Source: Promicromonospora umidemergens
Lineage (GTDB): Bacteria; Actinomycetota; Actinomycetes; Actinomycetales; Cellulomonadaceae
DNA: 64,000 nt
Direction of reading: 5' to 3'
Assembly (NCBI RefSeq): GCF_024171995.1
Contig: NZ_JAMTCT010000003.1
Coordinates: 372,001 to 436,000 of the forward strand
The translations under genes were made by a program, and so were the position numbers. Below the pieces are notes generated by a model. It made no database searches. It was not told where the DNA came from and was given only the letters and a program-made list of their open reading frames with translations. This document shows positions 1 through 64,000 of the stretch, piece after piece; the stretch's first letter is position 1; each line of letters begins with the position of its first letter.

Positions 1-662
1 AGCGGGCCGGTGGCAGCCACGATCGTGATCGCGCGGCGGTGTCTGACCACCCAGGCGGTGGCCCGGTCCATGGCCGACAGGCCGGACAGCGCCTGGACGC
101 CGACCGCGGCCCACAGGGTGCCGAGCGTGAGGATGAGCAGCGTGATGAGGACTGTCACGCCCTGGGACAGGAAGCCGTTGAGGATCCCGGTCGCCAGCCC
201 TGCGAGGGCGTCGCGGCCCAGGACCACCCCGACGACGAGAGCCACCAGGCCGGGAACCCCTAGCGCCCAGCGGGCCACCCGGTACCGCCGTACCAGCTGG
301 ACGAGCATGACCACCACGGCGACCGGCATGAGCAGCGCGACGAGGTAGCCCATCGTGGAGAGCGGGCCGGTGCCCTGCAGCAGCGCCCCGAACACGATGA
401 GCTGCAGCACACCGGCGCAGACACGGCCCCGTGCGCCAAGGGCGCCGGCGAGTCCGGCGATCCCGGCCGCGACGCCGGCCAGCGCGGTGACGACGTGGAC
501 GGTGGTGGCGACCTCCGTCCCGGCGAGCCCTGCCAGGAGCGCCGTGACGGGCTCGGCGTACGGGTTGGGCCAGAGGCCGAGCATCCAGGCGAGGCCGAGC
601 AGCGCGACTGCGCCGCTGGCGATGGTGGCGCCGATGAGGGTGGCGCGAGTGAGGCGTTCCAT
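1..662 (-). CDS. Multi-pass membrane protein, C-terminus cut off by the window edge
   Basis: The reading frame is open on the minus strand from the ATG at 662 to the left edge, so only the first ~220 residues are visible. They are strongly hydrophobic: an N-terminal segment beginning MERLTRATLIGATIASGAVA, a loop containing WPNPYAEPVT, then several further Ala/Leu/Val/Gly-rich segments separated by short Arg-rich loops such as RRYRVAR. I count about five or six transmembrane helices. I recognise no family signature and give no function. The gene lies downstream of the LuxR-type regulator on the same strand after a ~137-base gap, so co-transcription is possible but unproven. Confidence 0.7.
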   Translation of the reverse strand, partial: MERLTRATLIGATIASGAVALLGLAWMLGLWPNPYAEPVTALLAGLAGTEVATTVHVVTALAGVAAGIAGLAGALGARGRVCAGVLQLIVFGALLQGTGPLSTMGYLVALLMPVAVVVMLVQLVRRYRVARWALGVPGLVALVVGVVLGRDALAGLATGILNGFLSQGVTVLITLLILTLGTLWAAVGVQALSGLSAMDRATAWVVRHRRAITIVAATGP

Positions 663-799
663 GACGTTCCTTTCGGTCGGTCGTGCGGTATGCCTCCACA
701 CTCCCGTCCGCTGCATGCTCGCCCCCTCACCCGCCCGGGGGATATCACCTGATGACCGGGGGATCCGCGGTACCACACCACGTCTCGGCGGCAGACCTG

Positions 800-3130
800 T
801 CAGCCGCCGGCCAGCCAGGCGGGCGGGCGGGTCTCGGCGAGACGCACGAGGTCCCTCCGGTCCCGGATACCGAGGGTCGCGTACGCTCGGCGGAGCCGGT
901 TCACGACGGTCCGCTCGGACACGAACGTCGCCTGGGCGATCTGCGAGTTCGTCGCGCCGTGCACCGCGAGCCGGACCATCTCCCGCTCGTGCCCGCCGAG
1001 CACCTCCCACTCGGGCCCGGTGCCGCCGCTCGCGGCCGCCTCGGCGAGGAACACGTCGATGCCACGCAGCCAGCCCGCCATCCCCGCCAGCCGCACGAGC
1101 GTCCGGGCCTCGTCGAGCATCGCCTCGCCCGTCGCGCGAGAGCCACGGGTCACGGCGTACCGGCCGTACGCGACCAGCATGCGCGCACGCTGCCAGGGCG
1201 ACATGGGAGCCGGCGGCGCGTGCAGCGCCGCCTCGAACGCGGCCGACGGCGCACCGTCGTCGGCGAGGAGCGCACAGAGCCGGGAGTATGCGGCCGCGAC
1301 GTCCGGTGCCGACCGCTCCCCCGGCACGAGAGGCGGATCGAGCAGCCGCTGGGCCCGCGGCCCTACCTTCCCGGGCGACGTCGACGCCAGCACTGCCTCC
1401 ACGAGGTCGCACCGCACCTGCACCCGGCCCCGGTACGGCCAGGCGCAGTGCTCGAGCGCGATGGTCAGCAGCGCGGCGGCCCCTTCCGCCTGCCCGGCGA
1501 CGAGGTGCGCCGCGCCAAGGTCTGCGGCGTACTCACCGAGCACCCGTGCCGACCAGGTGCCGGCCTGGGCCGGCATCGTGCTCGCCGGGACGGTCCCGTC
1601 GACGACGGCGTCGGCAGCGGCACGCATGCCCCGGGCCGGCAGCCACCCGTCGACCGCCGGGCGCAGCTCCGCCGCGTGCGCGAGATGCGCACGGACGTCG
1701 GCGGCTCGCCCGTCGAACGCGGCGACCCGAGCAGCTGCGAGGTCACGCGCCACGATCTCCGCCACCGTCCGCCCCGGCGCCGTACCGGAATGGTCGGCCA
1801 GCAGGTCCCGCGCGCTCACCACGTCCCCCAGCATCAGGAGGCCACGCACCTGGAGGCCGACCCCCACCCAGTCCTGGCCGGGGGTCGGCCCGATCAGCCG
1901 CAGGTCCGCCCGGAGCGCGCCAGGGTCGGCCAGGTCGCCTGTGTCCTCGAGGCACAGCAGCGTCTCGGCGACCCGCGCGCCGGCGGCACGGGCGGCCTCG
2001 CCGGCACCCGCCGGATCGCGCCACCACAGGTGGTCGGTCCAGTCCGCCCCCACGCCGTCCGGCACCAGCGGACCCCCGGCGTGGTCCCGCCAGGTGCGCC
2101 CCGCCAGCAGGGACACCCCGACGGCGCGCGCGGCCAGGCGCGGGTCGGGCGCCGCCGCCACCGCTGCCCACGCGCGCGCGGGCAGCTCGTCCAGGTGCAG
2201 CCCGTCAAGGATGTTCACCACCGCGCCGGGCGCTGTCACGTCGCGGTCCAGCGGCTGAGCCTCCCGGCCGGTACCGTCGGCTCCCCGCGCCTCCCGGCAC
2301 AGCAGCGCGAGCAGCGGGTGCCGCACGGTCGCGCGGCCGTCCCGGCGCACCACCGAGGTACGACCGAGGGGCGCGTCCGCGAGTGCGGCCGTCGTGGCCG
2401 GGTCGAGCCCCGCCAGCAGCGTGCGGTACGCACGCCGGGCCGCCGAGCCGACGTCGTCCGGCCCGGTCCAGGCGACGTCCCCGCACAGCTCGGCCGCACT
2501 CAACGCGCCCGCGAGCTCGAGGGCGAGCCGCGGGTTGCCCGCGCTCCACCACCGCAGGCGCTCGACAACGTCGGCCGCCACCGGGGCACTCAGCTCCGTG
2601 TCGAGCACACGCCGCAGGGACATCCGGTCGAGCGGACCCAGCTCGAGCACCTCGACGTCGTCGGAGAGCGGCTCGACGGTGCTGCTCCGCACGGCGGCGA
2701 TCACTCGCCAGTCCTGCCCGTATGCCTCGTCCGCGAGGTGCTGGAGCCAGCGTGCACGCTCCGGGGTCAGCACGCCCACGTCGTCGACGAAGAGGACCCG
2801 CGGTCCGGGCCCGCTGTCGCCTGCCCAGACCGAGACCGCGCGCATGAAGCCTGTCGCGTCGAACTCCGGGTCGTGGCTCTCGGAGTCCTGGATCGACCAG
2901 GTGGACAGGTCGATGCGCCGGTTGTTGTCGAGATCGTGGGCCGAGGGCCGTGACGAGCACGGCCGCACCACCCGGACCGCGGACGACCCAGCTCCGACCT
3001 GCCTCAGCGCCTGGAGCACCGTCGCGGTCTTGCCGATCCCGCTCAGTCCGCGCACGACCAGGACCGTCGGGTCCAGGTCGGTCGCAAAGTGCGCGATGAC
3101 CCGCAGCTCTCGATCACGGCCGTGGACCAC
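800..3130 (-). CDS. Large ATPase-LuxR family (LAL-like) transcriptional regulator
   Basis: This is a 776-residue signal-transduction ATPase with a C-terminal DNA-binding domain. A P-loop (GLSGIGKT, residues ~28-35) and a Walker B-like stretch (RVLFVDDVG, ~111-119) lie near the N-terminus. A long Ala/Leu-rich helical-repeat middle follows. The end is a LuxR/GerE helix-turn-helix, with EREMVRLAVHGATNSQIAQ followed by SERTVVNRLRRAYATLGI (~715-770). The GTG start at 3130 follows a purine-rich GGGGGAGGG ribosome site. Members of this class usually activate nearby operons after ATP/ligand binding; the target here is unknown. The adjacent downstream membrane gene is the obvious candidate. Confidence 0.85.
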   Translation of the reverse strand: MVHGRDRELRVIAHFATDLDPTVLVVRGLSGIGKTATVLQALRQVGAGSSAVRVVRPCSSRPSAHDLDNNRRIDLSTWSIQDSESHDPEFDATGFMRAVSVWAGDSGPGPRVLFVDDVGVLTPERARWLQHLADEAYGQDWRVIAAVRSSTVEPLSDDVEVLELGPLDRMSLRRVLDTELSAPVAADVVERLRWWSAGNPRLALELAGALSAAELCGDVAWTGPDDVGSAARRAYRTLLAGLDPATTAALADAPLGRTSVVRRDGRATVRHPLLALLCREARGADGTGREAQPLDRDVTAPGAVVNILDGLHLDELPARAWAAVAAAPDPRLAARAVGVSLLAGRTWRDHAGGPLVPDGVGADWTDHLWWRDPAGAGEAARAAGARVAETLLCLEDTGDLADPGALRADLRLIGPTPGQDWVGVGLQVRGLLMLGDVVSARDLLADHSGTAPGRTVAEIVARDLAAARVAAFDGRAADVRAHLAHAAELRPAVDGWLPARGMRAAADAVVDGTVPASTMPAQAGTWSARVLGEYAADLGAAHLVAGQAEGAAALLTIALEHCAWPYRGRVQVRCDLVEAVLASTSPGKVGPRAQRLLDPPLVPGERSAPDVAAAYSRLCALLADDGAPSAAFEAALHAPPAPMSPWQRARMLVAYGRYAVTRGSRATGEAMLDEARTLVRLAGMAGWLRGIDVFLAEAAASGGTGPEWEVLGGHEREMVRLAVHGATNSQIAQATFVSERTVVNRLRRAYATLGIRDRRDLVRLAETRPPAWLAGG

Positions 3131-3332
3131 GTGGTCCCTCCCCCTGCTGCCTGGTTCGCCACTTGCACAAACACCTGTCAGCAGCGCGTCAGGAGTCTAT
3201 GACGAGAGATAAATCGTGCAGGGTGTGGCTGTGGTACGGAGATCACGGCTCTACCTGGCGCGTTTCCGGCAGGCGAGAGAAGATCGCGCACGCGAAAAAT
3301 TCAGCGGAATATCCGTCCGGGAGAATCCGGCA

Positions 3333-3797
3333 TCAAGCCAGCGGGCCGAGCAGCTCCTGCCTGTCCGCCTCGGGCCGCTCAGTACCGTCGAGCACTCCGA
3401 CGAGCTTTTTCTCCTCGAACCGGAAATGCGTCTCCATCACTGCCTCGATGCCGTCGAGGTGCCGCAGCAGCTCGTCCCGGCCGGCTCCCGACCTCGCGGC
3501 GCGCTCCAGCTCGCCCAGCAGATGGTCGAGCATGGAGTGGTCCCGCTTCAGGTCGGCGACCACGGGCGCCAGACCAGGTTCGGCCGCCAGCACGACGTCG
3601 AACAGGGTCGCGTCCTCGCTGCGGTGGTGGCCGGTCAGCGCCGCGCAGAAGCCGACGCAGTAGAGCTGCAGGTCCCGCGCCGCCGTCGGCCCGGCCGCGC
3701 CGTCCTCGACGGCGGACCGGGCCACCGCGAGGGCGTCGCGCAGCCGACGGTGGACCTCGCGGAGCTCCTGCCCCCAGGCGACGACACGTTGGCTCAT
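3333..3797 (-). CDS. Hemerythrin-like HHE-domain protein
   Basis: This 154-residue protein is predicted all-helical. It has the spaced His/Glu pattern of hemerythrin HHE cation-binding domains: an early HRRLRD helix, GHHRSEDATLFD, KRDHSMLDHLL and HFRFEEKKL. Such proteins bind a di-iron centre and are linked to oxygen, NO or redox sensing. I chose the ATG at 3797 because AGGGTGG lies just before it; a GTG at 3806 is an in-frame alternative. It has its own ~200-base upstream region and is not overlapped by neighbours, so it is probably monocistronic. Confidence 0.82.
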   Translation of the reverse strand: MSQRVVAWGQELREVHRRLRDALAVARSAVEDGAAGPTAARDLQLYCVGFCAALTGHHRSEDATLFDVVLAAEPGLAPVVADLKRDHSMLDHLLGELERAARSGAGRDELLRHLDGIEAVMETHFRFEEKKLVGVLDGTERPEADRQELLGPLA

Positions 3798-3831
3798 CGT
3801 CGCCACCCTAACGCGGGCCGGAATCCTCCCG

Positions 3832-5583
3832 TCAGGCGCTCAGCAGCTCTGCGATGACGGCCGGCACCGCCCGGGCGATCTCCAGCGCCGCCACCGGGCC
3901 GCCTGCGGACGCGCGTGCAGCCGCGCGACCGTGCACGAGCACCGCGGCGGCTGCCAGCCGGGCCGCGAGCGTCTCGTCCTCGACGACGTCGGCAGAGCGG
4001 CCCGCGAGCAGCGTCCCCAGGATTCCCGCGAGCACGTCACCCGCCCCCGCTGTGGCCGTCCAGGCCGGCGCATCGGCCTGCGCATAGGCGTCACCAGGAC
4101 CGGCCACCACGGTGATCGCGCCCTTGAGCAGCACCGTCGCGCCGGTCGCCTGGTGTGCCGTCCGCACCCAGTGCAGCGGCCGCGCCTCGACCCCCGCCCG
4201 GTCCACGTCGTGCCCAAGGCCCTGCAGCAGCTCCGCCAGCTCACCGGCATGCGGGGTCAGCACCGCCCAGGCCGGGAGCCGGTGCTCCAGCATGGTGAGC
4301 GCGCCCGCATCGATGACGGCGGGCATCCTGCCCCCGGTGACGTCCTCGGACAGCACACCGGTCACGGCCGCGAGCGCCCCGAAGATCCGGCGGGCCTGGC
4401 CGTCGTCGTCCGGCCCGGCGTCCGGGTCGACCGCCGGGACACCCGGTCCGAGCACCCAGGCCTGCACGCGGCCGCCCGCCACCACCACCTCGGGGCGGAC
4501 CAGGAGCACGCGGGTGCCGACGGCCTCTGGCCCCAGGTAGCGCACCATGCCGGGTCCGGCCAGCACCGCGCCCGACGTCGCGAGGACCGCCGCGCCCGGG
4601 TACGTGCTCGTCCCGGCGATCACCCCGACGACGCCTCGCGTGTACTTGTGGTCGTGCGGGCCGGGAGCTGGCCACAGGGCGGCCACGTCGGCCGGCTCCA
4701 TGCGCCGCACCCGGCCGGACCCCGGGTCCGCGCCGGTCATCGCGTGCCGGCCGGTCGTCACGCCCCAGGCCGCCCCTGCCCAGCCTTCGCCGCCCGAGAC
4801 GGCCGGGAAGCCGACGTCGACGAGCTCGACCTCCCCGGCGAGGTGCGCCGCCGGCGGCAGGAGCAGGCCGGGCTTGAGCGCGCCGAACGTGACCGTGCGG
4901 TCGGCACGCAGGACCGGGCCCAGCACCACGCCGTCGTCCACGCCGATCCCGCTCGGGATGTCGACGGCGATCGTGTACGGCCACAGCTCTCCGGCCGTCT
5001 CGCGGGCTTCCACGAGGGTGCGCACGAGCCCGCCCGCGGGCGGGCGTAGTGCGCCCCGCGCACCGACACCGACCAGGCCGTCGAGGACGACGTCCGAGGC
5101 GAGGGCTGCGCGGACCACTGAGGGAACCCGGACGTCGGCGAGCGTCAGCACCTTCCCGCCTGCCGCGCGGAACGCGGCGAGGCCGTCGTCGTGCGCGCGT
5201 GTGGACGCCAGGACGGCGGTGACGGTCATGCCGCGCCGCGCGAGGTGGGCGCCGGCGAACAGCGTGTCCCCGCCGTTGTTGCCAGGACCGACGAGCAGCA
5301 GCGCGCTGGCACCGCGCACCTCGTGCCGGGTCCTCGGCCCGCGACGGGGCCGAACCTTGGCCGTGCCGGGGAGACCGTCGGAACCGAGGCTGCCGCGCAG
5401 GCGGGCGGTGCCCGGGCGCGCGGGCCGGCGGTCCGGGGCTCGCCCGTCGACAGGGCGCGCCGCCACCTCCCGGAGCACCGCCTGAGCCAGCGCGTACGCA
5501 GCTCTGGCCATCAGCGGCTCGCCAGCTGCTATCAGCGGCTCTTCGGCCTTTCGTACCTCGTCGGAACTCCACGCGTCTTTCAC
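3832..5583 (-). CDS. nnrE-nnrD: Bifunctional NAD(P)HX epimerase / ADP- or ATP-dependent NAD(P)HX dehydratase
   Basis: This is a metabolite-repair enzyme that re-isomerises and dehydrates hydrated NADH/NADPH. The N-terminal half is a YjeF_N epimerase domain (LMARAAYALAQAV near the start, then LLLVGPGNNGGDTLFAGAHL). The C-terminal half is the ribokinase-like dehydratase, with HKYTRGVVGVIAG, VLTPHAGELAEL and the anion-hole motif TATAGAGDVLAGILG near the end. The open frame extends to 5763, but that extension is proline/arginine-rich and crosses the divergent gene. The GTG at 5583 (reading VKDAWSSDEVRKAEEPL) fits the family N-terminus and gives 583 residues. Proximity to acpS and glmS is typical for actinobacteria. 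Confidence 0.9.
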   Translation of the reverse strand: MKDAWSSDEVRKAEEPLIAAGEPLMARAAYALAQAVLREVAARPVDGRAPDRRPARPGTARLRGSLGSDGLPGTAKVRPRRGPRTRHEVRGASALLLVGPGNNGGDTLFAGAHLARRGMTVTAVLASTRAHDDGLAAFRAAGGKVLTLADVRVPSVVRAALASDVVLDGLVGVGARGALRPPAGGLVRTLVEARETAGELWPYTIAVDIPSGIGVDDGVVLGPVLRADRTVTFGALKPGLLLPPAAHLAGEVELVDVGFPAVSGGEGWAGAAWGVTTGRHAMTGADPGSGRVRRMEPADVAALWPAPGPHDHKYTRGVVGVIAGTSTYPGAAVLATSGAVLAGPGMVRYLGPEAVGTRVLLVRPEVVVAGGRVQAWVLGPGVPAVDPDAGPDDDGQARRIFGALAAVTGVLSEDVTGGRMPAVIDAGALTMLEHRLPAWAVLTPHAGELAELLQGLGHDVDRAGVEARPLHWVRTAHQATGATVLLKGAITVVAGPGDAYAQADAPAWTATAGAGDVLAGILGTLLAGRSADVVEDETLAARLAAAAVLVHGRAAARASAGGPVAALEIARAVPAVIAELLSA

Positions 5584-5683
5584 GGTCCTATAGTGCCGCT
5601 TCCACCGCTGTCCCGGGTACCAGGACCGAGCATCCTGGACCGCCCCTCCCCCGTCGGGATCTCGGTCGGCATAGGGTCGGGTC

Positions 5684-6733
5684 ATGCGATTCGGACTCTT
5701 CATCCCGCAGGGCTGGCGCCTCGACCTGGTCGACATCGCGCCTGCCGACCAGTGGGCTTCCATGCTGTCCCTTGTGCACCGCGCGGAGAACCAGGCGGCC
5801 GGCGAGGCCGTCCCGGGCGGTGAGTTCGCGTGGACCTCAGCCTGGGTCTACGACCATTTCCACACCGTCCCGCAGGTCACCACCGAGGCGACGCACGAGG
5901 CCTGGTCCCTCATGGCCGCGTTCGCCGCCGCCACGCAGCGCATCCGGCTGGGGCAGATGTGTACCTGCATGGCGTACCGCGAGCCGACCTACCTGGCCAA
6001 GGTCGCCTCGACCATCGACACGATCTCGGGCGGCCGGGTCGAGATGGGTATCGGCGCAGGCTGGTACGAGCACGAGTGGCGCGCCTACGGCTACGGCTTC
6101 CCGTCAGCGGGGGAGCGCCTGCGCGCGCTCGACGAGGGCGTGCAGATCATGGCGAACATGTGGCGCACCGGGTCCTCCGGCACGTTCGAGGGCCAGCGCT
6201 ACCAGGTCGACGGCGCCCTCTGCTACCCGCAGCCCCTGCAGCAGCTCCCGGTGGGCGACGGCGGTGCGGAGGTGCCCTCCATCCCCCTGTGGATCGCCGG
6301 TGGCGGCGAGAAGAAGACCCTGCGCATCGCCGCGCAGCACGCCCAGTACACCAACTTCGCCGGCTCGCCCGAGGCCTTCGCGCACAAGTCGGGCGTGCTG
6401 GAGGCGCACTGCAAGGACGTGGGCCGGGACTTCGGTGAGATCACCCGGTCGGCGAACTACAACGTGGTGATCGGCGAGACCGAGGCGGACGTCGCGGAGC
6501 GCATGGCCTGGATCGAGGCCCACCTGCGCAGGTGGGCCCCCGAGAAGGCCGACGACGAGCTCAGCACCTGGCGGGCCGGGCTCCTGGTCGGGACGCCCGA
6601 GCAGATCGTCGAACGGCTGCAGGACATGCGTGTTCGCGGCCTGGAGTACGCGATCACGTACTTCCAGGAGGCCGCCTACGACCAGTCCGGCCTCGAGCTC
6701 TTCGAGAAGCAGGTCATCCCGGAGCTCCAGTAG
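5684..6733 (+). CDS. LLM class (F420-dependent type) oxidoreductase
   Basis: This 349-residue protein is a bacterial-luciferase-like TIM barrel. It begins MRFGLFIPQGWRLDLVDI and carries AFAAATQRIRLGQMCTCMAYREPTYLAKVASTIDTISGGRVEMGIGAGWYEHE in pieces; RIRLGQ, GGRVEMGIGAGW and the late GTPEQIVERL are landmarks of the family. Actinobacterial members usually use coenzyme F420 rather than FMN; the substrate cannot be told from sequence. It is transcribed divergently from nnrE-nnrD with ~100 bases between the starts. The C-terminus runs toward the end of acpS, which is convergent with it. Confidence 0.88.
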   Translation: MRFGLFIPQGWRLDLVDIAPADQWASMLSLVHRAENQAAGEAVPGGEFAWTSAWVYDHFHTVPQVTTEATHEAWSLMAAFAAATQRIRLGQMCTCMAYREPTYLAKVASTIDTISGGRVEMGIGAGWYEHEWRAYGYGFPSAGERLRALDEGVQIMANMWRTGSSGTFEGQRYQVDGALCYPQPLQQLPVGDGGAEVPSIPLWIAGGGEKKTLRIAAQHAQYTNFAGSPEAFAHKSGVLEAHCKDVGRDFGEITRSANYNVVIGETEADVAERMAWIEAHLRRWAPEKADDELSTWRAGLLVGTPEQIVERLQDMRVRGLEYAITYFQEAAYDQSGLELFEKQVIPELQ

Positions 6734-6760
6734 TCCGGGCGGAAGATCACCCTTCCGCGA

Positions 6761-7111
6761 TCACCCTTCGGCGATCACCATGGCGGACGCGATGCCCGCG
6801 TCGTGCGAGATCGTGATGTGCCACGTGCGCACACCGAGCTCGGCGGCGCGGGCGGCGACGGTGCCGCTCGCGTCGATCCGGGGCGGACCACCCACCGTGC
6901 GGTGCACCGTGACGTCGTGCCAGCGGAGGTTCCCTGGCGCGCCGAGCGACTTCGCGATGGCCTCCTTGGCCGCGAACCGGGCGGCCAGGGACGCCGGCGG
7001 CAGCTCGCGCTCGACGTCCGTGAAGAGCTTCTCGCGCAGCCGGGGCGTGCGGTCGAGGGTCTCCATGAACCGGTCCACGTCGACCACGTCGATACCCGTA
7101 CCGATGATCAT
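6761..7111 (-). CDS. acpS: Holo-[acyl-carrier-protein] synthase
   Basis: This enzyme transfers the 4'-phosphopantetheine arm of CoA to acyl carrier protein, activating it for fatty acid synthesis. At 116 residues it has the usual length. The Mg2+/CoA-binding signatures are present: [12 protein letters not shown] at residues 4-15 and [14 protein letters not shown] at ~44-57, followed by the closing [16 protein letters not shown]. The ribosome site before ATG 7111 is weak. The end of an IS-type element lies within about 15-50 bases upstream, so its native promoter may have been displaced. Confidence 0.95.
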
Positions 7112-7124
7112 TGGCTCAGCCTAC

Positions 7125-7340
7125 GGCGTGTTTCGGAAGCCCTGAGGCTTGTGAAACACCGCCCTTCTCGGGCGTCCAGATTCAGGCCGTTGGTGCGGTC
7201 TGACTGGTTCCTACTTCGTCCAGTCCCTTGCCGCCACGGCCCGGTGGGGTGTGGTGGGTGGGGGTGTCCTGTCGGTAGGCGTTGGTGACGGGGCCGGCTG
7301 CTTGACGGTCCCCGACCCGGGCAGCACCACACCCCGCACC
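7125..7340 (-). ncRNA. Possible omega-RNA region at the 3' end of tnpB
   Basis: In IS200/IS605 elements the 3' end of tnpB and the right-end hairpins form the scaffold of the guide RNA. Here the last ~150 coding bases are GC-rich and followed at once by two hairpins (7160-7174 and 7125-7163). The position and folding fit, but I cannot predict the exact ends. If the scaffold ends at the element boundary, the guide would be the bases just beyond it, toward the acpS start at 7111. Confidence 0.35.
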
Positions 7341-8756
7341 CTCCGCGGCAGTACCTGCCCGGGTGGTGAGGGTGTGGTTCTCGGCCCAGGCGGCGAGATT
7401 GACGGCGGCATTCAGATCCCGATCCAGCGCCAGCCCGCACTCACCACACTCGAACGTGCGGTCCTTGAGTGTCAGGCCCTTGCGCAGGGCGCCGCAGGCG
7501 GAGCAGGTCTTCGATGACGGGAACCACCGGTCCGCGAGCAGGACGTGCCCGTCGCGCCAGGCCTGCTTGTACGTGATCTGCCGGGCGAGCTCTCCCCACG
7601 CCGCATCACTGATGGCGCGCGAGAGGGTGCGGTTGGATCGCATGCCGGTGATGTTCAGGTCTTCCAAGACCAGCCGGTCGTGGTTCTTGACCAGCTGATT
7701 GGACACCTGATGCAGCACATGACGGCGGCGGTTACGGATCCGGGCATGCTGGCGCCCCAAGCGGGCGACAGCCTTCTGACGGTTCTTCGATCCCTTCTCC
7801 TTCCGCGACACCGCCTGGGCCAGGCGGCGCAGTCTCGGCAGGCCTCGCCGCATGGCCCGCTGGTTATCGGCCCGCAGGACCTCGACGCCGTCGGACGCCC
7901 CGGCCACGACCAGGGCATGCAGGCCACGATCCACACCCACCCAGCCCTGCCCGCCGTGCTGGATATCGTCTGCTACCACCTGCGACGGCGCCCCGGCGCG
8001 CCGGGGTGTGTGCCGCATGGCGGGGTGGAGGTCGGCGGCTTCGACAGTGATGGAGATCCACCACCGGCTCGCACCCCGGGAGACCGTGACGAACACAATC
8101 CGGGCCCGGCCGGTGGCGATCATTCGACGCAGCCGTCGGGTGTCCTCCCGCACCCGCAACGTCCCGATCTTCGACAATGTCACCGACCGCGGACGGTCGC
8201 CGTCGCCCACCCGGATGCTCGACCGACCCTTGCCGATCTTGTTCCGGATGCGGAACGACCCACTGGTCGGGCTCTTCTTCTTGAAGCGGGGGAACCGGAC
8301 CGTCGGCCCTTTCCGGGAACGAGCGAGAGAGTCAGCGGCCGCTTTCAATCCTCGGCCCAGGTCCACGGCGGCTTCCTCGAACACCTGCGCCAGCACCTGA
8401 TCACGCCAGACCAGACCCGTCACGTGGATCTGTGTCTGTCCAGCGGCGTCGACCAGGAACCGGCGCCCGGCGGCCGCGGACCGCTTCCAGGCGTTGAACG
8501 CGTTGACCAGATCAAACCCCGACCACGGCACCCGAACACCCGGGACACCACTGTCCCCGTGCTGGGCACCGTCCGGCCCCGTCCCTGCCTTTTGGGGCTG
8601 CCCGCGGTAGGCCGCCGAGCGTGCGTCCTTGTGCAGGCGCAGGGCCTGGTTGAACGCGAACCGGGCCGCGCCCACATGCCGGGACAGCACACGTTCCTGC
8701 TCGACCGACAGGTCGAGACAGAACCGGAACGACGTATGCCTGGGCATGTAAACCAT
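7182..8756 (-). CDS. tnpB: RNA-guided endonuclease TnpB family protein
   Basis: This is an intact 524-residue TnpB (OrfB_IS605) protein. The N-terminal helix-turn region reads MPRHTSFRFCLDLSVEQERV. The RuvC parts are in order: GVDRGLHALVV (first Asp), DRLVLEDLNITGM (Glu), a four-Cys zinc ribbon (TCSACGALRKG ... ECGECGLALDRD), and the last catalytic Asp in DRDLNAAVNLAAW. The C-terminal tail is low-complexity, as often seen where the coding end overlaps the guide (omega) RNA. The start at ATG 8756 follows GGGTGGCAGC; ATG 8747 is an alternative. All catalytic residues are present, so the nuclease could be active. No TnpA is seen, so it would move only in trans. Confidence 0.9.
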   Translation of the reverse strand: MVYMPRHTSFRFCLDLSVEQERVLSRHVGAARFAFNQALRLHKDARSAAYRGQPQKAGTGPDGAQHGDSGVPGVRVPWSGFDLVNAFNAWKRSAAAGRRFLVDAAGQTQIHVTGLVWRDQVLAQVFEEAAVDLGRGLKAAADSLARSRKGPTVRFPRFKKKSPTSGSFRIRNKIGKGRSSIRVGDGDRPRSVTLSKIGTLRVREDTRRLRRMIATGRARIVFVTVSRGASRWWISITVEAADLHPAMRHTPRRAGAPSQVVADDIQHGGQGWVGVDRGLHALVVAGASDGVEVLRADNQRAMRRGLPRLRRLAQAVSRKEKGSKNRQKAVARLGRQHARIRNRRRHVLHQVSNQLVKNHDRLVLEDLNITGMRSNRTLSRAISDAAWGELARQITYKQAWRDGHVLLADRWFPSSKTCSACGALRKGLTLKDRTFECGECGLALDRDLNAAVNLAAWAENHTLTTRAGTAAEGAGCGAARVGDRQAAGPVTNAYRQDTPTHHTPPGRGGKGLDEVGTSQTAPTA

Positions 8757-8962
8757 GCTGCCACCCAACAAAGCATTACTAGAACGCCCGTTCGGCAGGC
8801 TCTCCGTGGAATCCGCTCGCCCCCCTCCACTCCCCAACGCCGACGACTTCCGAATCAGGCCTTAGATCGTCGGTCAGGGTCCCTGGTCTCGTCCACGTAC
8901 CGCACCTCCGGCCTTGCGCGTCATGCCCGTTTTCAGGCACTATGCTCCAGTAATGTAGAAGT

Positions 8963-9002
8963 AAAGGTGGCGCCTGCATCGTACCGGCAGAGCGCCACCT
9001 TT
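8963..9002 (+). promoter_or_regulatory. Perfect 11-bp inverted repeat in the leader of the small membrane protein gene
   Basis: AAAGGTGGCGC (8963-8973) is exactly repeated inverted as GCGCCACCTTT (8992-9002) around an 18-base loop. It ends 7 bases before the AGGAGG ribosome site of the small ORF at 9021. It lacks a U-tract on either strand, so it is more likely a leader structure or attenuator than a simple terminator. A TATGCT hexamer just upstream (8941-8946) could be part of a promoter. Confidence 0.55.
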
Positions 9003-9020
9003 CATGCGTAGGAGGCCGCC

Positions 9021-9131
9021 ATGCCCGAGGACGACGACAAGCTCCCCTTCCCTGTGCTCATGGTCGTGATCTTCGGCGTCGTGATCGCGGCGATCGTCAG
9101 CCTGCTCGTGTTCGTCGCGGTCTCGAGCTGA
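9021..9131 (+). CDS. Small single-span membrane protein (36 residues)
   Basis: A short gene with a very good ribosome site: AGGAGG at 9010-9015, five bases before the ATG at 9021. The product starts with an acidic MPEDDDKLPF head. A single hydrophobic helix follows (about VLMVVIFGVVIAAIV through FVAVSS), with no charged residue after Lys7. It is preceded by a perfect hairpin, flanked by the tnpB element on one side and the hydrolase on the other, and ends ~20 bases before the convergent hydrolase gene's stop. I do not recognise a family; the strong translation signal and clean membrane segment are what support it. Confidence 0.6.
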   Translation: MPEDDDKLPFPVLMVVIFGVVIAAIVSLLVFVAVSS

Positions 9132-9149
9132 CGGCTCCCGTCCACCTGC

Positions 9150-10019
9150 TCAGCTCTGGCTGTTCGGCTCTGGCTGCTCGGCCGGCGCCCGCAGAGCGCC
9201 GGCCCCTTCCTCGATGCGGTCCAGCCACTCGCTCACCAACGCCTCGAACAACCCTCGCTGCTCGAGGTGCAGCGCGTGGCCCGCGCGGTCGAGCACCGCG
9301 AAGGTGGCCCGCGGGTAGTGCTCGACCAGCTCCCACGCGTCGCGGTAGCCGGTGACCGAGTCCTGCCGCCCGACGACGATGAGCGCCGGCTTCTCGAACG
9401 GCACGGGCTCGACGGGAAAGCTCCCCGCATAGCGCGCCTCGACCCGCGCGACCACCTCGGGGTCGGCCGCTGCCAGCCCGGGGTCGGTCTCCTGCCGTGA
9501 GCGTGCCCAGGTCTCCTCGGTCTGCACCACGAGGATCTCCTCGGCGTCGCACGCCTCGGTGCCGACTCGCTCGGCGAGCTCCGGGTCGCGGACGAGCACC
9601 TGACGTGCGGGGAGCCGGCGCAGCTCGTGGCGCGGTTCGACCACGGTCACCATGACGGCCAGTCCGACCACCCGTTCCGGGTCGGCGGCGGCGAGCCCGC
9701 GCGCCAGATAGCCACCGTACGACTGGCCGACGACGACGTACGGGCCGTCCGGCACCAGTGCCTGGACCGCGGCCCGCAGGATCCGGAAGACGTCGTCGGT
9801 GCTCGCGACGCCGGGTGCCACCGTCCCGCCCATGCCCGGCAGGTCGACGTAGAAGCGACGCCACCCCGGCCGCTCCGCGAAGACCGGCTCGAACGCGCCG
9901 ACCATGAGCCGGTGATCCACCGGGAACCCGTGGACCAGGACTGCCGTGAGCACCCCGGGGCCTGCCGGCCCGTGCTCCACGTAGTGCACCCGGACCCCGT
10001 CAACCTCCACGTACGCCAT
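9150..10019 (-). CDS. Alpha/beta hydrolase
   Basis: This 289-residue alpha/beta-hydrolase begins MAYVEVDGVRVHYVEHGPAG. The oxyanion-region HGFPVDHRL and FYVDLPGMGGT fit the fold. The nucleophile elbow GQSYGG puts Ser at about residue 100; the acid is probably in VVGRQDSVTGYRD and the His in RAGHALHLEQ. Substrate unknown; haloalkane dehalogenase-, esterase- and epoxide-hydrolase-like members share this layout. The ATG at 10019 was chosen because the open frame upstream overlaps the MazG-like gene. It lies 26 bases downstream of that gene and is probably co-transcribed with it. Confidence 0.87.
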   Translation of the reverse strand: MAYVEVDGVRVHYVEHGPAGPGVLTAVLVHGFPVDHRLMVGAFEPVFAERPGWRRFYVDLPGMGGTVAPGVASTDDVFRILRAAVQALVPDGPYVVVGQSYGGYLARGLAAADPERVVGLAVMVTVVEPRHELRRLPARQVLVRDPELAERVGTEACDAEEILVVQTEETWARSRQETDPGLAAADPEVVARVEARYAGSFPVEPVPFEKPALIVVGRQDSVTGYRDAWELVEHYPRATFAVLDRAGHALHLEQRGLFEALVSEWLDRIEEGAGALRAPAEQPEPNSQS

Positions 10020-10045
10020 GTACGCCCCTTCCGTCAGCCCAGAGG

Positions 10046-10402
10046 TTAGACGGAGCCTCCGACATCCCCGATGCCGGCGATGTCCTCCGGCTGGACCAGG
10101 TGCCGCCAGCGGAACCACTTGCGCTCGAGCTCCTCGGGCAGGTCCACGTCGAACCGCCGGGCCACGAGCAAGAGCTGGGCCAGCGCGTCAGCGACCTCAC
10201 CGCGGAACGCGTCGCGCGTCTCGTCGTCGGACAGGCCGCGGTCCCGCGAACGGCCCGTCAGGTTGAGGAACGCCTGGGTCAGCTCGCCGACCTCTTCGTG
10301 GAGCTTCAGGACGAGCCAGTCGTCGGTGCGCTCCACCCCGTGCACCCGCGCGTAGACGCGGCTGATGATCTCGACTTCGTCGGAAAGATTCTTGAGGTCC
10401 AC
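10046..10402 (-). CDS. MazG-like nucleotide pyrophosphohydrolase-fold protein
   Basis: This protein of 118 residues, starting at the GTG at 10402 (VDLKNLSDEVEII), is all helical. The central LVLKLHEEVGELTQAFLNL and the later GEVADALAQLLLVARRF match the metal-binding E-x-x-E ... E-x-x-D arrangement of MazG-type NTP pyrophosphohydrolases, which clear non-canonical or excess nucleoside triphosphates. The open frame continues to 10618, but that extension is read through a repeat-filled intergenic region and does not look like protein. Confidence 0.75.
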   Translation of the reverse strand: MDLKNLSDEVEIISRVYARVHGVERTDDWLVLKLHEEVGELTQAFLNLTGRSRDRGLSDDETRDAFRGEVADALAQLLLVARRFDVDLPEELERKWFRWRHLVQPEDIAGIGDVGGSV

Positions 10403-10487
10403 GCCGCCGAGCGTGCCACAGCCGAGACGCTCACCCGGCCCGCGCGCCGCGCACGACCGGGGAGCATCGGGCGGTCGGGTGCCCGCG

Positions 10488-10685
10488 CGCCGAGCCGCAA
10501 GTTGCGCGTCGACGCTGCTGACCCAACCGCAACTTACCCAGCCAACGGCAACCACTGCCGACGTCGAACCGCAACCTACCTGTGCATCCGGGCGCCGATC
10601 CGCAAACAACACGTCCATCTGAACCCTGATGGACGAGGTTCTTGCGGCTCGGCAACCGAGACCACGCCCAACTTGCGGCTCGGCG
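10488..10685. repeat. Cluster of six short TTGCGG-type repeats in both orientations
   Basis: The ~300-base gap between glmS and the MazG-like gene holds six copies of a ~15-base motif, consensus TTGCGGNTCGGCG. Four are read on the minus strand (10488-10503, 10521-10535, 10562-10576, 10593-10607) and two on the plus strand (10641-10655, 10670-10685). Spacing is irregular (~27-48 bases). The two plus-strand copies share 13 identical bases with copy 1. There is no coding potential I trust in this gap. The repeats could be regulator sites or a dispersed repeat family. Confidence 0.65.
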
Positions 10686-10700
10686 CCCGGCCGCAGCCGG

Positions 10701-12602
10701 CTACTCCACGGTCACGGACTTCGCGAGGTTGCGCGGCTGGTCCACGTCCAGCCCTTTCGCGCTCGCCAGCGCCATCGCGAAGATCTGCAGCGGCACGACG
10801 GCCAGCAGCGGCTGGAGCAGCGTGGGCGCCTGGGGGATCCAGAAGATCTCGTCGGCGTACTTGCGCACCTCGTCGTCGCCGTCCTCCGCGATCACCAGGG
10901 TCCGTGCGCCGCGCGCCCGGATCTCCTGGATGTTCGAGATGATCTTGGAGTGCAAGGAGTCGCGCCCGCGCGGCGAGGGCACGACGACGAACACTGGCTG
11001 GCCCTCGTCGATCAGGGCGATCGGACCGTGCTTGAGCTCGCCCGCCGCGAAGCCCTCCGCGTGGATGTACGCGAGCTCCTTGAGCTTGAGCGCGCCCTCC
11101 AGAGCCACAGGGAACCCGACGTGCCGGCCAAGGAACAGCACCTTGTCGGACTTCTCCATGGACCGGGCGGTCGCACGCACGTACTCGCCGCGCTCGATGA
11201 CCGTCTGGATCTTGCGCGGCATGGCGCGCAGCTCGTCGAGCAGCGTCACGATCTCGTCGGGGAACTTGTTGCCCCGCAGCTGCGCCAGGTACAGGCCGAG
11301 CACGTAGGCGGCGGTGATCTGCGCGAGGAACGCCTTGGTGGAGGCGACGGCGATCTCGGGGCCCGCGTGCGTGTACAGCACGGCGTCGGACTCGCGCGGG
11401 ATCGTCGAACCGTGGGTGTTGACTATCGAGATGACCTTGGCGCCCTGCTCACGGGCGTGCCGCACGGCCATCAGGGTGTCCATGGTCTCGCCGGACTGTG
11501 TCACGGCCACGACCAGCGTGCGCTCGTCGACGATCGGGTCGCGGTAGCGGAACTCGTGTGCCAGCTCGACCTCGACGGGGATCCGGCACCAGTGCTCGAT
11601 CGCGTACTTCGCGACGTGCCCGGAGTAGGCGGCGGTGCCGCAGGCGACCACGATGATCTTGTTCACCGCGCGCAGGATCGACTCGTCGATGCGCAGGTCG
11701 TCCAGGACCAGCGCCCCTGCGGCGTCGGTGCGGCCGAGCAGGGTGTCTGCGACGGCCTGCGGCTGGTCGTGGATCTCCTTGTCCATGAAGGAGTCGAAGC
11801 CGCCCTTCTCGGCGGCGGCAGCGTCCCAGTCCACGGTGTAGCGCTTGGCCTCTGCGGGCTTGCCGTCGAAGTCGGTCACGGCCACCGACGTCGGCGTGAT
11901 CGTCACCACCTGGTCCTGGCCCAGCTCGAGGGCCTCCTTGGTGTGCGCGATGAACGCGGCGACGTCCGACCCGAGGAAGTTCTCCCCCTCGCCGAGACCC
12001 ACGACGAGCGGGGAGTCGTGCCGTGCGCCCACCACCGTCTCCGGCACGTCCGCGTGGACGGCGAGCAGCGTGAACGTGCCGTGCAGGCGACCTGCCACGA
12101 CCGTCATGGCCTCGGTCAGGTCCCCGGTCTCGCGGTACGCCTTGGCCACGAGATGAGCGGCCACCTCGGTGTCGGTCTCGGAGCGGAACGCCACGCCGTC
12201 GGCCAGCAGCTCGGCCTTGAGCTGGGCGAAGTTCTCGACGATGCCGTTGTGGATCACGGCGAGCCGGTCGCCGTCGGCCAGGTGCGGGTGCGCGTTCGCG
12301 TCCGTCGGACCGCCGTGCGTGGCCCAGCGGGTGTGGCCGATCGCAGCAGTGGCCTCGGGCAGCGGCTCCTGGTCGAGCGCCTCGATCAGGTTGGCGAGCT
12401 TGCCCGACTTCTTGGCCCAGGCGACGCCGTCCAGCCCCGGCGCGACGAGCGCGACACCGGCCGAGTCGTATCCGCGGTACTCCAGCCGGCGCAGCCCTTC
12501 GATGGCGACGGCGAGGGGCGTGCCCGACGGCGTGGCAGCACCTGAGGCGTTCCCGTCCGCCGTAGTCGCAGCAGTTCCCGTGTAACCCACAATCCCACAC
12601 AT
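10701..12602 (-). CDS. glmS: Glutamine--fructose-6-phosphate aminotransferase (isomerizing)
   Basis: Makes glucosamine-6-phosphate from fructose-6-phosphate and glutamine, the first step toward UDP-GlcNAc and peptidoglycan. The protein has 633 residues. The N-terminal glutaminase begins MCGIVGYTG with the catalytic Cys2, and two SIS sugar-isomerase domains follow (VACGTAAYSGHVAKY, TQSGETMDTLMAVR, VASTKAFLAQ). The C-terminus LAKSVTVE is canonical. A ~15-residue Ala/Gly/Thr-rich insertion after residue 9 is unusual. It is divergent from coaA; glmM lies 2 kb away, so the pathway genes are clustered but not in one operon. Confidence 0.97.
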   Translation of the reverse strand: MCGIVGYTGTAATTADGNASGAATPSGTPLAVAIEGLRRLEYRGYDSAGVALVAPGLDGVAWAKKSGKLANLIEALDQEPLPEATAAIGHTRWATHGGPTDANAHPHLADGDRLAVIHNGIVENFAQLKAELLADGVAFRSETDTEVAAHLVAKAYRETGDLTEAMTVVAGRLHGTFTLLAVHADVPETVVGARHDSPLVVGLGEGENFLGSDVAAFIAHTKEALELGQDQVVTITPTSVAVTDFDGKPAEAKRYTVDWDAAAAEKGGFDSFMDKEIHDQPQAVADTLLGRTDAAGALVLDDLRIDESILRAVNKIIVVACGTAAYSGHVAKYAIEHWCRIPVEVELAHEFRYRDPIVDERTLVVAVTQSGETMDTLMAVRHAREQGAKVISIVNTHGSTIPRESDAVLYTHAGPEIAVASTKAFLAQITAAYVLGLYLAQLRGNKFPDEIVTLLDELRAMPRKIQTVIERGEYVRATARSMEKSDKVLFLGRHVGFPVALEGALKLKELAYIHAEGFAAGELKHGPIALIDEGQPVFVVVPSPRGRDSLHSKIISNIQEIRARGARTLVIAEDGDDEVRKYADEIFWIPQAPTLLQPLLAVVPLQIFAMALASAKGLDVDQPRNLAKSVTVE

Positions 12603-12724
12603 GCGGGCGAGTCTAGCGAGGGTCCTGACTTGCCCCCATGACCAGGCTCACAAGCGGCCTCCCGCACACGCCGCGCGACGCCCCGCCGAGGCCGGTGGCG
12701 ATTCCCGCGGCTGGTTGGGGCACA

Positions 12725-13720
12725 ATGCTGCAGGTGGTTTCCCAGTTCCCGACGACGGATCACGGCGAGCATCTGCTGGCCCTCGCCTCGTCCTCGCCCT
12801 ACGTGGATCTCGACCGTGCGGCCTGGAGCCGGCTGTCGGCCTCCACTCCCCTGCCGCTGACCGACGAGGACGTCGAGCGTCTGCGGGGTCTCGGCGACCC
12901 CATCGACCTGGCCGAGGTCGACGCGATCTACCGGCCCCTGTCGCGCCTGCTCAACCTGTACGTGATGGCCACGGGCGGCCTGCACGACGCGACGTCCACC
13001 TTTCTGCACGAGGATCCGCCCCGCACGCCGTACGTCATCGGGGTGGCCGGCTCGGTCGCCGTCGGCAAGTCGACGACGGCGCGCGTGCTGCGCGAGATGC
13101 TCGCCCGCTGGCCGGAGACGCCGCGCGTCGAGCTCATCACGACGGACGGGTTCCTCTACCCCAACGCCGAGCTCGAACGACGCGGCCTGATGGAGCGCAA
13201 GGGTTTCCCCGAGTCGTACGACCGGCGCGCCCTGATCCGGTTCCTCTCCAGGATCAAGGCCGGCCGGGCCGAGGTGCGTGCACCCGTGTACTCGCACGTC
13301 ACCTACGACATCGTGCCGGGCGAGGAGCTGGTGGTCCGCAAGCCCGACGTGCTCGTCGTCGAGGGCCTCAACGTGCTGCAGCCCGCCCGTCCGTCGACCG
13401 TCGACGAGTCGACCGTCGCGGTGAGCGACTTCTTCGACTTCTCGATCTACGTGGATGCCCGCACGCGGAACATCCGGCAGTGGTACGTGGACCGGTTCCT
13501 CGAGCTGCGCCGTACCGCGTTCACCAAGCCCGACTCCTACTTCCGGCGGTACGCCTCGCTCTCCGACCAGGAGGCGACGGAGCGTGCCCTGAAGATCTGG
13601 GAGTCCATCAACGCGCCCAACCTCGAACGGAACATCATCCCCACGCGGGGCCGCGCGACGCTCGTCCTGACCAAGGGCTCCGACCACGCGGTGCAGCGGG
13701 TCCGCCTCCGCAAGCTCTGA
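12725..13720 (+). CDS. coaA: Type I pantothenate kinase
   Basis: Catalyses the ATP-dependent phosphorylation of pantothenate, the committed step of CoA synthesis. The P-loop is [17 protein letters not shown]. The family blocks [30 protein letters not shown] and [12 protein letters not shown] follow, and [13 protein letters not shown] lies near the end. I prefer the ATG at 12725 (331 residues). An ATG at 12638 would add 29 proline-rich residues and leave only ~35 bases to the divergent glmS start. acpS, a CoA-consuming enzyme, lies nearby, as in related genomes. Confidence 0.94.
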
Positions 13721-13790
13721 GCCCTCGGCCGCTGGCGTGCTCGTTGCGCCAGGACCGGACGGACAGGCACGACGGTCGCGCCCACGACAC

Positions 13791-14480
13791 TCAGGGTTCC
13801 GACGGCGGGACCGTGACCTTCGCGTCGGACGGGTCCGCCGAGGGCTCGGGCTCCTCGTCGAGGTGCCGGTACGAGAACCAGCCGACCACCTTGTCCACGA
13901 CGAAGCCCATCGCGACACCCAGCACCACGCCGATACCGATCGCCATGAGCGGGTCGTGGCCGAGCCACTGCGCCGCGACCAGGCCGATACCCGCCGAGTA
14001 GAGCGCCCACATGACCGCGGCGATCGCCGCGATGACCATGAACCGGCGGCGGGGGTAGGCGACGGCGCCCGCCGTCATGTTCACGGCGACCCGGCCGATC
14101 GGCACGTAGCGCGCCGCCAGGATGAAGGACGCCCCCCGGCGGGTCAGCGCCCGCTCCGCCCAGGCCACCGCCCGGCGCCCGCGCGGGCCTCGCAGGAACG
14201 GCACGCGCTCGGTGCCGATCATGTGCCCGATCTGGTAGGCGATCTGGTCGCCCACCCATGCTCCGGCCGCCGCCGTCAGGAGCACGAGCCACATCGACGG
14301 CGTGCCGGTGGTGTGCGCCGACACCGCCAGCGTGATCACGACGGACTCGCTGGGCAGCGGCGGGAAGAAGCCGTCGATGGTGGCGAACGCGAACATCGCC
14401 GGGTAGATCCACGGCGAGGCCGCCATGGCGAGGATCCAGGCCTCGGTGGCGCTCAGGACTGTGGAGATGAGTTCGAGCAC
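13791..14480 (-). CDS. DedA (SNARE-associated/VTT domain) family membrane protein
   Basis: This polytopic membrane protein has about 229 residues from the GTG at 14480 (VLELISTVLSATEAWI), which has GAGGT just upstream. The DedA signatures are FATIDGFFPPLPSESVVI, GAWVGDQIAYQIGHMIG and the R-x3-G-R region FILAARYVPIGRVAVNMTAGA. The family acts in lipid-carrier (undecaprenyl-phosphate/phosphatidylethanolamine) flipping and membrane homeostasis. The C-terminal tail after WFSYRHL is acidic and cytosolic-looking. An alternative GTG is at 14507. It is convergent with coaA. Confidence 0.88.
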   Translation of the reverse strand: MLELISTVLSATEAWILAMAASPWIYPAMFAFATIDGFFPPLPSESVVITLAVSAHTTGTPSMWLVLLTAAAGAWVGDQIAYQIGHMIGTERVPFLRGPRGRRAVAWAERALTRRGASFILAARYVPIGRVAVNMTAGAVAYPRRRFMVIAAIAAVMWALYSAGIGLVAAQWLGHDPLMAIGIGVVLGVAMGFVVDKVVGWFSYRHLDEEPEPSADPSDAKVTVPPSEP

Positions 14481-14702
14481 GGGACCTCGAGAGTCTCGGT
14501 CGAGCACTACCCGTCGACAGGCTCAGGGCGGCGCCCGGGGGCGGAGGACGGCACTTGTCAGTGCCTGCGGTCAGCCTACGCAAAGGGATCCCCTGAAAGG
14601 CATCAGGGGTCCCCCTGGTAGAACCCCGCTTCCCAAGGATTCACGGAGCGTTCACGCCTGCCGTGCCTGCCGCCACAACCTCGCGCGCCGGCACGGCACC
14701 GA

Positions 14703-16070
14703 TCACTGCAGTGCCAGCCGCTCCCGCACGACGGCGGCCAGGTCCTCAGCCACCTTGTCCGCCTCGTCCTGCCCTGGGGCCTCGACCATGACGCGCACCA
14801 GCGGCTCCGTGCCGGACTGACGCAGCAGCACCCGGCCGGTCTCCCCCAGACGTGCTGTCGCGTCGGCCACGGCCGCCTGGACGCCCTCGTCGGTACCCGC
14901 GCGCGACTTGTCCACACCCCGCACGTTGACGAGAGTCTGTGGCAGACGCTCGATCTGGCCCGCGAGGTCGGCCAGACGCTTGCCCGACGCCTTGACGCGT
15001 GCGGCGAGGTGCAGCGCCGAGAGCACGCCGTCGCCCGTCGTGGCGTGGTCGGCCAGGATGATGTGCCCGGACTGCTCGCCGCCGAGGCCGAAGCCCTTGG
15101 CGCGCATCTCCTCGAGCACGTACCGGTCGCCGACGGCGGTCTGCACCGTCGTGATGCCGCGCTCCCGCATCGCCAGGATCAGACCGAGGTTGCTCATCAC
15201 GGTCACCACGAGGGTGTCGCCCGGCAGGCGCCCCTCCTCCTGGAGCGCGCTGGCGAGGATCCCGAGGATCTGGTCGCCGTCCACGATGGCACCGGTGTGG
15301 TCGACGGCGAGGCAGCGGTCGGCGTCGCCGTCGAACGCGACGCCGAAGTCCGACTCGGACGCCACGACGACGGCCTGCAGCTGCTCCGGGTGCGTGGAGC
15401 CGCACTTCTCGTTGATGTTCCGGCCGTCCGGGCTGGCGTTCATCACCACGACGTCGGCGCCCGCAGCACGCAGCGCGTCCGGGCCCACCTCGCTCGCGGC
15501 GCCGTTGGCGCAGTCGAGAGCGATGCGCAGGCCCTCGAGCGGCCGGTGGTCGGGGGTGGTCCCGACGCTGTCGGTCAGGTGCCGCACGTAGCGCTCCGCG
15601 GCGGCCTGGCCGTCAGTGCGGATGCGCCCCACGTCCGCGCCCGTCGGCCGCTCCCACTCGTCGCCGAGCGTGGCCTGGATGGCGTCCTCGACGGCGTCGT
15701 CGAGCTTGAGGCCTCCCCGGGCGAAGAACTTGATGCCGTTGTCCGGCATCGGGTTGTGCGAGGCGGAGACCATGACGCCCAGGTCGGCCTCCAGCTCCGT
15801 CACGAGATAAGCCAGTGCGGGCGTCGGCAGCACGTTGAGCATCACCACGTCCACGCCAGCTGACGCGAGTCCCGCCGCGACGGCGCCCGCGAGGAACTCG
15901 CCCGAGGCGCGAGTATCCCGCCCGACGACCGCGCGCGGACGCGGCCCTAGCAGCTCACCCTGTGCCGTCAGCACGCGAGCGGCGGCGGCGCCCAGCTCCA
16001 GCGCCAGCTCCGCCGTGATGTCCTTGTTGGCGAGGCCCCGAACTCCGTCGGTGCCGAACAGCCTGACCAT
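14703..16070 (-). CDS. glmM: Phosphoglucosamine mutase
   Basis: Converts glucosamine-6-phosphate to glucosamine-1-phosphate on the way to UDP-GlcNAc. It has 455 residues from the ATG at 16070 ([17 protein letters not shown]). The phosphoserine loop [12 protein letters not shown] places the active Ser at 104. The Mg2+ loop [14 protein letters not shown], the sugar-binding [10 protein letters not shown] and the phosphate-binding [12 protein letters not shown] are all present. The frame extends to 16184, but the extra residues cross the rpsI terminator hairpin. It follows rplM-rpsI on the same strand, the usual actinobacterial arrangement. Confidence 0.97.
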
Positions 16071-16136
16071 GCCGGTTCTCCTCAGATCGTTCGGATCCCA
16101 CCGTAGTGGGCCTCCGGCGCTTACCAGAATGCAGAT

Positions 16137-16174
16137 GGCCCCGCTGAACAGTGTCGAAACTGTTCGGCGGGGCC
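16137..16174 (-). terminator. Terminator hairpin of rplM-rpsI
   Basis: Two 16-base arms (16137-16152 and 16159-16174) pair with one G-U wobble around a 6-base loop (GTCGAA). It lies 20 bases after the rpsI stop and ahead of glmM. There is no long U-tract, as is common in high-GC actinobacteria. Confidence 0.75.
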
Positions 16175-16193
16175 ACCCAGCCACGCGCTGGGA

Positions 16194-16679
16194 TCAGCGC
16201 TTGCTGTACTGCGGAGCCTTGCGGGCCTTCTTGAGACCGGCCTTCTTGCGCTCGACCTTGCGGTCGTCACGCCGGAGGAAACCGGCCTTCTTGAGCTCGG
16301 CGCGGTTCGCGTCCTCGTCGATCTCGTTCAGCGCACGGGCGATGCCCAGGCGCAGTGCGCCGGCCTGGCCCGACGTGCCTCCACCCGTGATACGGGCGAT
16401 GACGTCGAAGCGGCCCTCGACCTCGACCAGCTGCAGCGGCGAGTTCACCAGCTGCTGGTGCACCTTGTTCGGGAAGTACTCCTCGAGGGTGCGGCCGTTG
16501 ACCTTCCAGGTGCCGGTGCCGGGGACGAGGCGCACGCGCGCCACGGCCTCCTTGCGGCGCCCGAGGGCCTGAGCCGGGGCGGTGATGGACGAGCCGCGCG
16601 TTGCGGGTGCGGCAGTCTCGGTGGTGTAGTTGCTGGGCGTCTCTGCGCCCTGCTCGATTTCGACGGTGGTCTCGGCCAC
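16194..16679 (-). CDS. rpsI: 30S ribosomal protein S9 (uS9)
   Basis: A small-subunit head protein whose basic C-terminal tail ([12 protein letters not shown]) reaches the P-site tRNA. It is 161 residues from the GTG at 16679 ([10 protein letters not shown]). The conserved core starts at [18 protein letters not shown], with [22 protein letters not shown] in the middle. The first ~40 residues are an acidic, Thr/Ala-rich extension typical of actinobacteria. It lies 43 bases after rplM. Confidence 0.97.
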
Positions 16680-16722
16680 TGTGGTGTCCTCGCGTCCTTC
16701 GCGTTGCGATCCGGCAGCGGCC

Positions 16723-17172
16723 TCAGGCCTGCTGCGAAACCTGGGTGATCTCGAACGGCTTGGCCTGCTGTGCCGTGTGCGGGTGCTCAGAGCCTGCATA
16801 GACCTTCAGGTGGGTCATCTGGTCCCGACCGAGCGAGGTCTTGGGAATCATGCCGCGCACAGCCTTCTCGACGGCGCGTTCCGGCTTGGTGTCCAGGAAC
16901 TCGCCGTACGGGGTGGCAGTGAGGCCGCCCGGGTAACCCGAGTGACGGTAGGCCATCTTGGTCTCGCGCTTGTTGCCGCTCAGCGCGACCTTGTCCGCAT
17001 TGATGATGATGACGAAGTCACCGCCGTCGACGTGCGGGGCGAAAGTCGGCTTGTGCTTCCCGCGCAGCAATATGGCGACCTGGCTTGCCAGGCGGCCCAG
17101 GACGACGTCGGTCGCGTCGATGACGTACCAGTCGCGCTGGACGTCGCCGGGCTTGGGGGTGTACGTACGCAC
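16723..17172 (-). CDS. rplM: 50S ribosomal protein L13 (uL13)
   Basis: An early-assembly large-subunit protein, 149 residues from the GTG at 17172 ([20 protein letters not shown]). Landmarks are [34 protein letters not shown] and [11 protein letters not shown], with [21 protein letters not shown] near the end. First gene of the rplM-rpsI operon, driven by the promoter at 17334-17363 with a leader of about 155 bases. Confidence 0.97.
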
Positions 17173-17333
17173 GGTTCGTAACCTTTTCGTTTTCGGTGTC
17201 GTCGGGCGAGAAGCAGCGCCCGAAGAGTCAGGTCGTTGTGCGCGGGGGTCAGAATGACGTCCGGGCCGATCGTCAGCACTCGAGTGGGCTCGGTGCTGGC
17301 GCAAGACGTCGTGACAAAGCACAACGACTCATC

Positions 17334-17363
17334 AGAGTACCTGGCTGCTTCCCCGGGGGTCAA
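17334..17363 (-). promoter_or_regulatory. Predicted housekeeping promoter of rplM-rpsI
   Basis: On the minus strand a TTGACC -35 box (17358-17363) and a TACTCT -10 box (17334-17339) are 18 bases apart. Both match the housekeeping-sigma consensus well. Transcription would start near 17327, ~155 bases before the rplM start. Confidence 0.7.
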
Positions 17364-17453
17364 AGCGAGCCGGGTCTCGACGCCCGTCGAGGACCATGAG
17401 GTTCGACACGTCCGCCTGTGGCGTCCGCGCCGATCCGGTGTCACGGTAGGAAC

Positions 17454-17879
17454 ATGACCGAGGAAACCCCAGCCACCATGCCAGGACCGGACGGGCTCGC
17501 TGAGGGCGACACCGACCAGCTCCCCTCCGAGGACACCCTGCTCAACCGCGGCACGAAGGACCAGCTCGACGAGGGCTACTCCCCGCCCGACCGCCCCCGC
17601 AGCAACCACTGGGGCGAGACTGGCTGGGAGGAGCGGCACGGCGAGCCGATGGACCAGCGCCTGGGCGAGGAGGAGCCGGACGTCTGGCAGACCGACCCCC
17701 TCGACCGCGCCGACACGTCGCGCGCCGGACGGCTCGTGTCGGACCCCGACGCGGACCCTGGCAGCTACGCCGGCGAGGACGGCAACCGCGAGAACGACGT
17801 GTACGGGACGGACGCGGGCATCGACGGCGCGGGAGCGAGCGCCGAGGAGGCAGCGGTCCACTGGGTCGAGGAGCCCTGA
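17454..17879 (+). CDS. DUF5709-like acidic hydrophilic protein
   Basis: This 141-residue protein is rich in Asp, Glu, Gly and Pro, with no hydrophobic segment; it is probably cytosolic and partly disordered. Motif-like stretches are SEDTLLNRGTKDQLDEGYSPPDRP, NHWGETGWEERHGEP, LGEEEPDVW and RAGRLVSDPDADPGSYAGEDG. These match what I know of the actinobacterial DUF5709 family, whose function is unknown. GGTAGGAAC precedes the ATG at 17454. It is divergent from rplM and convergent with truA. Confidence 0.75.
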   Translation: MTEETPATMPGPDGLAEGDTDQLPSEDTLLNRGTKDQLDEGYSPPDRPRSNHWGETGWEERHGEPMDQRLGEEEPDVWQTDPLDRADTSRAGRLVSDPDADPGSYAGEDGNRENDVYGTDAGIDGAGASAEEAAVHWVEEP

Positions 17880-17962
17880 CCGGGGACGCGACGTAGCCGT
17901 CTCGCTGGCTGGCTCGTCGAGGTCCCCACGGGAGCTCGACGGGCTCGGCCAGGGCCGTCGGT

Positions 17963-18880
17963 CTACTCCGCGCCGACGATCTCTTCCCAGACGTCCTCGT
18001 CCATGCGCTTCGTGCGGACGGCGTCGGCGCGCGCTGCGAGCTCCTCGTCCGGCGGGAACGTGATCTCCTCGAGGCACAGCCCCTCCGGCGGCACGACGAA
18101 GACGCCCGCGTCCCGGCGCCGGCTCGCCAGGAGGACCGCCGGCCAGCTCACGGGGCGGCGCCCCTCCCCCACCGCTATGGACGCACCGACCAGCGCCCGC
18201 ACCATGTTGTGGCAGAACGCGTCGGCGACGACGTGCGCGATCGCGAGCCCGGCGTCCGGTCCCTCGGTAGGCCGCTCCCAGGCGATGCGCTGCAGCTCGC
18301 GGATGGTTGTCGCACCCGGCCGGGGCTTGCAGTACGAGGCGAAGTCGCGGACCCCGGTGAGCGGGCGGACGGCGTCGTCCATCGCGGCGACGTCGAGCGG
18401 CTTACGGGACCACAGGACGTGCCTGCGGCGCAGCGGGTCCCTGAGCTCGAGGGCGTCAGCGATCCGGTAGGTGTAGCGGCGGCGCAGTGCGGAGAAGCGC
18501 GCGTCGAATCCCGGCGGCGCCGGATCGGCGGCGCGCACGACGACGTCGCCGGGGAGCACGCCCGTCAGCCGGGACACCAGCGCCTCCGCCGGTGTACGGC
18601 TGGACCGCCCGGAACGCCCGGGCAGCGCGGCCCAGGCACCCGCCTCGATGTCGACGTGCGCCACCTGCCCCCGTGCGTGGACGCCCGAGTCGGTGCGTCC
18701 GGCCACGGTGAACCGGGGCGTCGGCCGGCCGAGCTGCTCGCTGCGCAGGACGCGCGCGAGCCCCTCCTCGAGGGCACCTTCCACGGTGCGCAGGCCCGGC
18801 TGGCGCGCCCAGCCGGCGAAGCCGGTTCCGTCGTAGGCGAGGTCGAGGCGGGCCCTGATGAACTCGTTCACGTAGGTCAT
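17963..18880 (-). CDS. truA: tRNA pseudouridine(38-40) synthase
   Basis: Isomerises uridines 38-40 in the anticodon arm of many tRNAs. It is 305 residues, starting MTYVNEFIRARLDLAYDGTGFAGWARQ. The catalytic Asp is at about residue 64 in GRTDSGVHARGQVAH. Also present are RRYTYRIAD and FASYCKPRPGATTIRELQ, and the C-terminal AFCHNMVRALVGASIAVG. It sits between rplQ and rplM on the same strand, as in related genomes, except that a plus-strand ROK gene separates it from rplQ. Confidence 0.96.
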   Translation of the reverse strand: MTYVNEFIRARLDLAYDGTGFAGWARQPGLRTVEGALEEGLARVLRSEQLGRPTPRFTVAGRTDSGVHARGQVAHVDIEAGAWAALPGRSGRSSRTPAEALVSRLTGVLPGDVVVRAADPAPPGFDARFSALRRRYTYRIADALELRDPLRRRHVLWSRKPLDVAAMDDAVRPLTGVRDFASYCKPRPGATTIRELQRIAWERPTEGPDAGLAIAHVVADAFCHNMVRALVGASIAVGEGRRPVSWPAVLLASRRRDAGVFVVPPEGLCLEEITFPPDEELAARADAVRTKRMDEDVWEEIVGAE

Positions 18881-18918
18881 CTTCCCCGATCCTGGCTCAT
18901 GGTTCGTAAAGTGACGTC

Positions 18919-19680
18919 ATGGCAGACATCCTCACGCTGGCAGTCGACTGCGGTGGCGGCGGGATCAAGGCGGCAGTCCTCGACACGTCAGGCACCGCCC
19001 ACGCGACGCCGGTCCGCGTCCCGACGCCGTACCCCCTCCCGCCCGAGCTGCTCGTCGACACGATCGCGAAGATCGCCACCGACCTGCCGGCGGCCGGGCG
19101 GGTCACGGTCGGCCTGCCGGGCATGATCCGCAGCGGCGTCGTCGTGCACACGCCGCACTACATCACGCGGTCAGGGCCCCGCTCCCGCGTGCTGCCCGAC
19201 CTGCTCGACGCCTGGCGCAGCTTCGACATGCGCGCGGCGGTCGCGGAGCGGCTCGGCCTGCCCGCGCTCGTCCTGAACGACGCCGAGGTGCACGGCGCCG
19301 GCGTCGTCGCCGCGTCGGGTCTCGAGCTCGTCATCACCCTCGGCACCGGCCTGGGGACGGCCATGTTCCACGGCGGGCGCATAGCGCCGCACCTGGAGTG
19401 GTCGCACGCCCCGGTGCGCCGCAGCCTGACGTACGACCAGTACATCGGTGAGCCCGAACGCCGTCGGCTCGGTGACGGGCTGTGGTCGCGCCGGGTCGTC
19501 TCCGTCGTCGACGGCCTGCGACCCGTCTTCCTCTGGGACCGGCTCTACATCGGCGGCGGGAACGCACGGTGCATCACGCCGTCGGCACTCACCCGGCTCG
19601 GGGACGACGTCGTCATCGTGCCGAACTCCGCCGCGCTGGTGGGCGGCGCGCGAGCTTGGGACCTCCCAGCGACCACCTGA
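18919..19680 (+). CDS. ROK-family kinase, polyphosphate-glucokinase-like
   Basis: This 253-residue protein has the ROK/hexokinase fold. Its phosphate-1 motif is LAVDCGGGGIKAAVLD (residues ~6-21). The phosphate-2 region is VITLGTGLGTAMFHGGRIAPHLEW, and the C-terminal adenosine region is YIGGGNARCI. The substrate loop LVLNDAEVHGAGVV holds the likely catalytic Asp. Length and layout are closest to actinobacterial polyphosphate/ATP glucokinases (PpgK), which phosphorylate glucose, but I cannot exclude another sugar. It starts 38 bases from the divergent truA. Confidence 0.78.
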   Translation: MADILTLAVDCGGGGIKAAVLDTSGTAHATPVRVPTPYPLPPELLVDTIAKIATDLPAAGRVTVGLPGMIRSGVVVHTPHYITRSGPRSRVLPDLLDAWRSFDMRAAVAERLGLPALVLNDAEVHGAGVVAASGLELVITLGTGLGTAMFHGGRIAPHLEWSHAPVRRSLTYDQYIGEPERRRLGDGLWSRRVVSVVDGLRPVFLWDRLYIGGGNARCITPSALTRLGDDVVIVPNSAALVGGARAWDLPATT

Positions 19681-19729
19681 CGTGTCAGGCGTACGGGTCA
19701 GCAGGGTGACCCGTACGGCTGACACGTCA
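19678..19729. terminator. Long inverted repeat directly at the ROK gene stop
   Basis: Arms 19678-19700 and 19707-19729 (23 bases each) pair at 22 of 23 positions around a 6-base loop (GCAGGG). The left arm includes the TGA stop codon of the ROK gene. It is likely to act as a terminator for that gene, and because the hairpin is symmetric it could work in both directions. Confidence 0.65.
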
Positions 19730-19736
19730 CGGGACG

Positions 19737-19784
19737 ACGACGCCGGGCCGCACCCTCCGTACGGAAGGTGCGGCCCGGCGTCGT
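19737..19784. terminator. Second long hairpin between the ROK gene and rplQ
   Basis: ACGACGCCGGGCCGCACC (19737-19754) pairs perfectly over 18 bases with 19767-19784 around a 12-base loop. It lies 18 bases beyond the rplQ stop, so it is the expected terminator of the rpoA-rplQ unit. Together with the preceding hairpin it separates two converging genes. Confidence 0.75.
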
Positions 19785-19802
19785 GCAGGGGGAGAAAGAG
19801 GC

Positions 19803-20309
19803 TCAGGCCTCCTTCTTCTCCTCCGTGGTCTCCTCAGCCGGAGCGTCCTCGACCGGGGCGTCCTGGACGTCCTCGACCGGGGCGTCCTCGACGGGGGCGG
19901 CCTTCTCGGCGGCCTTGGTGGCCTCCTTGACGACTGCCTGCTTGGGGCTCACGGGCTCGGTGACGAGCTCGATGACCGCCATCGGCGCGTTGTCGCCCTT
20001 GCGGGTGCCGATCTTGGTGATGCGCGTGTAGCCACCGTTGCGCTCGGCCATGGCCGGGGCGATCTCGGTGAAGAGCGTGTGCACCACACCCTTGTCACGC
20101 ACGACGGTGAGCACGCGGCGACGAGCGGACAGGTCGCCCTTCTTCGCGAACGTGATCAGGCGCTCAGCCAGGGGACGCAGGCGCTTGGCCTTGGTCTCCG
20201 TGGTCGTGATGCGGCCGTGCTCGAAGAGGGAGGTCGACAGGTTCGCGAGGATCAGGCGCTGGTGAGCCGGGCTACCGCCGAGCCGCGGACCCTTGGTAGG
20301 GGTAGGCAT
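19803..20309 (-). CDS. rplQ: 50S ribosomal protein L17 (bL17) with acidic C-terminal tail
   Basis: A large-subunit protein that lies near the polypeptide exit. The N-terminal ~120 residues are canonical ([45 protein letters not shown]). They are followed by a ~45-residue tail with repeats of APVED and a KKEA end, giving 168 residues in total. Actinobacterial L17 proteins often carry such tails. Last gene of the transcription unit that includes rpoA, 55 bases downstream of it. Confidence 0.97.
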
Positions 20310-20364
20310 TACTTGTCTCCTTGGAAGTGGTTCCGCGCGTCCGGCCTAGGCCGGACGCGGGACG

Positions 20365-21381
20365 TCAGTACGACTGCTCGTCGCCGCTGTAGGCCGCGGA
20401 GTCGCCACCCTCGAAGTACGAAGCGCCGGCCGGATCGAAGTCCAGCGGCGAGTCCTTGAGGCTGAGGCCGAGCTCGGCCAGCTTCTCCTTGACCTCGGTG
20501 ATCGACTTGGCACCGAAGTTGCGGATGTCGAGCAGGTCCGCCTCGCTGCGAGCCACAAGCTCGCCCACCTGGTGGATGCCCTCGCGCTTGAGGCAGTTGT
20601 ACGAACGGATGGTGAGGTTGAGCTCCTCGATCGGCAGTGCCAGGTCCGCGGCCAGCGCGGTGTCCGTCGGCGACGGGCCGATCTCGATGCCCTCGGCCTC
20701 GACGTTCAGCTCACGTGCCAGGCCGAACAGCTCGACCAGGGTCTTGCCAGCCGATGCGAGCGCGTCGCGAGGCGTGATCGCCTGCTTGGTCTCGACGTCG
20801 ACGATGAGCTTGTCGAAGTCGGTGCGCTGCTCGACTCGGGTGGCCTCGACCTTGTACGTGACCTTGAGGACCGGCGAGTAGATCGAATCAACCGGGATGC
20901 GCCCGATCTCCGCGTCGAACTGCTTGTTCTGCGCGGCGGACACGTACCCACGGCCCCGCTCGACGGTCAGCTCGATCTCGAGCTTGCCCTTGTCGTTGAG
21001 GGTGGCGATGTGCAGGTCGGGGTTGTGGACCTCGACTCCCGCCGGCGGAACGATGTCCGCGGCGGTCACGATGCCGGCGCCCTGCTTGCGCAGGTACATC
21101 ACGACGGGCTCGTCGTTCTCCGAGGAGACGACGAGGTTCTTGATGTTGAGGATGATCTCGGTGACGTCCTCCTTCACGCCCGACACGGTGCTGAACTCGT
21201 GCAGCACACCGTCGATACGGATGGAGGTGACGGCCGCGCCCGGGATGGACGACAGCAGCGTGCGACGCATCGAGTTGCCGAGCGTGTAGCCGAAGCCAGG
21301 CTCGAGCGGCTCGATAGAGAAGCGGGAACGGCTCTCCGAGATGACCTCTTCGGTCAGCGTGGGGCGCTGTGCGATAAGCAC
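20365..21381 (-). CDS. rpoA: DNA-directed RNA polymerase subunit alpha
   Basis: Dimerises to nucleate RNA polymerase and, through its C-terminal domain, contacts UP elements and activators. It is 338 residues from a GTG start (GAAAGGACACCC upstream). The N-terminal domain holds [29 protein letters not shown] and KSPGVT-equivalent assembly regions. The C-terminal domain carries [27 protein letters not shown] and [14 protein letters not shown]. The usual upstream neighbour rpsD is missing. A 19-bp hairpin separates rpoA from rpsK, so it may have its own promoter. Confidence 0.98.
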
Positions 21382-21513
21382 TGTGGGTGTCCTTTCAGTG
21401 TGCGTCCGCTATATGACGCATCACGGCATGCGATCTCTCGCTGCCTGGTGAGAACTCTGTCCGTCTCGACCAGGCGGGGGTGGTCACCGCGGACGGTGAG
21501 CCGATGTCGCGAT

Positions 21514-21553
21514 CAGGTTGTGCCTCCGGCCCCAGGGCCGGAGGCACAACCTG
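21514..21553. terminator. Perfect 19-bp hairpin between rpsK and rpoA
   Basis: Arm 21514-21532 is an exact inverted match to 21535-21553 with a 2-base centre. It is the strongest simple hairpin in this part of the window. It lies in the middle of what is usually a continuous operon, 13 bases after the rpsK stop. A terminator or an RNA-processing/stability element would both fit; no U-tract follows on the minus strand. Confidence 0.65.
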
Positions 21554-21565
21554 GCGCAACAAGCA

Positions 21566-21970
21566 TCAGACGCGGCGACGCTTCGGGGGGCGGCAGCCGT
21601 TGTGAGCCTGGGGCGTCACGTCCTGGATCGAGCCGACCTCGAGGCCGGTCGCCTGGAGCGAGCGGATCGCGGTCTCACGACCGGAACCCGGGCCCTTCAC
21701 GAAGACGTCGACCTTCTTGACGCCGTGCTCCTGCGCGCGGCGCGCGGCCGACTCGGCAGCCATCTGCGCGGCGTACGGGGTCGACTTACGGGAGCCCTTG
21801 AAGCCGACGTGGCCGGCGGACGCCCATGCGATCACAGCACCCGAGGGGTCGGTGATCGAGATGATCGTGTTGTTGAACGTGGACTTGATGTGCGCCTGGC
21901 CGAGCGGGACGTTCTTCTTGTCCTTGCGGCGCGGCTTGCGGCCGGCGGCGGCGCGAGTCTTGGGAGGCAT
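21566..21970 (-). CDS. rpsK: 30S ribosomal protein S11 (uS11)
   Basis: A platform protein next to the mRNA exit site and the E site. It has 134 residues. Landmarks are [47 protein letters not shown], read in pieces, and the C-terminal [21 protein letters not shown]. It follows rpsM with a 75-base gap. Confidence 0.98.
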
Positions 21971-22045
21971 GTGTTTTTAGATCTCCTGGTCTGATCGGAC
22001 CGGGGCGGTCTCAGCTCGATGAGCCGACCGCTCCACGGACTGCTA

Positions 22046-22420
22046 TCAGCGGGCCTTCTTCTTGCCCGCGACGGTGCGCTTGGGACCCTTGCGGGTACGC
22101 GCGTTGGTCTTTGTGCGCTGACCACGCACCGGCAGTCCGCGACGGTGGCGGATGCCCTGGTAGGTACCGATCTCGACCTTGCGGCGGATGTCGGCCGCGA
22201 CCTCACGGCGGAGGTCACCCTCGAGCTTGAAGTTGCCCTCGAGGTGGTCGCGGAGCGCAACGAGCTCGGCGTCGCCGAGGTCCTTGACGCGGACGTCCGG
22301 GCTGATGCCCGTGGCGGCCAGGGTCTCCTTCGCGCGGGTACGACCCACACCGAAGATGTAAGTGAGCGCAACCTCAAGCCGCTTGTCGCGGGGGAGGTCG
22401 ACGCCGATAAGACGTGCCAT
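22046..22420 (-). CDS. rpsM: 30S ribosomal protein S13 (uS13)
   Basis: A head protein contacting the P-site tRNA and forming bridges to the 50S subunit. It is 124 residues from the ATG at 22420 ([21 protein letters not shown]). The motifs [40 protein letters not shown] and the basic tail are canonical. It is preceded by a 183-base gap after rpmJ that contains a small CCCGGGC / GCCCGGG hairpin (22580-22597). Confidence 0.98.
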
Positions 22421-22603
22421 GTGCCTTCCGGCTCCTGTACTGCTCATCGGAGGTCTGCCGCACCGCCATCCCGCGATTCACGCGAGCCCCGGCCTCCGGG
22501 CCGAGGGTTCCCCCCACCTGTGCGGCTGCCCGCTGGGTGAGGTTCGAGGTGGTGCGCTGGTGGTGGCCTCAGCCACCGACCCGGGCGGTTGCCCGGGACG
22601 TGA

Positions 22604-22717
22604 TCAGCCCTGGCGCTGCTTGTGGCGCAGGTTGTCGCAGATCACCATGACGCGACCGTGCCGGCGAATCACCTTGCACTTGTCGCAGATCTTCTTGACG
22701 CTCGGCTTGACCTTCAT
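22604..22717 (-). CDS. rpmJ: 50S ribosomal protein L36 (bL36), zinc-binding form
   Basis: A 37-residue zinc-ribbon protein of the large subunit, [20 protein letters not shown] then [17 protein letters not shown]. The three Cys (CDKC and C of VICDN) and the His of LRHKQ form the zinc site, so this is the C+ paralogue. The ATG at 22717 follows a GGAAAAAT stretch. It lies between infA and rpsM as usual. Confidence 0.97.
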
Positions 22718-22846
22718 CGGATTTTTCCTCCGCAACGAACGTCCGGTCTCCCGGTGCGCACGCAGCAGTGTCGTGGGTGGTCGATCATGCGGCGACGTCA
22801 CCTCCCGGCCAGGCCGTGGACGACGTAGCCCCGGATCGGGGACTGA

Positions 22847-23068
22847 CTACTTGTAGCGGTAGACGATCCGGCCGCGGGACAGGTCGTACGGGCTGAGCTC
22901 CACCACCACGCGGTCCTCGGGAAGGATCCGGATGTAGTGCTGACGCATCTTGCCCGAGATGTGCGCGAGAACTCTGTGACCGTTCGACAGCTCTACGCGG
23001 AACATCGCGTTCGGCAGAGCCTCGATCACGCTGCCCTCAATCTCGATGACACCGTCCTTCTTTGCCAT
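22847..23068 (-). CDS. infA: Translation initiation factor IF-1
   Basis: This 73-residue OB-fold protein binds the 30S A site and helps IF-2/IF-3 select the initiator tRNA. The sequence [20 protein letters not shown] and the later [21 protein letters not shown] are essentially invariant in actinobacteria. The ATG at 23068 has GCGGAGGAT before it. It is the first gene of the infA-rpmJ-rpsM-rpsK unit. Confidence 0.98.
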
Positions 23069-23189
23069 ATCCTCCGCTAACTCTCGTCGTGACTGCTTCC
23101 ACGCCCACGGCACCGCAGGATCCCTGCGACGCCGACAGTCAGGTGTGGATGTCGTGTGTGTCCGTATGCCGCCTACCTCGTGTGCCTCG

Positions 23190-23222
23190 GCCTGCGCCCC
23201 GCTTGCGCGGGGACCGGCAGGC
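23190..23222 (-). promoter_or_regulatory. Hairpin in the infA leader
   Basis: GCCTGC / GCAGGC outer arms enclose a CCCCGC-TTGC-GCGGGG inner stem. It lies between the predicted infA promoter and the infA start, so it could be a leader structure or attenuator. Nothing else is seen in the ~295-base gap from 23069 to 23363 apart from this hairpin and the promoter. Confidence 0.4.
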
Positions 23223-23277
23223 GCCGTGGCACCCTGTCAAGAACTGGAGGCGTTGAACGGACTACACCCAGCGGTCC

Positions 23278-23305
23278 AGCCTACGTCACTTCCGAAAGCA
23301 TTCAA
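23278..23305 (-). promoter_or_regulatory. Candidate infA promoter
   Basis: On the minus strand TTGAAT (23300-23305) and TAGGCT (23278-23283) are 16 bases apart. This would give a ~200-base leader. The match is moderate, and a TTGACA further downstream lacks a convincing -10 partner. Confidence 0.4.
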
Positions 23306-23363
23306 AGCGCAGGACGACGGCGTGGGCCACCGGGGGCCGTGAGCCTCGCCACGCGCACCCGCT

Positions 23364-23732
23364 TCAGAGGTCGTACTCGACTCCAGGCAGGCCGACCATC
23401 GTGTGCGGCAGGCTGTTGACGAAGAAGAACAGCATCGGGAGCCAGCCGAGCACGATCCCCAGACCGAGGGCGATGAGCACCGGACCACGGTGAGCCTTCC
23501 AGAGCCAGACACCGGCCGACCACACCACGATACCGAGCAGCAGGGCCGACTCCCACACGAGGAGCGACGTACCGAACCCGAGAACGATGCCGATCCACAG
23601 GAAAGGGCTCGGCGCGAGGCGGCGGACCCACGCGGCGAGCCAGCGCCCGAACCGCTTGAGGCCACGGCCCGCAGCCGGAGCGGCCCACGCAGAGCCGGCA
23701 CCGCTGGGCGGGGCGTGCACGTCATCGGTCAC
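23364..23732 (-). CDS. Small membrane protein of unknown function
   Basis: This 122-residue protein starts at a GTG (VTDDVHAPPSG). A ~40-residue Ala/Arg-rich cytosolic head is followed by about three hydrophobic helices: FLWIGIVLGFGTSLLVW, ALLLGIVVWSAGVWLW and VLIALGLGIVLGWLPMLFFFV. The tail is SLPHTMVGLPGVEYDL. It sits between map and infA, where such a gene is not part of the classical operon. I do not recognise the family. The ribosome site is weak, so the start is tentative. Confidence 0.7.
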   Translation of the reverse strand: MTDDVHAPPSGAGSAWAAPAAGRGLKRFGRWLAAWVRRLAPSPFLWIGIVLGFGTSLLVWESALLLGIVVWSAGVWLWKAHRGPVLIALGLGIVLGWLPMLFFFVNSLPHTMVGLPGVEYDL

Positions 23733-23821
23733 GATCCGATCGTAGCCAACTGACTCCGACTTAAATAGACCCCGGGTGAAAGTCGGCGATCCGGCTCGGC
23801 TGAGCTGCTCGGCCGATCGGC

Positions 23822-24709
23822 TCAGTCGAGCGCGACCGGCTCCACGCCGAAGACGCCGAGTCGCTCAGCTCCCCCGTCGACCGCGGTCAGGACCACTATG
23901 CCGTCCTCAAGGACCGCCGTGGAGTGTTCCCAGTGCGCCGCGCGGGCCCCGTCGACGGTCACCACCGTCCAGTCGTCCTCCAGGACCCTGGTCTCGGCAC
24001 CACCGCGCACGATCATCGGCTCGATCGCGAGGCACATCCCGGGACGCATGCGCGGCCCCGAGGCCGACGTCTTGTAGTTGTGCACGTCCGGCGGCTGGTG
24101 CATGGCGCTGCCGATACCGTGCCCGACGTAGTCCTCGACGATGCCGTACTCGACGCCGTTGAACTCCCCCGCCATCTCGACGGCGGCCTCCACTGCCTCT
24201 CCGACGGCGTTCAGCCGCTTCGCGGAGGCCAGGGCGGCGATGCCCGCCCACATGGCGGCCTCCGTCGTCCGGACGAGCGCGATGTCGGCGAGGTCCGCGC
24301 CCGCGGCGACCAGGTCGTCGTCGGGCAGCTTGTGGTCCAGGGCGCCCTCGGCGCCCAGGACGAACGAGATGGCCGAGTCGCCGTGCCACCCCTCGACGAT
24401 CGCACCGCAGTCGATCGAGACGAGGTCACCCGCCGCGAGCACCCGGCTACCCGGGATCCCGTGGATGACCTCGTCGTTGACCGACGTGCAGATCACGCCC
24501 GTGAACCCGTGGTAGCCGAGGAACGACGGCGCCGCACCGGCGTCGTCGATGGTCCGGGCGGCCACCGCGTCCAGGTCCGCGGTCGTCAGACCGGGCCGGG
24601 CCGCCGCCCGTACCGCGGCGAGAGTGTCCGCGACCACCAGACCGGCACGCCGCATGAGGCGCACCTGGTCCGGCGTCTTGTACTCGACCCGATCCCGTCC
24701 GAAGACCAC
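23822..24709 (-). CDS. map: Type I methionine aminopeptidase
   Basis: Removes the N-terminal Met from nascent proteins. It is 295 residues from a GTG (VVFGRDRVEYKTPDQVRLM). The dinuclear metal site is complete: Asp pair in SIDCGAIVEGWHGDSA, His in YVGHGIGSAMHQPP, Glu in MCLAIEPMIV and Glu in HWEHSTAVL. The start lies 3 bases after the adk stop, so the two are very probably translationally coupled (secY-adk-map). Confidence 0.96.
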   Translation of the reverse strand: MVFGRDRVEYKTPDQVRLMRRAGLVVADTLAAVRAAARPGLTTADLDAVAARTIDDAGAAPSFLGYHGFTGVICTSVNDEVIHGIPGSRVLAAGDLVSIDCGAIVEGWHGDSAISFVLGAEGALDHKLPDDDLVAAGADLADIALVRTTEAAMWAGIAALASAKRLNAVGEAVEAAVEMAGEFNGVEYGIVEDYVGHGIGSAMHQPPDVHNYKTSASGPRMRPGMCLAIEPMIVRGGAETRVLEDDWTVVTVDGARAAHWEHSTAVLEDGIVVLTAVDGGAERLGVFGVEPVALD

Positions 24710-24712
24710 GCC

Positions 24713-25354
24713 TCAGCCCAGCTGGGCCGCGAGAGCGGCGACGATGCGGTCGGTGACCTCGGCGACCTCGCCGACGCCGTCCACCTTGGCCAGCAGCCCA
24801 CGCTCCGCGTACGCCGCGGTGAGGGGAGCCGTCTCGGTGTCGTAGATGTCGAGCCGGCGGGCGATCCCCTCGGGGGTGTCGTCCTCGCGACCCTCCTCCT
24901 GCGCGCGCTTGGTGAGGCGCTCCATGAGCACGTCACGGTCCGCCGTCAGCTCGATCACGCCGTCGAGCTCCCACCCGACACCGGCGAGCGCGCTGTCCAG
25001 CTCGGAGACCTGAGCCGCGTTGCGCGGGTAGCCGTCGAGCAGGAACCCCTTCTTGACGTCCGCGTCGCCGAGACGGTCACGGACCATGGCGTTGGTGACC
25101 TCGTCCGGGACGAGCTCTCCTTTGTCCATGTAAGCCTTCGCCGTCGTGCCCAGCTCCGTGTTGCCCTTGATGTTGGCCCGGAAGATATCACCGGTGGAGA
25201 TGGCCACGATCCCGAAGACCTCGGCGAGGCGCGCGGCCTGCGTGCCCTTACCGACGCCCTGCGGGCCCATGATGACCAGGCGCGTGACCTGGCCCTCCTG
25301 GTCCGGACGAGCGTGCAGCTCGCGACGAGAGGTGGTGGTGGGGGTCTGGCTCAA
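24713..25354 (-). CDS. adk: Adenylate kinase with unusual start (probably TTG overlapping the secY stop)
   Basis: Interconverts ATP + AMP and 2 ADP. The core begins TRLVIMGPQGVGKGTQAARL and contains STGDIFR, GFLLDGYPRNAAQ and a short lid (RAQEEGREDDTPEGIARR) without zinc Cys. The codon where related enzymes start, five bases after a perfect AGGAGG, is GTC (25286-25288), not ATG/GTG. The next ATG (25270) would delete the first beta strand. The TTG at 25354 overlaps the secY stop (TTGA) and has GAAGGA eight bases upstream. It gives 213 residues with a ~22-residue extension, which I prefer. Follows secY, precedes map. Confidence 0.9.
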   Translation of the reverse strand: MSQTPTTTSRRELHARPDQEGQVTRLVIMGPQGVGKGTQAARLAEVFGIVAISTGDIFRANIKGNTELGTTAKAYMDKGELVPDEVTNAMVRDRLGDADVKKGFLLDGYPRNAAQVSELDSALAGVGWELDGVIELTADRDVLMERLTKRAQEEGREDDTPEGIARRLDIYDTETAPLTAAYAERGLLAKVDGVGEVAEVTDRIVAALAAQLG

Positions 25355-26646
25355 CGGAGGAATCCTTCGTAATGGCGCTGCTGCAGCTGCGAATCGATCT
25401 GCTTGACCGTATCCAGCCCGACGCCGACCACGATGAGGATCGAGGCACCGCCGAAGGGCAGAGCCGTGCTGACGCCCAGGAAGACGAGCACCAGCGTCGG
25501 GATCAGCGCGACCAGCGCGAGGTACAGGGAACCGGCGGAGGTGATCCGGGTGATCACGAAGTCGAGGTACTCCGCCGTCGGGCGGCCGGCACGGATGCCG
25601 GGGATGAAGCCGCCGTACTTCTTCATGTTGTCCGCGACCTCGTCCGGGTTGAACGTGATCGAGGTGTAGAAGAAGCAGAAGAAGATGATCATCAGCGTGT
25701 ACACCGCGATGTACAGCGGCGACGACTGCTCGACCAGGTTGTTGCGGATCCAGACGACCCATTCGGCGTTCTGGTCCCCGAACTGTGCGAGGAGACCCGG
25801 CACCGCAAGGATCGACGCCGCGAAGATCACGGGGATGACGCCCGACATGTTGATCTTGATCGGGATGTACGTGCTCGTTCCGCCATACATCCGGCGGCCC
25901 ACCATGCGCTTCGCGTACTGCACGGGGATCCGTCGCTGCGACTGCTCGACGAACACCACGAGGCCGATGACCAGGATGATGACCAGGATCATGACCGTGA
26001 AGTTGACGACGCCGTTGGCGCCACCGGCGATCGACCAGAGCGACGTGGGGAAGCTCGCCGCGATCGACGTGAAGATCAGGAGCGACATGCCGTTGCCGAC
26101 GCCGCGCTCGGTGATCAGCTCGCCGAGCCACATGACGAGGCCCGTACCGGCGGTCATGGTGATGACCATGTAGATGGAGGTCAGCACGCCGTCGTCCGGG
26201 ATGACGGGGACTTCACAGCCCGCGAAGAGCAGGCCCTGACGCGCCGTCGTGATGACGGTGGTGGACTGCAGGATCGCGAGGCCGATGGTGAGGTAGCGCG
26301 TGTACTGGGTCAGCTTGGTCTGACCCGACTGGCCCTCCTTCTGCAGCGCCTCGAAGCGTGGGATCACCACGCGAAGCAGCTGCACGATGATGCTCGCCGT
26401 GATGTACGGCATGATCCCGAGGGCGAAGATCGACAGCTGGAGCAGAGCTCCGCCGCTGAAGACGTTGATCAGGCCGAGCAGCGTGTTGTCACCCTGTCCA
26501 GCGATACATTGCTGCACGTTCGCATAGTCCACACCGGGAGTCGGGATGAACGACCCGAGCCGGAAGATCGCCATGATCGCGATCGTGAACAGCAGCTTGC
26601 GCCGCAGGTCTGGCGTCCGGAAAGCCCGGCCGAAAGCGCTGAGCAC
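25351..26646 (-). CDS. secY: Protein translocase subunit SecY
   Basis: Channel-forming subunit of the SecYEG translocon, 431 residues with ten predicted membrane helices. It starts at the GTG at 26646 (VLSAFGRAFRTPDLRRKLLFT), with AGGAGG upstream. Family blocks are RLGSFIPTPGVDY, GIMPYITASIIVQLL, GERGVGNG-type loop ITERGVGNGMSLLIF, QSQRRIPVQYAKRM and NPDEVADNMKKYGGFIPGIRAG. The C-terminus ends QRHYEGFLR. It follows rplO, as in the classical spc operon. Confidence 0.97.
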   Translation of the reverse strand: MLSAFGRAFRTPDLRRKLLFTIAIMAIFRLGSFIPTPGVDYANVQQCIAGQGDNTLLGLINVFSGGALLQLSIFALGIMPYITASIIVQLLRVVIPRFEALQKEGQSGQTKLTQYTRYLTIGLAILQSTTVITTARQGLLFAGCEVPVIPDDGVLTSIYMVITMTAGTGLVMWLGELITERGVGNGMSLLIFTSIAASFPTSLWSIAGGANGVVNFTVMILVIILVIGLVVFVEQSQRRIPVQYAKRMVGRRMYGGTSTYIPIKINMSGVIPVIFAASILAVPGLLAQFGDQNAEWVVWIRNNLVEQSSPLYIAVYTLMIIFFCFFYTSITFNPDEVADNMKKYGGFIPGIRAGRPTAEYLDFVITRITSAGSLYLALVALIPTLVLVFLGVSTALPFGGASILIVVGVGLDTVKQIDSQLQQRHYEGFLR

Positions 26647-26859
26647 CCTATCCTCCTGGCCCGCCGTTGCGGGATATCGTGTCGCCGGCAGGACACCGGC
26701 GAGGTGTGTCGAACGTGGGCCAGACCACAACGGTGCAGCCGGACCGTGTCGGATTCTACGTTGCTCACGGGGCATCTCGGACCACGAGAGCCCCTCAATT
26801 TCCTCAAGAGAGCACACAGGGCCGGCCGCGCATCATGCGCCGCCGGCCCTGGAGCTGTC

Positions 26860-27312
26860 TCAGGCCTCCGAAACCGTACCGCCAGCCGCCAGGATCTTCT
26901 CCTTGGCGGATGTCGAGACGCGGTCGACCGCGATCTCGAGCTTGACGGTGATCTCACCGTTGCCGAGCACCTTCACGGGCTGACCCTTGCGGACCGCCCC
27001 CTTGGCGACGAGGTCCTCGACGGTGACGGAGCCACCATCGGGGAACAGCGTCGAGAGCTTGTCCAGGTTCACGACCTGGAACTCCACGCGGAACGGGTTC
27101 TTGAACCCACGGAGCTTCGGGAGACGCATGTGCAGAGGCACCTGCCCACCCTCGAAGCCTGCGGGCACCTGGTAACGGGCCTTCGTACCCTTGGTACCAC
27201 GACCTGCCGTCTTACCCTTCGACGCCTCACCACGACCCACTCGGGTCTTCGCGGTCTTGGCGCCGGGGGCCGGACGGAGGTGATGCATCTTCAGCGGCTT
27301 GTTCTCCGCCAT
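26860..27312 (-). CDS. rplO: 50S ribosomal protein L15 (uL15)
   Basis: A late-assembly 50S protein, 150 residues from the ATG at 27312 ([19 protein letters not shown]). The glycine/lysine-rich stretch [19 protein letters not shown] and the later [19 protein letters not shown] are diagnostic. The start lies two bases after the rpmD stop; a GTG at 27318 is an overlapping alternative. Confidence 0.97.
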
Positions 27313-27314
27313 GA

Positions 27315-27497
27315 TCACTCGACCTCCTCGACGGCGACGAGGTGCGCCACCGTCTTGACCATGCCACGAATCTCCGCACGGTCCTCCTTCACGGCGGTGT
27401 CGCCGATCCGCTTGAGGCCGAGGGTTCGCAGCGTGTCACGCTGGTTCTGCTTGCCGCCGATGGCGGACTTGGTCTGAGTCACCTTGAGTCGAGCCAT
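27315..27497 (-). CDS. rpmD: 50S ribosomal protein L30 (uL30)
   Basis: A 60-residue protein, [20 protein letters not shown] followed by [20 protein letters not shown]. The start codon overlaps the rpsE stop by one base (TGATG), and the stop abuts rplO, so rpsE-rpmD-rplO are translationally coupled. Confidence 0.97.
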
Positions 27498-28150
27498 CAC
27501 GCACCCGCCTTCGCAGTCGACTCGGCACGACCGGCAGCCTGCGCCCGGAGGAGCGCGGCCGGAGCCACGTGCTCGAGCGGGAGCCCACGACGAGCGGCAA
27601 CAGCAGCCGGCTCCTCGAGGCCCTGCAGGGCCGCGACCGTGGCGTGCACGATGTTGATCGCGTTCGACGAACCGAGCGACTTGCTCAGCACGTCGTGAAT
27701 GCCGGCGCACTCCAGCACGGCGCGCACCGGACCACCGGCGATCACACCGGTACCCGGCGACGCCGGACGCAGGAACACGACACCGGCGGCGGCCTCACCC
27801 TGGATGGGGTGCGGGATGGTGCCCTGGATGCGAGGGACGCGGAAGAAGCTCTTCTTCGCCTCCTCGACACCCTTGGCGATAGCCGCGGGCACTTCCTTGG
27901 CCTTGCCGTAGCCGACTCCGACGGTGCCGTCACCATCGCCCACCACGACGAGCGCGGTGAAGCTGAAGCGGCGGCCGCCCTTGACGACCTTGGAGACGCG
28001 GTTGATGGAGACGACCTTCTCGATGAAGGCGCTCTTTTCCTCGCGCCCCCCGCGACGGTCGCCGCCACGCCCGCCACCACGGCGGTCGTTACGGTCCTTG
28101 TTCTCGGTGGCGGCACCCTGGGGGGCGCCGCTGCGCTGCCCTGCAGCCAT
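27497..28150 (-). CDS. rpsE: 30S ribosomal protein S5 (uS5)
   Basis: A body protein at the mRNA entry tunnel; it influences decoding accuracy. It is 217 residues from the ATG at 28150. A ~45-residue Gly/Arg/Asp-rich N-terminal extension ([15 protein letters not shown]) precedes the conserved [37 protein letters not shown] and [18 protein letters not shown] are also present. Coupled to rpmD. Confidence 0.97.
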
Positions 28151-28181
28151 CAGAGAGTCCTCTTCTTCCGTGCGTTGGTCA

Positions 28182-28553
28182 TCACAGGGCCAGACCGCCC
28201 TCGCGGGCGCCGTCAGCCACTGCAGCGACGCGACCGTGGTACTTGTTGCCGCCGCGGTCGAACACGACGGTGTCGACGCCGACAGCCTTGGCACGCTCGG
28301 CGACGAGCTCGCCGATCTTGCGGGCCTTGGCCGTCTTGTCGCCGTCGAACGCACGCAGGTCGGCCTCGAGGGTCGACGCCGACGCGACGGTCTTGCCGAC
28401 GTTGTCGTCCACTACCTGCACCACCATGTGGCGCGAGGAGCGGGTGACGACCAGACGCGGACGACCGGCGGTGCCGGCGATCTTCTTGCGCAGGCGCAGG
28501 TGACGGCGCTGGCGCGCGACGGACTTTCCCTTACCCAGGATCTTGATAGTCAT
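28182..28553 (-). CDS. rplR: 50S ribosomal protein L18 (uL18)
   Basis: A 5S-rRNA-binding protein of the central protuberance, 123 residues. It reads [20 protein letters not shown], then [21 protein letters not shown] and the C-terminal [20 protein letters not shown]. The ATG at 28553 is within 3 bases of the rplF stop, indicating coupling. Confidence 0.97.
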
Positions 28554-28555
28554 CG

Positions 28556-29092
28556 TCACTTACCAGCCTTTCCGACCTTGCGGCGGACATTCTCGCCGGC
28601 GTAACGCACGCCCTTGCCCTTGTAGGGCTCGGGCTTGCGGATCTTGCGAATGTTCGCTGCGACCTCGCCGACCTGCTGCTTGTCGATGCCCGAGACCGAG
28701 AACTTGGTAGGGCTCTCGACAGCGAACGTGACACCCGCGGGGGGCTCGATGACAACGGGGTGGCTGAATCCGAGCGCGAACTCAAGGCCCGAGCCCTTCG
28801 CCACGACGCGGTAACCAGTACCGACGATCTCGAGCTTCTTCTCGTAGCCCTGCGTCACACCGGTGATCATGTTGGCGATCAGGGTGCGGGTCAGGCCGTG
28901 CAGCGCACGGGAGTTCCGCTCGTCGTCCGGGCGGGACACCACAAGCTGGGCGTCCTCCTGGGCGATGTTGATGGGGGCGGGCACATTGTGCTCGAGAGAA
29001 CCCTTGGGGCCCTTCACGGTCACAAGCGCGCCGCTGACAGTGATGTCCACGCCGGCTGGGACCGGAACGGGAAGCTTGCCGATTCGAGACAT
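28556..29092 (-). CDS. rplF: 50S ribosomal protein L6 (uL6)
   Basis: A 50S protein near the factor-binding site, 178 residues. It starts [20 protein letters not shown] and ends with [25 protein letters not shown], read in pieces. Both L6 repeats are visible (N-terminal [14 protein letters not shown]-terminal [21 protein letters not shown]). It follows rpsH by 21 bases. Confidence 0.97.
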
Positions 29093-29113
29093 TGGCGTTT
29101 TCTCCTTTCCGGA

Positions 29114-29512
29114 TTACCAGACGTAGGCGAGGACTTCGCCGCCGACGCCCTTGGCCTGTGCCTGCCTGTCAGTGAGGAGGCCGGAGGACGTGGACATGAT
29201 GGCCACGCCCAGGCCGCCGAGCACCTTGGGCAGATCGGTGGACTTGCGGTAGACACGCAGACCGGGCTTCGAGATGCGGCGCACGCCCGCCAGGGCGCGC
29301 TCCCGGTTCTGGCCGTACTTCAGCTCGAGCGTGAGGGACTTGCCCACCTGGGCATCCCCCACGGACCAGCCGACGATGTAGCCCTCGGCCTGCAGGATCT
29401 CAGCAATGTGCGTCTTCAGCTTCGACGACGGCATGGTGACCGTGTCGTGGTGAGCCGAGTTCGCGTTACGCAGACGGGTCAGCATGTCTGCGATCGGGTC
29501 GGTCATAGTCAT
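29114..29512 (-). CDS. rpsH: 30S ribosomal protein S8 (uS8)
   Basis: Binds the central domain of 16S rRNA early in assembly; in other bacteria it also represses its own operon. It is 132 residues, [20 protein letters not shown] at the start. The C-terminal motif [20 protein letters not shown] is intact. An ATG six bases further in is a possible alternative start. Confidence 0.97.
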
Positions 29513-29585
29513 CGGGCTCTTGCCCTTCCTCGCCGGGGTATCCGAACGGCCGTCAAAGGCCGAACAGACCTACGACGTAGTTGTG

Positions 29586-29771
29586 TTACCAGCTGCTCTT
29601 GGTGACGCCGGGAAGCTCGCCACGGTGGGCCATCTCCCGCACGCAGATACGGCACAGGCCGAACTTGCGGTAAACGGAGTGCGGGCGACCGCACTTCTGG
29701 CACCGGGTGTAGGCGCGGACCGCAAACTTCGGCTTGGCGGCCGCCTTGTTGATCAGGGCCTTCTTCGCCAT
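29586..29771 (-). CDS. rpsZ: 30S ribosomal protein S14 type Z (uS14)
   Basis: A 61-residue zinc-binding S14 with [20 protein letters not shown] providing the four Cys ligands. It begins [20 protein letters not shown]. It sits between rplE and rpsH; the start is one base from the rplE stop. The zinc-independent paralogue, if the organism has one, is elsewhere. Confidence 0.97.
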
Positions 29772-29772
29772 G

Positions 29773-30348
29773 TCAGTTGCTCTCCTTGAAGGGGAAGCCG
29801 AGACGGCGCAGCAGGGAGCGGCCCTCGTCGTCGGTCGTCGCCGTCGTCACGACCGTGATGTCCATACCGCGGACTCGGTCGATCTTGTCCTGGTCGATCT
29901 CGTGGAACATCGACTGCTCCGTGAGACCGAAGGTGTAGTTGCCGTGGCCGTCGAACTGCTTGGGCGACAGACCGCGGAAGTCGCGAATACGCGGCAGCGC
30001 GGTTGCCAGCAGACGGTCGAGGAACTCCCACATGCGGTCACCGCGAAGCGTCACGTGCGCACCGATCGGCATGCCCTCGCGCAGCTTGAACTGCGCGATG
30101 GACTTACGAGCCTTGGTGACCTGCGGCTTCTGACCGGTGATCGCCGAGAGGTCGCGGATAGCGCCCTCGATGAGCTTGGAGTCCTTGGCCGCGTCGCCCA
30201 CACCCATGTTCACGACGATCTTCGTGAGACCGCCGGCCTGGTGCAGGTTCTTGTGGCCGAACTCCTCGATCAGCGCCGGGAGGATCTCCTCGCGGTACTT
30301 CTGCTTGAGGCGCGGCAGGGCCGGGGCCTCGATGGTCGTCTCGGTCAT
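29773..30348 (-). CDS. rplE: 50S ribosomal protein L5 (uL5)
   Basis: Binds 5S rRNA and contacts the P-site tRNA. It is 191 residues: [20 protein letters not shown], then [41 protein letters not shown] in pieces, and the C-terminal [19 protein letters not shown]. The start overlaps the rplX stop by one base (TGATG). Confidence 0.97.
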
Positions 30349-30689
30349 CAGATGTCCTTCCCGGAGCGCTTCGCAACGCGGATCCGGACGGTCTTGGTAC
30401 GACCGTCCCGCTCCACCTGCTCCTCGCGGTACCCGACGCGGGTGCCCTTCTTGGACTCCGGGTCGACGATCATCACGTTGCTCACGTGGATCGGCGCCTC
30501 GACCGTCTCGATGCCACCGGTACGGGCGCCGCGCTGCGACTGGCCCACCTTGGTGTGCTTCGTGACGCGCTGGACGCCCTCGACCACGAGGCGGTCGGAG
30601 TCCTTGAAGACCTCGAGCACCCGCCCGGTCTTGCCCTTGTCACGACCTGAGATCACGATGACCTGGTCGCCCTTCTTGATCTTCGCCAT
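30348..30689 (-). CDS. rplX: 50S ribosomal protein L24 (uL24)
   Basis: An assembly-initiator protein with an N-terminal KOW motif. It is 113 residues, [20 protein letters not shown] at the start, followed by [21 protein letters not shown] and [19 protein letters not shown]. It starts two bases after rplN and is coupled to rplE. Confidence 0.97.
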
Positions 30690-30691
30690 GG

Positions 30692-31060
30692 TCAGAGCAC
30701 CTCCGGTGCGAGCGAGATGATCTTCATGAACCGCTTGTCGCGCAGCTCACGACCCACCGGGCCAAAGATGCGGGTGCCGCGAGGCTCGCCGTCGCTCTTC
30801 AGGATCACGGCGGCGTTCTCGTCGAACTTGATGTAGGAACCGTCGGGACGGCGGCGCTCCTTGGCGGTCCGGACGACGACAGCCTTGATGACGTCGCCCT
30901 TCTTCACGTTGCCGCCCGGGATCGCGTCCTTGACGGTGGCGACGATGGTGTCGCCGATTCCGGCGTAGCGACGGCCGGAGCCACCGAGAACGCGGATGCA
31001 GAGAATCTCCTTGGCACCCGTGTTGTCGGCGACCCGAAGTCGCGACTCCTGCTGGATCAT
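30692..31060 (-). CDS. rplN: 50S ribosomal protein L14 (uL14)
   Basis: A 122-residue interface protein forming bridges to the 30S subunit. It reads [20 protein letters not shown] at the start, then [21 protein letters not shown] and the C-terminal [24 protein letters not shown] in pieces. It is separated from rpsQ by a 151-base gap with no other gene. Confidence 0.97.
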
Positions 31061-31211
31061 TTGAATGAACTCCTGTCGTCGAACTGGTTCTCGCGCGGAC
31101 TTTTTCCGGCGAGCCTGGCCGAACGGATAGTTGCTGTGCTGACCGGGGCGGCACGCGTACGTGTGTCACGCACCGCCCCAGCCATGTGTGAAGGCGCGGC
31201 AGAAGGCCCTT

Positions 31212-31499
31212 CTACTTCGCCTTCTCGAGGATCTCCACCAGGCGGAACCGCTTGGTAGCGGACAGCGGGCGGGTCTCCATGATGACGACCAGGTCGCCGA
31301 TACCGGCGCTGTTCTGCTCGTCGTGTGCCTTGACCTTCGTGGTGCGACGGATGACCTTGGCGTAGAGCGGGTGCTTCACCCGGTCCTCGACCTCGATCAC
31401 GATGGTCTTGTCCATCTTGTCGCTGACCACGTAGCCACGGCGCACCTTGCGCGTCGCACGCTGGGCCTCGGGGGCCGCAGCAGTCGTGTTCTCGCTCAT
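31212..31499 (-). CDS. rpsQ: 30S ribosomal protein S17 (uS17)
   Basis: An early 16S-rRNA-binding OB-fold protein, 95 residues from the ATG at 31499 ([20 protein letters not shown]). The core contains [20 protein letters not shown] and [24 protein letters not shown] at 31511 would overlap rpmC and add four residues. Confidence 0.96.
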
Positions 31500-31503
31500 T
31501 GCC

Positions 31504-31743
31504 TCACTCACTCACGCTCGGAGCCGTACGGATGCCGAGCTCGCGCTCACGCAGGATCGTGTAGATCCGAGCGATGTCGCGACGCACGGCCTTGAGACGA
31601 CCGTGGCTCTCGAGCTGGCCGGTCGCCGACTGGAAGCGGAGGTTGAAGAGCTCCTCCTTGGCTTCCTTCAGCTTGGCGACGAGAGCCTCGTCATCCATGC
31701 CATCCAGATCGATGGGGGCAAGCCCCTGCGTACCGATAGCCAT
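31504..31743 (-). CDS. rpmC: 50S ribosomal protein L29 (uL29)
   Basis: A helical protein at the polypeptide exit, part of the docking site for trigger factor and SRP. It has 79 residues. The core is [20 protein letters not shown], then [20 protein letters not shown] and [11 protein letters not shown]. The ATG at 31743 overlaps the rplP stop. Confidence 0.97.
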
Positions 31744-32159
31744 CAGACACCACCCTCGCGCACCACGAAGCGGCACTTCATCGGGAGCTTGTGCATCGCG
31801 CGGCGCATGGCCTCGCGAGCAAGGGACTCGTCAACACCGGCCAGCTCGAAAACGATCCGGCCCGGCTTGACGTTAGCGACCCACCACTCCGGCGAACCCT
31901 TACCGGAACCCATGCGGGTCTCGGCAGGCTTCTTCGTCAGCGGACGGTCAGGGTAGATGTTGATCCACACCTTGCCGCCACGCTTGATGTGGCGAGTCAT
32001 TGCGATACGCGCCGCCTCGATCTGGCGGTTGGTGACGTACGCCGGCTCCAGAGCCTGGATGCCGAAGTCGCCGAACGCGATCTGCGTGCCACCCTTGGCC
32101 GCGCCGGAGCGCGACGGGTGGTGCTGCTTGCGGTGCTTGACCCTGCGCGGGATCAGCAT
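31743..32159 (-). CDS. rplP: 50S ribosomal protein L16 (uL16)
   Basis: An A-site-side 50S protein, 138 residues, [20 protein letters not shown] at the start. [44 protein letters not shown] (in pieces) and the C-terminal [20 protein letters not shown] are canonical. Starts two bases after rpsC and overlaps rpmC. Confidence 0.97.
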
Positions 32160-32161
32160 GG

Positions 32162-33004
32162 TCAGGCCTCCGTTCCGGTCTCTGCGGCCGGAGCAGCAGC
32201 TGCCTCAGCCACGGGGGCTGCCTCAGTGCTGCGCTCGGCCGGACGCTCGTTGCGACGTCCGCCACCACCACGACGCTCGCCACCGCGCTCGCCGCGCTCG
32301 GGGCGATCGCCACGACCGCGACCCGCACGAGGTGCGGCAGTAGCCTGCTGAGCGGCGAACTCCTTCTCGGTGACCTCGCCCTTGTAGATCCACACCTTCA
32401 CGCCGATGCGGCCGAAGGTGGTGCGGGCCTCGTAGAAGCCGTAGTCGATGTACGCACGGAGCGTGTGCAGGGGCACGCGGCCCTCGCGGTAGAACTCCGA
32501 ACGGCTCATCTCGGCGCCGCCGAGGCGGCCGGCGACCTGCACGCGGATACCCTTCGCGCCGGCACGCTGGGCGGACTGCATGCCCTTGCGCATCGCACGA
32601 CGGAAGGAGACACGGCTGGCCAGCTGCTCGGCAATGCCCTGAGCAACGAGCTGCGCGTCGATCTCCGCGTTCTTGACCTCGAGGATGTTGAGCTGGACCT
32701 GCTTGCCGGTGAGCTTCTCGAGCTCGCCGCGGATGCGGTCTGCCTCAGCTCCTCGGCGGCCGATCACGATGCCCGGACGTGCCGTGTGGATGTCCACGCG
32801 GACACGGTCGCGGGTGCGCTCGATCTCGACCTTGGAGATACCGGCACGCTCGAGGCCAGTGCCCATGAGCTTCCGGATCTGAACGTCCTCACGGACGTAG
32901 TCGCGGTACCGCTGACCGGGCTTGGTGCTGTCGGCGAACCAACGCGACCGGTGGTCAGTCGTAATACCCAGGCGGTACCCGTGCGGGTGAACCTTCTGTC
33001 CCAC
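32162..33004 (-). CDS. rpsC: 30S ribosomal protein S3 (uS3) with charged C-terminal extension
   Basis: A head protein at the mRNA entry site with unwinding activity. It is 280 residues from a GTG ([20 protein letters not shown]). The KH domain holds [25 protein letters not shown]. After ~residue 220 a tail rich in Arg, Gly, Glu and Ala ([20 protein letters not shown]) extends the protein, as in many actinobacteria. The start overlaps the rplV stop (TAGTG). Confidence 0.97.
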
Positions 33005-33363
33005 TATCGGGCCCCTTCCTTGTCTGCGAGCACCACGGTGATGTGGCTGGTGCGCTTAAGAATGCGCGTAGCACGTCCCTGAGCCCGCGGGCGGAAACGC
33101 TTGAGCGTCGGCCCCTCGTCCACGAACGCGACGGAGACGACCAGGTCGCCCTCGTCGAAACGCTCGCTCGCGCGGTCGGCCTTCACCCGAGCGTTGGCGA
33201 TCGCGCTCTCCACAACCTTGCGGATCGGCTCGCTGGCGGCCTGCGGTGCGAACTTCAGCACCGCGACGGCCTCAGAGGCCTGCTTGCCACGGATGAGGTC
33301 CACGACGCGCCGGGCCTTCTGGGGCGTGACACGGACGAACCGCGCCTGCGCCTTGGCTTCCAT
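33004..33363 (-). CDS. rplV: 50S ribosomal protein L22 (uL22)
   Basis: A protein lining the peptide exit tunnel through its beta-hairpin. It is 119 residues, [20 protein letters not shown] at the start. The loop [29 protein letters not shown] (in pieces) is the region where macrolide-resistance changes occur elsewhere; nothing unusual is seen here. Confidence 0.97.
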
Positions 33364-33430
33364 TGCTGTCCTGCTTCCTTTTCTCAGACAGTCCAGATCA
33401 TCACTGCTGTGGTGGGGAGACCCCCACGCC

Positions 33431-33712
33431 TCAGCGGCGACGACCCTTCCTGTCGTCCTTCACGTGGCCGCGGAAGGTCCGCGTGGGAGCGAACTCGCCG
33501 AGCTTGTGGCCGACCATCGACTCGGTCACGAAGACCGGGACGTGCTTGCGACCGTCGTGCACGGCAAAGGTGTGACCGAGAAAGTCGGGCGTGACAACCG
33601 ACCGACGGGACCAGGTCTTGATAACTGTCTTGGTCCCCTTCTCGTTCTGGACGTCCACCTTCTTCTGGAGGTGTCCGTCTACGAAGGGGCCCTTCTTCAG
33701 GCTACGAGGCAT
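33431..33712 (-). CDS. rpsS: 30S ribosomal protein S19 (uS19)
   Basis: A head protein forming a complex with S13. It has 93 residues, [20 protein letters not shown] at the start. [20 protein letters not shown] and the C-terminal [20 protein letters not shown] are intact. It follows rplB by 14 bases. Confidence 0.98.
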
Positions 33713-33726
33713 GTTTCAGGCTCCTA

Positions 33727-34563
<837 letters not shown>

Positions 34564-34594
34564 GGAAACCTGTCCTCAATCGTCTCTCGTCAGC

Positions 34595-34897
34595 TCAGCC
34601 GACCGGACCGCCGAAGATGTCGATCGTGCCCTCGCGGAGGGTGACGATCGCACGCTTCGTGTCCTTGCGCTTGCCGAGGCCAAAACGCGTGCGACGCGTC
34701 TTGCCCTTGCGGTTCATCGTGTTCACCGACGCGACCTTGACGCTGAAGACCTTCTCGATAGCGATCTTGATCTCGGTCTTGTTGGCGCTCGGGTCCACGA
34801 TGAAGGTGTACTTGCCCTCGTCGAGAAGGTTGTAGCTCTTCTCGGAGACGACCGGCGCGAGCAGGATGTCGCGCGGGTCCTTCACGGTGACGGTCAC
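34595..34897 (-). CDS. rplW: 50S ribosomal protein L23 (uL23)
   Basis: An exit-tunnel protein and main docking point for trigger factor. It is 100 residues with [20 protein letters not shown] near the start, [20 protein letters not shown] and [20 protein letters not shown]. The start overlaps the rplD stop by four bases (ATGA). Confidence 0.97.
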
Positions 34898-35601
34898 TTG
34901 GCAGTCTCCTCAGCGGTCTCGGACCCGATCTCCGACTCAGTGGCGACAGCCTTCGCGCCCTTGGTCGGGCCCTCGAGGAACGCGGCAAGCGCACCCTCGG
35001 TGAAGATGACGTCGTCGGAGACGAGCACGTCGTAGGTGTTCAGCTGGTCAGCGACCAGGAGGTGCACCTCGGGCACGTTGCGCAGGGACCGGTGCGTGGC
35101 CTCGTCACCGCGGAGCGTCACGACGAGCACGTTGGCGCGCGTCGTCAGCTTCGTGATCGTGGCGAGCGCCGTCTTGGTCGACGGGGCACCATCGATGCCG
35201 AAGCCGGCAACGACGTGCACGCGACCGGCACGAGCGCGGTCCGAAAGCGCGCCGCGAAGAGCGGCAGCCTTCATCTTCTTCGGGGTGCGCTGGTCGTAGC
35301 TGCGCGGCTGCGGGCCGTGGACGACGCCACCGCCGGCGAACTGCGGAGCACGCGTCGAACCCTGGCGGGCGCGACCTGTGCCCTTCTGCTTGTACGGCTT
35401 GCGGCCGCCACCGCGGACCTCGCCACGAGTCTTCGTGGACGCTGTGCCCTGGCGGGCCGCTGCGCGCTGCGCAACAACCACCTGGTGGATCAGCGGGATG
35501 TTCACGGCCACGTCGAACACCTCAGCAGGGAGCTCGGCGGTGCCGGACTTCTTGCCCTGGGCGTCCAGGACGTCGACAGTCAGAGCGGACATCGGGTTCA
35601 C
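34894..35601 (-). CDS. rplD: 50S ribosomal protein L4 (uL4)
   Basis: An exit-tunnel protein and, in some bacteria, an autoregulator of the S10 operon. It has 235 residues from the GTG at 35601, which overlaps the rplC stop (GTGA) and has GAAGGGAGC upstream; an ATG at 35592 ([10 protein letters not shown]) is the alternative. The tunnel loop [20 protein letters not shown], the [20 protein letters not shown] segment and the acidic C-terminal tail are visible. Confidence 0.97.
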
Positions 35602-36251
35602 GCTCCCTTCGCGGCGTTACGCACGAGGACGACGCCACCCTTGGGGCCCGGAACTGCGCCCTTGACGAGCAGCAGGCCCTTCTCTGCGTCGACCGCGTGA
35701 ACGGTCAGGTTCTGGGTGGTCTGACGGTCATTACCCATCCGACCTGCCATCCGCATGCCCTTGAAGACTCGCGACGGCGTCGAAGCGCCACCGATCGAGC
35801 CGGGCTTGCGGTGGTTACGGTGCGCACCGTGCGAGGCACCCACGCCGGAGAAGCCGTGACGCTTCATCACACCGGCGGTGCCCTTGCCCTTGGTGGTGCC
35901 AACCACGTCGACCACAGCGCCGGCCTCGAAGGCCTCAGCGGTGATCTCCTGGCCGAGTGTGAACTCGGAGGCATTCTCGGTACGGATCTCGGCCACGTGA
36001 CGGCGCGGCGTGACGCCGGCCTTCTCGAAGTGGCCCTTGAGGGGCTTGGTGACCTTGCGCGGGTCAACCTGGCCGGTCGCGAGCTGGACAGCCGCATAAC
36101 CGTCGGCGTCCACCGTGCGAACCTGGGTCACCACATTGGTGCCCACGGAGACCACTGTCACCGGGACGAGGCGGCCTGCCTCGTCCCAGAGCTGGGTCAT
36201 ACCGAGCTTGGTCCCGAGCAACGCGGTCACGTTCTTCTGCTGGTTGGTCAT
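35598..36251 (-). CDS. rplC: 50S ribosomal protein L3 (uL3)
   Basis: An assembly-initiating protein whose loop approaches the peptidyl-transferase centre. It is 217 residues, starting [20 protein letters not shown]. The loop [20 protein letters not shown] and the [20 protein letters not shown] segment are canonical. It follows rpsJ by 14 bases and is coupled to rplD. Confidence 0.97.
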
Positions 36252-36265
36252 GATGTCCTCCAGCC

Positions 36266-36574
36266 TCAGAGCTTGATCTCGATGTTCACGTCCGCCGGCA
36301 GGTCGAGTCGCATGAGCGAGTCGACGGCCTTGGGCGTGGGATCGATGATGTCGATAAGCCGCTTGTGCGTACGCATCTCGAAGTGCTCACGGCTGTCCTT
36401 GTACTTGTGAGGCGACCGGATCACAACGAAGACGTTCTTCTCCGTCGGCAGCGGCACCGGACCCACGACCGTCGCACCAGCGCGAGTGACCGTGTCGACG
36501 ATCTTGCGCGCCGAACTGTCGATCACCTCGTGGTCGTAGGACTTGAGCCGGATGCGGATCTTCTGTCCCGCCAT
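36266..36574 (-). CDS. rpsJ: 30S ribosomal protein S10 (uS10)
   Basis: First gene of the S10 operon; a head protein that also acts with NusB/NusG in antitermination. It is 102 residues from the ATG at 36574 ([20 protein letters not shown]). [20 protein letters not shown] and the C-terminal [20 protein letters not shown] are intact. The open frame upstream to 36619 is leader sequence. Confidence 0.98.
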
Positions 36575-37027
36575 GGCGTCGTCTGACTCTCTCTCTCGAA
36601 CCGCTACTGTCCGACCCACGCACTCGGGCGTGTCGCTTAAAGCGGCACAGCCGGGCGCATAACACCATCGCTGGTGCCGGGGCCGTTGGGAAGTGATCTC
36701 GTCCTGGCTGTACAGCCGGGACCGACCACGACGTTTGCCGAGCCTGCTCGGAACAGTCCCTCCGGAAGACCGGAGGACGTGTGCTCCGCGGGGCGCCTAG
36801 TACGCATCGAATAGCAGGCGATAAACCCCACGTCCCCTCACCCGGATTTCCCCGGGAGGGTGACCGCTCCAGCCTCTGCTGACCCCGAACGAATCCGGGA
36901 CCAGGGACTGCGGTTCTGCACACTGTTCGACACTTGAAAGAGCGCGCCCTTGACAGGCAACTATGCAATCTTGCCACACGTCTCCGCATGTACCAAACGG
37001 AGGACGGTGTGACGCCTACTACTTGCA
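36575..37027 (-). other. Long S10-operon leader/intergenic region
   Basis: No protein gene that I trust lies in this ~450-base gap. On the minus strand it holds the rpsJ leader, with several small hairpins: CACCA / TGGTG (near 36664-36677), the palindrome GGCTGTACAGCC (36706-36717) and CCTCCGG / CCGGAGG (near 36760-36776). The promoter must lie upstream, but I found only weak candidates, for example TTGGTA and AAGATT 18 bases apart near 36965-36996. The leader may be ~400 bases. Confidence 0.5.
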
Positions 37028-37065
37028 CGATGAGGCCCGGACGCCGAAGCACCCGGGCCTCATCG
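37028..37065 (-). terminator. Terminator of tuf
   Basis: CGATGAGGCCCGG (37028-37040) is an exact inverted match of 37053-37065, with a 12-base loop. It lies 38 bases beyond the tuf stop, so it closes the rpsL-rpsG-fusA-tuf unit. Confidence 0.8.
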
Positions 37066-37102
37066 CTCGATGACTTACGTCAGCTGTTTCTGCGCTCCAA
37101 GA

Positions 37103-38299
37103 TCACTTGAGGATCTTGGTCACACGGCCTGAACCGACCGTGCGGCCACCCTCGCGGATGGCGAAGCCCAGACCCTCCTCCATGGCGATCGGCTGGATGA
37201 GCTCGACCGACATCTCGGTGTTGTCGCCGGGCATGACCATCTCGGTGCCCTCGGGCAGCGTGATGACGCCGGTGACGTCCGTGGTGCGGAAGTAGAACTG
37301 CGGGCGGTAGTTCGAGTAGAACGGGTTGTGACGGCCACCCTCGTCCTTGCCCAGGATGTAGACCTGAGCCTCGAAGTTCGTGTGCGGGGTGATCGAACCC
37401 GGCTTCACGATGACCTGGCCGCGCTCGACGTCCTCGCGCTTGATGCCACGCAGGAGCAGACCGGTGTTGTCGCCGGCCTGTGCCTGGTCCATCTGCTTGT
37501 GGAACGTCTCGATGCCCGTGACCGTGGTCTTCTGCGGCTCGCGGATACCGACGATCTCGACGTCAGAGTTGACGTCCAGCTTGCCACGCTCGACCTTGCC
37601 GGTGACGACCGTGCCACGACCGGTGATCGTGAAGACGTCCTCGATCGGCATGAGGAACGGCTTGTCGAGGTCGCGCACCGGCTCCGGCACGTGCTCGTCG
37701 ACAGCGTCCATCAGCTCGACGACCTTCTCGACCCACTCGGCGTCGCCCTCGAGAGCCTTGAGGCCCGAGACGCGGATGACGGGAGCGTTGTCGCCGTCGA
37801 ACTCCTGCGACGACAGCAGCTCACGGACCTCCATCTCGACGAGCTCGAGGATCTCCTCGTCGTCGACCATGTCGGACTTGTTGAGCGCCACCATCAGGTA
37901 CGGAACGCCGACCTGGCGGGCGAGCAGCACGTGCTCACGCGTCTGGGCCATCGGACCGTCCGTCGCGGCAACCACCAGGATCGCGCCGTCCATCTGCGCG
38001 GCACCGGTGATCATGTTCTTGATGTAGTCGGCGTGACCCGGGGCGTCGACGTGCGCGTAGTGGCGCTTCGGCGTCTCGTACTCGATGTGCGCGATGTTGA
38101 TCGTGATACCGCGCTGCTTCTCCTCCGGCGCGGCGTCGATCGTGTCGAACGCCTGCGCGGTGTTCGCCGGAAGGTCCGGGTACTTGTCCGCAAGCGTCTT
38201 CGAGATCGCGGCGGTCAGCGTCGTCTTACCGTGGTCGACGTGACCGATCGTGCCGATGTTGACGTGCGGCTTGGTCCGCTCGAACTTGGCCTTAGCCAC
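37103..38299 (-). CDS. tuf: Elongation factor Tu
   Basis: GTPase that delivers aminoacyl-tRNA to the ribosome. It is 398 residues from the GTG at 38299, with AGGAGG seven bases upstream. The G-motifs are [31 protein letters not shown] and the switch stretch [17 protein letters not shown]. Domain 2/3 motifs [16 protein letters not shown] and the C-terminal [15 protein letters not shown] are canonical. It lies 122 bases after fusA, enough for an internal promoter, though none is clear. Confidence 0.99.
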
Positions 38300-38421
38300 T
38301 GGGGTCCTCCTGGGACTTGGGTAGATGTTCCGAACGTTGCAGATGCTCGGCCAAGAAGCCTACAACTGCGGGGCGTGCGGCTCTTCCTACAGGTTGGTTG
38401 TGCGGGTCGACCTGTGGGGAC

Positions 38422-40524
<2,103 letters not shown>

Positions 40525-40583
40525 GGTGTCTTACCCCTTGGTCTGAAGGTGGGCTGGGGGCCGGCGGTCAAGCATCCACCGAC

Positions 40584-40605
40584 GGCCCCGGGGTGACCCG
40601 GGGCC
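40584..40605. promoter_or_regulatory. Hairpin between rpsG and fusA
   Basis: GGCCCCGGG (40584-40592) and CCCGGGGCC (40597-40605) form a 9-bp stem with a 4-base loop, 12 bases before the rpsG stop-side end of the gap. It may reduce read-through or protect the upstream mRNA; there is no U-tract. Confidence 0.45.
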
Positions 40606-40617
40606 GCTCGGAAGCTA

Positions 40618-41088
40618 CTACCAGCGGTAGTGCGCGAAGGCCTTGTTGGAGTCGGCCATCTTGTGCATGTCCTCGCGGCGCTTGACCGCAGCACCGAGAC
40701 CGTTCGACGCGTCGAGGATCTCGTTCATGAGACGCTCGGTCATCGTCTTCTCGCGACGTGCGCGGGAGAAGTCGGTGAGCCAGCGCAGCGCGAGCGTGGT
40801 CGCGCGCACCGGGCGCACATCGACCGGCACCTGGTAGGTGGCGCCACCAACACGGCGGGAACGCACCTCGAGCGCGGGGCGGACGTTGTCCAGCGCGCGC
40901 TTGAGCACCACGACCGGGTCGCCGTCAGTCTTGGAGCGGACACCCTCGAGGGCGCCGTAGACGATCGCCTCGGCGGTCGACTTCTTGCCGTCGAGCAGGA
41001 CCTTGTTGATCAGCTGCGTGACAACCGGGGACCCGTACACCGGGTCAACGATGAGCGGCCGCTTCGGGGCCGGACCCTTGCGGGGCAT
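40618..41088 (-). CDS. rpsG: 30S ribosomal protein S7 (uS7)
   Basis: Primary 16S-rRNA-binding protein of the head, at the E site. It has 156 residues: [20 protein letters not shown], then [20 protein letters not shown] and the C-terminal [19 protein letters not shown]. The ATG overlaps the rpsL stop (ATGA). Confidence 0.98.
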
Positions 41089-41462
41089 CAGCTCTTCTCC
41101 TTCTTGGCGCCGTACTTGCTCCGACCCTGCTTGCGACCCTTGACACCCTGGGTGTCGAGAGCGCCGCGGACGATCTTGTAACGGACACCGGGAAGGTCCT
41201 TCACACGGCCGCCGCGCACGAGCACGATCGAGTGCTCCTGCAGGTTGTGGCCGACACCGGGGATGTACGCGGTGACTTCGGTACCGGAGGAGAGCTTCAC
41301 GCGCGCGACCTTGCGGAGCGCCGAGTTCGGCTTCTTGGGGGTGGTGGTGTACACGCGAGTGCACACACCGCGCCGCTGAGGGGAGGCATGAAGGGCCGGC
41401 GTCTTGGACGCCGTGACCTTCGAAGTACGCCCCTTGCGGACGAGCTGCTGGATCGTAGGCAC
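41088..41462 (-). CDS. rpsL: 30S ribosomal protein S12 (uS12)
   Basis: Decoding-centre protein, 124 residues from the GTG at 41462 ([20 protein letters not shown]). Lys43 in [12 protein letters not shown] and Lys88 in [12 protein letters not shown] are the wild-type, streptomycin-sensitive residues. First gene of the rpsL-rpsG-fusA-tuf operon, with a ~270-base leader downstream of its promoter. Confidence 0.98.
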
Positions 41463-41589
41463 TACGTCTCCGTCGTCTTCTTGAGCTTCGGTGACGCCCT
41501 GCCGGCGTCCCCGTCGATGGTTCTGGCTTGTGCGTGCCGATCGCATGCGGCACCCACAGCCCCCACGGGGACTGCTACGCCACGTACCA

Positions 41590-41640
41590 CCGGCTCGATG
41601 GCCCGGCTCCACCATCGGGGCACGACGTGCCCCGGAGGAT
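41590..41640 (-). promoter_or_regulatory. Hairpin in the rpsL leader
   Basis: GGGGCACG-A-CGTGCCCC, with 8-base arms around one base, lies within this span (about 41615-41633) in the transcribed leader of rpsL. The rest of the 41463-41737 leader shows no gene. Confidence 0.35.
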
Positions 41641-41737
41641 TACACCGGGATGCCCACGCACTCACATCGGCCGCTTCCGAAGCTGCCTTGCGGCTGCCTT
41701 CAAGAGGTGCGGCCCGACGGCGCGGGCACGAATTTTA

Positions 41738-41766
41738 AGAATACCCGCGTGTCCACGGGGGGTCAA
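41738..41766 (-). promoter_or_regulatory. Predicted housekeeping promoter of rpsL-rpsG-fusA-tuf
   Basis: On the minus strand TTGACC (41761-41766) and TATTCT (41738-41743) are exactly 17 bases apart and followed by an A/T-rich TTAAAATT start region. This is the best housekeeping-type promoter in the window. Confidence 0.8.
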
Positions 41767-41809
41767 AACGAATCGGGTGTGAGATGCGCCCGATGATCCG
41801 CCAAGCAGT

Positions 41810-41874
41810 GCGCCTGCCCGGTTCCGGCCGGACCCGACCACCAAGGGTCGAGCCGGTCGGGACCGGGCAGGCGC
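41810..41874 (-). terminator. Terminator of rpoB-rpoC
   Basis: GCGCCTGCCCGGT (41810-41822) is an exact inverted match of 41862-41874. The enclosed 39 bases contain a further CGACC / GGTCG stem. It begins 26 bases after the rpoC stop. Confidence 0.75.
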
Positions 41875-41899
41875 GCTACTTCAGGAACAGAGGATCAGG

Positions 41900-45784
<3,885 letters not shown>

Positions 45785-45864
45785 GATGGTCCTACTTCCT
45801 GAAGTTCTCGAAAACCCTCGTGGTGTCCAGGTCCGCGCCCGGTGTGAACGGGCGCGGACCGGTG

Positions 45865-48800
45865 TCAGATCTCGTCGACGCTGGAGGCGGCGTTGGGCCG
45901 CCTCGAGAGGTCGATCCCGAGCTCCTCAGCGGCGCGGTACACCTCGTCGTCCGACTCCTTCATCTCGATGTGGCTGCCGTCGCTCGAGAGCACCTCGACG
46001 TTCAGGCACAGCGACTGCATCTCCTTGAGGAGCACCTTGAAGGACTCCGGGATGCCCGAGTCGGGGATGTTCTCGCCCTTGACGATCGCCTCGTAGACCT
46101 TGACACGGCCCGGGACGTCGTCGGACTTGATGGTGAGCAGCTCCTGGAGCGTGTACGCGGCGCCGTACGCCTCGAGTGCCCAGACCTCCATCTCACCGAA
46201 CCGCTGACCACCGAACTGCGCCTTACCACCCAGCGGCTGCTGCGTGATCATCGAGTACGGGCCGGTCGAGCGCGCGTGGATCTTGTCGTCGACCAGGTGG
46301 TGCAGCTTCAGGATGTACATGTAGCCGGTCGAGACGGCCTCGGGGAACGGCTCGCCGGAGCGGCCGTCGAAGAGGAACGCCTTGCCGTCCGCGTTGACCA
46401 TCCGCTCGCCGTCGCGGTTGGGCAGGGTGGCCCCGAAGAGACCGCGGAGCGCGACCTCCTCCAGACCGTCGAACACCGGCGTGGCGACAGGACGGCCCGG
46501 CACGCTCGTGTGTGCGACCTCGGGGAGGCTCTCCAGCCACTCGCCGCCCTTGTCGTCCGCCAGCGAGACGTCCCAGCCCTGCTTGGCGATCCACCCGAGG
46601 TGGGTCTCCAGCACCTGGCCCACGTTCATCCGGCCCGGCACACCCAGCGGGTTCAGGATGACGTCGACCGGCGTGCCGTCCTCGAGGAACGGCATGTCCT
46701 CCTGCGGGAGGATCTTCGAGATGACGCCCTTGTTGCCGTGGCGGCCGGCCAGCTTGTCGCCGACCGTGATCTTGCGGCGCTGCGCGATGTAGACGCGCAC
46801 CAGCTGGTTCACGCCGGCGGGCAGCTCGTCGCCGTCCTCCCGGTTGAACTCGCGCACGGCGATGACCGTGCCCTGCTCACCGTGGGGCACCTTGAGCGAG
46901 GTGTCGCGCACCTCGCGCGCCTTCTCGCCGAAGATCGCGCGCAGCAGGCGCTCCTCAGGGGTCAGCTCGGTCTCACCCTTGGGGGTGACCTTGCCGACCA
47001 GGATGTCGCCCGCGCCGACCTCGGCACCGATGCGGATCACGCCGCGCTCGTCGAGGTCCGCGAGGACCTCCTCGGAGACGTTCGGGATGTCCCGCGTGAT
47101 CTCCTCGGGGCCCAGCTTGGTGTCGCGAGCATCGACCTCGTGCTCCTCGATGTGGATCGAGGAGAGGACGTCGTCCTCCACGAGGCGCTGCGACAGGATG
47201 ATCGCGTCCTCGTAGTTGTGGCCCTCCCACGACATGAACGCGACCAGCAGGTTGCGGCCGAGCGCGAGCTCGCCCTCGTCCGTGGCCGGGCCGTCCGCGA
47301 GGACGGAGCCGACCTCGATCCGGGCACCCTCGTCGACCAGCACGCGCTGGTTGTAGCTCGTGCCCTGGTTCGAGCGCACGAACTTGTGCACGCGGTACGA
47401 GCCCGTCGTGCCGTCGTCGTTCGCCACGAGCACCAGGTCGGCCGAGACCTCGGTGACGACACCTGGCTTGGTCGCCACGATGACGTCGCCGGCGTCGACA
47501 GCCGCGCGGCGCTCCATACCGGTACCGACCACAGGGGCCTCGGACCGGACCAGCGGCACCGCCTGGCGCTGCATGTTCGCACCCATGAGGGCGCGGTTCG
47601 CGTCGTCGTGCTCGAGGAACGGGATCAGGGCCGTCGCGACCGACACCATCTGGCGCGGCGAGACGTCCATGTAGTCGACCTCGGCACCCGGGATGTCGTT
47701 GGTCTCGCCACCCTTGGTGCGGACGAGCACGCGGTCGAGGACGAACGTGCCGTCCGCGAGCAGCGGCGTGTTCGCCTGCGCGATGATGTAGCGGTCTTCG
47801 TCATCGGCCGTCAGGTACTCGATGTTGTCGGTGACCTTGCCGTTCTCGACCTTGCGGTACGGCGTCTCGATGAACCCGAACGGGTTGATGCGACCGAACG
47901 ACGCGAGCGAACCGATCAGACCGATGTTCGGACCCTCAGGGGTCTCGATCGGGCACATGCGGCCGTAGTGCGACGGGTGGACGTCACGGACCTCCATGCC
48001 GGCGCGGTCGCGGGACAGACCACCCGGGCCCAGCGCGTTCAGACGACGCTTGTGCGTCAGGCCGGCGAGCGGGTTGTTCTGGTCCATGAACTGCGACAGC
48101 TGCGAGGTGCCGAAGAACTCACGGATCGACGCGACGACCGGACGGATGTTGATCAGCGTCTGCGGCGTGATGGCCTCGACGTCCTGCGTGGTCATGCGCT
48201 CGCGAACGACGCGCTCCATGCGGGACAGACCGGTGCGCACCTGGTTCTGGATGAGCTCACCCACGGCGCGGATGCGGCGGTTGCCGAAGTGGTCGATGTC
48301 GTCGACCTCGACGCGCACCTCGACCGGCTTGCCGTTGCGCATGCCGGACAGGACCTGCTTGTCAGCGTGCAGCGCCGCGAGGAACTTGATCGTGGCCACC
48401 ACGTCGGTCAGCGACAGAGTGGACTCGGCCAGCTCCGCGTCGACACCGAGCTTCTTGTTCGCCTTGTAGCGGCCGACCTTCGCGAGGTCGTAGCGCTTCG
48501 GGTTGAAGTAGAAGTTCTCGAGCAGCGCGCGACCGGCCTCGACCGTGGGCGGCTCACCCGGGCGGATCTTGCGGTACAGGTCGACCAGGGCCTCGTCCTC
48601 CGTGTGGACGTGGTCCTTCTCGAGCGTGTCGAGCACCGACGGGAACTCGGCGAACTCCTCGCGGATCTCCGCCTCGCTCATGCCGAGGGCCTTGAGCAGC
48701 ACCGTGACGGACTGCTTGCGCTTGCGGTCGACGCGCACGCCGACGGCGTCGCGCTTGTCGATCTCGAACTCGAGCCAAGCACCACGCGACGGGATGATCT

Positions 48801-49377
48801 TCGCGGAGAAGACGTCCTTGTCGCTGGTCTTGTCCGGGGTGCGCTCGAAGTAGACACCCGGGGAACGCACCAGCTGGGAGACGACGACGCGCTCGGTGCC
48901 GTTGATGATGAAGGTGCCGCGGGCCGTCATGAGCGGGAAGTCACCCATGAAGACGGTCTGGCTCTTGATCTCACCGGTGGTGTAGTTGACGAACTCCGCG
49001 GTGACGAACAGCGGGGCCGCGTAGGTGAAGTCCTTCTCCTTGCACTCGTCCGCCGTGTACTTCGGCGGCTCGAAGCGGTGGTTCGAGAAGGAGAGAGACA
49101 TCGAGGAGCCGAAGTCCTCGATCGGGGAGATCTCCTCGAAGATCTCCTCGAGGCCCGAAGTTTCCGGGACATCATTACGGCCAGCCGCCTTGGCAGTTTC
49201 CACCCGGCCCTGCCAGGCTGGGTTACCAAGAAGCCAGTCGAAGCTCTCGGTCTGGAGGCCAAGCAGGTCGGGGACCTCGAGTGGCTCATAGATCTTTGCG
49301 AAAGAAACGCGACGGGAAGCGGTACGGTTCGCAATGGCTTCGGCGGACGGAGCTGAAGGGGTGCGCGAGGCAGCCAA
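45865..49377 (-). CDS. rpoB: DNA-directed RNA polymerase subunit beta
   Basis: The second large polymerase subunit, 1170 residues from a TTG start at 49377 with GGAAGGA upstream. The rifampicin pocket (residues ~423-460) reads [18 protein letters not shown] then [20 protein letters not shown]. Position 447 is Asn (codon AAC, 48037-48039), where most bacteria have Ser (E. coli S531, M. tuberculosis S450). Position 438 is Ala (E. coli S522). Asp432 and His442 are wild type. The C-terminus continues to the normal helical end ([18 protein letters not shown]). Confidence 0.99.
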
Positions 49378-49543
49378 GAGGGGTCCTTCCCTGCAGTTCG
49401 AGTGAACGCTGTACGCTCTGCGGTGCTGCAGGAAGCTCTGCCGGATTCACCGGTCGCCGGAGGGCATCCCACAAGCGGGGATGCAACCAGGACTTGCGGG
49501 AAGCAGGGGGAGGCGTCGAGGGCACACGCGGGCGCAAAGCGCT

Positions 49544-49572
49544 AGCATACCTATCTCCCTTAAGTATGTCCA
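49544..49572 (-). promoter_or_regulatory. Predicted housekeeping promoter of rpoB-rpoC
   Basis: On the minus strand TGGACA (49567-49572) and TATGCT (49544-49549) are 17 bases apart. The start would be near 49537, giving a ~160-base rpoB leader. The remaining sequence from 49378 to 49543 has no gene that I trust. Confidence 0.72.
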
Positions 49573-49667
49573 GTCGCCCCAGTCCCTGCACGTCGAGACG
49601 CCCCGAGATCGCGAATCGTTGCGTATCCGCACCGGCGCGGCCACAACGGCTGAACTGGGCAAACACG

Positions 49668-49699
49668 AGAGGCCCGCACCCCGAGGGGTGCGGGCCTCT
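49668..49699 (-). terminator. Terminator of rplJ-rplL
   Basis: AGAGGCCCGCACCCC (49668-49682) is an exact inverted match of 49685-49699 with a 2-base centre. The minus strand then reads CGTGTTTGCC. It lies ~70 bases after the rplL stop and separates it from the rpoB promoter. Confidence 0.82.
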
Positions 49700-49771
49700 G
49701 CAGTCGGCGGACGGCGCCCGGGACGAGCCCGGGCCGCCGTCACACCAGCCCGAAGGCGTCTACGCCAGAGG

Positions 49772-50152
49772 TCACTTGATGGTGACGGTGGCGCCGGCGC
49801 CCTCAAGAGCAGCCTTGGCCTTCTCGGCGGCGTCCTTGTCGGCAGCCTCGAGAACCGGCTTCGGCGCGCCGTCGACCAGGTCCTTGGCCTCCTTGAGACC
49901 GAGGGACGTGAGCGCGCGCACCTCCTTGATGACCTGGATCTTCTTGTCGCCAGCGGCCTCGAGGATGACGTCGAACTCCGTCTTCTCCTCCACGGCCTCG
50001 GCAACGGCGGCCGGGCCGGCAACGGCAACGGCGGCCGGGGCGGCGGCGGAGACGTCGAACTTCTCCTCGAAGGCCTTCACGAACTCCGAGAGCTCGAGAA
50101 GGGTGAGCTCCTCAAAGGTGGACAGGAGCTCTTCGGTGCTGAGCTTCGCCAT
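49772..50152 (-). CDS. rplL: 50S ribosomal protein L7/L12 (bL12)
   Basis: The stalk protein that recruits translation GTPases. It has 126 residues: an N-terminal dimerisation domain ([20 protein letters not shown]), an Ala/Val/Pro hinge ([19 protein letters not shown]) and a C-terminal factor-binding domain ([20 protein letters not shown]). It follows rplJ by 82 bases; that gap holds a GCGGGC / GCCCGC hairpin (50180-50197). Confidence 0.98.
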
Positions 50153-50234
50153 GTTGGCGTTCCTTTCGGTAATCGCTTCGCGGGCCGGTCAGCCCGCCAG
50201 AAGCAGGGGGTTTGTTGCTGTGCTACCACCCAGA

Positions 50235-50765
50235 TCAGGCGGCAGCACCCTCCGATTCCTGCTTCTGACGCAGGGCATCGATGACGCGAGCGACCTGAGC
50301 GGGCTTGGCGCTGAAGGCGTAAGCAGCCTGGCTGATCTTCGCCTTCATGGCACCGGCCGCCTTGGCCAGCAGAACCTCGCGGGACTCGAGGTCCGCGAGC
50401 TTCGTGATCTCTGCGGCCGTCATGGAGGCGCCGTCAAGCACGCCCCCCTTGATGACCAGAGCGGGGTTCGCCTTGGCGAAGTCACGCAGTCCCTTCGCAG
50501 CCTCGACCGGGTCACCGGTCACGAATGCGATGGCGGAGGGGCCCTTCAGATCGGCGTCGAGACCCTCGACACCGGCCTGCTTGGCCGCGATCTCCGTAAG
50601 CGTGTTCTTCACCACGGCGTAGGTTGCGTTGCCGCCGAGCGACCGACGCAGCTCCTTGAGCTGCGCAACGGTGAGCCCGCGGTACTCGGTCAGCACAGCT
50701 GCATTGGAGGCACGGAACTTGTCCGCGAGCTCCGCAACAGCGGCTGCCTTCTCCGGCGTCGCCAT
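50235..50765 (-). CDS. rplJ: 50S ribosomal protein L10 (uL10)
   Basis: Stalk base protein that anchors L7/L12 dimers and binds 23S rRNA. It is 176 residues from the ATG at 50765, with AAGGA upstream. The start [20 protein letters not shown] and the block [20 protein letters not shown] are typical; the C-terminal helix [17 protein letters not shown] binds L12. The gene is the first of rplJ-rplL and is preceded by a structured leader. Confidence 0.97.
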
Positions 50766-50940
50766 GGCAGTCCTTCCGGTGGTGGTACCACCGTTCCCTG
50801 AGGCGTACGCCCCGGGCTGGGCCCCGGAAATGAGAAAGAGCCCCGGCGCAGGCGACGGGGCTCGGTTGCGCGGCAGGGCCGCACTCGAGTTCGCACCTAC
50901 GCAGGCCCCCGCTCTAGCGGGACTTCGGTCCTCTTCCACT
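50766..50940 (-). ncRNA. Candidate L10 leader (rplJ autoregulatory mRNA region)
   Basis: The rplJ 5' region contains a GAGCCCCG / CGGGGCTC stem (50838-50863) followed on the minus strand by TTTCTCATTT, and a CCCGCT / AGCGGG stem (near 50909-50922). Many bacteria have an L10-binding leader here, and position and structure fit that. I have not verified the kink-turn by folding. Confidence 0.5.
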
Positions 50941-50988
50941 CTGCGAGAGAGCAGCGTCGGACAACCGGCGGTCTTGGGTTACCTGAGA

Positions 50989-50994
50989 AGATTA
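50989..50994 (-). promoter_or_regulatory. Candidate -10 box of rplJ-rplL
   Basis: TAATCT on the minus strand, preceded by CGTG, is a good -10 hexamer. A clear -35 is not visible 16-18 bases upstream, so this is tentative. It would give a ~220-base leader. Confidence 0.35.
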
Positions 50995-51046
50995 CACGAT
51001 CCCGGGAGTAGTGCCGTACCGACAGCTGGTGGCGCGCACCACACGC

Positions 51047-51134
51047 CGCCGAACGTAGGGTCCGTCGCCCTATCGTCGCCGAACGTAGCGTCCGTCGCCT
51101 CAACAGCGCCCTTGCAGCGACTGATCCTACGTTC
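51047..51134. repeat. Two 23-base direct repeats 30 bp apart plus an inverted partial copy
   Basis: CGCCGAACGTAGGGTCCGTC... (51047-51069) recurs at 51077-51099 with one mismatch, starts exactly 30 bases apart. A third, inverted partial copy (CTGATCCTACGTTC) is at 51121-51134. They lie between the rplJ promoter region and the stop of the first CHAT gene. I see no gene in the 228 bases from 50940 to 51166. Confidence 0.7.
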
Positions 51135-51166
51135 GACACAGCCGACGCCGGCCAGTGCGGCCGGTG

Positions 51167-53764
51167 TCAGCGGGTCAGGCCCTCCAGGGAGCCGAAGCAC
51201 ACCAGCGGCGCCGACTCGGTCTCGTCCGCGAGCGCCGCCGCCAGCGCCGCCTCCGGGTCGTCGGTGGCGCGCAGGTGGGCGTGGAACCGCGGCATCACGC
51301 GGGCGGCGACGGCGTCGGACAGCGGGGCGACCGCAGCGACGACGGCGCGGGCGCCGAGCCGCAGGAGCACGGCCGTGAGCCCGAGGACCTCTCCGCCGAG
51401 CACCTGCGACGACCCGCCGACCTCGCACGCCGACAGGATCACCACCGACCCCGGTAGCCGCGTGCCGTCGAGCTCGTGCGCGAACAGCGGCCCGTCGGCC
51501 AGGTCCACGGAGGCGAAGAGCGGGTTGTCGGCGTCGTGCCGGCCGTGGGTCGCCAGGTGCACGATGTCGTGCGTGGCGAGCGCCTCGCGTACGGCCGCCG
51601 TGGTGGCGGACGGGCCGGTGAGGACCGTCGCGCCGGGCCACATCTTGCCCACCGCCCGTACTTCGCTCGCACCGAGGGTCACCCCGGGACCGTGCGCCGC
51701 GAGGAGCCGGTGCCCCTCCCCCGGCCGCGCGTGTGCCCGGCCGCGCGCGACGTAGGAGCGCATGGTGGTGCGCTTGCCCTGCCGGGACGGGAGCGCGGTC
51801 CATGGCACGCCGACCAGCGGGTCCCGGCCCACGACGTACAAGGGGCCGTCCGCTGCCAGGGGCAGGAGGAGGAGCTCGTCGAGCGCGTCGAGGTTACGGG
51901 TCAGGGAGCGGCGGGCGACGTCGCGCAGCGCCGGGGGTACGAGGTCGTTGGCGCACACCCCGAGGTCGGCACGGGCGCGCAGCACCAGCTCGGCGACGTC
52001 GGCCCGTGGGCCCAGGTCCACGGTGCGGGTGCCGTGCGCATCGAGGCGTACGCAGCGCAGGACGCCGTCGAGCACCAGGAAGTTGGCGACCACCGCGCCG
52101 TCGTCGCGGGCGGACAGGAGGCTGCGCACGTCCGCCACGGTGGCGGGGCGCTCCTCGACTGCTGCAGCGTCGGCACCCACGCGGTGCCAGGCGCGTTCGC
52201 GGGCGGTGGCCAGGAGCTTGCCGGAGCGCTCTAACAGGTAGGCGCGCTCGGCCGCGCTCCCCTGGCTCGTGAGCGTGCGGGCCCGGACGAGGAGCCCGCG
52301 GGCCTCCGTGACGAGCGCGCGCACCGCTGGGTCGTCCGGCGCGGCCGCGCCGCCCACCCCCGCGAACGTGGCACGACCGCGTTCGAGTGCCTCGAACAGC
52401 GCATCAGGCTGTCCGGTCCGCGCGGCGGCCTCGACGTCGGTGCGCTGCAGGTCGACACCGTGCGCGGCGGCGGCGGTCACGGACTCCACCGAGCCGAGGC
52501 CCACGCGGTGGTCGGCGAGCAGCCCGAGCCCCAGGCGCACGGCGGCGATGCCCGCATCCCGGTCCCCCGAGGCGAACGCGAGCTGCGCGAGCACCGTCTG
52601 CTGCTGGATCCGCGTGGTCAGCGGGGCGTCGTCCATGCCGTCGGGAAGGCTGTCGAGCACGGCACGGGCCGCCGCGACGTCGTCGGCCAGGAGGTACCAG
52701 TGCGCGGCGACGAAGCGCGCGGTCAGTCCCGGGTGCTGCCCGAGGAGCGGGTCCACCTCGTCGCCGGCCTGCGCCGCTTCGAGCGCCTGCTCGGCGTGGT
52801 GGCGGGCGTCGTGCGGCACGGGGACCTCGCCGCGGCGGACCGGCAGGAGGATCGCCTCCAGCTCCGCGACGTGCGCGACCGCGGCCCGCTGCGGGTGGCC
52901 GACGCCGGCGTAGTACTGCCGGGCGAAGGCCGCCCCGACGCGGGCCTCGTCCCACCGGCGCAGCGCCATGAGGCAGCGGGCGCGGAAGTACTCGGCATCC
53001 GCCCGGTACTGGGCCCGGCCGGGAACGACCATGCGAGAGATCGCCTGGGTGAGGACGCGCTCGGCGTCCTCGAGCAGACCTGCCTCGTAGAGGACGGCGC
53101 CTCGGCCGATGTCGAGCACCCCGTCGGCACGCTCCGGGTCGACGGCGCGGGCGGCCGCCATCGCCTGCAACGCGCCGGGGATGTCGCCGAGCGCGTACCG
53201 CACGAAGCCCATGTTCTGCAGCGCGAGCGAGGCGACACCGGTCAGGTCCGCGCGCACCGCCCGCTCGTGGCAGGCGTCGAAGTCGCGGAGCGCCGCGTCC
53301 AGCCGACCGAGCTCGATCGCTGTAGCACCCCGGTTGAGCAGCGCCACCGCGAGGTCCCGCGGGGGCAGGAGTGCCGGGTCTGCGAGCACGTGGTCGAAGG
53401 CCGCCATGGCATCGGCGTGCCGGCCCGCACGCTGGAGGAGCAGACCGCGCGTCCCCTCGACGACGGCGGCGAGACTCACCCGGGCCGACGACGGCGCGGT
53501 CTCCGCACGGGCGTCGGCGTCCTCGAGGAGCGCCAGCGGCTTGTCGAGCGTGTCCTCGACCGCTTGGAGCGCGACAGCCTCCCCCGCCAGGGAACGCACC
53601 ATGCCCTCGGCCCAGCGCTCGTGGTCCACGGGCCCGAGGCGGTTGGTGTCGATGATCCGAAGCCGGTCGAGCACGTCCCGGAACCGCGGCAGGGCGTCGC
53701 CGGGCCGCGATCGGGAGTTGAGCTCCCGCGCGGCCAGCAGCTCCGCCTCAAGCTCCGGCCACAT
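51167..53764 (-). CDS. CHAT-domain (caspase-like) protein with helical repeats, paralogue A
   Basis: This 865-residue protein starts at the ATG at 53764, preceded by AGGGGGC. Residues ~1-560 are Ala/Leu-rich helical-repeat sequence, TPR-like in style (LNRGATAIELGRLDAALRDF, LGDIPGALQAMAAARAVDP). The C-terminal ~300 residues form a CHAT protease domain. The predicted dyad is His740 in DIVHLATHGRHDADNPLF and Cys780 in SVVILSACEVGGSSQVLGGE. No signal peptide or membrane helix is visible. It is the last gene of the cluster, 155 bases after its paralogue. The substrate is unknown; the S8 protease, regulatory-like protein and sigma factor next door are candidates. Confidence 0.88.
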   Translation of the reverse strand: MWPELEAELLAARELNSRSRPGDALPRFRDVLDRLRIIDTNRLGPVDHERWAEGMVRSLAGEAVALQAVEDTLDKPLALLEDADARAETAPSSARVSLAAVVEGTRGLLLQRAGRHADAMAAFDHVLADPALLPPRDLAVALLNRGATAIELGRLDAALRDFDACHERAVRADLTGVASLALQNMGFVRYALGDIPGALQAMAAARAVDPERADGVLDIGRGAVLYEAGLLEDAERVLTQAISRMVVPGRAQYRADAEYFRARCLMALRRWDEARVGAAFARQYYAGVGHPQRAAVAHVAELEAILLPVRRGEVPVPHDARHHAEQALEAAQAGDEVDPLLGQHPGLTARFVAAHWYLLADDVAAARAVLDSLPDGMDDAPLTTRIQQQTVLAQLAFASGDRDAGIAAVRLGLGLLADHRVGLGSVESVTAAAAHGVDLQRTDVEAAARTGQPDALFEALERGRATFAGVGGAAAPDDPAVRALVTEARGLLVRARTLTSQGSAAERAYLLERSGKLLATARERAWHRVGADAAAVEERPATVADVRSLLSARDDGAVVANFLVLDGVLRCVRLDAHGTRTVDLGPRADVAELVLRARADLGVCANDLVPPALRDVARRSLTRNLDALDELLLLPLAADGPLYVVGRDPLVGVPWTALPSRQGKRTTMRSYVARGRAHARPGEGHRLLAAHGPGVTLGASEVRAVGKMWPGATVLTGPSATTAAVREALATHDIVHLATHGRHDADNPLFASVDLADGPLFAHELDGTRLPGSVVILSACEVGGSSQVLGGEVLGLTAVLLRLGARAVVAAVAPLSDAVAARVMPRFHAHLRATDDPEAALAAALADETESAPLVCFGSLEGLTR

Positions 53765-53919
53765 GTTGCCCCCTAGCCTCTCGGCGCCACCACGGGCGTC
53801 CGCCGGGACACGGTAGCGGGGTGTGCTGGCCCGTGTCACCGACCTGTTCGACGCCGCAGGTCAGGGACGCGGGTTCGGGTGAAGGTTCCAGCTTGGAGCC
53901 AGATTCGCCGGTGCGGGGG

Positions 53920-56532
53920 TCACCCGACCGCGAGGCCCTCGACCGAGCTGAAGCAGACCAGCGGGACCGGTTCCGCCACGTCCTTGAGAGCCGCCGCGAG
54001 CGCCGCCTCCGGGTCGTCAGACTCCCGCAGGTGGGCGTGCAGGCGCGGCATGACACGGGCGGCGAGCTCGTCCGAGAGCTTGGCGACCGACGCGATGACC
54101 GCGCGGGCACCCAGGCGCAGGAGTACCGACGTCAGACCGAGCACCTCGCCACCGAGCACCTGGGTGGAACCGCCGACCTCGCACGACGACAAGATCACCA
54201 CCGAGCCAGGCAGCGGTGTCCCGTCGAGTTCGTGGGCGAACAGCGGACCGTCGGCGAGGTCGATGCTCGCGAAGAGAGGGTTGTCGGCATCGTGCTGGCC
54301 GTGGGTGGCGAGGTGCACGACGTCGTGCGTGGCGAGGGCTTTGCGGACGTGCTCGGTGACGGCGTGGTCTCCGGTCAGCACGGTTGCGCCGGGCCACTGG
54401 CGTCCGACGGCGTGGGCTTCCTCGGTGCCGTGCTTGACGCCAGGTCCGGCCGCCGCAAGCAGGCGGCGCTTGCCGCTCGGGCGGGCGTGGGTTCGGCCCC
54501 TTGCCACGTATGAGTTGACGGCGGTGCGCAGGCCGCTGCGAGACGGGAGCGCCGTCCAGGGGACCCGGAGCAGGGGTTCGCGGGCGACGACGTACAGGTC
54601 GCCGTCGGCGCGGAGCGGGGCGAGCAGGATGGTGTCAAGGGCCCTGAGGTTGCGCTCCAGCGACGCGTTAGCGGCGGCGCGGAGCGGCGCGGGGATCAGG
54701 TCGTTGGCGGCCATGGTGAAGTCGGCGCCTATGCGGCGGATCCGTTCAGTCATCTCTTCCGCCGATCCGAGGTCGACGGTTGTCACGCCCTGGGCGTCCG
54801 ACCGGACACAGCGCAGCTCGCCATCGAGCACCAGGAAGTTGGCCACGACGGCGGTCCTGTCGCTGCGCTCGGAGAGCACGTGGCGCAACTCGCGCGCCGT
54901 GACCGGGCGCTGCACCGCGCCAGCGTTGCCTGCATGCTGCCACGAGCGTTCGCGCACCTCATTCTGAATACGGTGTGCGCGGCGGGTCAGCCGTTCGCGT
55001 TCTTTGGCCCCGGTCGCCCCCAGCTCGCGAGCCTTGGCTAGCAAGCCGCGGGCCTCCGTAAGGAGTGCGGCGGCCTCCGGGTCATCGGGCGGCGTGACAC
55101 GACCTACACCAGAGAAGGTAGAGCGGCCCCGCTCCAGCGCGTCGAACAGCGCGGCGGGCTTTGCCATGCGAGCGGCCGCCGCTACGTCGATGCGAGTCAG
55201 GTCAACGCCATGCGTGGCAGCAGCCGTGACCGACTCGACGGAGCCGAGCTGCGTCCGGTGGTCAGCGAGCAGGTTCAGCCCCGCACGCACTGCGCGCAGG
55301 CCCTTGGCTCGGTTGCGTCCGGCGAACGCGAGCTCCGCCTGGACCGTGTAGTGCTGGACCCGCATGGTCAGCGGGGCGCTCATGAGGCCGCGGGGCAGAT
55401 CGGCCAGTGTGTCGCGGGCCACGTCGAGGTCGCCTGCAAGCAGCAGCCACTGGGCTGCAACGAGGCGGGCCGCATGGCCCGGGTGCTGGCCTAAGACAGG
55501 CCCTGCAGCATCGCCTCTAGCGGCAGCAGCGAGAGCCTGCGCAGCCCGTCGTCGGATTGCGCTGTTCGTCGGCGTATGCACGCCTCGGCGAACTGGAGCC
55601 AGGGATGCCTCAAGCTCCAGGACCCGGGCAAGTACCGCCCATTGCTCGTAGCCTGCGGCGGTGAAGTGGCTGCGCGCTCGAGCAGCAAAGGTCGAGGCCT
55701 CCTCAAAGCGGAGAAGAGCAAGTAGACAACGGGCCCGGACGTACTCCGCGATGGCATGGTCGGTGCGTCGTCCCGCTCTGAGCAACTGCGGGATAGCCTC
55801 GTTCAGCAACGCCTCCGCCTCGTCCAGCAGGCCGACGCCGTACAGCACCTCGGCCCGACCCAACAGCGGAATCCCGTCGTCCTGATCGGGCGCGATCTCC
55901 CGCGCAGCCGCCATCTCCGCAAGCGCCGCGGGGGCATCACCAAGCATGCTCAGGTAGTAGCCGGCGTTGTGTCGTGCGAAGGCCACGAGCACCGGCGAAC
56001 CCGCCGCCTCCGCGTGCCGCACGGCCGCAAGGTCGTCCGACAATGCGCCCTCGACGTCCCCGAGATCGGACAGAGCAAAGGCCCGGTTGAGGTAGGCCAT
56101 CGCAAGGTCTCGCGGCGACCCGGCATCGCTGACCGCGAGCACCTGATCGAAGAGCCGCACCGCTTCTGCCGGCTTCCCTGCGACCCGGAGTAGGAACAAA
56201 CCCCGCTGCCCGGCGGTCACCGCCTCAATGCGCCGGCGTTCCGTCCCGTCGAGCATCTGCGCGGCGTCGAGCGCCCGGTCGAGCGCCCCGAGTGCAGCCG
56301 GAAGGTCCCCCGAGATCGCGAGGTCTGCTTGCGCTAGGCCCATCCAGGACCGCGCGATGAGCCACGTCCAGGTAACTCTGTCGGCGCCGACCACATCGTT
56401 CTCTTTGTGCCAACCCAGATCGCGGAGCAGCGCCTGGAAATCGCGACGAGCGCGACGCGGGCGGGCACGGGTGTTCCAGTCCCGCGCACGCTCGAATCGC
56501 TCCGTGAGCACCTCGAAGCTTTTGCTGCTCAC
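53920..56532 (-). CDS. CHAT-domain (caspase-like) protein with helical repeats, paralogue B
   Basis: This 870-residue protein begins at a GTG (VSSKSFEVLTERFERARDWN) 21 bases after the S8 protease gene. The architecture is the same as paralogue A: helical repeats (LNRAFALSDLGDVEGALSDD, YLSMLGDAPAALAEMAAARE), then CHAT, with His744 in DVVHLATHGQHDADNPLF and Cys784 in SVVILSSCEVGGSTQVLGGE. The last ~250 residues are very similar to A. The N-terminal repeats have diverged more, suggesting that the two sense different partners. Both dyads are intact, so neither copy looks like a decayed duplicate. Confidence 0.88.
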   Translation of the reverse strand: MSSKSFEVLTERFERARDWNTRARPRRARRDFQALLRDLGWHKENDVVGADRVTWTWLIARSWMGLAQADLAISGDLPAALGALDRALDAAQMLDGTERRRIEAVTAGQRGLFLLRVAGKPAEAVRLFDQVLAVSDAGSPRDLAMAYLNRAFALSDLGDVEGALSDDLAAVRHAEAAGSPVLVAFARHNAGYYLSMLGDAPAALAEMAAAREIAPDQDDGIPLLGRAEVLYGVGLLDEAEALLNEAIPQLLRAGRRTDHAIAEYVRARCLLALLRFEEASTFAARARSHFTAAGYEQWAVLARVLELEASLAPVRRGVHTPTNSAIRRRAAQALAAAARGDAAGPVLGQHPGHAARLVAAQWLLLAGDLDVARDTLADLPRGLMSAPLTMRVQHYTVQAELAFAGRNRAKGLRAVRAGLNLLADHRTQLGSVESVTAAATHGVDLTRIDVAAAARMAKPAALFDALERGRSTFSGVGRVTPPDDPEAAALLTEARGLLAKARELGATGAKERERLTRRAHRIQNEVRERSWQHAGNAGAVQRPVTARELRHVLSERSDRTAVVANFLVLDGELRCVRSDAQGVTTVDLGSAEEMTERIRRIGADFTMAANDLIPAPLRAAANASLERNLRALDTILLAPLRADGDLYVVAREPLLRVPWTALPSRSGLRTAVNSYVARGRTHARPSGKRRLLAAAGPGVKHGTEEAHAVGRQWPGATVLTGDHAVTEHVRKALATHDVVHLATHGQHDADNPLFASIDLADGPLFAHELDGTPLPGSVVILSSCEVGGSTQVLGGEVLGLTSVLLRLGARAVIASVAKLSDELAARVMPRLHAHLRESDDPEAALAAALKDVAEPVPLVCFSSVEGLAVG

Positions 56533-56553
56533 CGCGCCCCCCGATTCAGGTCA

Positions 56554-58077
56554 TCACACCGGCACCCCGGGCACCTCCGAGTAGAGATCCCCAACCTGAA
56601 GCACAGCATGCCAGGCATCACCCACACGCCCCGTCGCATCCGAAGCTGGCAATTCGCCAGCCGCACGCCGCGCGTACATCGCCCTCGCCAACTGACCCGC
56701 GAGGTAGGGCGCCGAGAATGAGGTACCGCTCCAGGTCCCGAAGCCATGGGTGAAGTCGTCCCGGTCGACCGCATATCGCAGTCCATCCGCGGTCCGCTCG
56801 CCCTTTGCGGCCCCGTCGAACGTAGTGGGCATGGTGCTCAGGACGTTCACGCCCGGGCGGACTGCCGAGATCCAGGGGCCGTCATTACTGAAGTCAGCCA
56901 GCGTGCCGTCCGGGTTTGACGCGGTCACGCCGAGCAGCGGGGTGTACTCCGGGCACAGGTCGTGCAGATCGCCGGGGATTACCGCGCCACCCGTCCGCCG
57001 GACGGGTGGCGCCCACCCCGCGGGGAACGTCCTGCGCGTGGACCCGTCGTTGCCCGCGGACACCGTAACGAGCACACCCGCCCGCCGCAGATCCCGGAGC
57101 CGGCCGCGGTAGATGCCCTCGTAGTCGTCGTCATCCTCGGGGTGCTCCAGGTAGTAGCCGCTGGCAATTACCACGACGTCGACGGGGAAGCATCCCGGGA
57201 CTCCCGCAAGCCCGCGGAGGTGGAACTCCAGCAGCCGTTCCACGGAACGCGCGAAGTCCCACTCGGAAGCCGTGCCGTCCCCGCCGTACACCCGCACCGG
57301 TAGCAGCGCCGCGTCGGGGCAGATCTGATGGACTACCCCGGCGATGAAAGTGCCGTGTCCGGCATACGGGTCCAGCGGCGAGGCCTCGCCGTCGCGGCGC
57401 CCCTCGCGCTCTGCGTCGAGGTCATCCTCAGGATAGGTACCGATGGGCCGGCCGTCGAGCGCCGCGTCGCGAAGCACCACGGTTCCCGGCGCGTCGAACC
57501 AGGGGTGCCGCCCAAGTCCCGTGTCCAGGATCGCGACCACGGGCCGGTTGACGCCTTCAAAGGTCACCAGGGGCGACGCACCGTCGGCCTTGCGGACGGG
57601 AGCGGCACCCGGATACGTGGCAGGCACCCGCTTGTCCGGATCGCCGAAGCCCCCATTGTTCCGGTGGCCAGTGACCACGTGGTCCAGCGACACCCGCTTG
57701 CGGTCGTCCCCCGCGTCCTCCGCCACAGCCGCCATCAGCCCCAGCGCGTCCCAGTCGTCCCGCACGTCGTCGAGCCGCACCTCAACATCGGGCCGCGCCC
57801 CCAGGACATCAGCGTCCCCACGCGACGGCGCCTGCTGGAAGTCCCCCGTCGTGACTGAGACGCCGTTCTCCCGAGCGCGAGTCGTGATGAGGTCGAGGAG
57901 CGCGTCGTTCCCGCTCTCGGGATTACCACGGACGATCACCCGGTCACGGACGTAGCGAGTCGGCGCGATCCGGCCTCCACCGGGGATCTGGTCGGTCGCC
58001 GGATCCAGCTCCCGAACCGGCCGCCACCCTCCGGCGTGGTCCCGGACGTGCATTCCCTCGGGCATGGGCTCACTCAC
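56554..58077 (-). CDS. S8 family (subtilisin-like) serine protease without signal peptide
   Basis: This 507-residue protein carries a complete catalytic set. Asp185 is in VVAILDTGLGRHPWFD, His241 in AGHGTFIAGVVHQICPDA, Asn343 in TVSAGNDGSTRRTF and Ser453 in WSGTSFSAPYLAGQLA. The N-terminus is hydrophilic (MSEPMPEGMHVRDHAGGWRP), so it is probably cytosolic. The first ~170 residues are a separate region that could be a prodomain or a partner-binding domain. Its stop is 21 bases from the CHAT-B start, and 84 bases separate its start from the regulatory-like gene upstream. The pairing with CHAT proteases suggests one activates or degrades the other; that is inference. Confidence 0.9.
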   Translation of the reverse strand: MSEPMPEGMHVRDHAGGWRPVRELDPATDQIPGGGRIAPTRYVRDRVIVRGNPESGNDALLDLITTRARENGVSVTTGDFQQAPSRGDADVLGARPDVEVRLDDVRDDWDALGLMAAVAEDAGDDRKRVSLDHVVTGHRNNGGFGDPDKRVPATYPGAAPVRKADGASPLVTFEGVNRPVVAILDTGLGRHPWFDAPGTVVLRDAALDGRPIGTYPEDDLDAEREGRRDGEASPLDPYAGHGTFIAGVVHQICPDAALLPVRVYGGDGTASEWDFARSVERLLEFHLRGLAGVPGCFPVDVVVIASGYYLEHPEDDDDYEGIYRGRLRDLRRAGVLVTVSAGNDGSTRRTFPAGWAPPVRRTGGAVIPGDLHDLCPEYTPLLGVTASNPDGTLADFSNDGPWISAVRPGVNVLSTMPTTFDGAAKGERTADGLRYAVDRDDFTHGFGTWSGTSFSAPYLAGQLARAMYARRAAGELPASDATGRVGDAWHAVLQVGDLYSEVPGVPV

Positions 58078-58161
58078 AGCAGTACCTCTCCATCGATAGA
58101 CGCACTCGGCCGACCTTGCCGCGCCCCCTCGGCAGGGTCAGGGTTCCAACAGTTCAGAAGT

Positions 58162-58722
58162 TCAGAGCTCAATCACCGGCGTGCTCACGGCGCCGCCACC
58201 GCCGTCGGTCCGGCGGACCACCAGGCTCGCGCGCCCGCGTTCGACGGAGTCGAAGGCGAACCGGCCGTCCTCGTCGGAGGCGGCCGTGACGACGTCGGCC
58301 CCCGGTCGGTGCAGCTCCACGTCCAGCCCGGCCGCGGGAGCGGCCCAGCCGTCGATCCGTACCCGGCCGCCGGCGGACGGGGACAGGCTGATCATGACGG
58401 TCAGCGAGTCGTGCGTGAAGGTGATGGTCTTGGCCTCGGCCGGCGCGGTGTCGTCAGCGCGTGCGGCCGCGGCGGCCCCCCGGACGCCCGCGAGCGGCGT
58501 GTCGAGGTAGACGGCCTCCATCAGGTCGGCCTCCAGGCCGGCCAGCGTGATCGCGAACAGCGACCGCTCGACGAGATCGCTCGGAACCGGGTCGACCGCC
58601 TCTACCAGGTGGGCGAGGCGCGTCAGGAGGAGACCGTCCTCGGCGTCCAGCCGGCCCTTCGGGTCGAACGAGAGGTCCCCCATGGCCCCTTCGTCCTTGT
58701 TCGGTTCCGGCGTCAGGTCCAC
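58162..58722 (-). CDS. Small protein with carboxypeptidase-regulatory-like beta domain, overlapping the sigma factor gene
   Basis: A 186-residue protein from the GTG at 58722, which overlaps the end of the sigma gene by 10 bases and has GGGGA upstream. Residues ~20-72 are a helical unit (RLDAEDGLLLTRLAHLVEAV, then SDLVERSLFAITLAGLEADL). Residues ~98-186 look like a beta-sandwich of the carboxypeptidase-regulatory/Ig-like type (SLTVMISLSPSAGGRVRIDG, ASDEDGRFAFDSVERGRASL). It has no membrane segment. The position is that of an anti-sigma factor, but I see no zinc-anti-sigma HxxxCxxC motif, so the role is open. Confidence 0.72.
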   Translation of the reverse strand: MDLTPEPNKDEGAMGDLSFDPKGRLDAEDGLLLTRLAHLVEAVDPVPSDLVERSLFAITLAGLEADLMEAVYLDTPLAGVRGAAAAARADDTAPAEAKTITFTHDSLTVMISLSPSAGGRVRIDGWAAPAAGLDVELHRPGADVVTAASDEDGRFAFDSVERGRASLVVRRTDGGGGAVSTPVIEL

Positions 58723-59465
58723 GAGAAGTCCCCCTGCTCGTCGAGGATGGTGCGCAGCTTTGCCAAGCAGCGGCCACGAGTCGAGCCGATGGAACCCATC
58801 GGCATTCCGATCGCCGCCGAGATGTACCGGTAGTCCGGACGGTCGGCGAGCGAGACCAGACGCAGCAGCTCTTGGCAGCGTCCGGGTAGTTTCTGGAGCG
58901 ACATCCACAGGAGGCGATCACGTTCGTCGCGCAGCACCTCGGCGTCCGGCAGCGGATCCTTCGAGGGAAGCGCCATCGGGTGCTCCGGACTGTCGTCCGG
59001 GAGCTCGGTGCGACGCTTCTCGTCGTCACGGTGCTTGCGCACGGCCTCCCAGGCAGCGCGCTTGGCCGTGACCAGGAGCCACTTCAGCACGGCCTTCGGC
59101 TCCGCGATCGACTCGGCGTGCCGCACGAGCGCGACCCAGGTGCTCTGCACCACGTCCTCGGCGGCGTCGGGTTCGACGCCCTGCGCGCGGACCGTGTGCC
59201 ACAGCAGCGGCGTCGCCTCGCGGACCAGGCCACCGAGTGCCTGGTGGTTGCCCTCGCGGTACTCGGTCAAGGCGATCGCAGCGCGATCGCCGAGCGTGAG
59301 CCCAGGCCCGTCGACGTCGGGCAGGGCCTCCCTTGATCCTGTCATTGCACCACGGGATTCTCTGCTGGCGGATGTGTCCAGGTCCGGTAGGGGACGAGGA
59401 GTACTTGAACCAGCCGAGTCTACGGCCGAGACTGCGGATCCGGGGAGGTAGAAGACGGTGCCCAT
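58713..59465 (-). CDS. ECF-like RNA polymerase sigma factor
   Basis: This 250-residue sigma-70-family protein has region 2 around AEDVVQSTWVALVRHAESIA EPKAVLKWLLVTAKRAAWEA (residues ~95-140) and region 4 at RDRLLWMSLQKLPGRCQELL to ISAAIGMPMGSIGSTRGRCL. The last ~10 residues EQGDFSWT overlap the next gene. The ATG at 59465 has GGGGAG six bases upstream; the ATG at 59345 is an alternative. First gene of the sigma - regulatory-like - S8 - CHAT - CHAT unit, probably its transcriptional driver. Its promoter was not identified. Confidence 0.88.
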   Translation of the reverse strand: MGTVFYLPGSAVSAVDSAGSSTPRPLPDLDTSASRESRGAMTGSREALPDVDGPGLTLGDRAAIALTEYREGNHQALGGLVREATPLLWHTVRAQGVEPDAAEDVVQSTWVALVRHAESIAEPKAVLKWLLVTAKRAAWEAVRKHRDDEKRRTELPDDSPEHPMALPSKDPLPDAEVLRDERDRLLWMSLQKLPGRCQELLRLVSLADRPDYRYISAAIGMPMGSIGSTRGRCLAKLRTILDEQGDFSWT

Positions 59466-59561
59466 CAGGCACTCCCCTCTCCTCGATGCGCGTCGGCACG
59501 GTGCCGCTCACCAGACAAGAGGGACGAACGCCAAGTTCGATACATAGCGCTGACCACAAAT

Positions 59562-59593
59562 CAAAAAGACCCGCACCCCCTTGGGGATGCGGG
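59562..59593 (-). terminator. Rho-independent terminator of nusG-rplK-rplA
   Basis: On the minus strand a CCCGCATCCCC / GGGGGTGCGGG stem (59570-59593, one bulge, 2-base loop) is followed by CTTTTTG. It begins ~25 bases after the rplA stop. This is the only terminator in the window with a convincing U-tract, and it isolates rplA from the sigma-CHAT cluster. Confidence 0.88.
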
Positions 59594-59619
59594 CCTTCTC
59601 GCGCTCAGGAGCGCTCGGT

Positions 59620-60336
59620 TCAGGCCGAGACGTCTTCCAGAAGCTTCGTGGTCTTGCTCTGGTCCAGCGGGATGCCGGGGCCCATCGTCGTGGCCATGGT
59701 CGCCTTGCTGATGTAGCGACCCTTCGAGGACGACGGCTTGAGGCGCATGACCTCGTCGATCGCGGCCGCGTAGTTCTCCAGCAGCTGGATCTCCGAGAAG
59801 GAGGCCTTGCCGATGATGAAGTGCAGGTTCGCGTGCTTGTCGACGCGGAACTCGATCTTGCCGCCCTTGATGTCGGCGACGGCCTTGGCCACGTCCATCG
59901 TCACGGTGCCGGTCTTCGGGTTCGGCATGAGGCCGCGGGGGCCCAGGACCTTACCGAGGCGACCGACCTTGCCCATGAGGTCCGGAGTGGCGACAGCGGA
60001 GTCGAAGTCGGTGTAGCCGGCGGCCACCTTCTCGATCAGCTCGTCGCCACCGACCTCGTCGGCACCGGCCGCGCGGGCCTCCTCCGCCTTGGCGGCGTTG
60101 GCGAACACGATGACCTTGGCGGTCTTACCCGTGCCGTTCGGCAGGTTGACCGTGCCGCGGACCATCTGGTCCGCCTTGCGCGGGTCGACGCTCAGCCGGA
60201 ACGCGACCTCGATGGTCGCGTCGTACTTGACGGTGGCGGTCTCCTTGGCGAGACGGATCGCGTCGAGCGGCGCGTACACGCTGTCGCTGTCGATCTTCTC
60301 TGCTGCGGCGAGGTACGCCTTGCTGCGCTTTGCCAT
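59620..60336 (-). CDS. rplA: 50S ribosomal protein L1 (uL1)
   Basis: L1-stalk protein at the E site and, in other bacteria, a translational repressor of its own operon. It is 238 residues from the ATG at 60336 ([20 protein letters not shown]), with AAGGAGA upstream. [20 protein letters not shown] and [20 protein letters not shown] are the family blocks. It follows rplK by 119 bases. Confidence 0.98.
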
Positions 60337-60455
60337 GTTTCTCTCCTTGTGGTCGTAGCGGGCCCTGCGGCCCTGCCACTGCGGTGGCCGACGACGTCCG
60401 CCGGTCACCATGGTCTCGTCGTGAGCGCGACTCGGTCGCGCTCACGACGAAGGGG

Positions 60456-60887
60456 TCACTGCGAGACGGTGATGCCCATCGAACGGGCGGTGCCCGCGAT
60501 GATCAGCGAAGCGGCCTCGAGGTCGTTCGCGTTGAGGTCCGGCAGCTTGGTCGTCGCGATCTCGCGGACCTGCTCCTTCGTGATCGAGGCGACCTTGACC
60601 GTGTGCGGCGTCGCGGAGCCCTTGGGCACGCCGGCGGCCTTCTTGATCAGCTCGGCGGCCGGCGGGGTCTTCGTGATGAAGGTGAACGAGCGGTCCTCGT
60701 ACACCGTGATCTCGACCGGGACCACGTTGCCACGCTGCGACTCGGTCGCCGCGTTGTAGGCCTTGCAGAACTCCATGATGTTCACGCCGTGCTGACCCAG
60801 GGCCGGGCCGATCGGCGGGGCCGGCGTCGCTGCACCGGCATTGATCTGCAGCTTGATGAGGCCGGAGACCTTCTTCTTCGGGGGCAT
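60456..60887 (-). CDS. rplK: 50S ribosomal protein L11 (uL11)
   Basis: Binds the GTPase-associated centre of 23S rRNA; needed for the RelA-type stringent response and a thiopeptide target. It is 143 residues: [20 protein letters not shown], then [20 protein letters not shown] and the C-terminal [20 protein letters not shown]. It lies 74 bases after nusG. Confidence 0.98.
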
Positions 60888-60961
60888 GCTTGTCTACCTT
60901 CTGTTCGGTTGGGCCGACGCCGTGGGCGATGACCCGGTTGCACTGCTGGGGAGCTGACGAC

Positions 60962-61822
60962 TCAGATCTTGGCGACCTGGTTGAACCCCAGCTCGACCGG
61001 GGTCTCCCGGCCGAAGATGGAAACGAGGACCTTGAGCTTCTGGGCCTCGACGTTGATCTCGGAGATCGAGGCGGGCAGCGTGTCGAACGGCCCGTCGGTC
61101 ACGGTCACCGACTCGCCGACCTCGAAGTCGACGTGGACCGGAGCCTTGCCACCGGCCGACGCGCCACCGGCGGAGGCCGCCTGGCCGGCCTGGGCCGGCT
61201 GCGGCAGCATCGACGGCGCGAGCATCGAGTAGATCTCGTCGAAGCTCAGCGGCACCGGCTGGTGCGTGTGCCCGACGAAGCCCGTGACACCCGGCGTGTG
61301 CCGCACGGCGCCCCACGACTCGTCGGTCAGGTCCATGCGCACGAGGACGTAACCCGGGATGCGGACCCGGCTCACGATCTTCTTCTGCGCGTTCTTGATC
61401 TCGGCGACCTCTTCCATCGGCACCTCGACCTGGAAGATGTAGTCCTCCATGTTGAGGCTCTGGATGCGGTTCTCGAGGTTGGTCTTCACGCGCTTCTCGT
61501 AGCCCGCGTACGAGTGGATGACGTACCAGTCACCGAACTGGGAGCGGAGGGTTCGCTTGAACTCCTCGACCTCGTCCACGATGACGTCGCCATCGGCGTC
61601 GACGGTGCGCTCGTCGGTGGCGTCGCCCTCGACCTCGCTCTCGTCCGTGGTCTCGGCGTCACCCTCGGCGCCGTCGGTCTCGGGCTCGGCGTCGGTCTCG
61701 GCCGGAGTCTCGGCGTCCGCAGGCACGTCAGCGTTCTCGGCGTCCAGGGGCGCGTCGACGGCCGCATCGGAGCCTTCGGGCGGCGAGACGTTCTCCGTCT
61801 GGTCCAGAGAGTCCTGGGACAC
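60962..61822 (-). CDS. nusG: Transcription termination/antitermination protein NusG, with acidic extension
   Basis: Couples RNA polymerase to ribosomes or Rho. It is 286 residues from the GTG at 61822 ([20 protein letters not shown]). The first ~90 residues are an Asp/Glu/Thr-rich extension. The NGN domain starts at [20 protein letters not shown] and runs through [21 protein letters not shown] Gln/Ala/Gly linker ([14 protein letters not shown]) leads to the KOW domain ([20 protein letters not shown]). Extended NusG is common in actinobacteria. Confidence 0.97.
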
Positions 61823-62069
61823 GAAACGAACCTGCTTTCTCTTCGTGCACCGGGCTGCGCCCGGCACGGGTGTGCGTACCTCTACGAGCTGTGTTCGCCC
61901 ATTGTCGCGCGAAAATGCCGCGAAGGGACAATCAGCAACAGGCGAGAACGATCACAGCGAAGTACTGCGCAGCGTGCCCCATCTGCTTGTCCGGCGCACC
62001 CGGACCGACGCCGACCTGCGGTCGGGGTCGTCTACGGCTGCGTCAGCGTGCCGACGCCGAAGCGCCGAT

Positions 62070-62315
62070 TCAGCCGAAGACCCAGCCGGCGAGCATGCCG
62101 AACGCGTAGTCCAGCAGCACCACGAAGATCATGACGACGACCAGGAAGACCAGCACCACGCCCGTGTACGTCATGAGCTCGGAACGCGTCGGTGCGACGA
62201 CCTTCTTGAGCTCGGCCACCACTTGACGTACGAAGAGCGCGATTCGGGCGAAGATGTTGCCGCCGCCCCTGCTCGGACGCTCCGCGGCGCTCTGGATCAC
62301 CTCGGTGTCGCTCAC
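62070..62315 (-). CDS. secE: Preprotein translocase subunit SecE
   Basis: Small clamp subunit of SecYEG. It is 81 residues from the GTG at 62315 (VSDTEVIQSAAERPSRGGGN). An amphipathic helix (RIALFVRQVVAELKKVVAPT) is followed by one membrane helix (VVLVFLVVVMIFVVLLDYAF). The family's W/PTR-x-E motif appears as APTRSELM. Gap to nusG is 247 bases, with no gene seen. Confidence 0.95.
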   Translation of the reverse strand: MSDTEVIQSAAERPSRGGGNIFARIALFVRQVVAELKKVVAPTRSELMTYTGVVLVFLVVVMIFVVLLDYAFGMLAGWVFG

Positions 62316-62420
62316 TGCTACCCCACTCCTGTGGCCCGGCGCGCCGGTCGGCGCGGACTGGCTTTCCAGGTCCACTCACGTGGGCCCGCTGCGCGCGGCC
62401 CCGCTGGGGTTCACGCTGGC

Positions 62421-62492
62421 AGGGTAGACAGGACTCGAACCTGCAACCTGCGGTTTTGGAGACCGCTGCGCTACCAATTGCGCCACTACCCT
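62421..62492 (-). tRNA. trnW: tRNA-Trp (CCA anticodon)
   Basis: On the minus strand a 72-base cloverleaf folds with a 7-bp acceptor stem (AGGGTAG / CTACCCT), D-arm GCGCAATTGGTAGCGC, anticodon arm GCGGTCTCCAAAACCGC (anticodon CCA) and T-arm with GTTCGAGTC. The 3' CCA is not encoded. tRNA-Trp just upstream of secE-nusG is the usual actinobacterial order. Confidence 0.97.
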
Positions 62493-62575
62493 TTGTGTTC
62501 GATGCCGGTGCCACGATCTGCCGCGCGTCCTGAAGAGGCACGCCACATCACGTGAGCATCAATCACCGAGGCACA

Positions 62576-62605
62576 ACTGTACGGTACCCACGGCCGTAGG
62601 TCGAA
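62576..62605 (-). promoter_or_regulatory. Candidate promoter of tRNA-Trp-secE
   Basis: On the minus strand TTCGAC (62600-62605) and TACAGT (62576-62581) are 18 bases apart, ~80 bases before the tRNA. The match is moderate. Confidence 0.38.
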
Positions 62606-62664
62606 CCCGTTCCGGGCGGCCCCGGGAGGGTCTCGACAGGCCGGACCACCGGGAGACAGGAACC

Positions 62665-62686
62665 CTGTCCACCGAACGGTGGACAG
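62665..62686. promoter_or_regulatory. 22-bp palindrome upstream of the ABC transporter, likely operator
   Basis: CTGTCCACCG-AA-CGGTGGACAG is a perfect 10+2+10 inverted repeat, 46 bases before the transporter start at 62732. Length and symmetry are those of a dimeric repressor site (TetR- or PadR-type), a frequent control of this exporter class. A hairpin with a 2-base loop is less likely in the DNA. Confidence 0.55.
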
Positions 62687-62731
62687 CAGGTGCAGTCGAA
62701 CGGGCGTCCCGCGCGAGGTGCCGGCCGGAGC

Positions 62732-63664
62732 ATGCTCGACGGCATGCAGACATCCGACCCCCTGGCCGTGCGAGTACGCGGCCTCCGCAAGCGGTACGGC
62801 AGTGCGCGCTCCGGCTATAAGGACGCCGTCGCCGGCCTCGACCTCGACGTCTCCCGCGGCGAGATCGTGGCTGTCCTTGGCCCCAACGGCGCAGGCAAGA
62901 CCACCACCGTCGAGATCCTCGAGGGCTTCCGCGACCGGGACGACGGCGAGGTGCGGGTGCTCGGCGAGGACCCCCGGCAGGCGGGCCGTGCCTGGCGAGC
63001 GCGAATCGGCGTCGTCATGCAGGACTCCCGGGACATGAACGAGCTCACCATCCTGGAGAAGGTCCGGTCCACCGCCGCGTCGTACCCCGACTCGCGGGAC
63101 CCCATGGAGGTCATCGCCGCCGTCGGGCTCGCGGAGAAGGCACGGGCACGGACCCGGGGTCTGTCCGGCGGGCAGCGGCGCCGGCTCGACGTGGCGCTAG
63201 GGATCGTCGGCAGGCCAGAGCTGCTCTTCCTGGACGAGCCCACCACCGGGTTCGACCCACAGGCCCGCCGGTCGTTCTGGGACCTCGTCACGAGCCTGCG
63301 CGACGGCGGCACCACGATCCTCCTGACCACCCACTACCTGGACGAGGCCGCCCAGCTGGCCGACCGGGTCGTCGTCGTGCGCGACGGCGTAGTGGTCGCC
63401 ACGGGCACGCCCGACACGCTGGGCGGTCCCGGGGCCCGCACCCCCGTGGTCGCGTGGGACGACGGCGGCGTGCGCCGGACGGAGCGGACCGACCTGCCCA
63501 CCGCCGTCGTCGGGCGGCTGATGGCGGCAGCCGGGCCGGGCGGCGAGGTGCCTGGCCTGTCGATCACCCGGCCCACGCTCGAGGACGTGTACCTGTCCCT
63601 GATCGGGGAGTCCTCCCCCACCGATGGCGTAGGCACCGACAACAGCAGCAGGAAGGCGGCGTGA
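62732..63664 (+). CDS. ABC-2 type transporter, ATP-binding protein (DrrA/CcmA-like)
   Basis: This 310-residue ATPase has the Walker A GPNGAGKTTTVEILEGF, a Q-loop VVMQDSRD, the signature LSGGQRRRLDVALGI, Walker B ELLFLDEPTTGFDPQARR and the switch His in TTHYLDEAAQLADRV. The C-terminal ~90 residues are the extension of the daunorubicin-resistance subfamily (ITRPTLEDVYLSLIG). I take the ATG at 62732; 62744 (MQTSDPLAV) and a GTG at 62690 are alternatives. The stop overlaps the permease start (TGATG). It probably exports a drug or lipid. Confidence 0.93.
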   Translation: MLDGMQTSDPLAVRVRGLRKRYGSARSGYKDAVAGLDLDVSRGEIVAVLGPNGAGKTTTVEILEGFRDRDDGEVRVLGEDPRQAGRAWRARIGVVMQDSRDMNELTILEKVRSTAASYPDSRDPMEVIAAVGLAEKARARTRGLSGGQRRRLDVALGIVGRPELLFLDEPTTGFDPQARRSFWDLVTSLRDGGTTILLTTHYLDEAAQLADRVVVVRDGVVVATGTPDTLGGPGARTPVVAWDDGGVRRTERTDLPTAVVGRLMAAAGPGGEVPGLSITRPTLEDVYLSLIGESSPTDGVGTDNSSRKAA

Positions 63665-64000
63665 TGAGCACGACGGCGAGCACAACGGGCCCGGACCGGC
63701 TCGACCAGCGGCAGACCACCGCGCGGCGCCTTCCCGGCACGCTCCGACAGGGGCTGGTACGCGGCGGCGTCGAGCTGCTCCAGTTCGTCCGCGAGCGCGA
63801 CTCCGTGATCTTCGGGTTCGCCTACCCGATCCTCATGCTCGCGATCTTCTCGACGGTGTTCGGCGACGACGACCCCATCGTCGCGGGCGGCATGACGGTC
63901 AGCTTCGCGCAGTACTTCCTGCCCGGCATGGTGGCGACCGGAGTCATGCTCTCCACCTTCCAGACGCTGGCGATCTCGATCGCCGTCGAGCGGGACGACG
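63664..64000 (+). CDS. ABC-2 type transporter permease, cut by the window edge
   Basis: The first ~112 residues are visible from the ATG at 63664. A hydrophilic head (MSTTASTTGPDRLDQRQTTA) is followed by an amphipathic region (GGVELLQFVRERDSVIFGFA) and the first membrane helix (YPILMLAIFSTVFG). The block AQYFLPGMVATGVMLSTFQT is characteristic of ABC-2 permeases. It is coupled to the ATPase gene by a one-base overlap and forms the membrane half of the exporter. Confidence 0.92.
   Translation, partial: MSTTASTTGPDRLDQRQTTARRLPGTLRQGLVRGGVELLQFVRERDSVIFGFAYPILMLAIFSTVFGDDDPIVAGGMTVSFAQYFLPGMVATGVMLSTFQTLAISIAVERDD

Follow-up and report, generated by a model that had tools for sequence, protein, structure and literature searches.

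Do the genes for a sigma factor, a protein of 186 residues (R186), a subtilase and two CHAT proteases, which lie side by side in the soil actinobacterium Promicromonospora umidemergens, form one regulatory system, and how could a protease control a sigma factor in it? The window (the whole stretch of 64,000 nucleotides analysed) carries them on the minus strand in the order sigma, R186, S8 subtilase, CHAT-A, CHAT-B, and all five open reading frames were confirmed. The original prediction saw here a five-gene, CRISPR-independent proteolytic switch acting on the sigma factor. It was right about the single strand and the intact catalytic residues, and a conserved CRISPR-free module with proteases tied to a sigma factor stands; the unit of five genes has to be given up, and proteolytic control itself had already been proposed for ECF54 sigma factors (PMC8999054). 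What was noted as a gene neighbourhood can now be put as a defined, testable circuit with a three-gene core, one residue and one promoter.

Locus layout

The features of the locus are as follows.

59562..59597, minus strand: intrinsic terminator after rplKA (hairpin -27.3 kcal/mol, z -5.25, then UUUUU)
59519..59545, minus strand: promoter-like site with two boxes, ATGTATC-N17-CTC, preceding the sigma gene (motif enrichment against shuffles)
58713..59465, minus strand: ECF-type sigma factor, 250 aa (TIGR02937 8.1e-16, Sigma70_r2 4.2e-8)
58162..58722, minus strand: R186, 186 aa, candidate soluble sigma regulator and protease substrate (model pLDDT 84, pTM 0.56; homologs in the module)
58480..58482, minus strand: codon of R186 Arg81, candidate scissile or docking residue (invariant in the linker)
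56554..58077, minus strand: leaderless S8 subtilase, 507 aa, accessory member (PF00082 1.2e-17)
53920..56532, minus strand: CHAT-A, TPR superhelix and CHAT protease, 870 aa (PF12770 6.3e-26; model pLDDT 93.5)
54301-54303 and 54181-54183, minus strand: codons of CHAT-A His744 and Cys784
51167..53839, minus strand: CHAT-B, tandem paralogue of CHAT-A, 890 aa (PF12770 1.2e-24)

The sigma and R186 genes share 10 bases, and the spacings in the cluster are -10, 84, 21 and 80 bases; sigma is 154 bases away from rplA. Gaps of 21-155 bases had been given originally. The cluster is flanked by rplK-rplA (L11, L1) on one side and by rplJ-rplL-rpoB (L10, L7/L12, RNA polymerase beta) on the other, a ribosomal setting absent from the original prediction. 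The hairpin after rplKA, which is kept in 12 aligned sequences of the genus, sets the ribosomal genes apart from the module. By a crude hydropathy scan, the five proteins lack signal peptides and membrane segments; among their relatives, the same kind of scan peaked at 1.9 or higher in 6 of 86 CHAT proteins and in none of 61 S8, 70 R186 and 71 sigma proteins.

Distribution and the core of the module

The module is spread across Actinomycetota, and its clustering is not by chance. Among 296 sampled genomes of the phylum, 36 carry both R186 and this family of CHAT, one CHAT only, two R186 only and 257 neither (Fisher p 9.5e-43, relatedness inflating the counts); of the 39 genomes that have at least one of the two genes, 36 have both, at times unlinked. 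The corresponding numbers in 99 relatives were 53, 2, 0 and 44 with R186 taken at E<1e-20. At E<=0.001, R186 is counted in 57 of these genomes, the four extra ones (G030, G040, G063, G067) having weak partial matches and no CHAT; the E-value cut-offs for the co-occurrence counts were our choice, and some of the sequences behind the CHAT profile came from CHATs neighbouring R186. Pieces of CHAT shorter than 780 residues and several near-identical rows were left out of that profile.

Gene order was typed at 31 R186-selected places in 30 loci, a subset of the R186 matches. Immediately upstream of R186, and in the same orientation, stands a sigma gene at 26 of the 31 places and at 36 of 37 places in CHAT-selected loci; four of the 31 places lack a nearby sigma gene (L115, L126, L128, L135), and one has it on the opposite strand (L042). 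CHAT is present within 10 kb at 23 places, and the other eight belong to seven genomes, and six of these encode a full-length CHAT at another place. Where the module is unlinked, sigma and R186 remain together in 7 of 11 places, in a comparison that leaves out ten loci repeating counted genomes (L071-L077, L080-L082). Scattering in relatives, taken beforehand as an argument against a single system, is mostly not seen: all four gene types are together at 21 of the 31 places, though parts are unlinked in some genomes, and order and orientation differ among distant relatives. A replacement effector was sought among 20 proteins encoded near the R186 places without CHAT and at the odd loci L042 and L044; these neighbours comprise one ECF sigma factor with a SnoaL-like domain, four proteins without a match and otherwise members of common families, among them metabolic, transport and cell-wall proteins, an HD domain and a transposase.

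The core consists of sigma, R186 and CHAT. The twin CHAT proteins were ruled out as the unit, for they go back to one local tandem duplication and CHAT-B is missing in Myceligenerans. The subtilase was likewise ruled out as an essential member: it is missing from some genomes that are 99% complete and is thus dispensable. A first S8 profile found none in genomes G017, G020 and G051, but it also failed to detect a divergent S8 that G027 is known to have; a second profile that included divergent members recovered the latter (8.5e-78) and at E<=1e-5 left G020 and G051 without a match, G017 showing just a partial one of 34.8 bits. Where the subtilase is present, its catalytic residues D185, H241, N343 and S453 are invariant (61/61 aligned rows).

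Of the 29 loci fetched from the family, 28 have the module next to rplA, and CHAT was found in all 13 genomes of the genus. Of the defence, stress or developmental roles considered originally, this constant place beside rplA favours a stress or developmental role of a resident module.

CHAT proteins and R186

Both CHAT-A and CHAT-B also carry TPRs; they are 56% identical with invariant His/Cys columns, and H744 and C784 are invariant in 62 of 62 aligned CHAT rows. In Foldseek the CHAT model matched separase (9hma, E 7.7e-15, TM-score 0.34 by query) and Csx29 (5.5e-14) best, and also DdvA and the Craspase chain 8eey_B; TM-scores by query were low, 0.29-0.49 for those of the best 30 rows that are separase, Csx29 or DdvA. 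At the sequence level, CHAT-A alone found no match in PDB sequences. The profile of the CHAT domain matched DdvA best (9.5e-13, His and Cys aligned), then the Craspase TPR-CHAT (8d9f_A 2.8e-9; Csx29 7y9x_B 7.1e-6) and, weakly, separases (0.0017-0.0075). Under the curated Csx29 model, whose cut-off is 300 bits, the window CHATs scored 16.3 and 16.5.

R186 had been called regulatory-like, which says too little of a protein whose gene is linked to sigma, which occurs alongside CHAT and which has an invariant linker arginine. Its predicted fold consists of two helices, the only ones ahead of the linker, then the linker and a beta-sandwich; the linker is probably disordered, as residues 71-90 reach a mean pLDDT of only 50-51 in the models. 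R186 matched CarboxypepD_reg at 1e-4 with 23 bits, under the curated cut-off of 32.3, and no known anti-sigma domain in Pfam, NCBIfam or among the PDB results listed. The PDB matches listed for R186 are generic beta folds only; a Csx30 chain is absent from the nine PDB sequence matches and from the best 50 of 829 Foldseek rows.

Arg81 is identical in all 60 rows of an R186 alignment, mostly in the context V-R-[GSAT]; the alignment was restricted to hits with E up to 1e-20 and omits most of the near-identical rows of the genus. In 14 other well-filled linker columns the share of the commonest residue is 0.22-0.77 (median 0.38). An HMM alignment places the arginine in 80 of 85 R186 proteins, the remaining five having it displaced by 2-5 residues. 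This conservation makes Arg81 a candidate cleavage or docking site. The residue is also kept where CHAT is not nearby, so that instead of being the site of CHAT it may be a docking residue, an inhibitor residue or a residue serving S8.

The sigma factor and its promoter-like motif

The generic ECF model TIGR02937 matches the sigma factor, and the module is probably of the ECF54 type. Hexamer enrichment, applied after a comparison of gapped 4-mer pairs, gave the motif GTATC-N17-CTC, present in 41 of 80 regions upstream of sigma against 0.18 expected from shuffles; kinship inflates the motif counts, 12 of these 41 strict sites being from Promicromonospora. Before the sigma operon or S8, the strict motif occurs at 53 of 84 loci (shuffles 0.28) and the loose one at 64 (shuffles 2.26), the latter missing from 20. 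Other spacings before sigma are rarer (N18 6/80, N19 8/80, others each <=3/80), and one genome of the genus (G002) has one extra base between the boxes of its module promoter. The strict motif also lies upstream of R186 in 6 of 85 regions and precedes both module halves in two split genomes (G181, G256); some unlinked CHAT-S8 units are preceded by GTATC-N17-CTC as well. We infer that the motif acts as a promoter and is read by the sigma factor of the module. Two other candidates were set aside: the gapped 4-mer pairs showed no clear gain over shuffles, though GTAT-N17-CCTC topped their list, and a strict ECF-like motif derived from the alignment of the genus, GAAC-N16..20-GTCTG, was dropped, the seven upstream regions listed for it all being of the genus.

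Proposed mechanism and alternatives

We propose, with a probability of about 0.5, that the module is a cytoplasmic, CRISPR-free, protease-gated sigma switch in which CHAT cuts R186, the sigma factor is freed and its own module is transcribed. R186 would hold the sigma factor, the two likely being a stoichiometric pair since their genes overlap, and the TPR part of CHAT would sense the signal. CHAT would then cut R186 at or beside Arg81, parting the half with the two helices from that with the beta-sandwich, and the freed sigma factor would transcribe the module from the TGTATC-N17-CTC promoter, so that the response would be amplified. The subtilase would be an accessory protease that may finish R186, process CHAT or reset the system. 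If true, sigma factors released by TPR-CHAT proteases would be widespread without CRISPR, caspase-fold proteases of bacteria would be tied to ordinary transcription control, and nature would provide a simple protease-to-transcription switch.

Securin is the partner of separase and acts as its inhibitor. R186 could by analogy be an inhibitor or pseudosubstrate whose linker arginine fills the active site of CHAT, sigma only transcribing the module and activation freeing CHAT for other cell proteins. The co-occurrence of R186 with CHAT and the invariant residue fit this too, and separase is the best fold match of CHAT; however, the position of R186 is tied slightly more tightly to sigma (26/31) than to CHAT (23/31), and sigma stays with R186 in most of the unlinked places, and we regard this explanation as unlikely. 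Degradation of the sigma factor itself, which would keep the system off and leave R186 as a scaffold or substrate adaptor, matches the literature summary for ECF54 but gives no direct explanation of the invariant arginine or of the co-occurrence of R186 with CHAT; we regard it as quite improbable.

Defence systems are known to include proteases of the CHAT and subtilase kinds. The module could accordingly be an antiphage or suicide system in which CHAT, activated by a phage signal, cuts cell targets and via sigma raises the amount of CHAT itself until growth stops. The resemblance of CHAT to the Craspase TPR-CHAT would suit this, as would the PADLOC matches, which include no strong defence match: those to subtilase (4e-10), BovA (5.2e-5 and 7.4e-4) and Csm3 (0.0029) are all partial and modest, and PHROGs gave generic matches only. 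The fixed place beside rplA and the presence of CHAT throughout the genus are unlike a mobile defence island, and we give a defence role only a small chance. That the genes are independent neighbours without joint function would agree with their varying order and orientation among distant relatives, but it is already contradicted, allowing for the relatedness of the genomes, by a co-occurrence that holds when the genes are unlinked and by the common motif on both halves of split modules; its probability is close to nil.

Relation to known systems

A 2022 review (PMC8999054, section 3.3) describes ECF54 sigma factors as adjoining carboxypeptidase-, subtilase- and CHAT-domain proteins and notes that proteolytic control has been proposed. 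Its section deals with a mechanism mainly of Actinobacteria that works without an anti-sigma factor, which counts against the switch proposed here. The same three partner domains stand beside the ECF sigma factor here, the carboxypeptidase-regulatory match of R186 being a hit under the cut-off. The broad idea is thus in print; its ECF54 section is silent on the linker arginine, the minimal core, the CHAT fold and the promoter motif, which are added here.

In type III-E Craspase (PMC10028731), the sigma inhibitor Csx30 is cleaved by Csx29, and binding motifs for the system's own sigma factor lie in its locus. Craspase shares with our module a TPR-CHAT protease with a His/Cys dyad, a regulator and an ECF sigma factor. 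It differs in that here a subtilase is usually added, R186 has no Csx30 match among the results listed, and, as stated originally, no cas gene is present among the module genes typed; Cas1 was found in none of the 13 genus genomes, the positive control being detected in 9 of 14 known genomes. It is possible, though in our view doubtful, that the chromosomes of Actinomycetota hold a three-part equivalent of the Craspase branch without CRISPR (an ECF sigma factor, a cleavable R186 and a separase-like TPR-CHAT) with the invariant linker arginine as the scissile bond, a potential stock for the TPR-CHAT, substrate and sigma factor of type III-E.

In DdvA (PDB 8rw5, 8rot), too, CHAT is connected with a sigma factor, but one chain is titled transmembrane anti-sigma factor, whereas our CHAT is soluble by the crude scan and sigma control would reside in a separate small protein. 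Separase, despite its fold, is a eukaryotic cohesin protease with weak sequence matches. In the metacaspase-sigma70 operons of Myxococcus and relatives (PMC3501461) and in the ECF, TPR and EACC2-caspase neighbourhoods of PMC8195603, genes for caspase-fold proteases likewise lie beside sigma genes, with a metacaspase or EACC2-caspase instead of TPR-CHAT and with different partners.

Further sites of the motif

A regulon search with ATGTATC-N17-CTC in the 13 genus genomes gave 35 sites, 12 of which are the module promoter; inspection of 19 of the 23 non-module sites revealed no clearly conserved downstream gene. One non-module site recurs in four genomes, where it lies antisense and beside a gene that looks ftsH-like by its first residues, and a similar pair of non-module sites is present in genomes G008 and G012.

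Gene cluster and its conservation

The five genes of the original prediction, i.e., those for an ECF sigma factor, a 186-residue protein (R186), an S8 subtilase and the twin TPR-CHAT proteins CHAT-A and CHAT-B, all lie on the minus strand as described. ECF sigma, subtilase, TPR and CHAT domains were recognised in their products with Pfam and NCBIfam; R186 gave a weak CarboxypepD_reg match (1e-4), which is under the cut-off. The end of the sigma gene and the start of the R186 gene share 10 bases. With the subtilase as a query (12 loci), the closest named relatives of the genome are Promicromonospora spp., followed by Myceligenerans and Antribacter. The cluster is flanked by rplK-rplA (L11, L1) and rplJ-rplL-rpoB (L10, L7/L12, RNA polymerase beta), and its own promoter-like site sits beyond the rplA terminator:

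51167-59465, minus strand, five-gene cluster
59519-59543, promoter-like site GTATC-N17-CTC
59562-59597, strong hairpin terminator 3' of rplA

In the family to which the window belongs, rplA adjoins the module in 28 of the 29 fetched loci, the sole exception (L042) being a second module copy in genome G027. In five loci (L051, L059, L061, L063, L066), rplA and the sigma gene are separated by an additional frame of 440-481 aa, thus this spot tolerates insertions.

Of 99 related genomes, 55 have a CHAT-A relative, among them 13/13 of the genus. When the families were sought together in relatives using HMMs built from the loci, sigma, R186, S8 and CHAT proved to be co-located in many neighbourhoods, with differing order and orientation; this neighbourhood is a real module. 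After removal of 10 repeated loci, 85 R186 places were typed. Sigma was the immediate upstream neighbour in 78 of them, CHAT lay no more than 10 kb away in 74, S8 was found in 68 and all four in 65; one of the seven places scored without sigma (L060) is spurious, caused by overlapping matches. Because the loci were picked by CHAT or by R186, the two sets were also counted apart. Of the 31 R186-selected places, 26 had an adjacent sigma, 23 a CHAT nearby, 22 an S8 and 21 all four; of the 37 R186 places in 40 CHAT-selected loci, 36 had sigma, 37 CHAT, 32 S8 and 31 all four. R186 was not nearby in three of these 40 loci (L041, L047, L049), and two of the genomes concerned (G093, G077) have it elsewhere. 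The order sigma-R186-S8-CHAT occurs in 21 loci, the same order with a second CHAT in 15, and a divergent CHAT with S8-sigma-R186 in eight, four of them from a single genus whose genomes measure 7.8-9.7 Mb. One locus (L113, G192) holds a tandem double module on one strand, S8-CHAT-R186 followed by S8-CHAT-sigma-R186.

Core and accessory members

R186 and this CHAT family track each other across genomes. In a phylum sample of 296 genomes (CHAT at E<=1e-40, R186 at E<=1e-6), CHAT was found in 37, R186 in 38 and both in 36 (Fisher p 9.5e-43, a value that overstates the case, given the relatedness among genomes and a CHAT profile derived partly from R186-found loci). CHAT without R186 was seen only as a partial match (G243), and R186 without CHAT in G361 (590 contigs) and, as a weak partial match, in G105. 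Among the 99 relatives (R186 at E<1e-20), 53 had both, 44 neither, none R186 only, and two, with 200 and 450 contigs (G033, G075), CHAT only. Eight R186-selected places from seven genomes had no CHAT within 10 kb, and six of these seven genomes carry a full-length CHAT elsewhere. In unlinked modules, sigma stays with R186 in seven places (L116, L119, L123, L124, L165-L167), R186 stands alone in four (L115, L126, L128, L135), and S8 lies beside CHAT in four of seven typed CHAT places (L161-L164; not L160, L047, L049). Three family genomes of 99% completeness (G017, G020, G051) retain sigma-R186-CHAT; with a profile including divergent members, the subtilase is absent at E<=1e-5 from G020 and G051 and gives just one partial match of 34.8 bits in G017, while the same profile recovers the divergent S8 of G027 at 8.5e-78. 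From the co-occurrence, the unlinked places and these S8-poor genomes, we take sigma, R186 and CHAT as the core and S8 as a frequent accessory.

The twin CHAT goes back to one duplication in the Promicromonospora-Antribacter-Myceligenerans line (FastTree; support 0.993 for CHAT-B and 0.829 for the CHAT-A side), and CHAT-B is absent from Myceligenerans. In two loci of G009 (L055, L073), CHAT is in pieces, with frames of 752 and 270 aa where relatives have two full CHATs, which may reflect a pseudogene or an assembly fault. In G139, which has three R186 matches, an R186 relative lacking its usual sigma and an ECF sigma bearing a SnoaL-like domain are arranged tail to tail (L128:8613-9611 and 9640-10134). 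A DDE transposase (L123:12110-13342) occurs near one split sigma-R186 unit.

Candidate promoter

Upstream regions of sigma (80, each of up to 480 bases) are most enriched in the hexamer TGTATC, which 33 of them contain where 1.5 would be expected. The spacing to a second box, CTC, shows a preference: GTATC-N17-CTC occurs in 41 of the 80 regions (0.18 expected), 12 of these strict sites coming from 13 Promicromonospora loci and 29 from the 67 other regions, while spacings of N16, N18 and N19 occur 0, 6 and 8 times. The N17 motif also precedes S8 (12/73 regions; 0.12 expected), CHAT (1/100; 0.18) and, unexplained, R186 (6/85; 0.06). Before sigma or S8 it is present in 53/84 loci in strict and 64/84 in loose form (0.28 and 2.26 in shuffles), and 20/84 have neither. 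In split genomes, the strict form marks 3/4 sigma units (5/7 counting L165-L167) and 2/4 CHAT-S8 units, the loose form 4/4 and 3/4, and G181 and G256 carry strict sites on both halves. The window holds the motif once where 0.72 sites are expected by chance in 64 kb, so its case there rests on position and conservation. We infer a candidate promoter read by the module's own sigma. In the 13 genus genomes, none of the 19 sites inspected among 23 further strict ones was clearly conserved before a gene. Two Promicromonospora loci, L174 (G012) and L189 (G008), share matching intergenic ATGTATC-N17-CTC sites at about position 1500; their alignment breaks off just past the motif, with no common downstream gene.

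Proteins and proposed switch

The CHAT model (pLDDT 93.5) is a helical TPR-like superhelix with the CHAT domain at its end. Foldseek matched it to separase (9hma, 7.7e-15), Craspase Csx29/TPR-CHAT (8eey_B, 5.5e-14; 7y84_C, 7.9e-13) and DdvA (8rw5, 5.4e-12, titled as a transmembrane anti-sigma factor); with TM-scores by query of 0.29-0.49 for such rows within the first 30 matches, the likeness covers parts and the general layout. The sequence profile of the CHAT domain matched DdvA (9.5e-13), Craspase TPR-CHAT (8d9f_A, 2.8e-9) and Csx29 (7y9x_B, 7.1e-6). His744 and Cys784 are invariant (62/62 rows) and Asp821 is kept in 61/62; the acidic S1 residue of separase presumably falls in the region of Asp821.

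The R186 model (pLDDT 84, pTM 0.56) has helices at 27-43 and 50-71, a stretch without regular structure at 72-97 and a beta-sandwich from 98; mean pLDDT is 50-51 for residues 71-90 and block means are 93-98 from residue 101, so the predicted linker is probably disordered and joins two folded halves. Within it, Arg81 is identical in 60/60 aligned rows, as are Gly125, Gly153 and Phe155 of the beta-sandwich. Of the other linker columns, 14 hold at least 54 letters (the rest being more gapped); in these, the commonest residue has a share of 0.22-0.77 (median 0.38), Val80 being the best. An HMM alignment of all 85 places has R in the Arg81 column in 80, and in the other five an R occurs two to five residues further along and precedes G, A, S or T. 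Cleavage after Arg is common among clan CD proteases, e.g., separase and metacaspases, and an invariant arginine in a variable linker looks like a candidate scissile site or docking motif. R186 is classed as neither Csx30 nor anti-sigma, as no such domain was among the matches seen (Pfam, NCBIfam, PDB, Foldseek).

The likeliest scheme joining the observed gene set, predicted folds, invariant residues and motif is a protease-gated release of sigma from R186. It rests on the analogy of Craspase, whose Csx29 cleaves the sigma inhibitor Csx30 (PMC10028731). R186 would hold sigma until a signal acting on the TPRs of CHAT led to cleavage of R186 at or near Arg81; the freed sigma could then transcribe its own operon, and S8 may have some part in the switch. 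The main rival makes R186 a securin-like inhibitor of CHAT, which accounts for the same linker arginine.

The idea of a protease-sigma system was right in outline and is not new, as proteolytic control was already proposed for group ECF54, whose gene context includes carboxypeptidase, subtilase and CHAT domains, in section 3.3 of PMC8999054; matched by gene context, the window module is very probably the one described there. A literature search for ECF54 returned this paper alone, passages of PMC8103513 held nothing relevant, and the titles listed on CHAT and sigma factors, a search outside which most subscription papers fall, included no study of the sigma-R186-CHAT module. Related pairings are metacaspase operons carrying sigma-70 genes (PMC3501461) and sets of ECF, TPR and EACC2-caspase (PMC8195603). 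What the window adds is a set of specific, testable parts: a core of three genes, the invariant arginine of the R186 linker and the promoter-like motif. Further parallels are CalpL-CalpT-CalpS and the SAVED-CHAT/PCaspase cascade of type III CRISPR. As to its role in the cell, which may be in stress, development or defence, the stable place beside rplA and the presence in the whole genus sample speak for a resident switch in stress or development.
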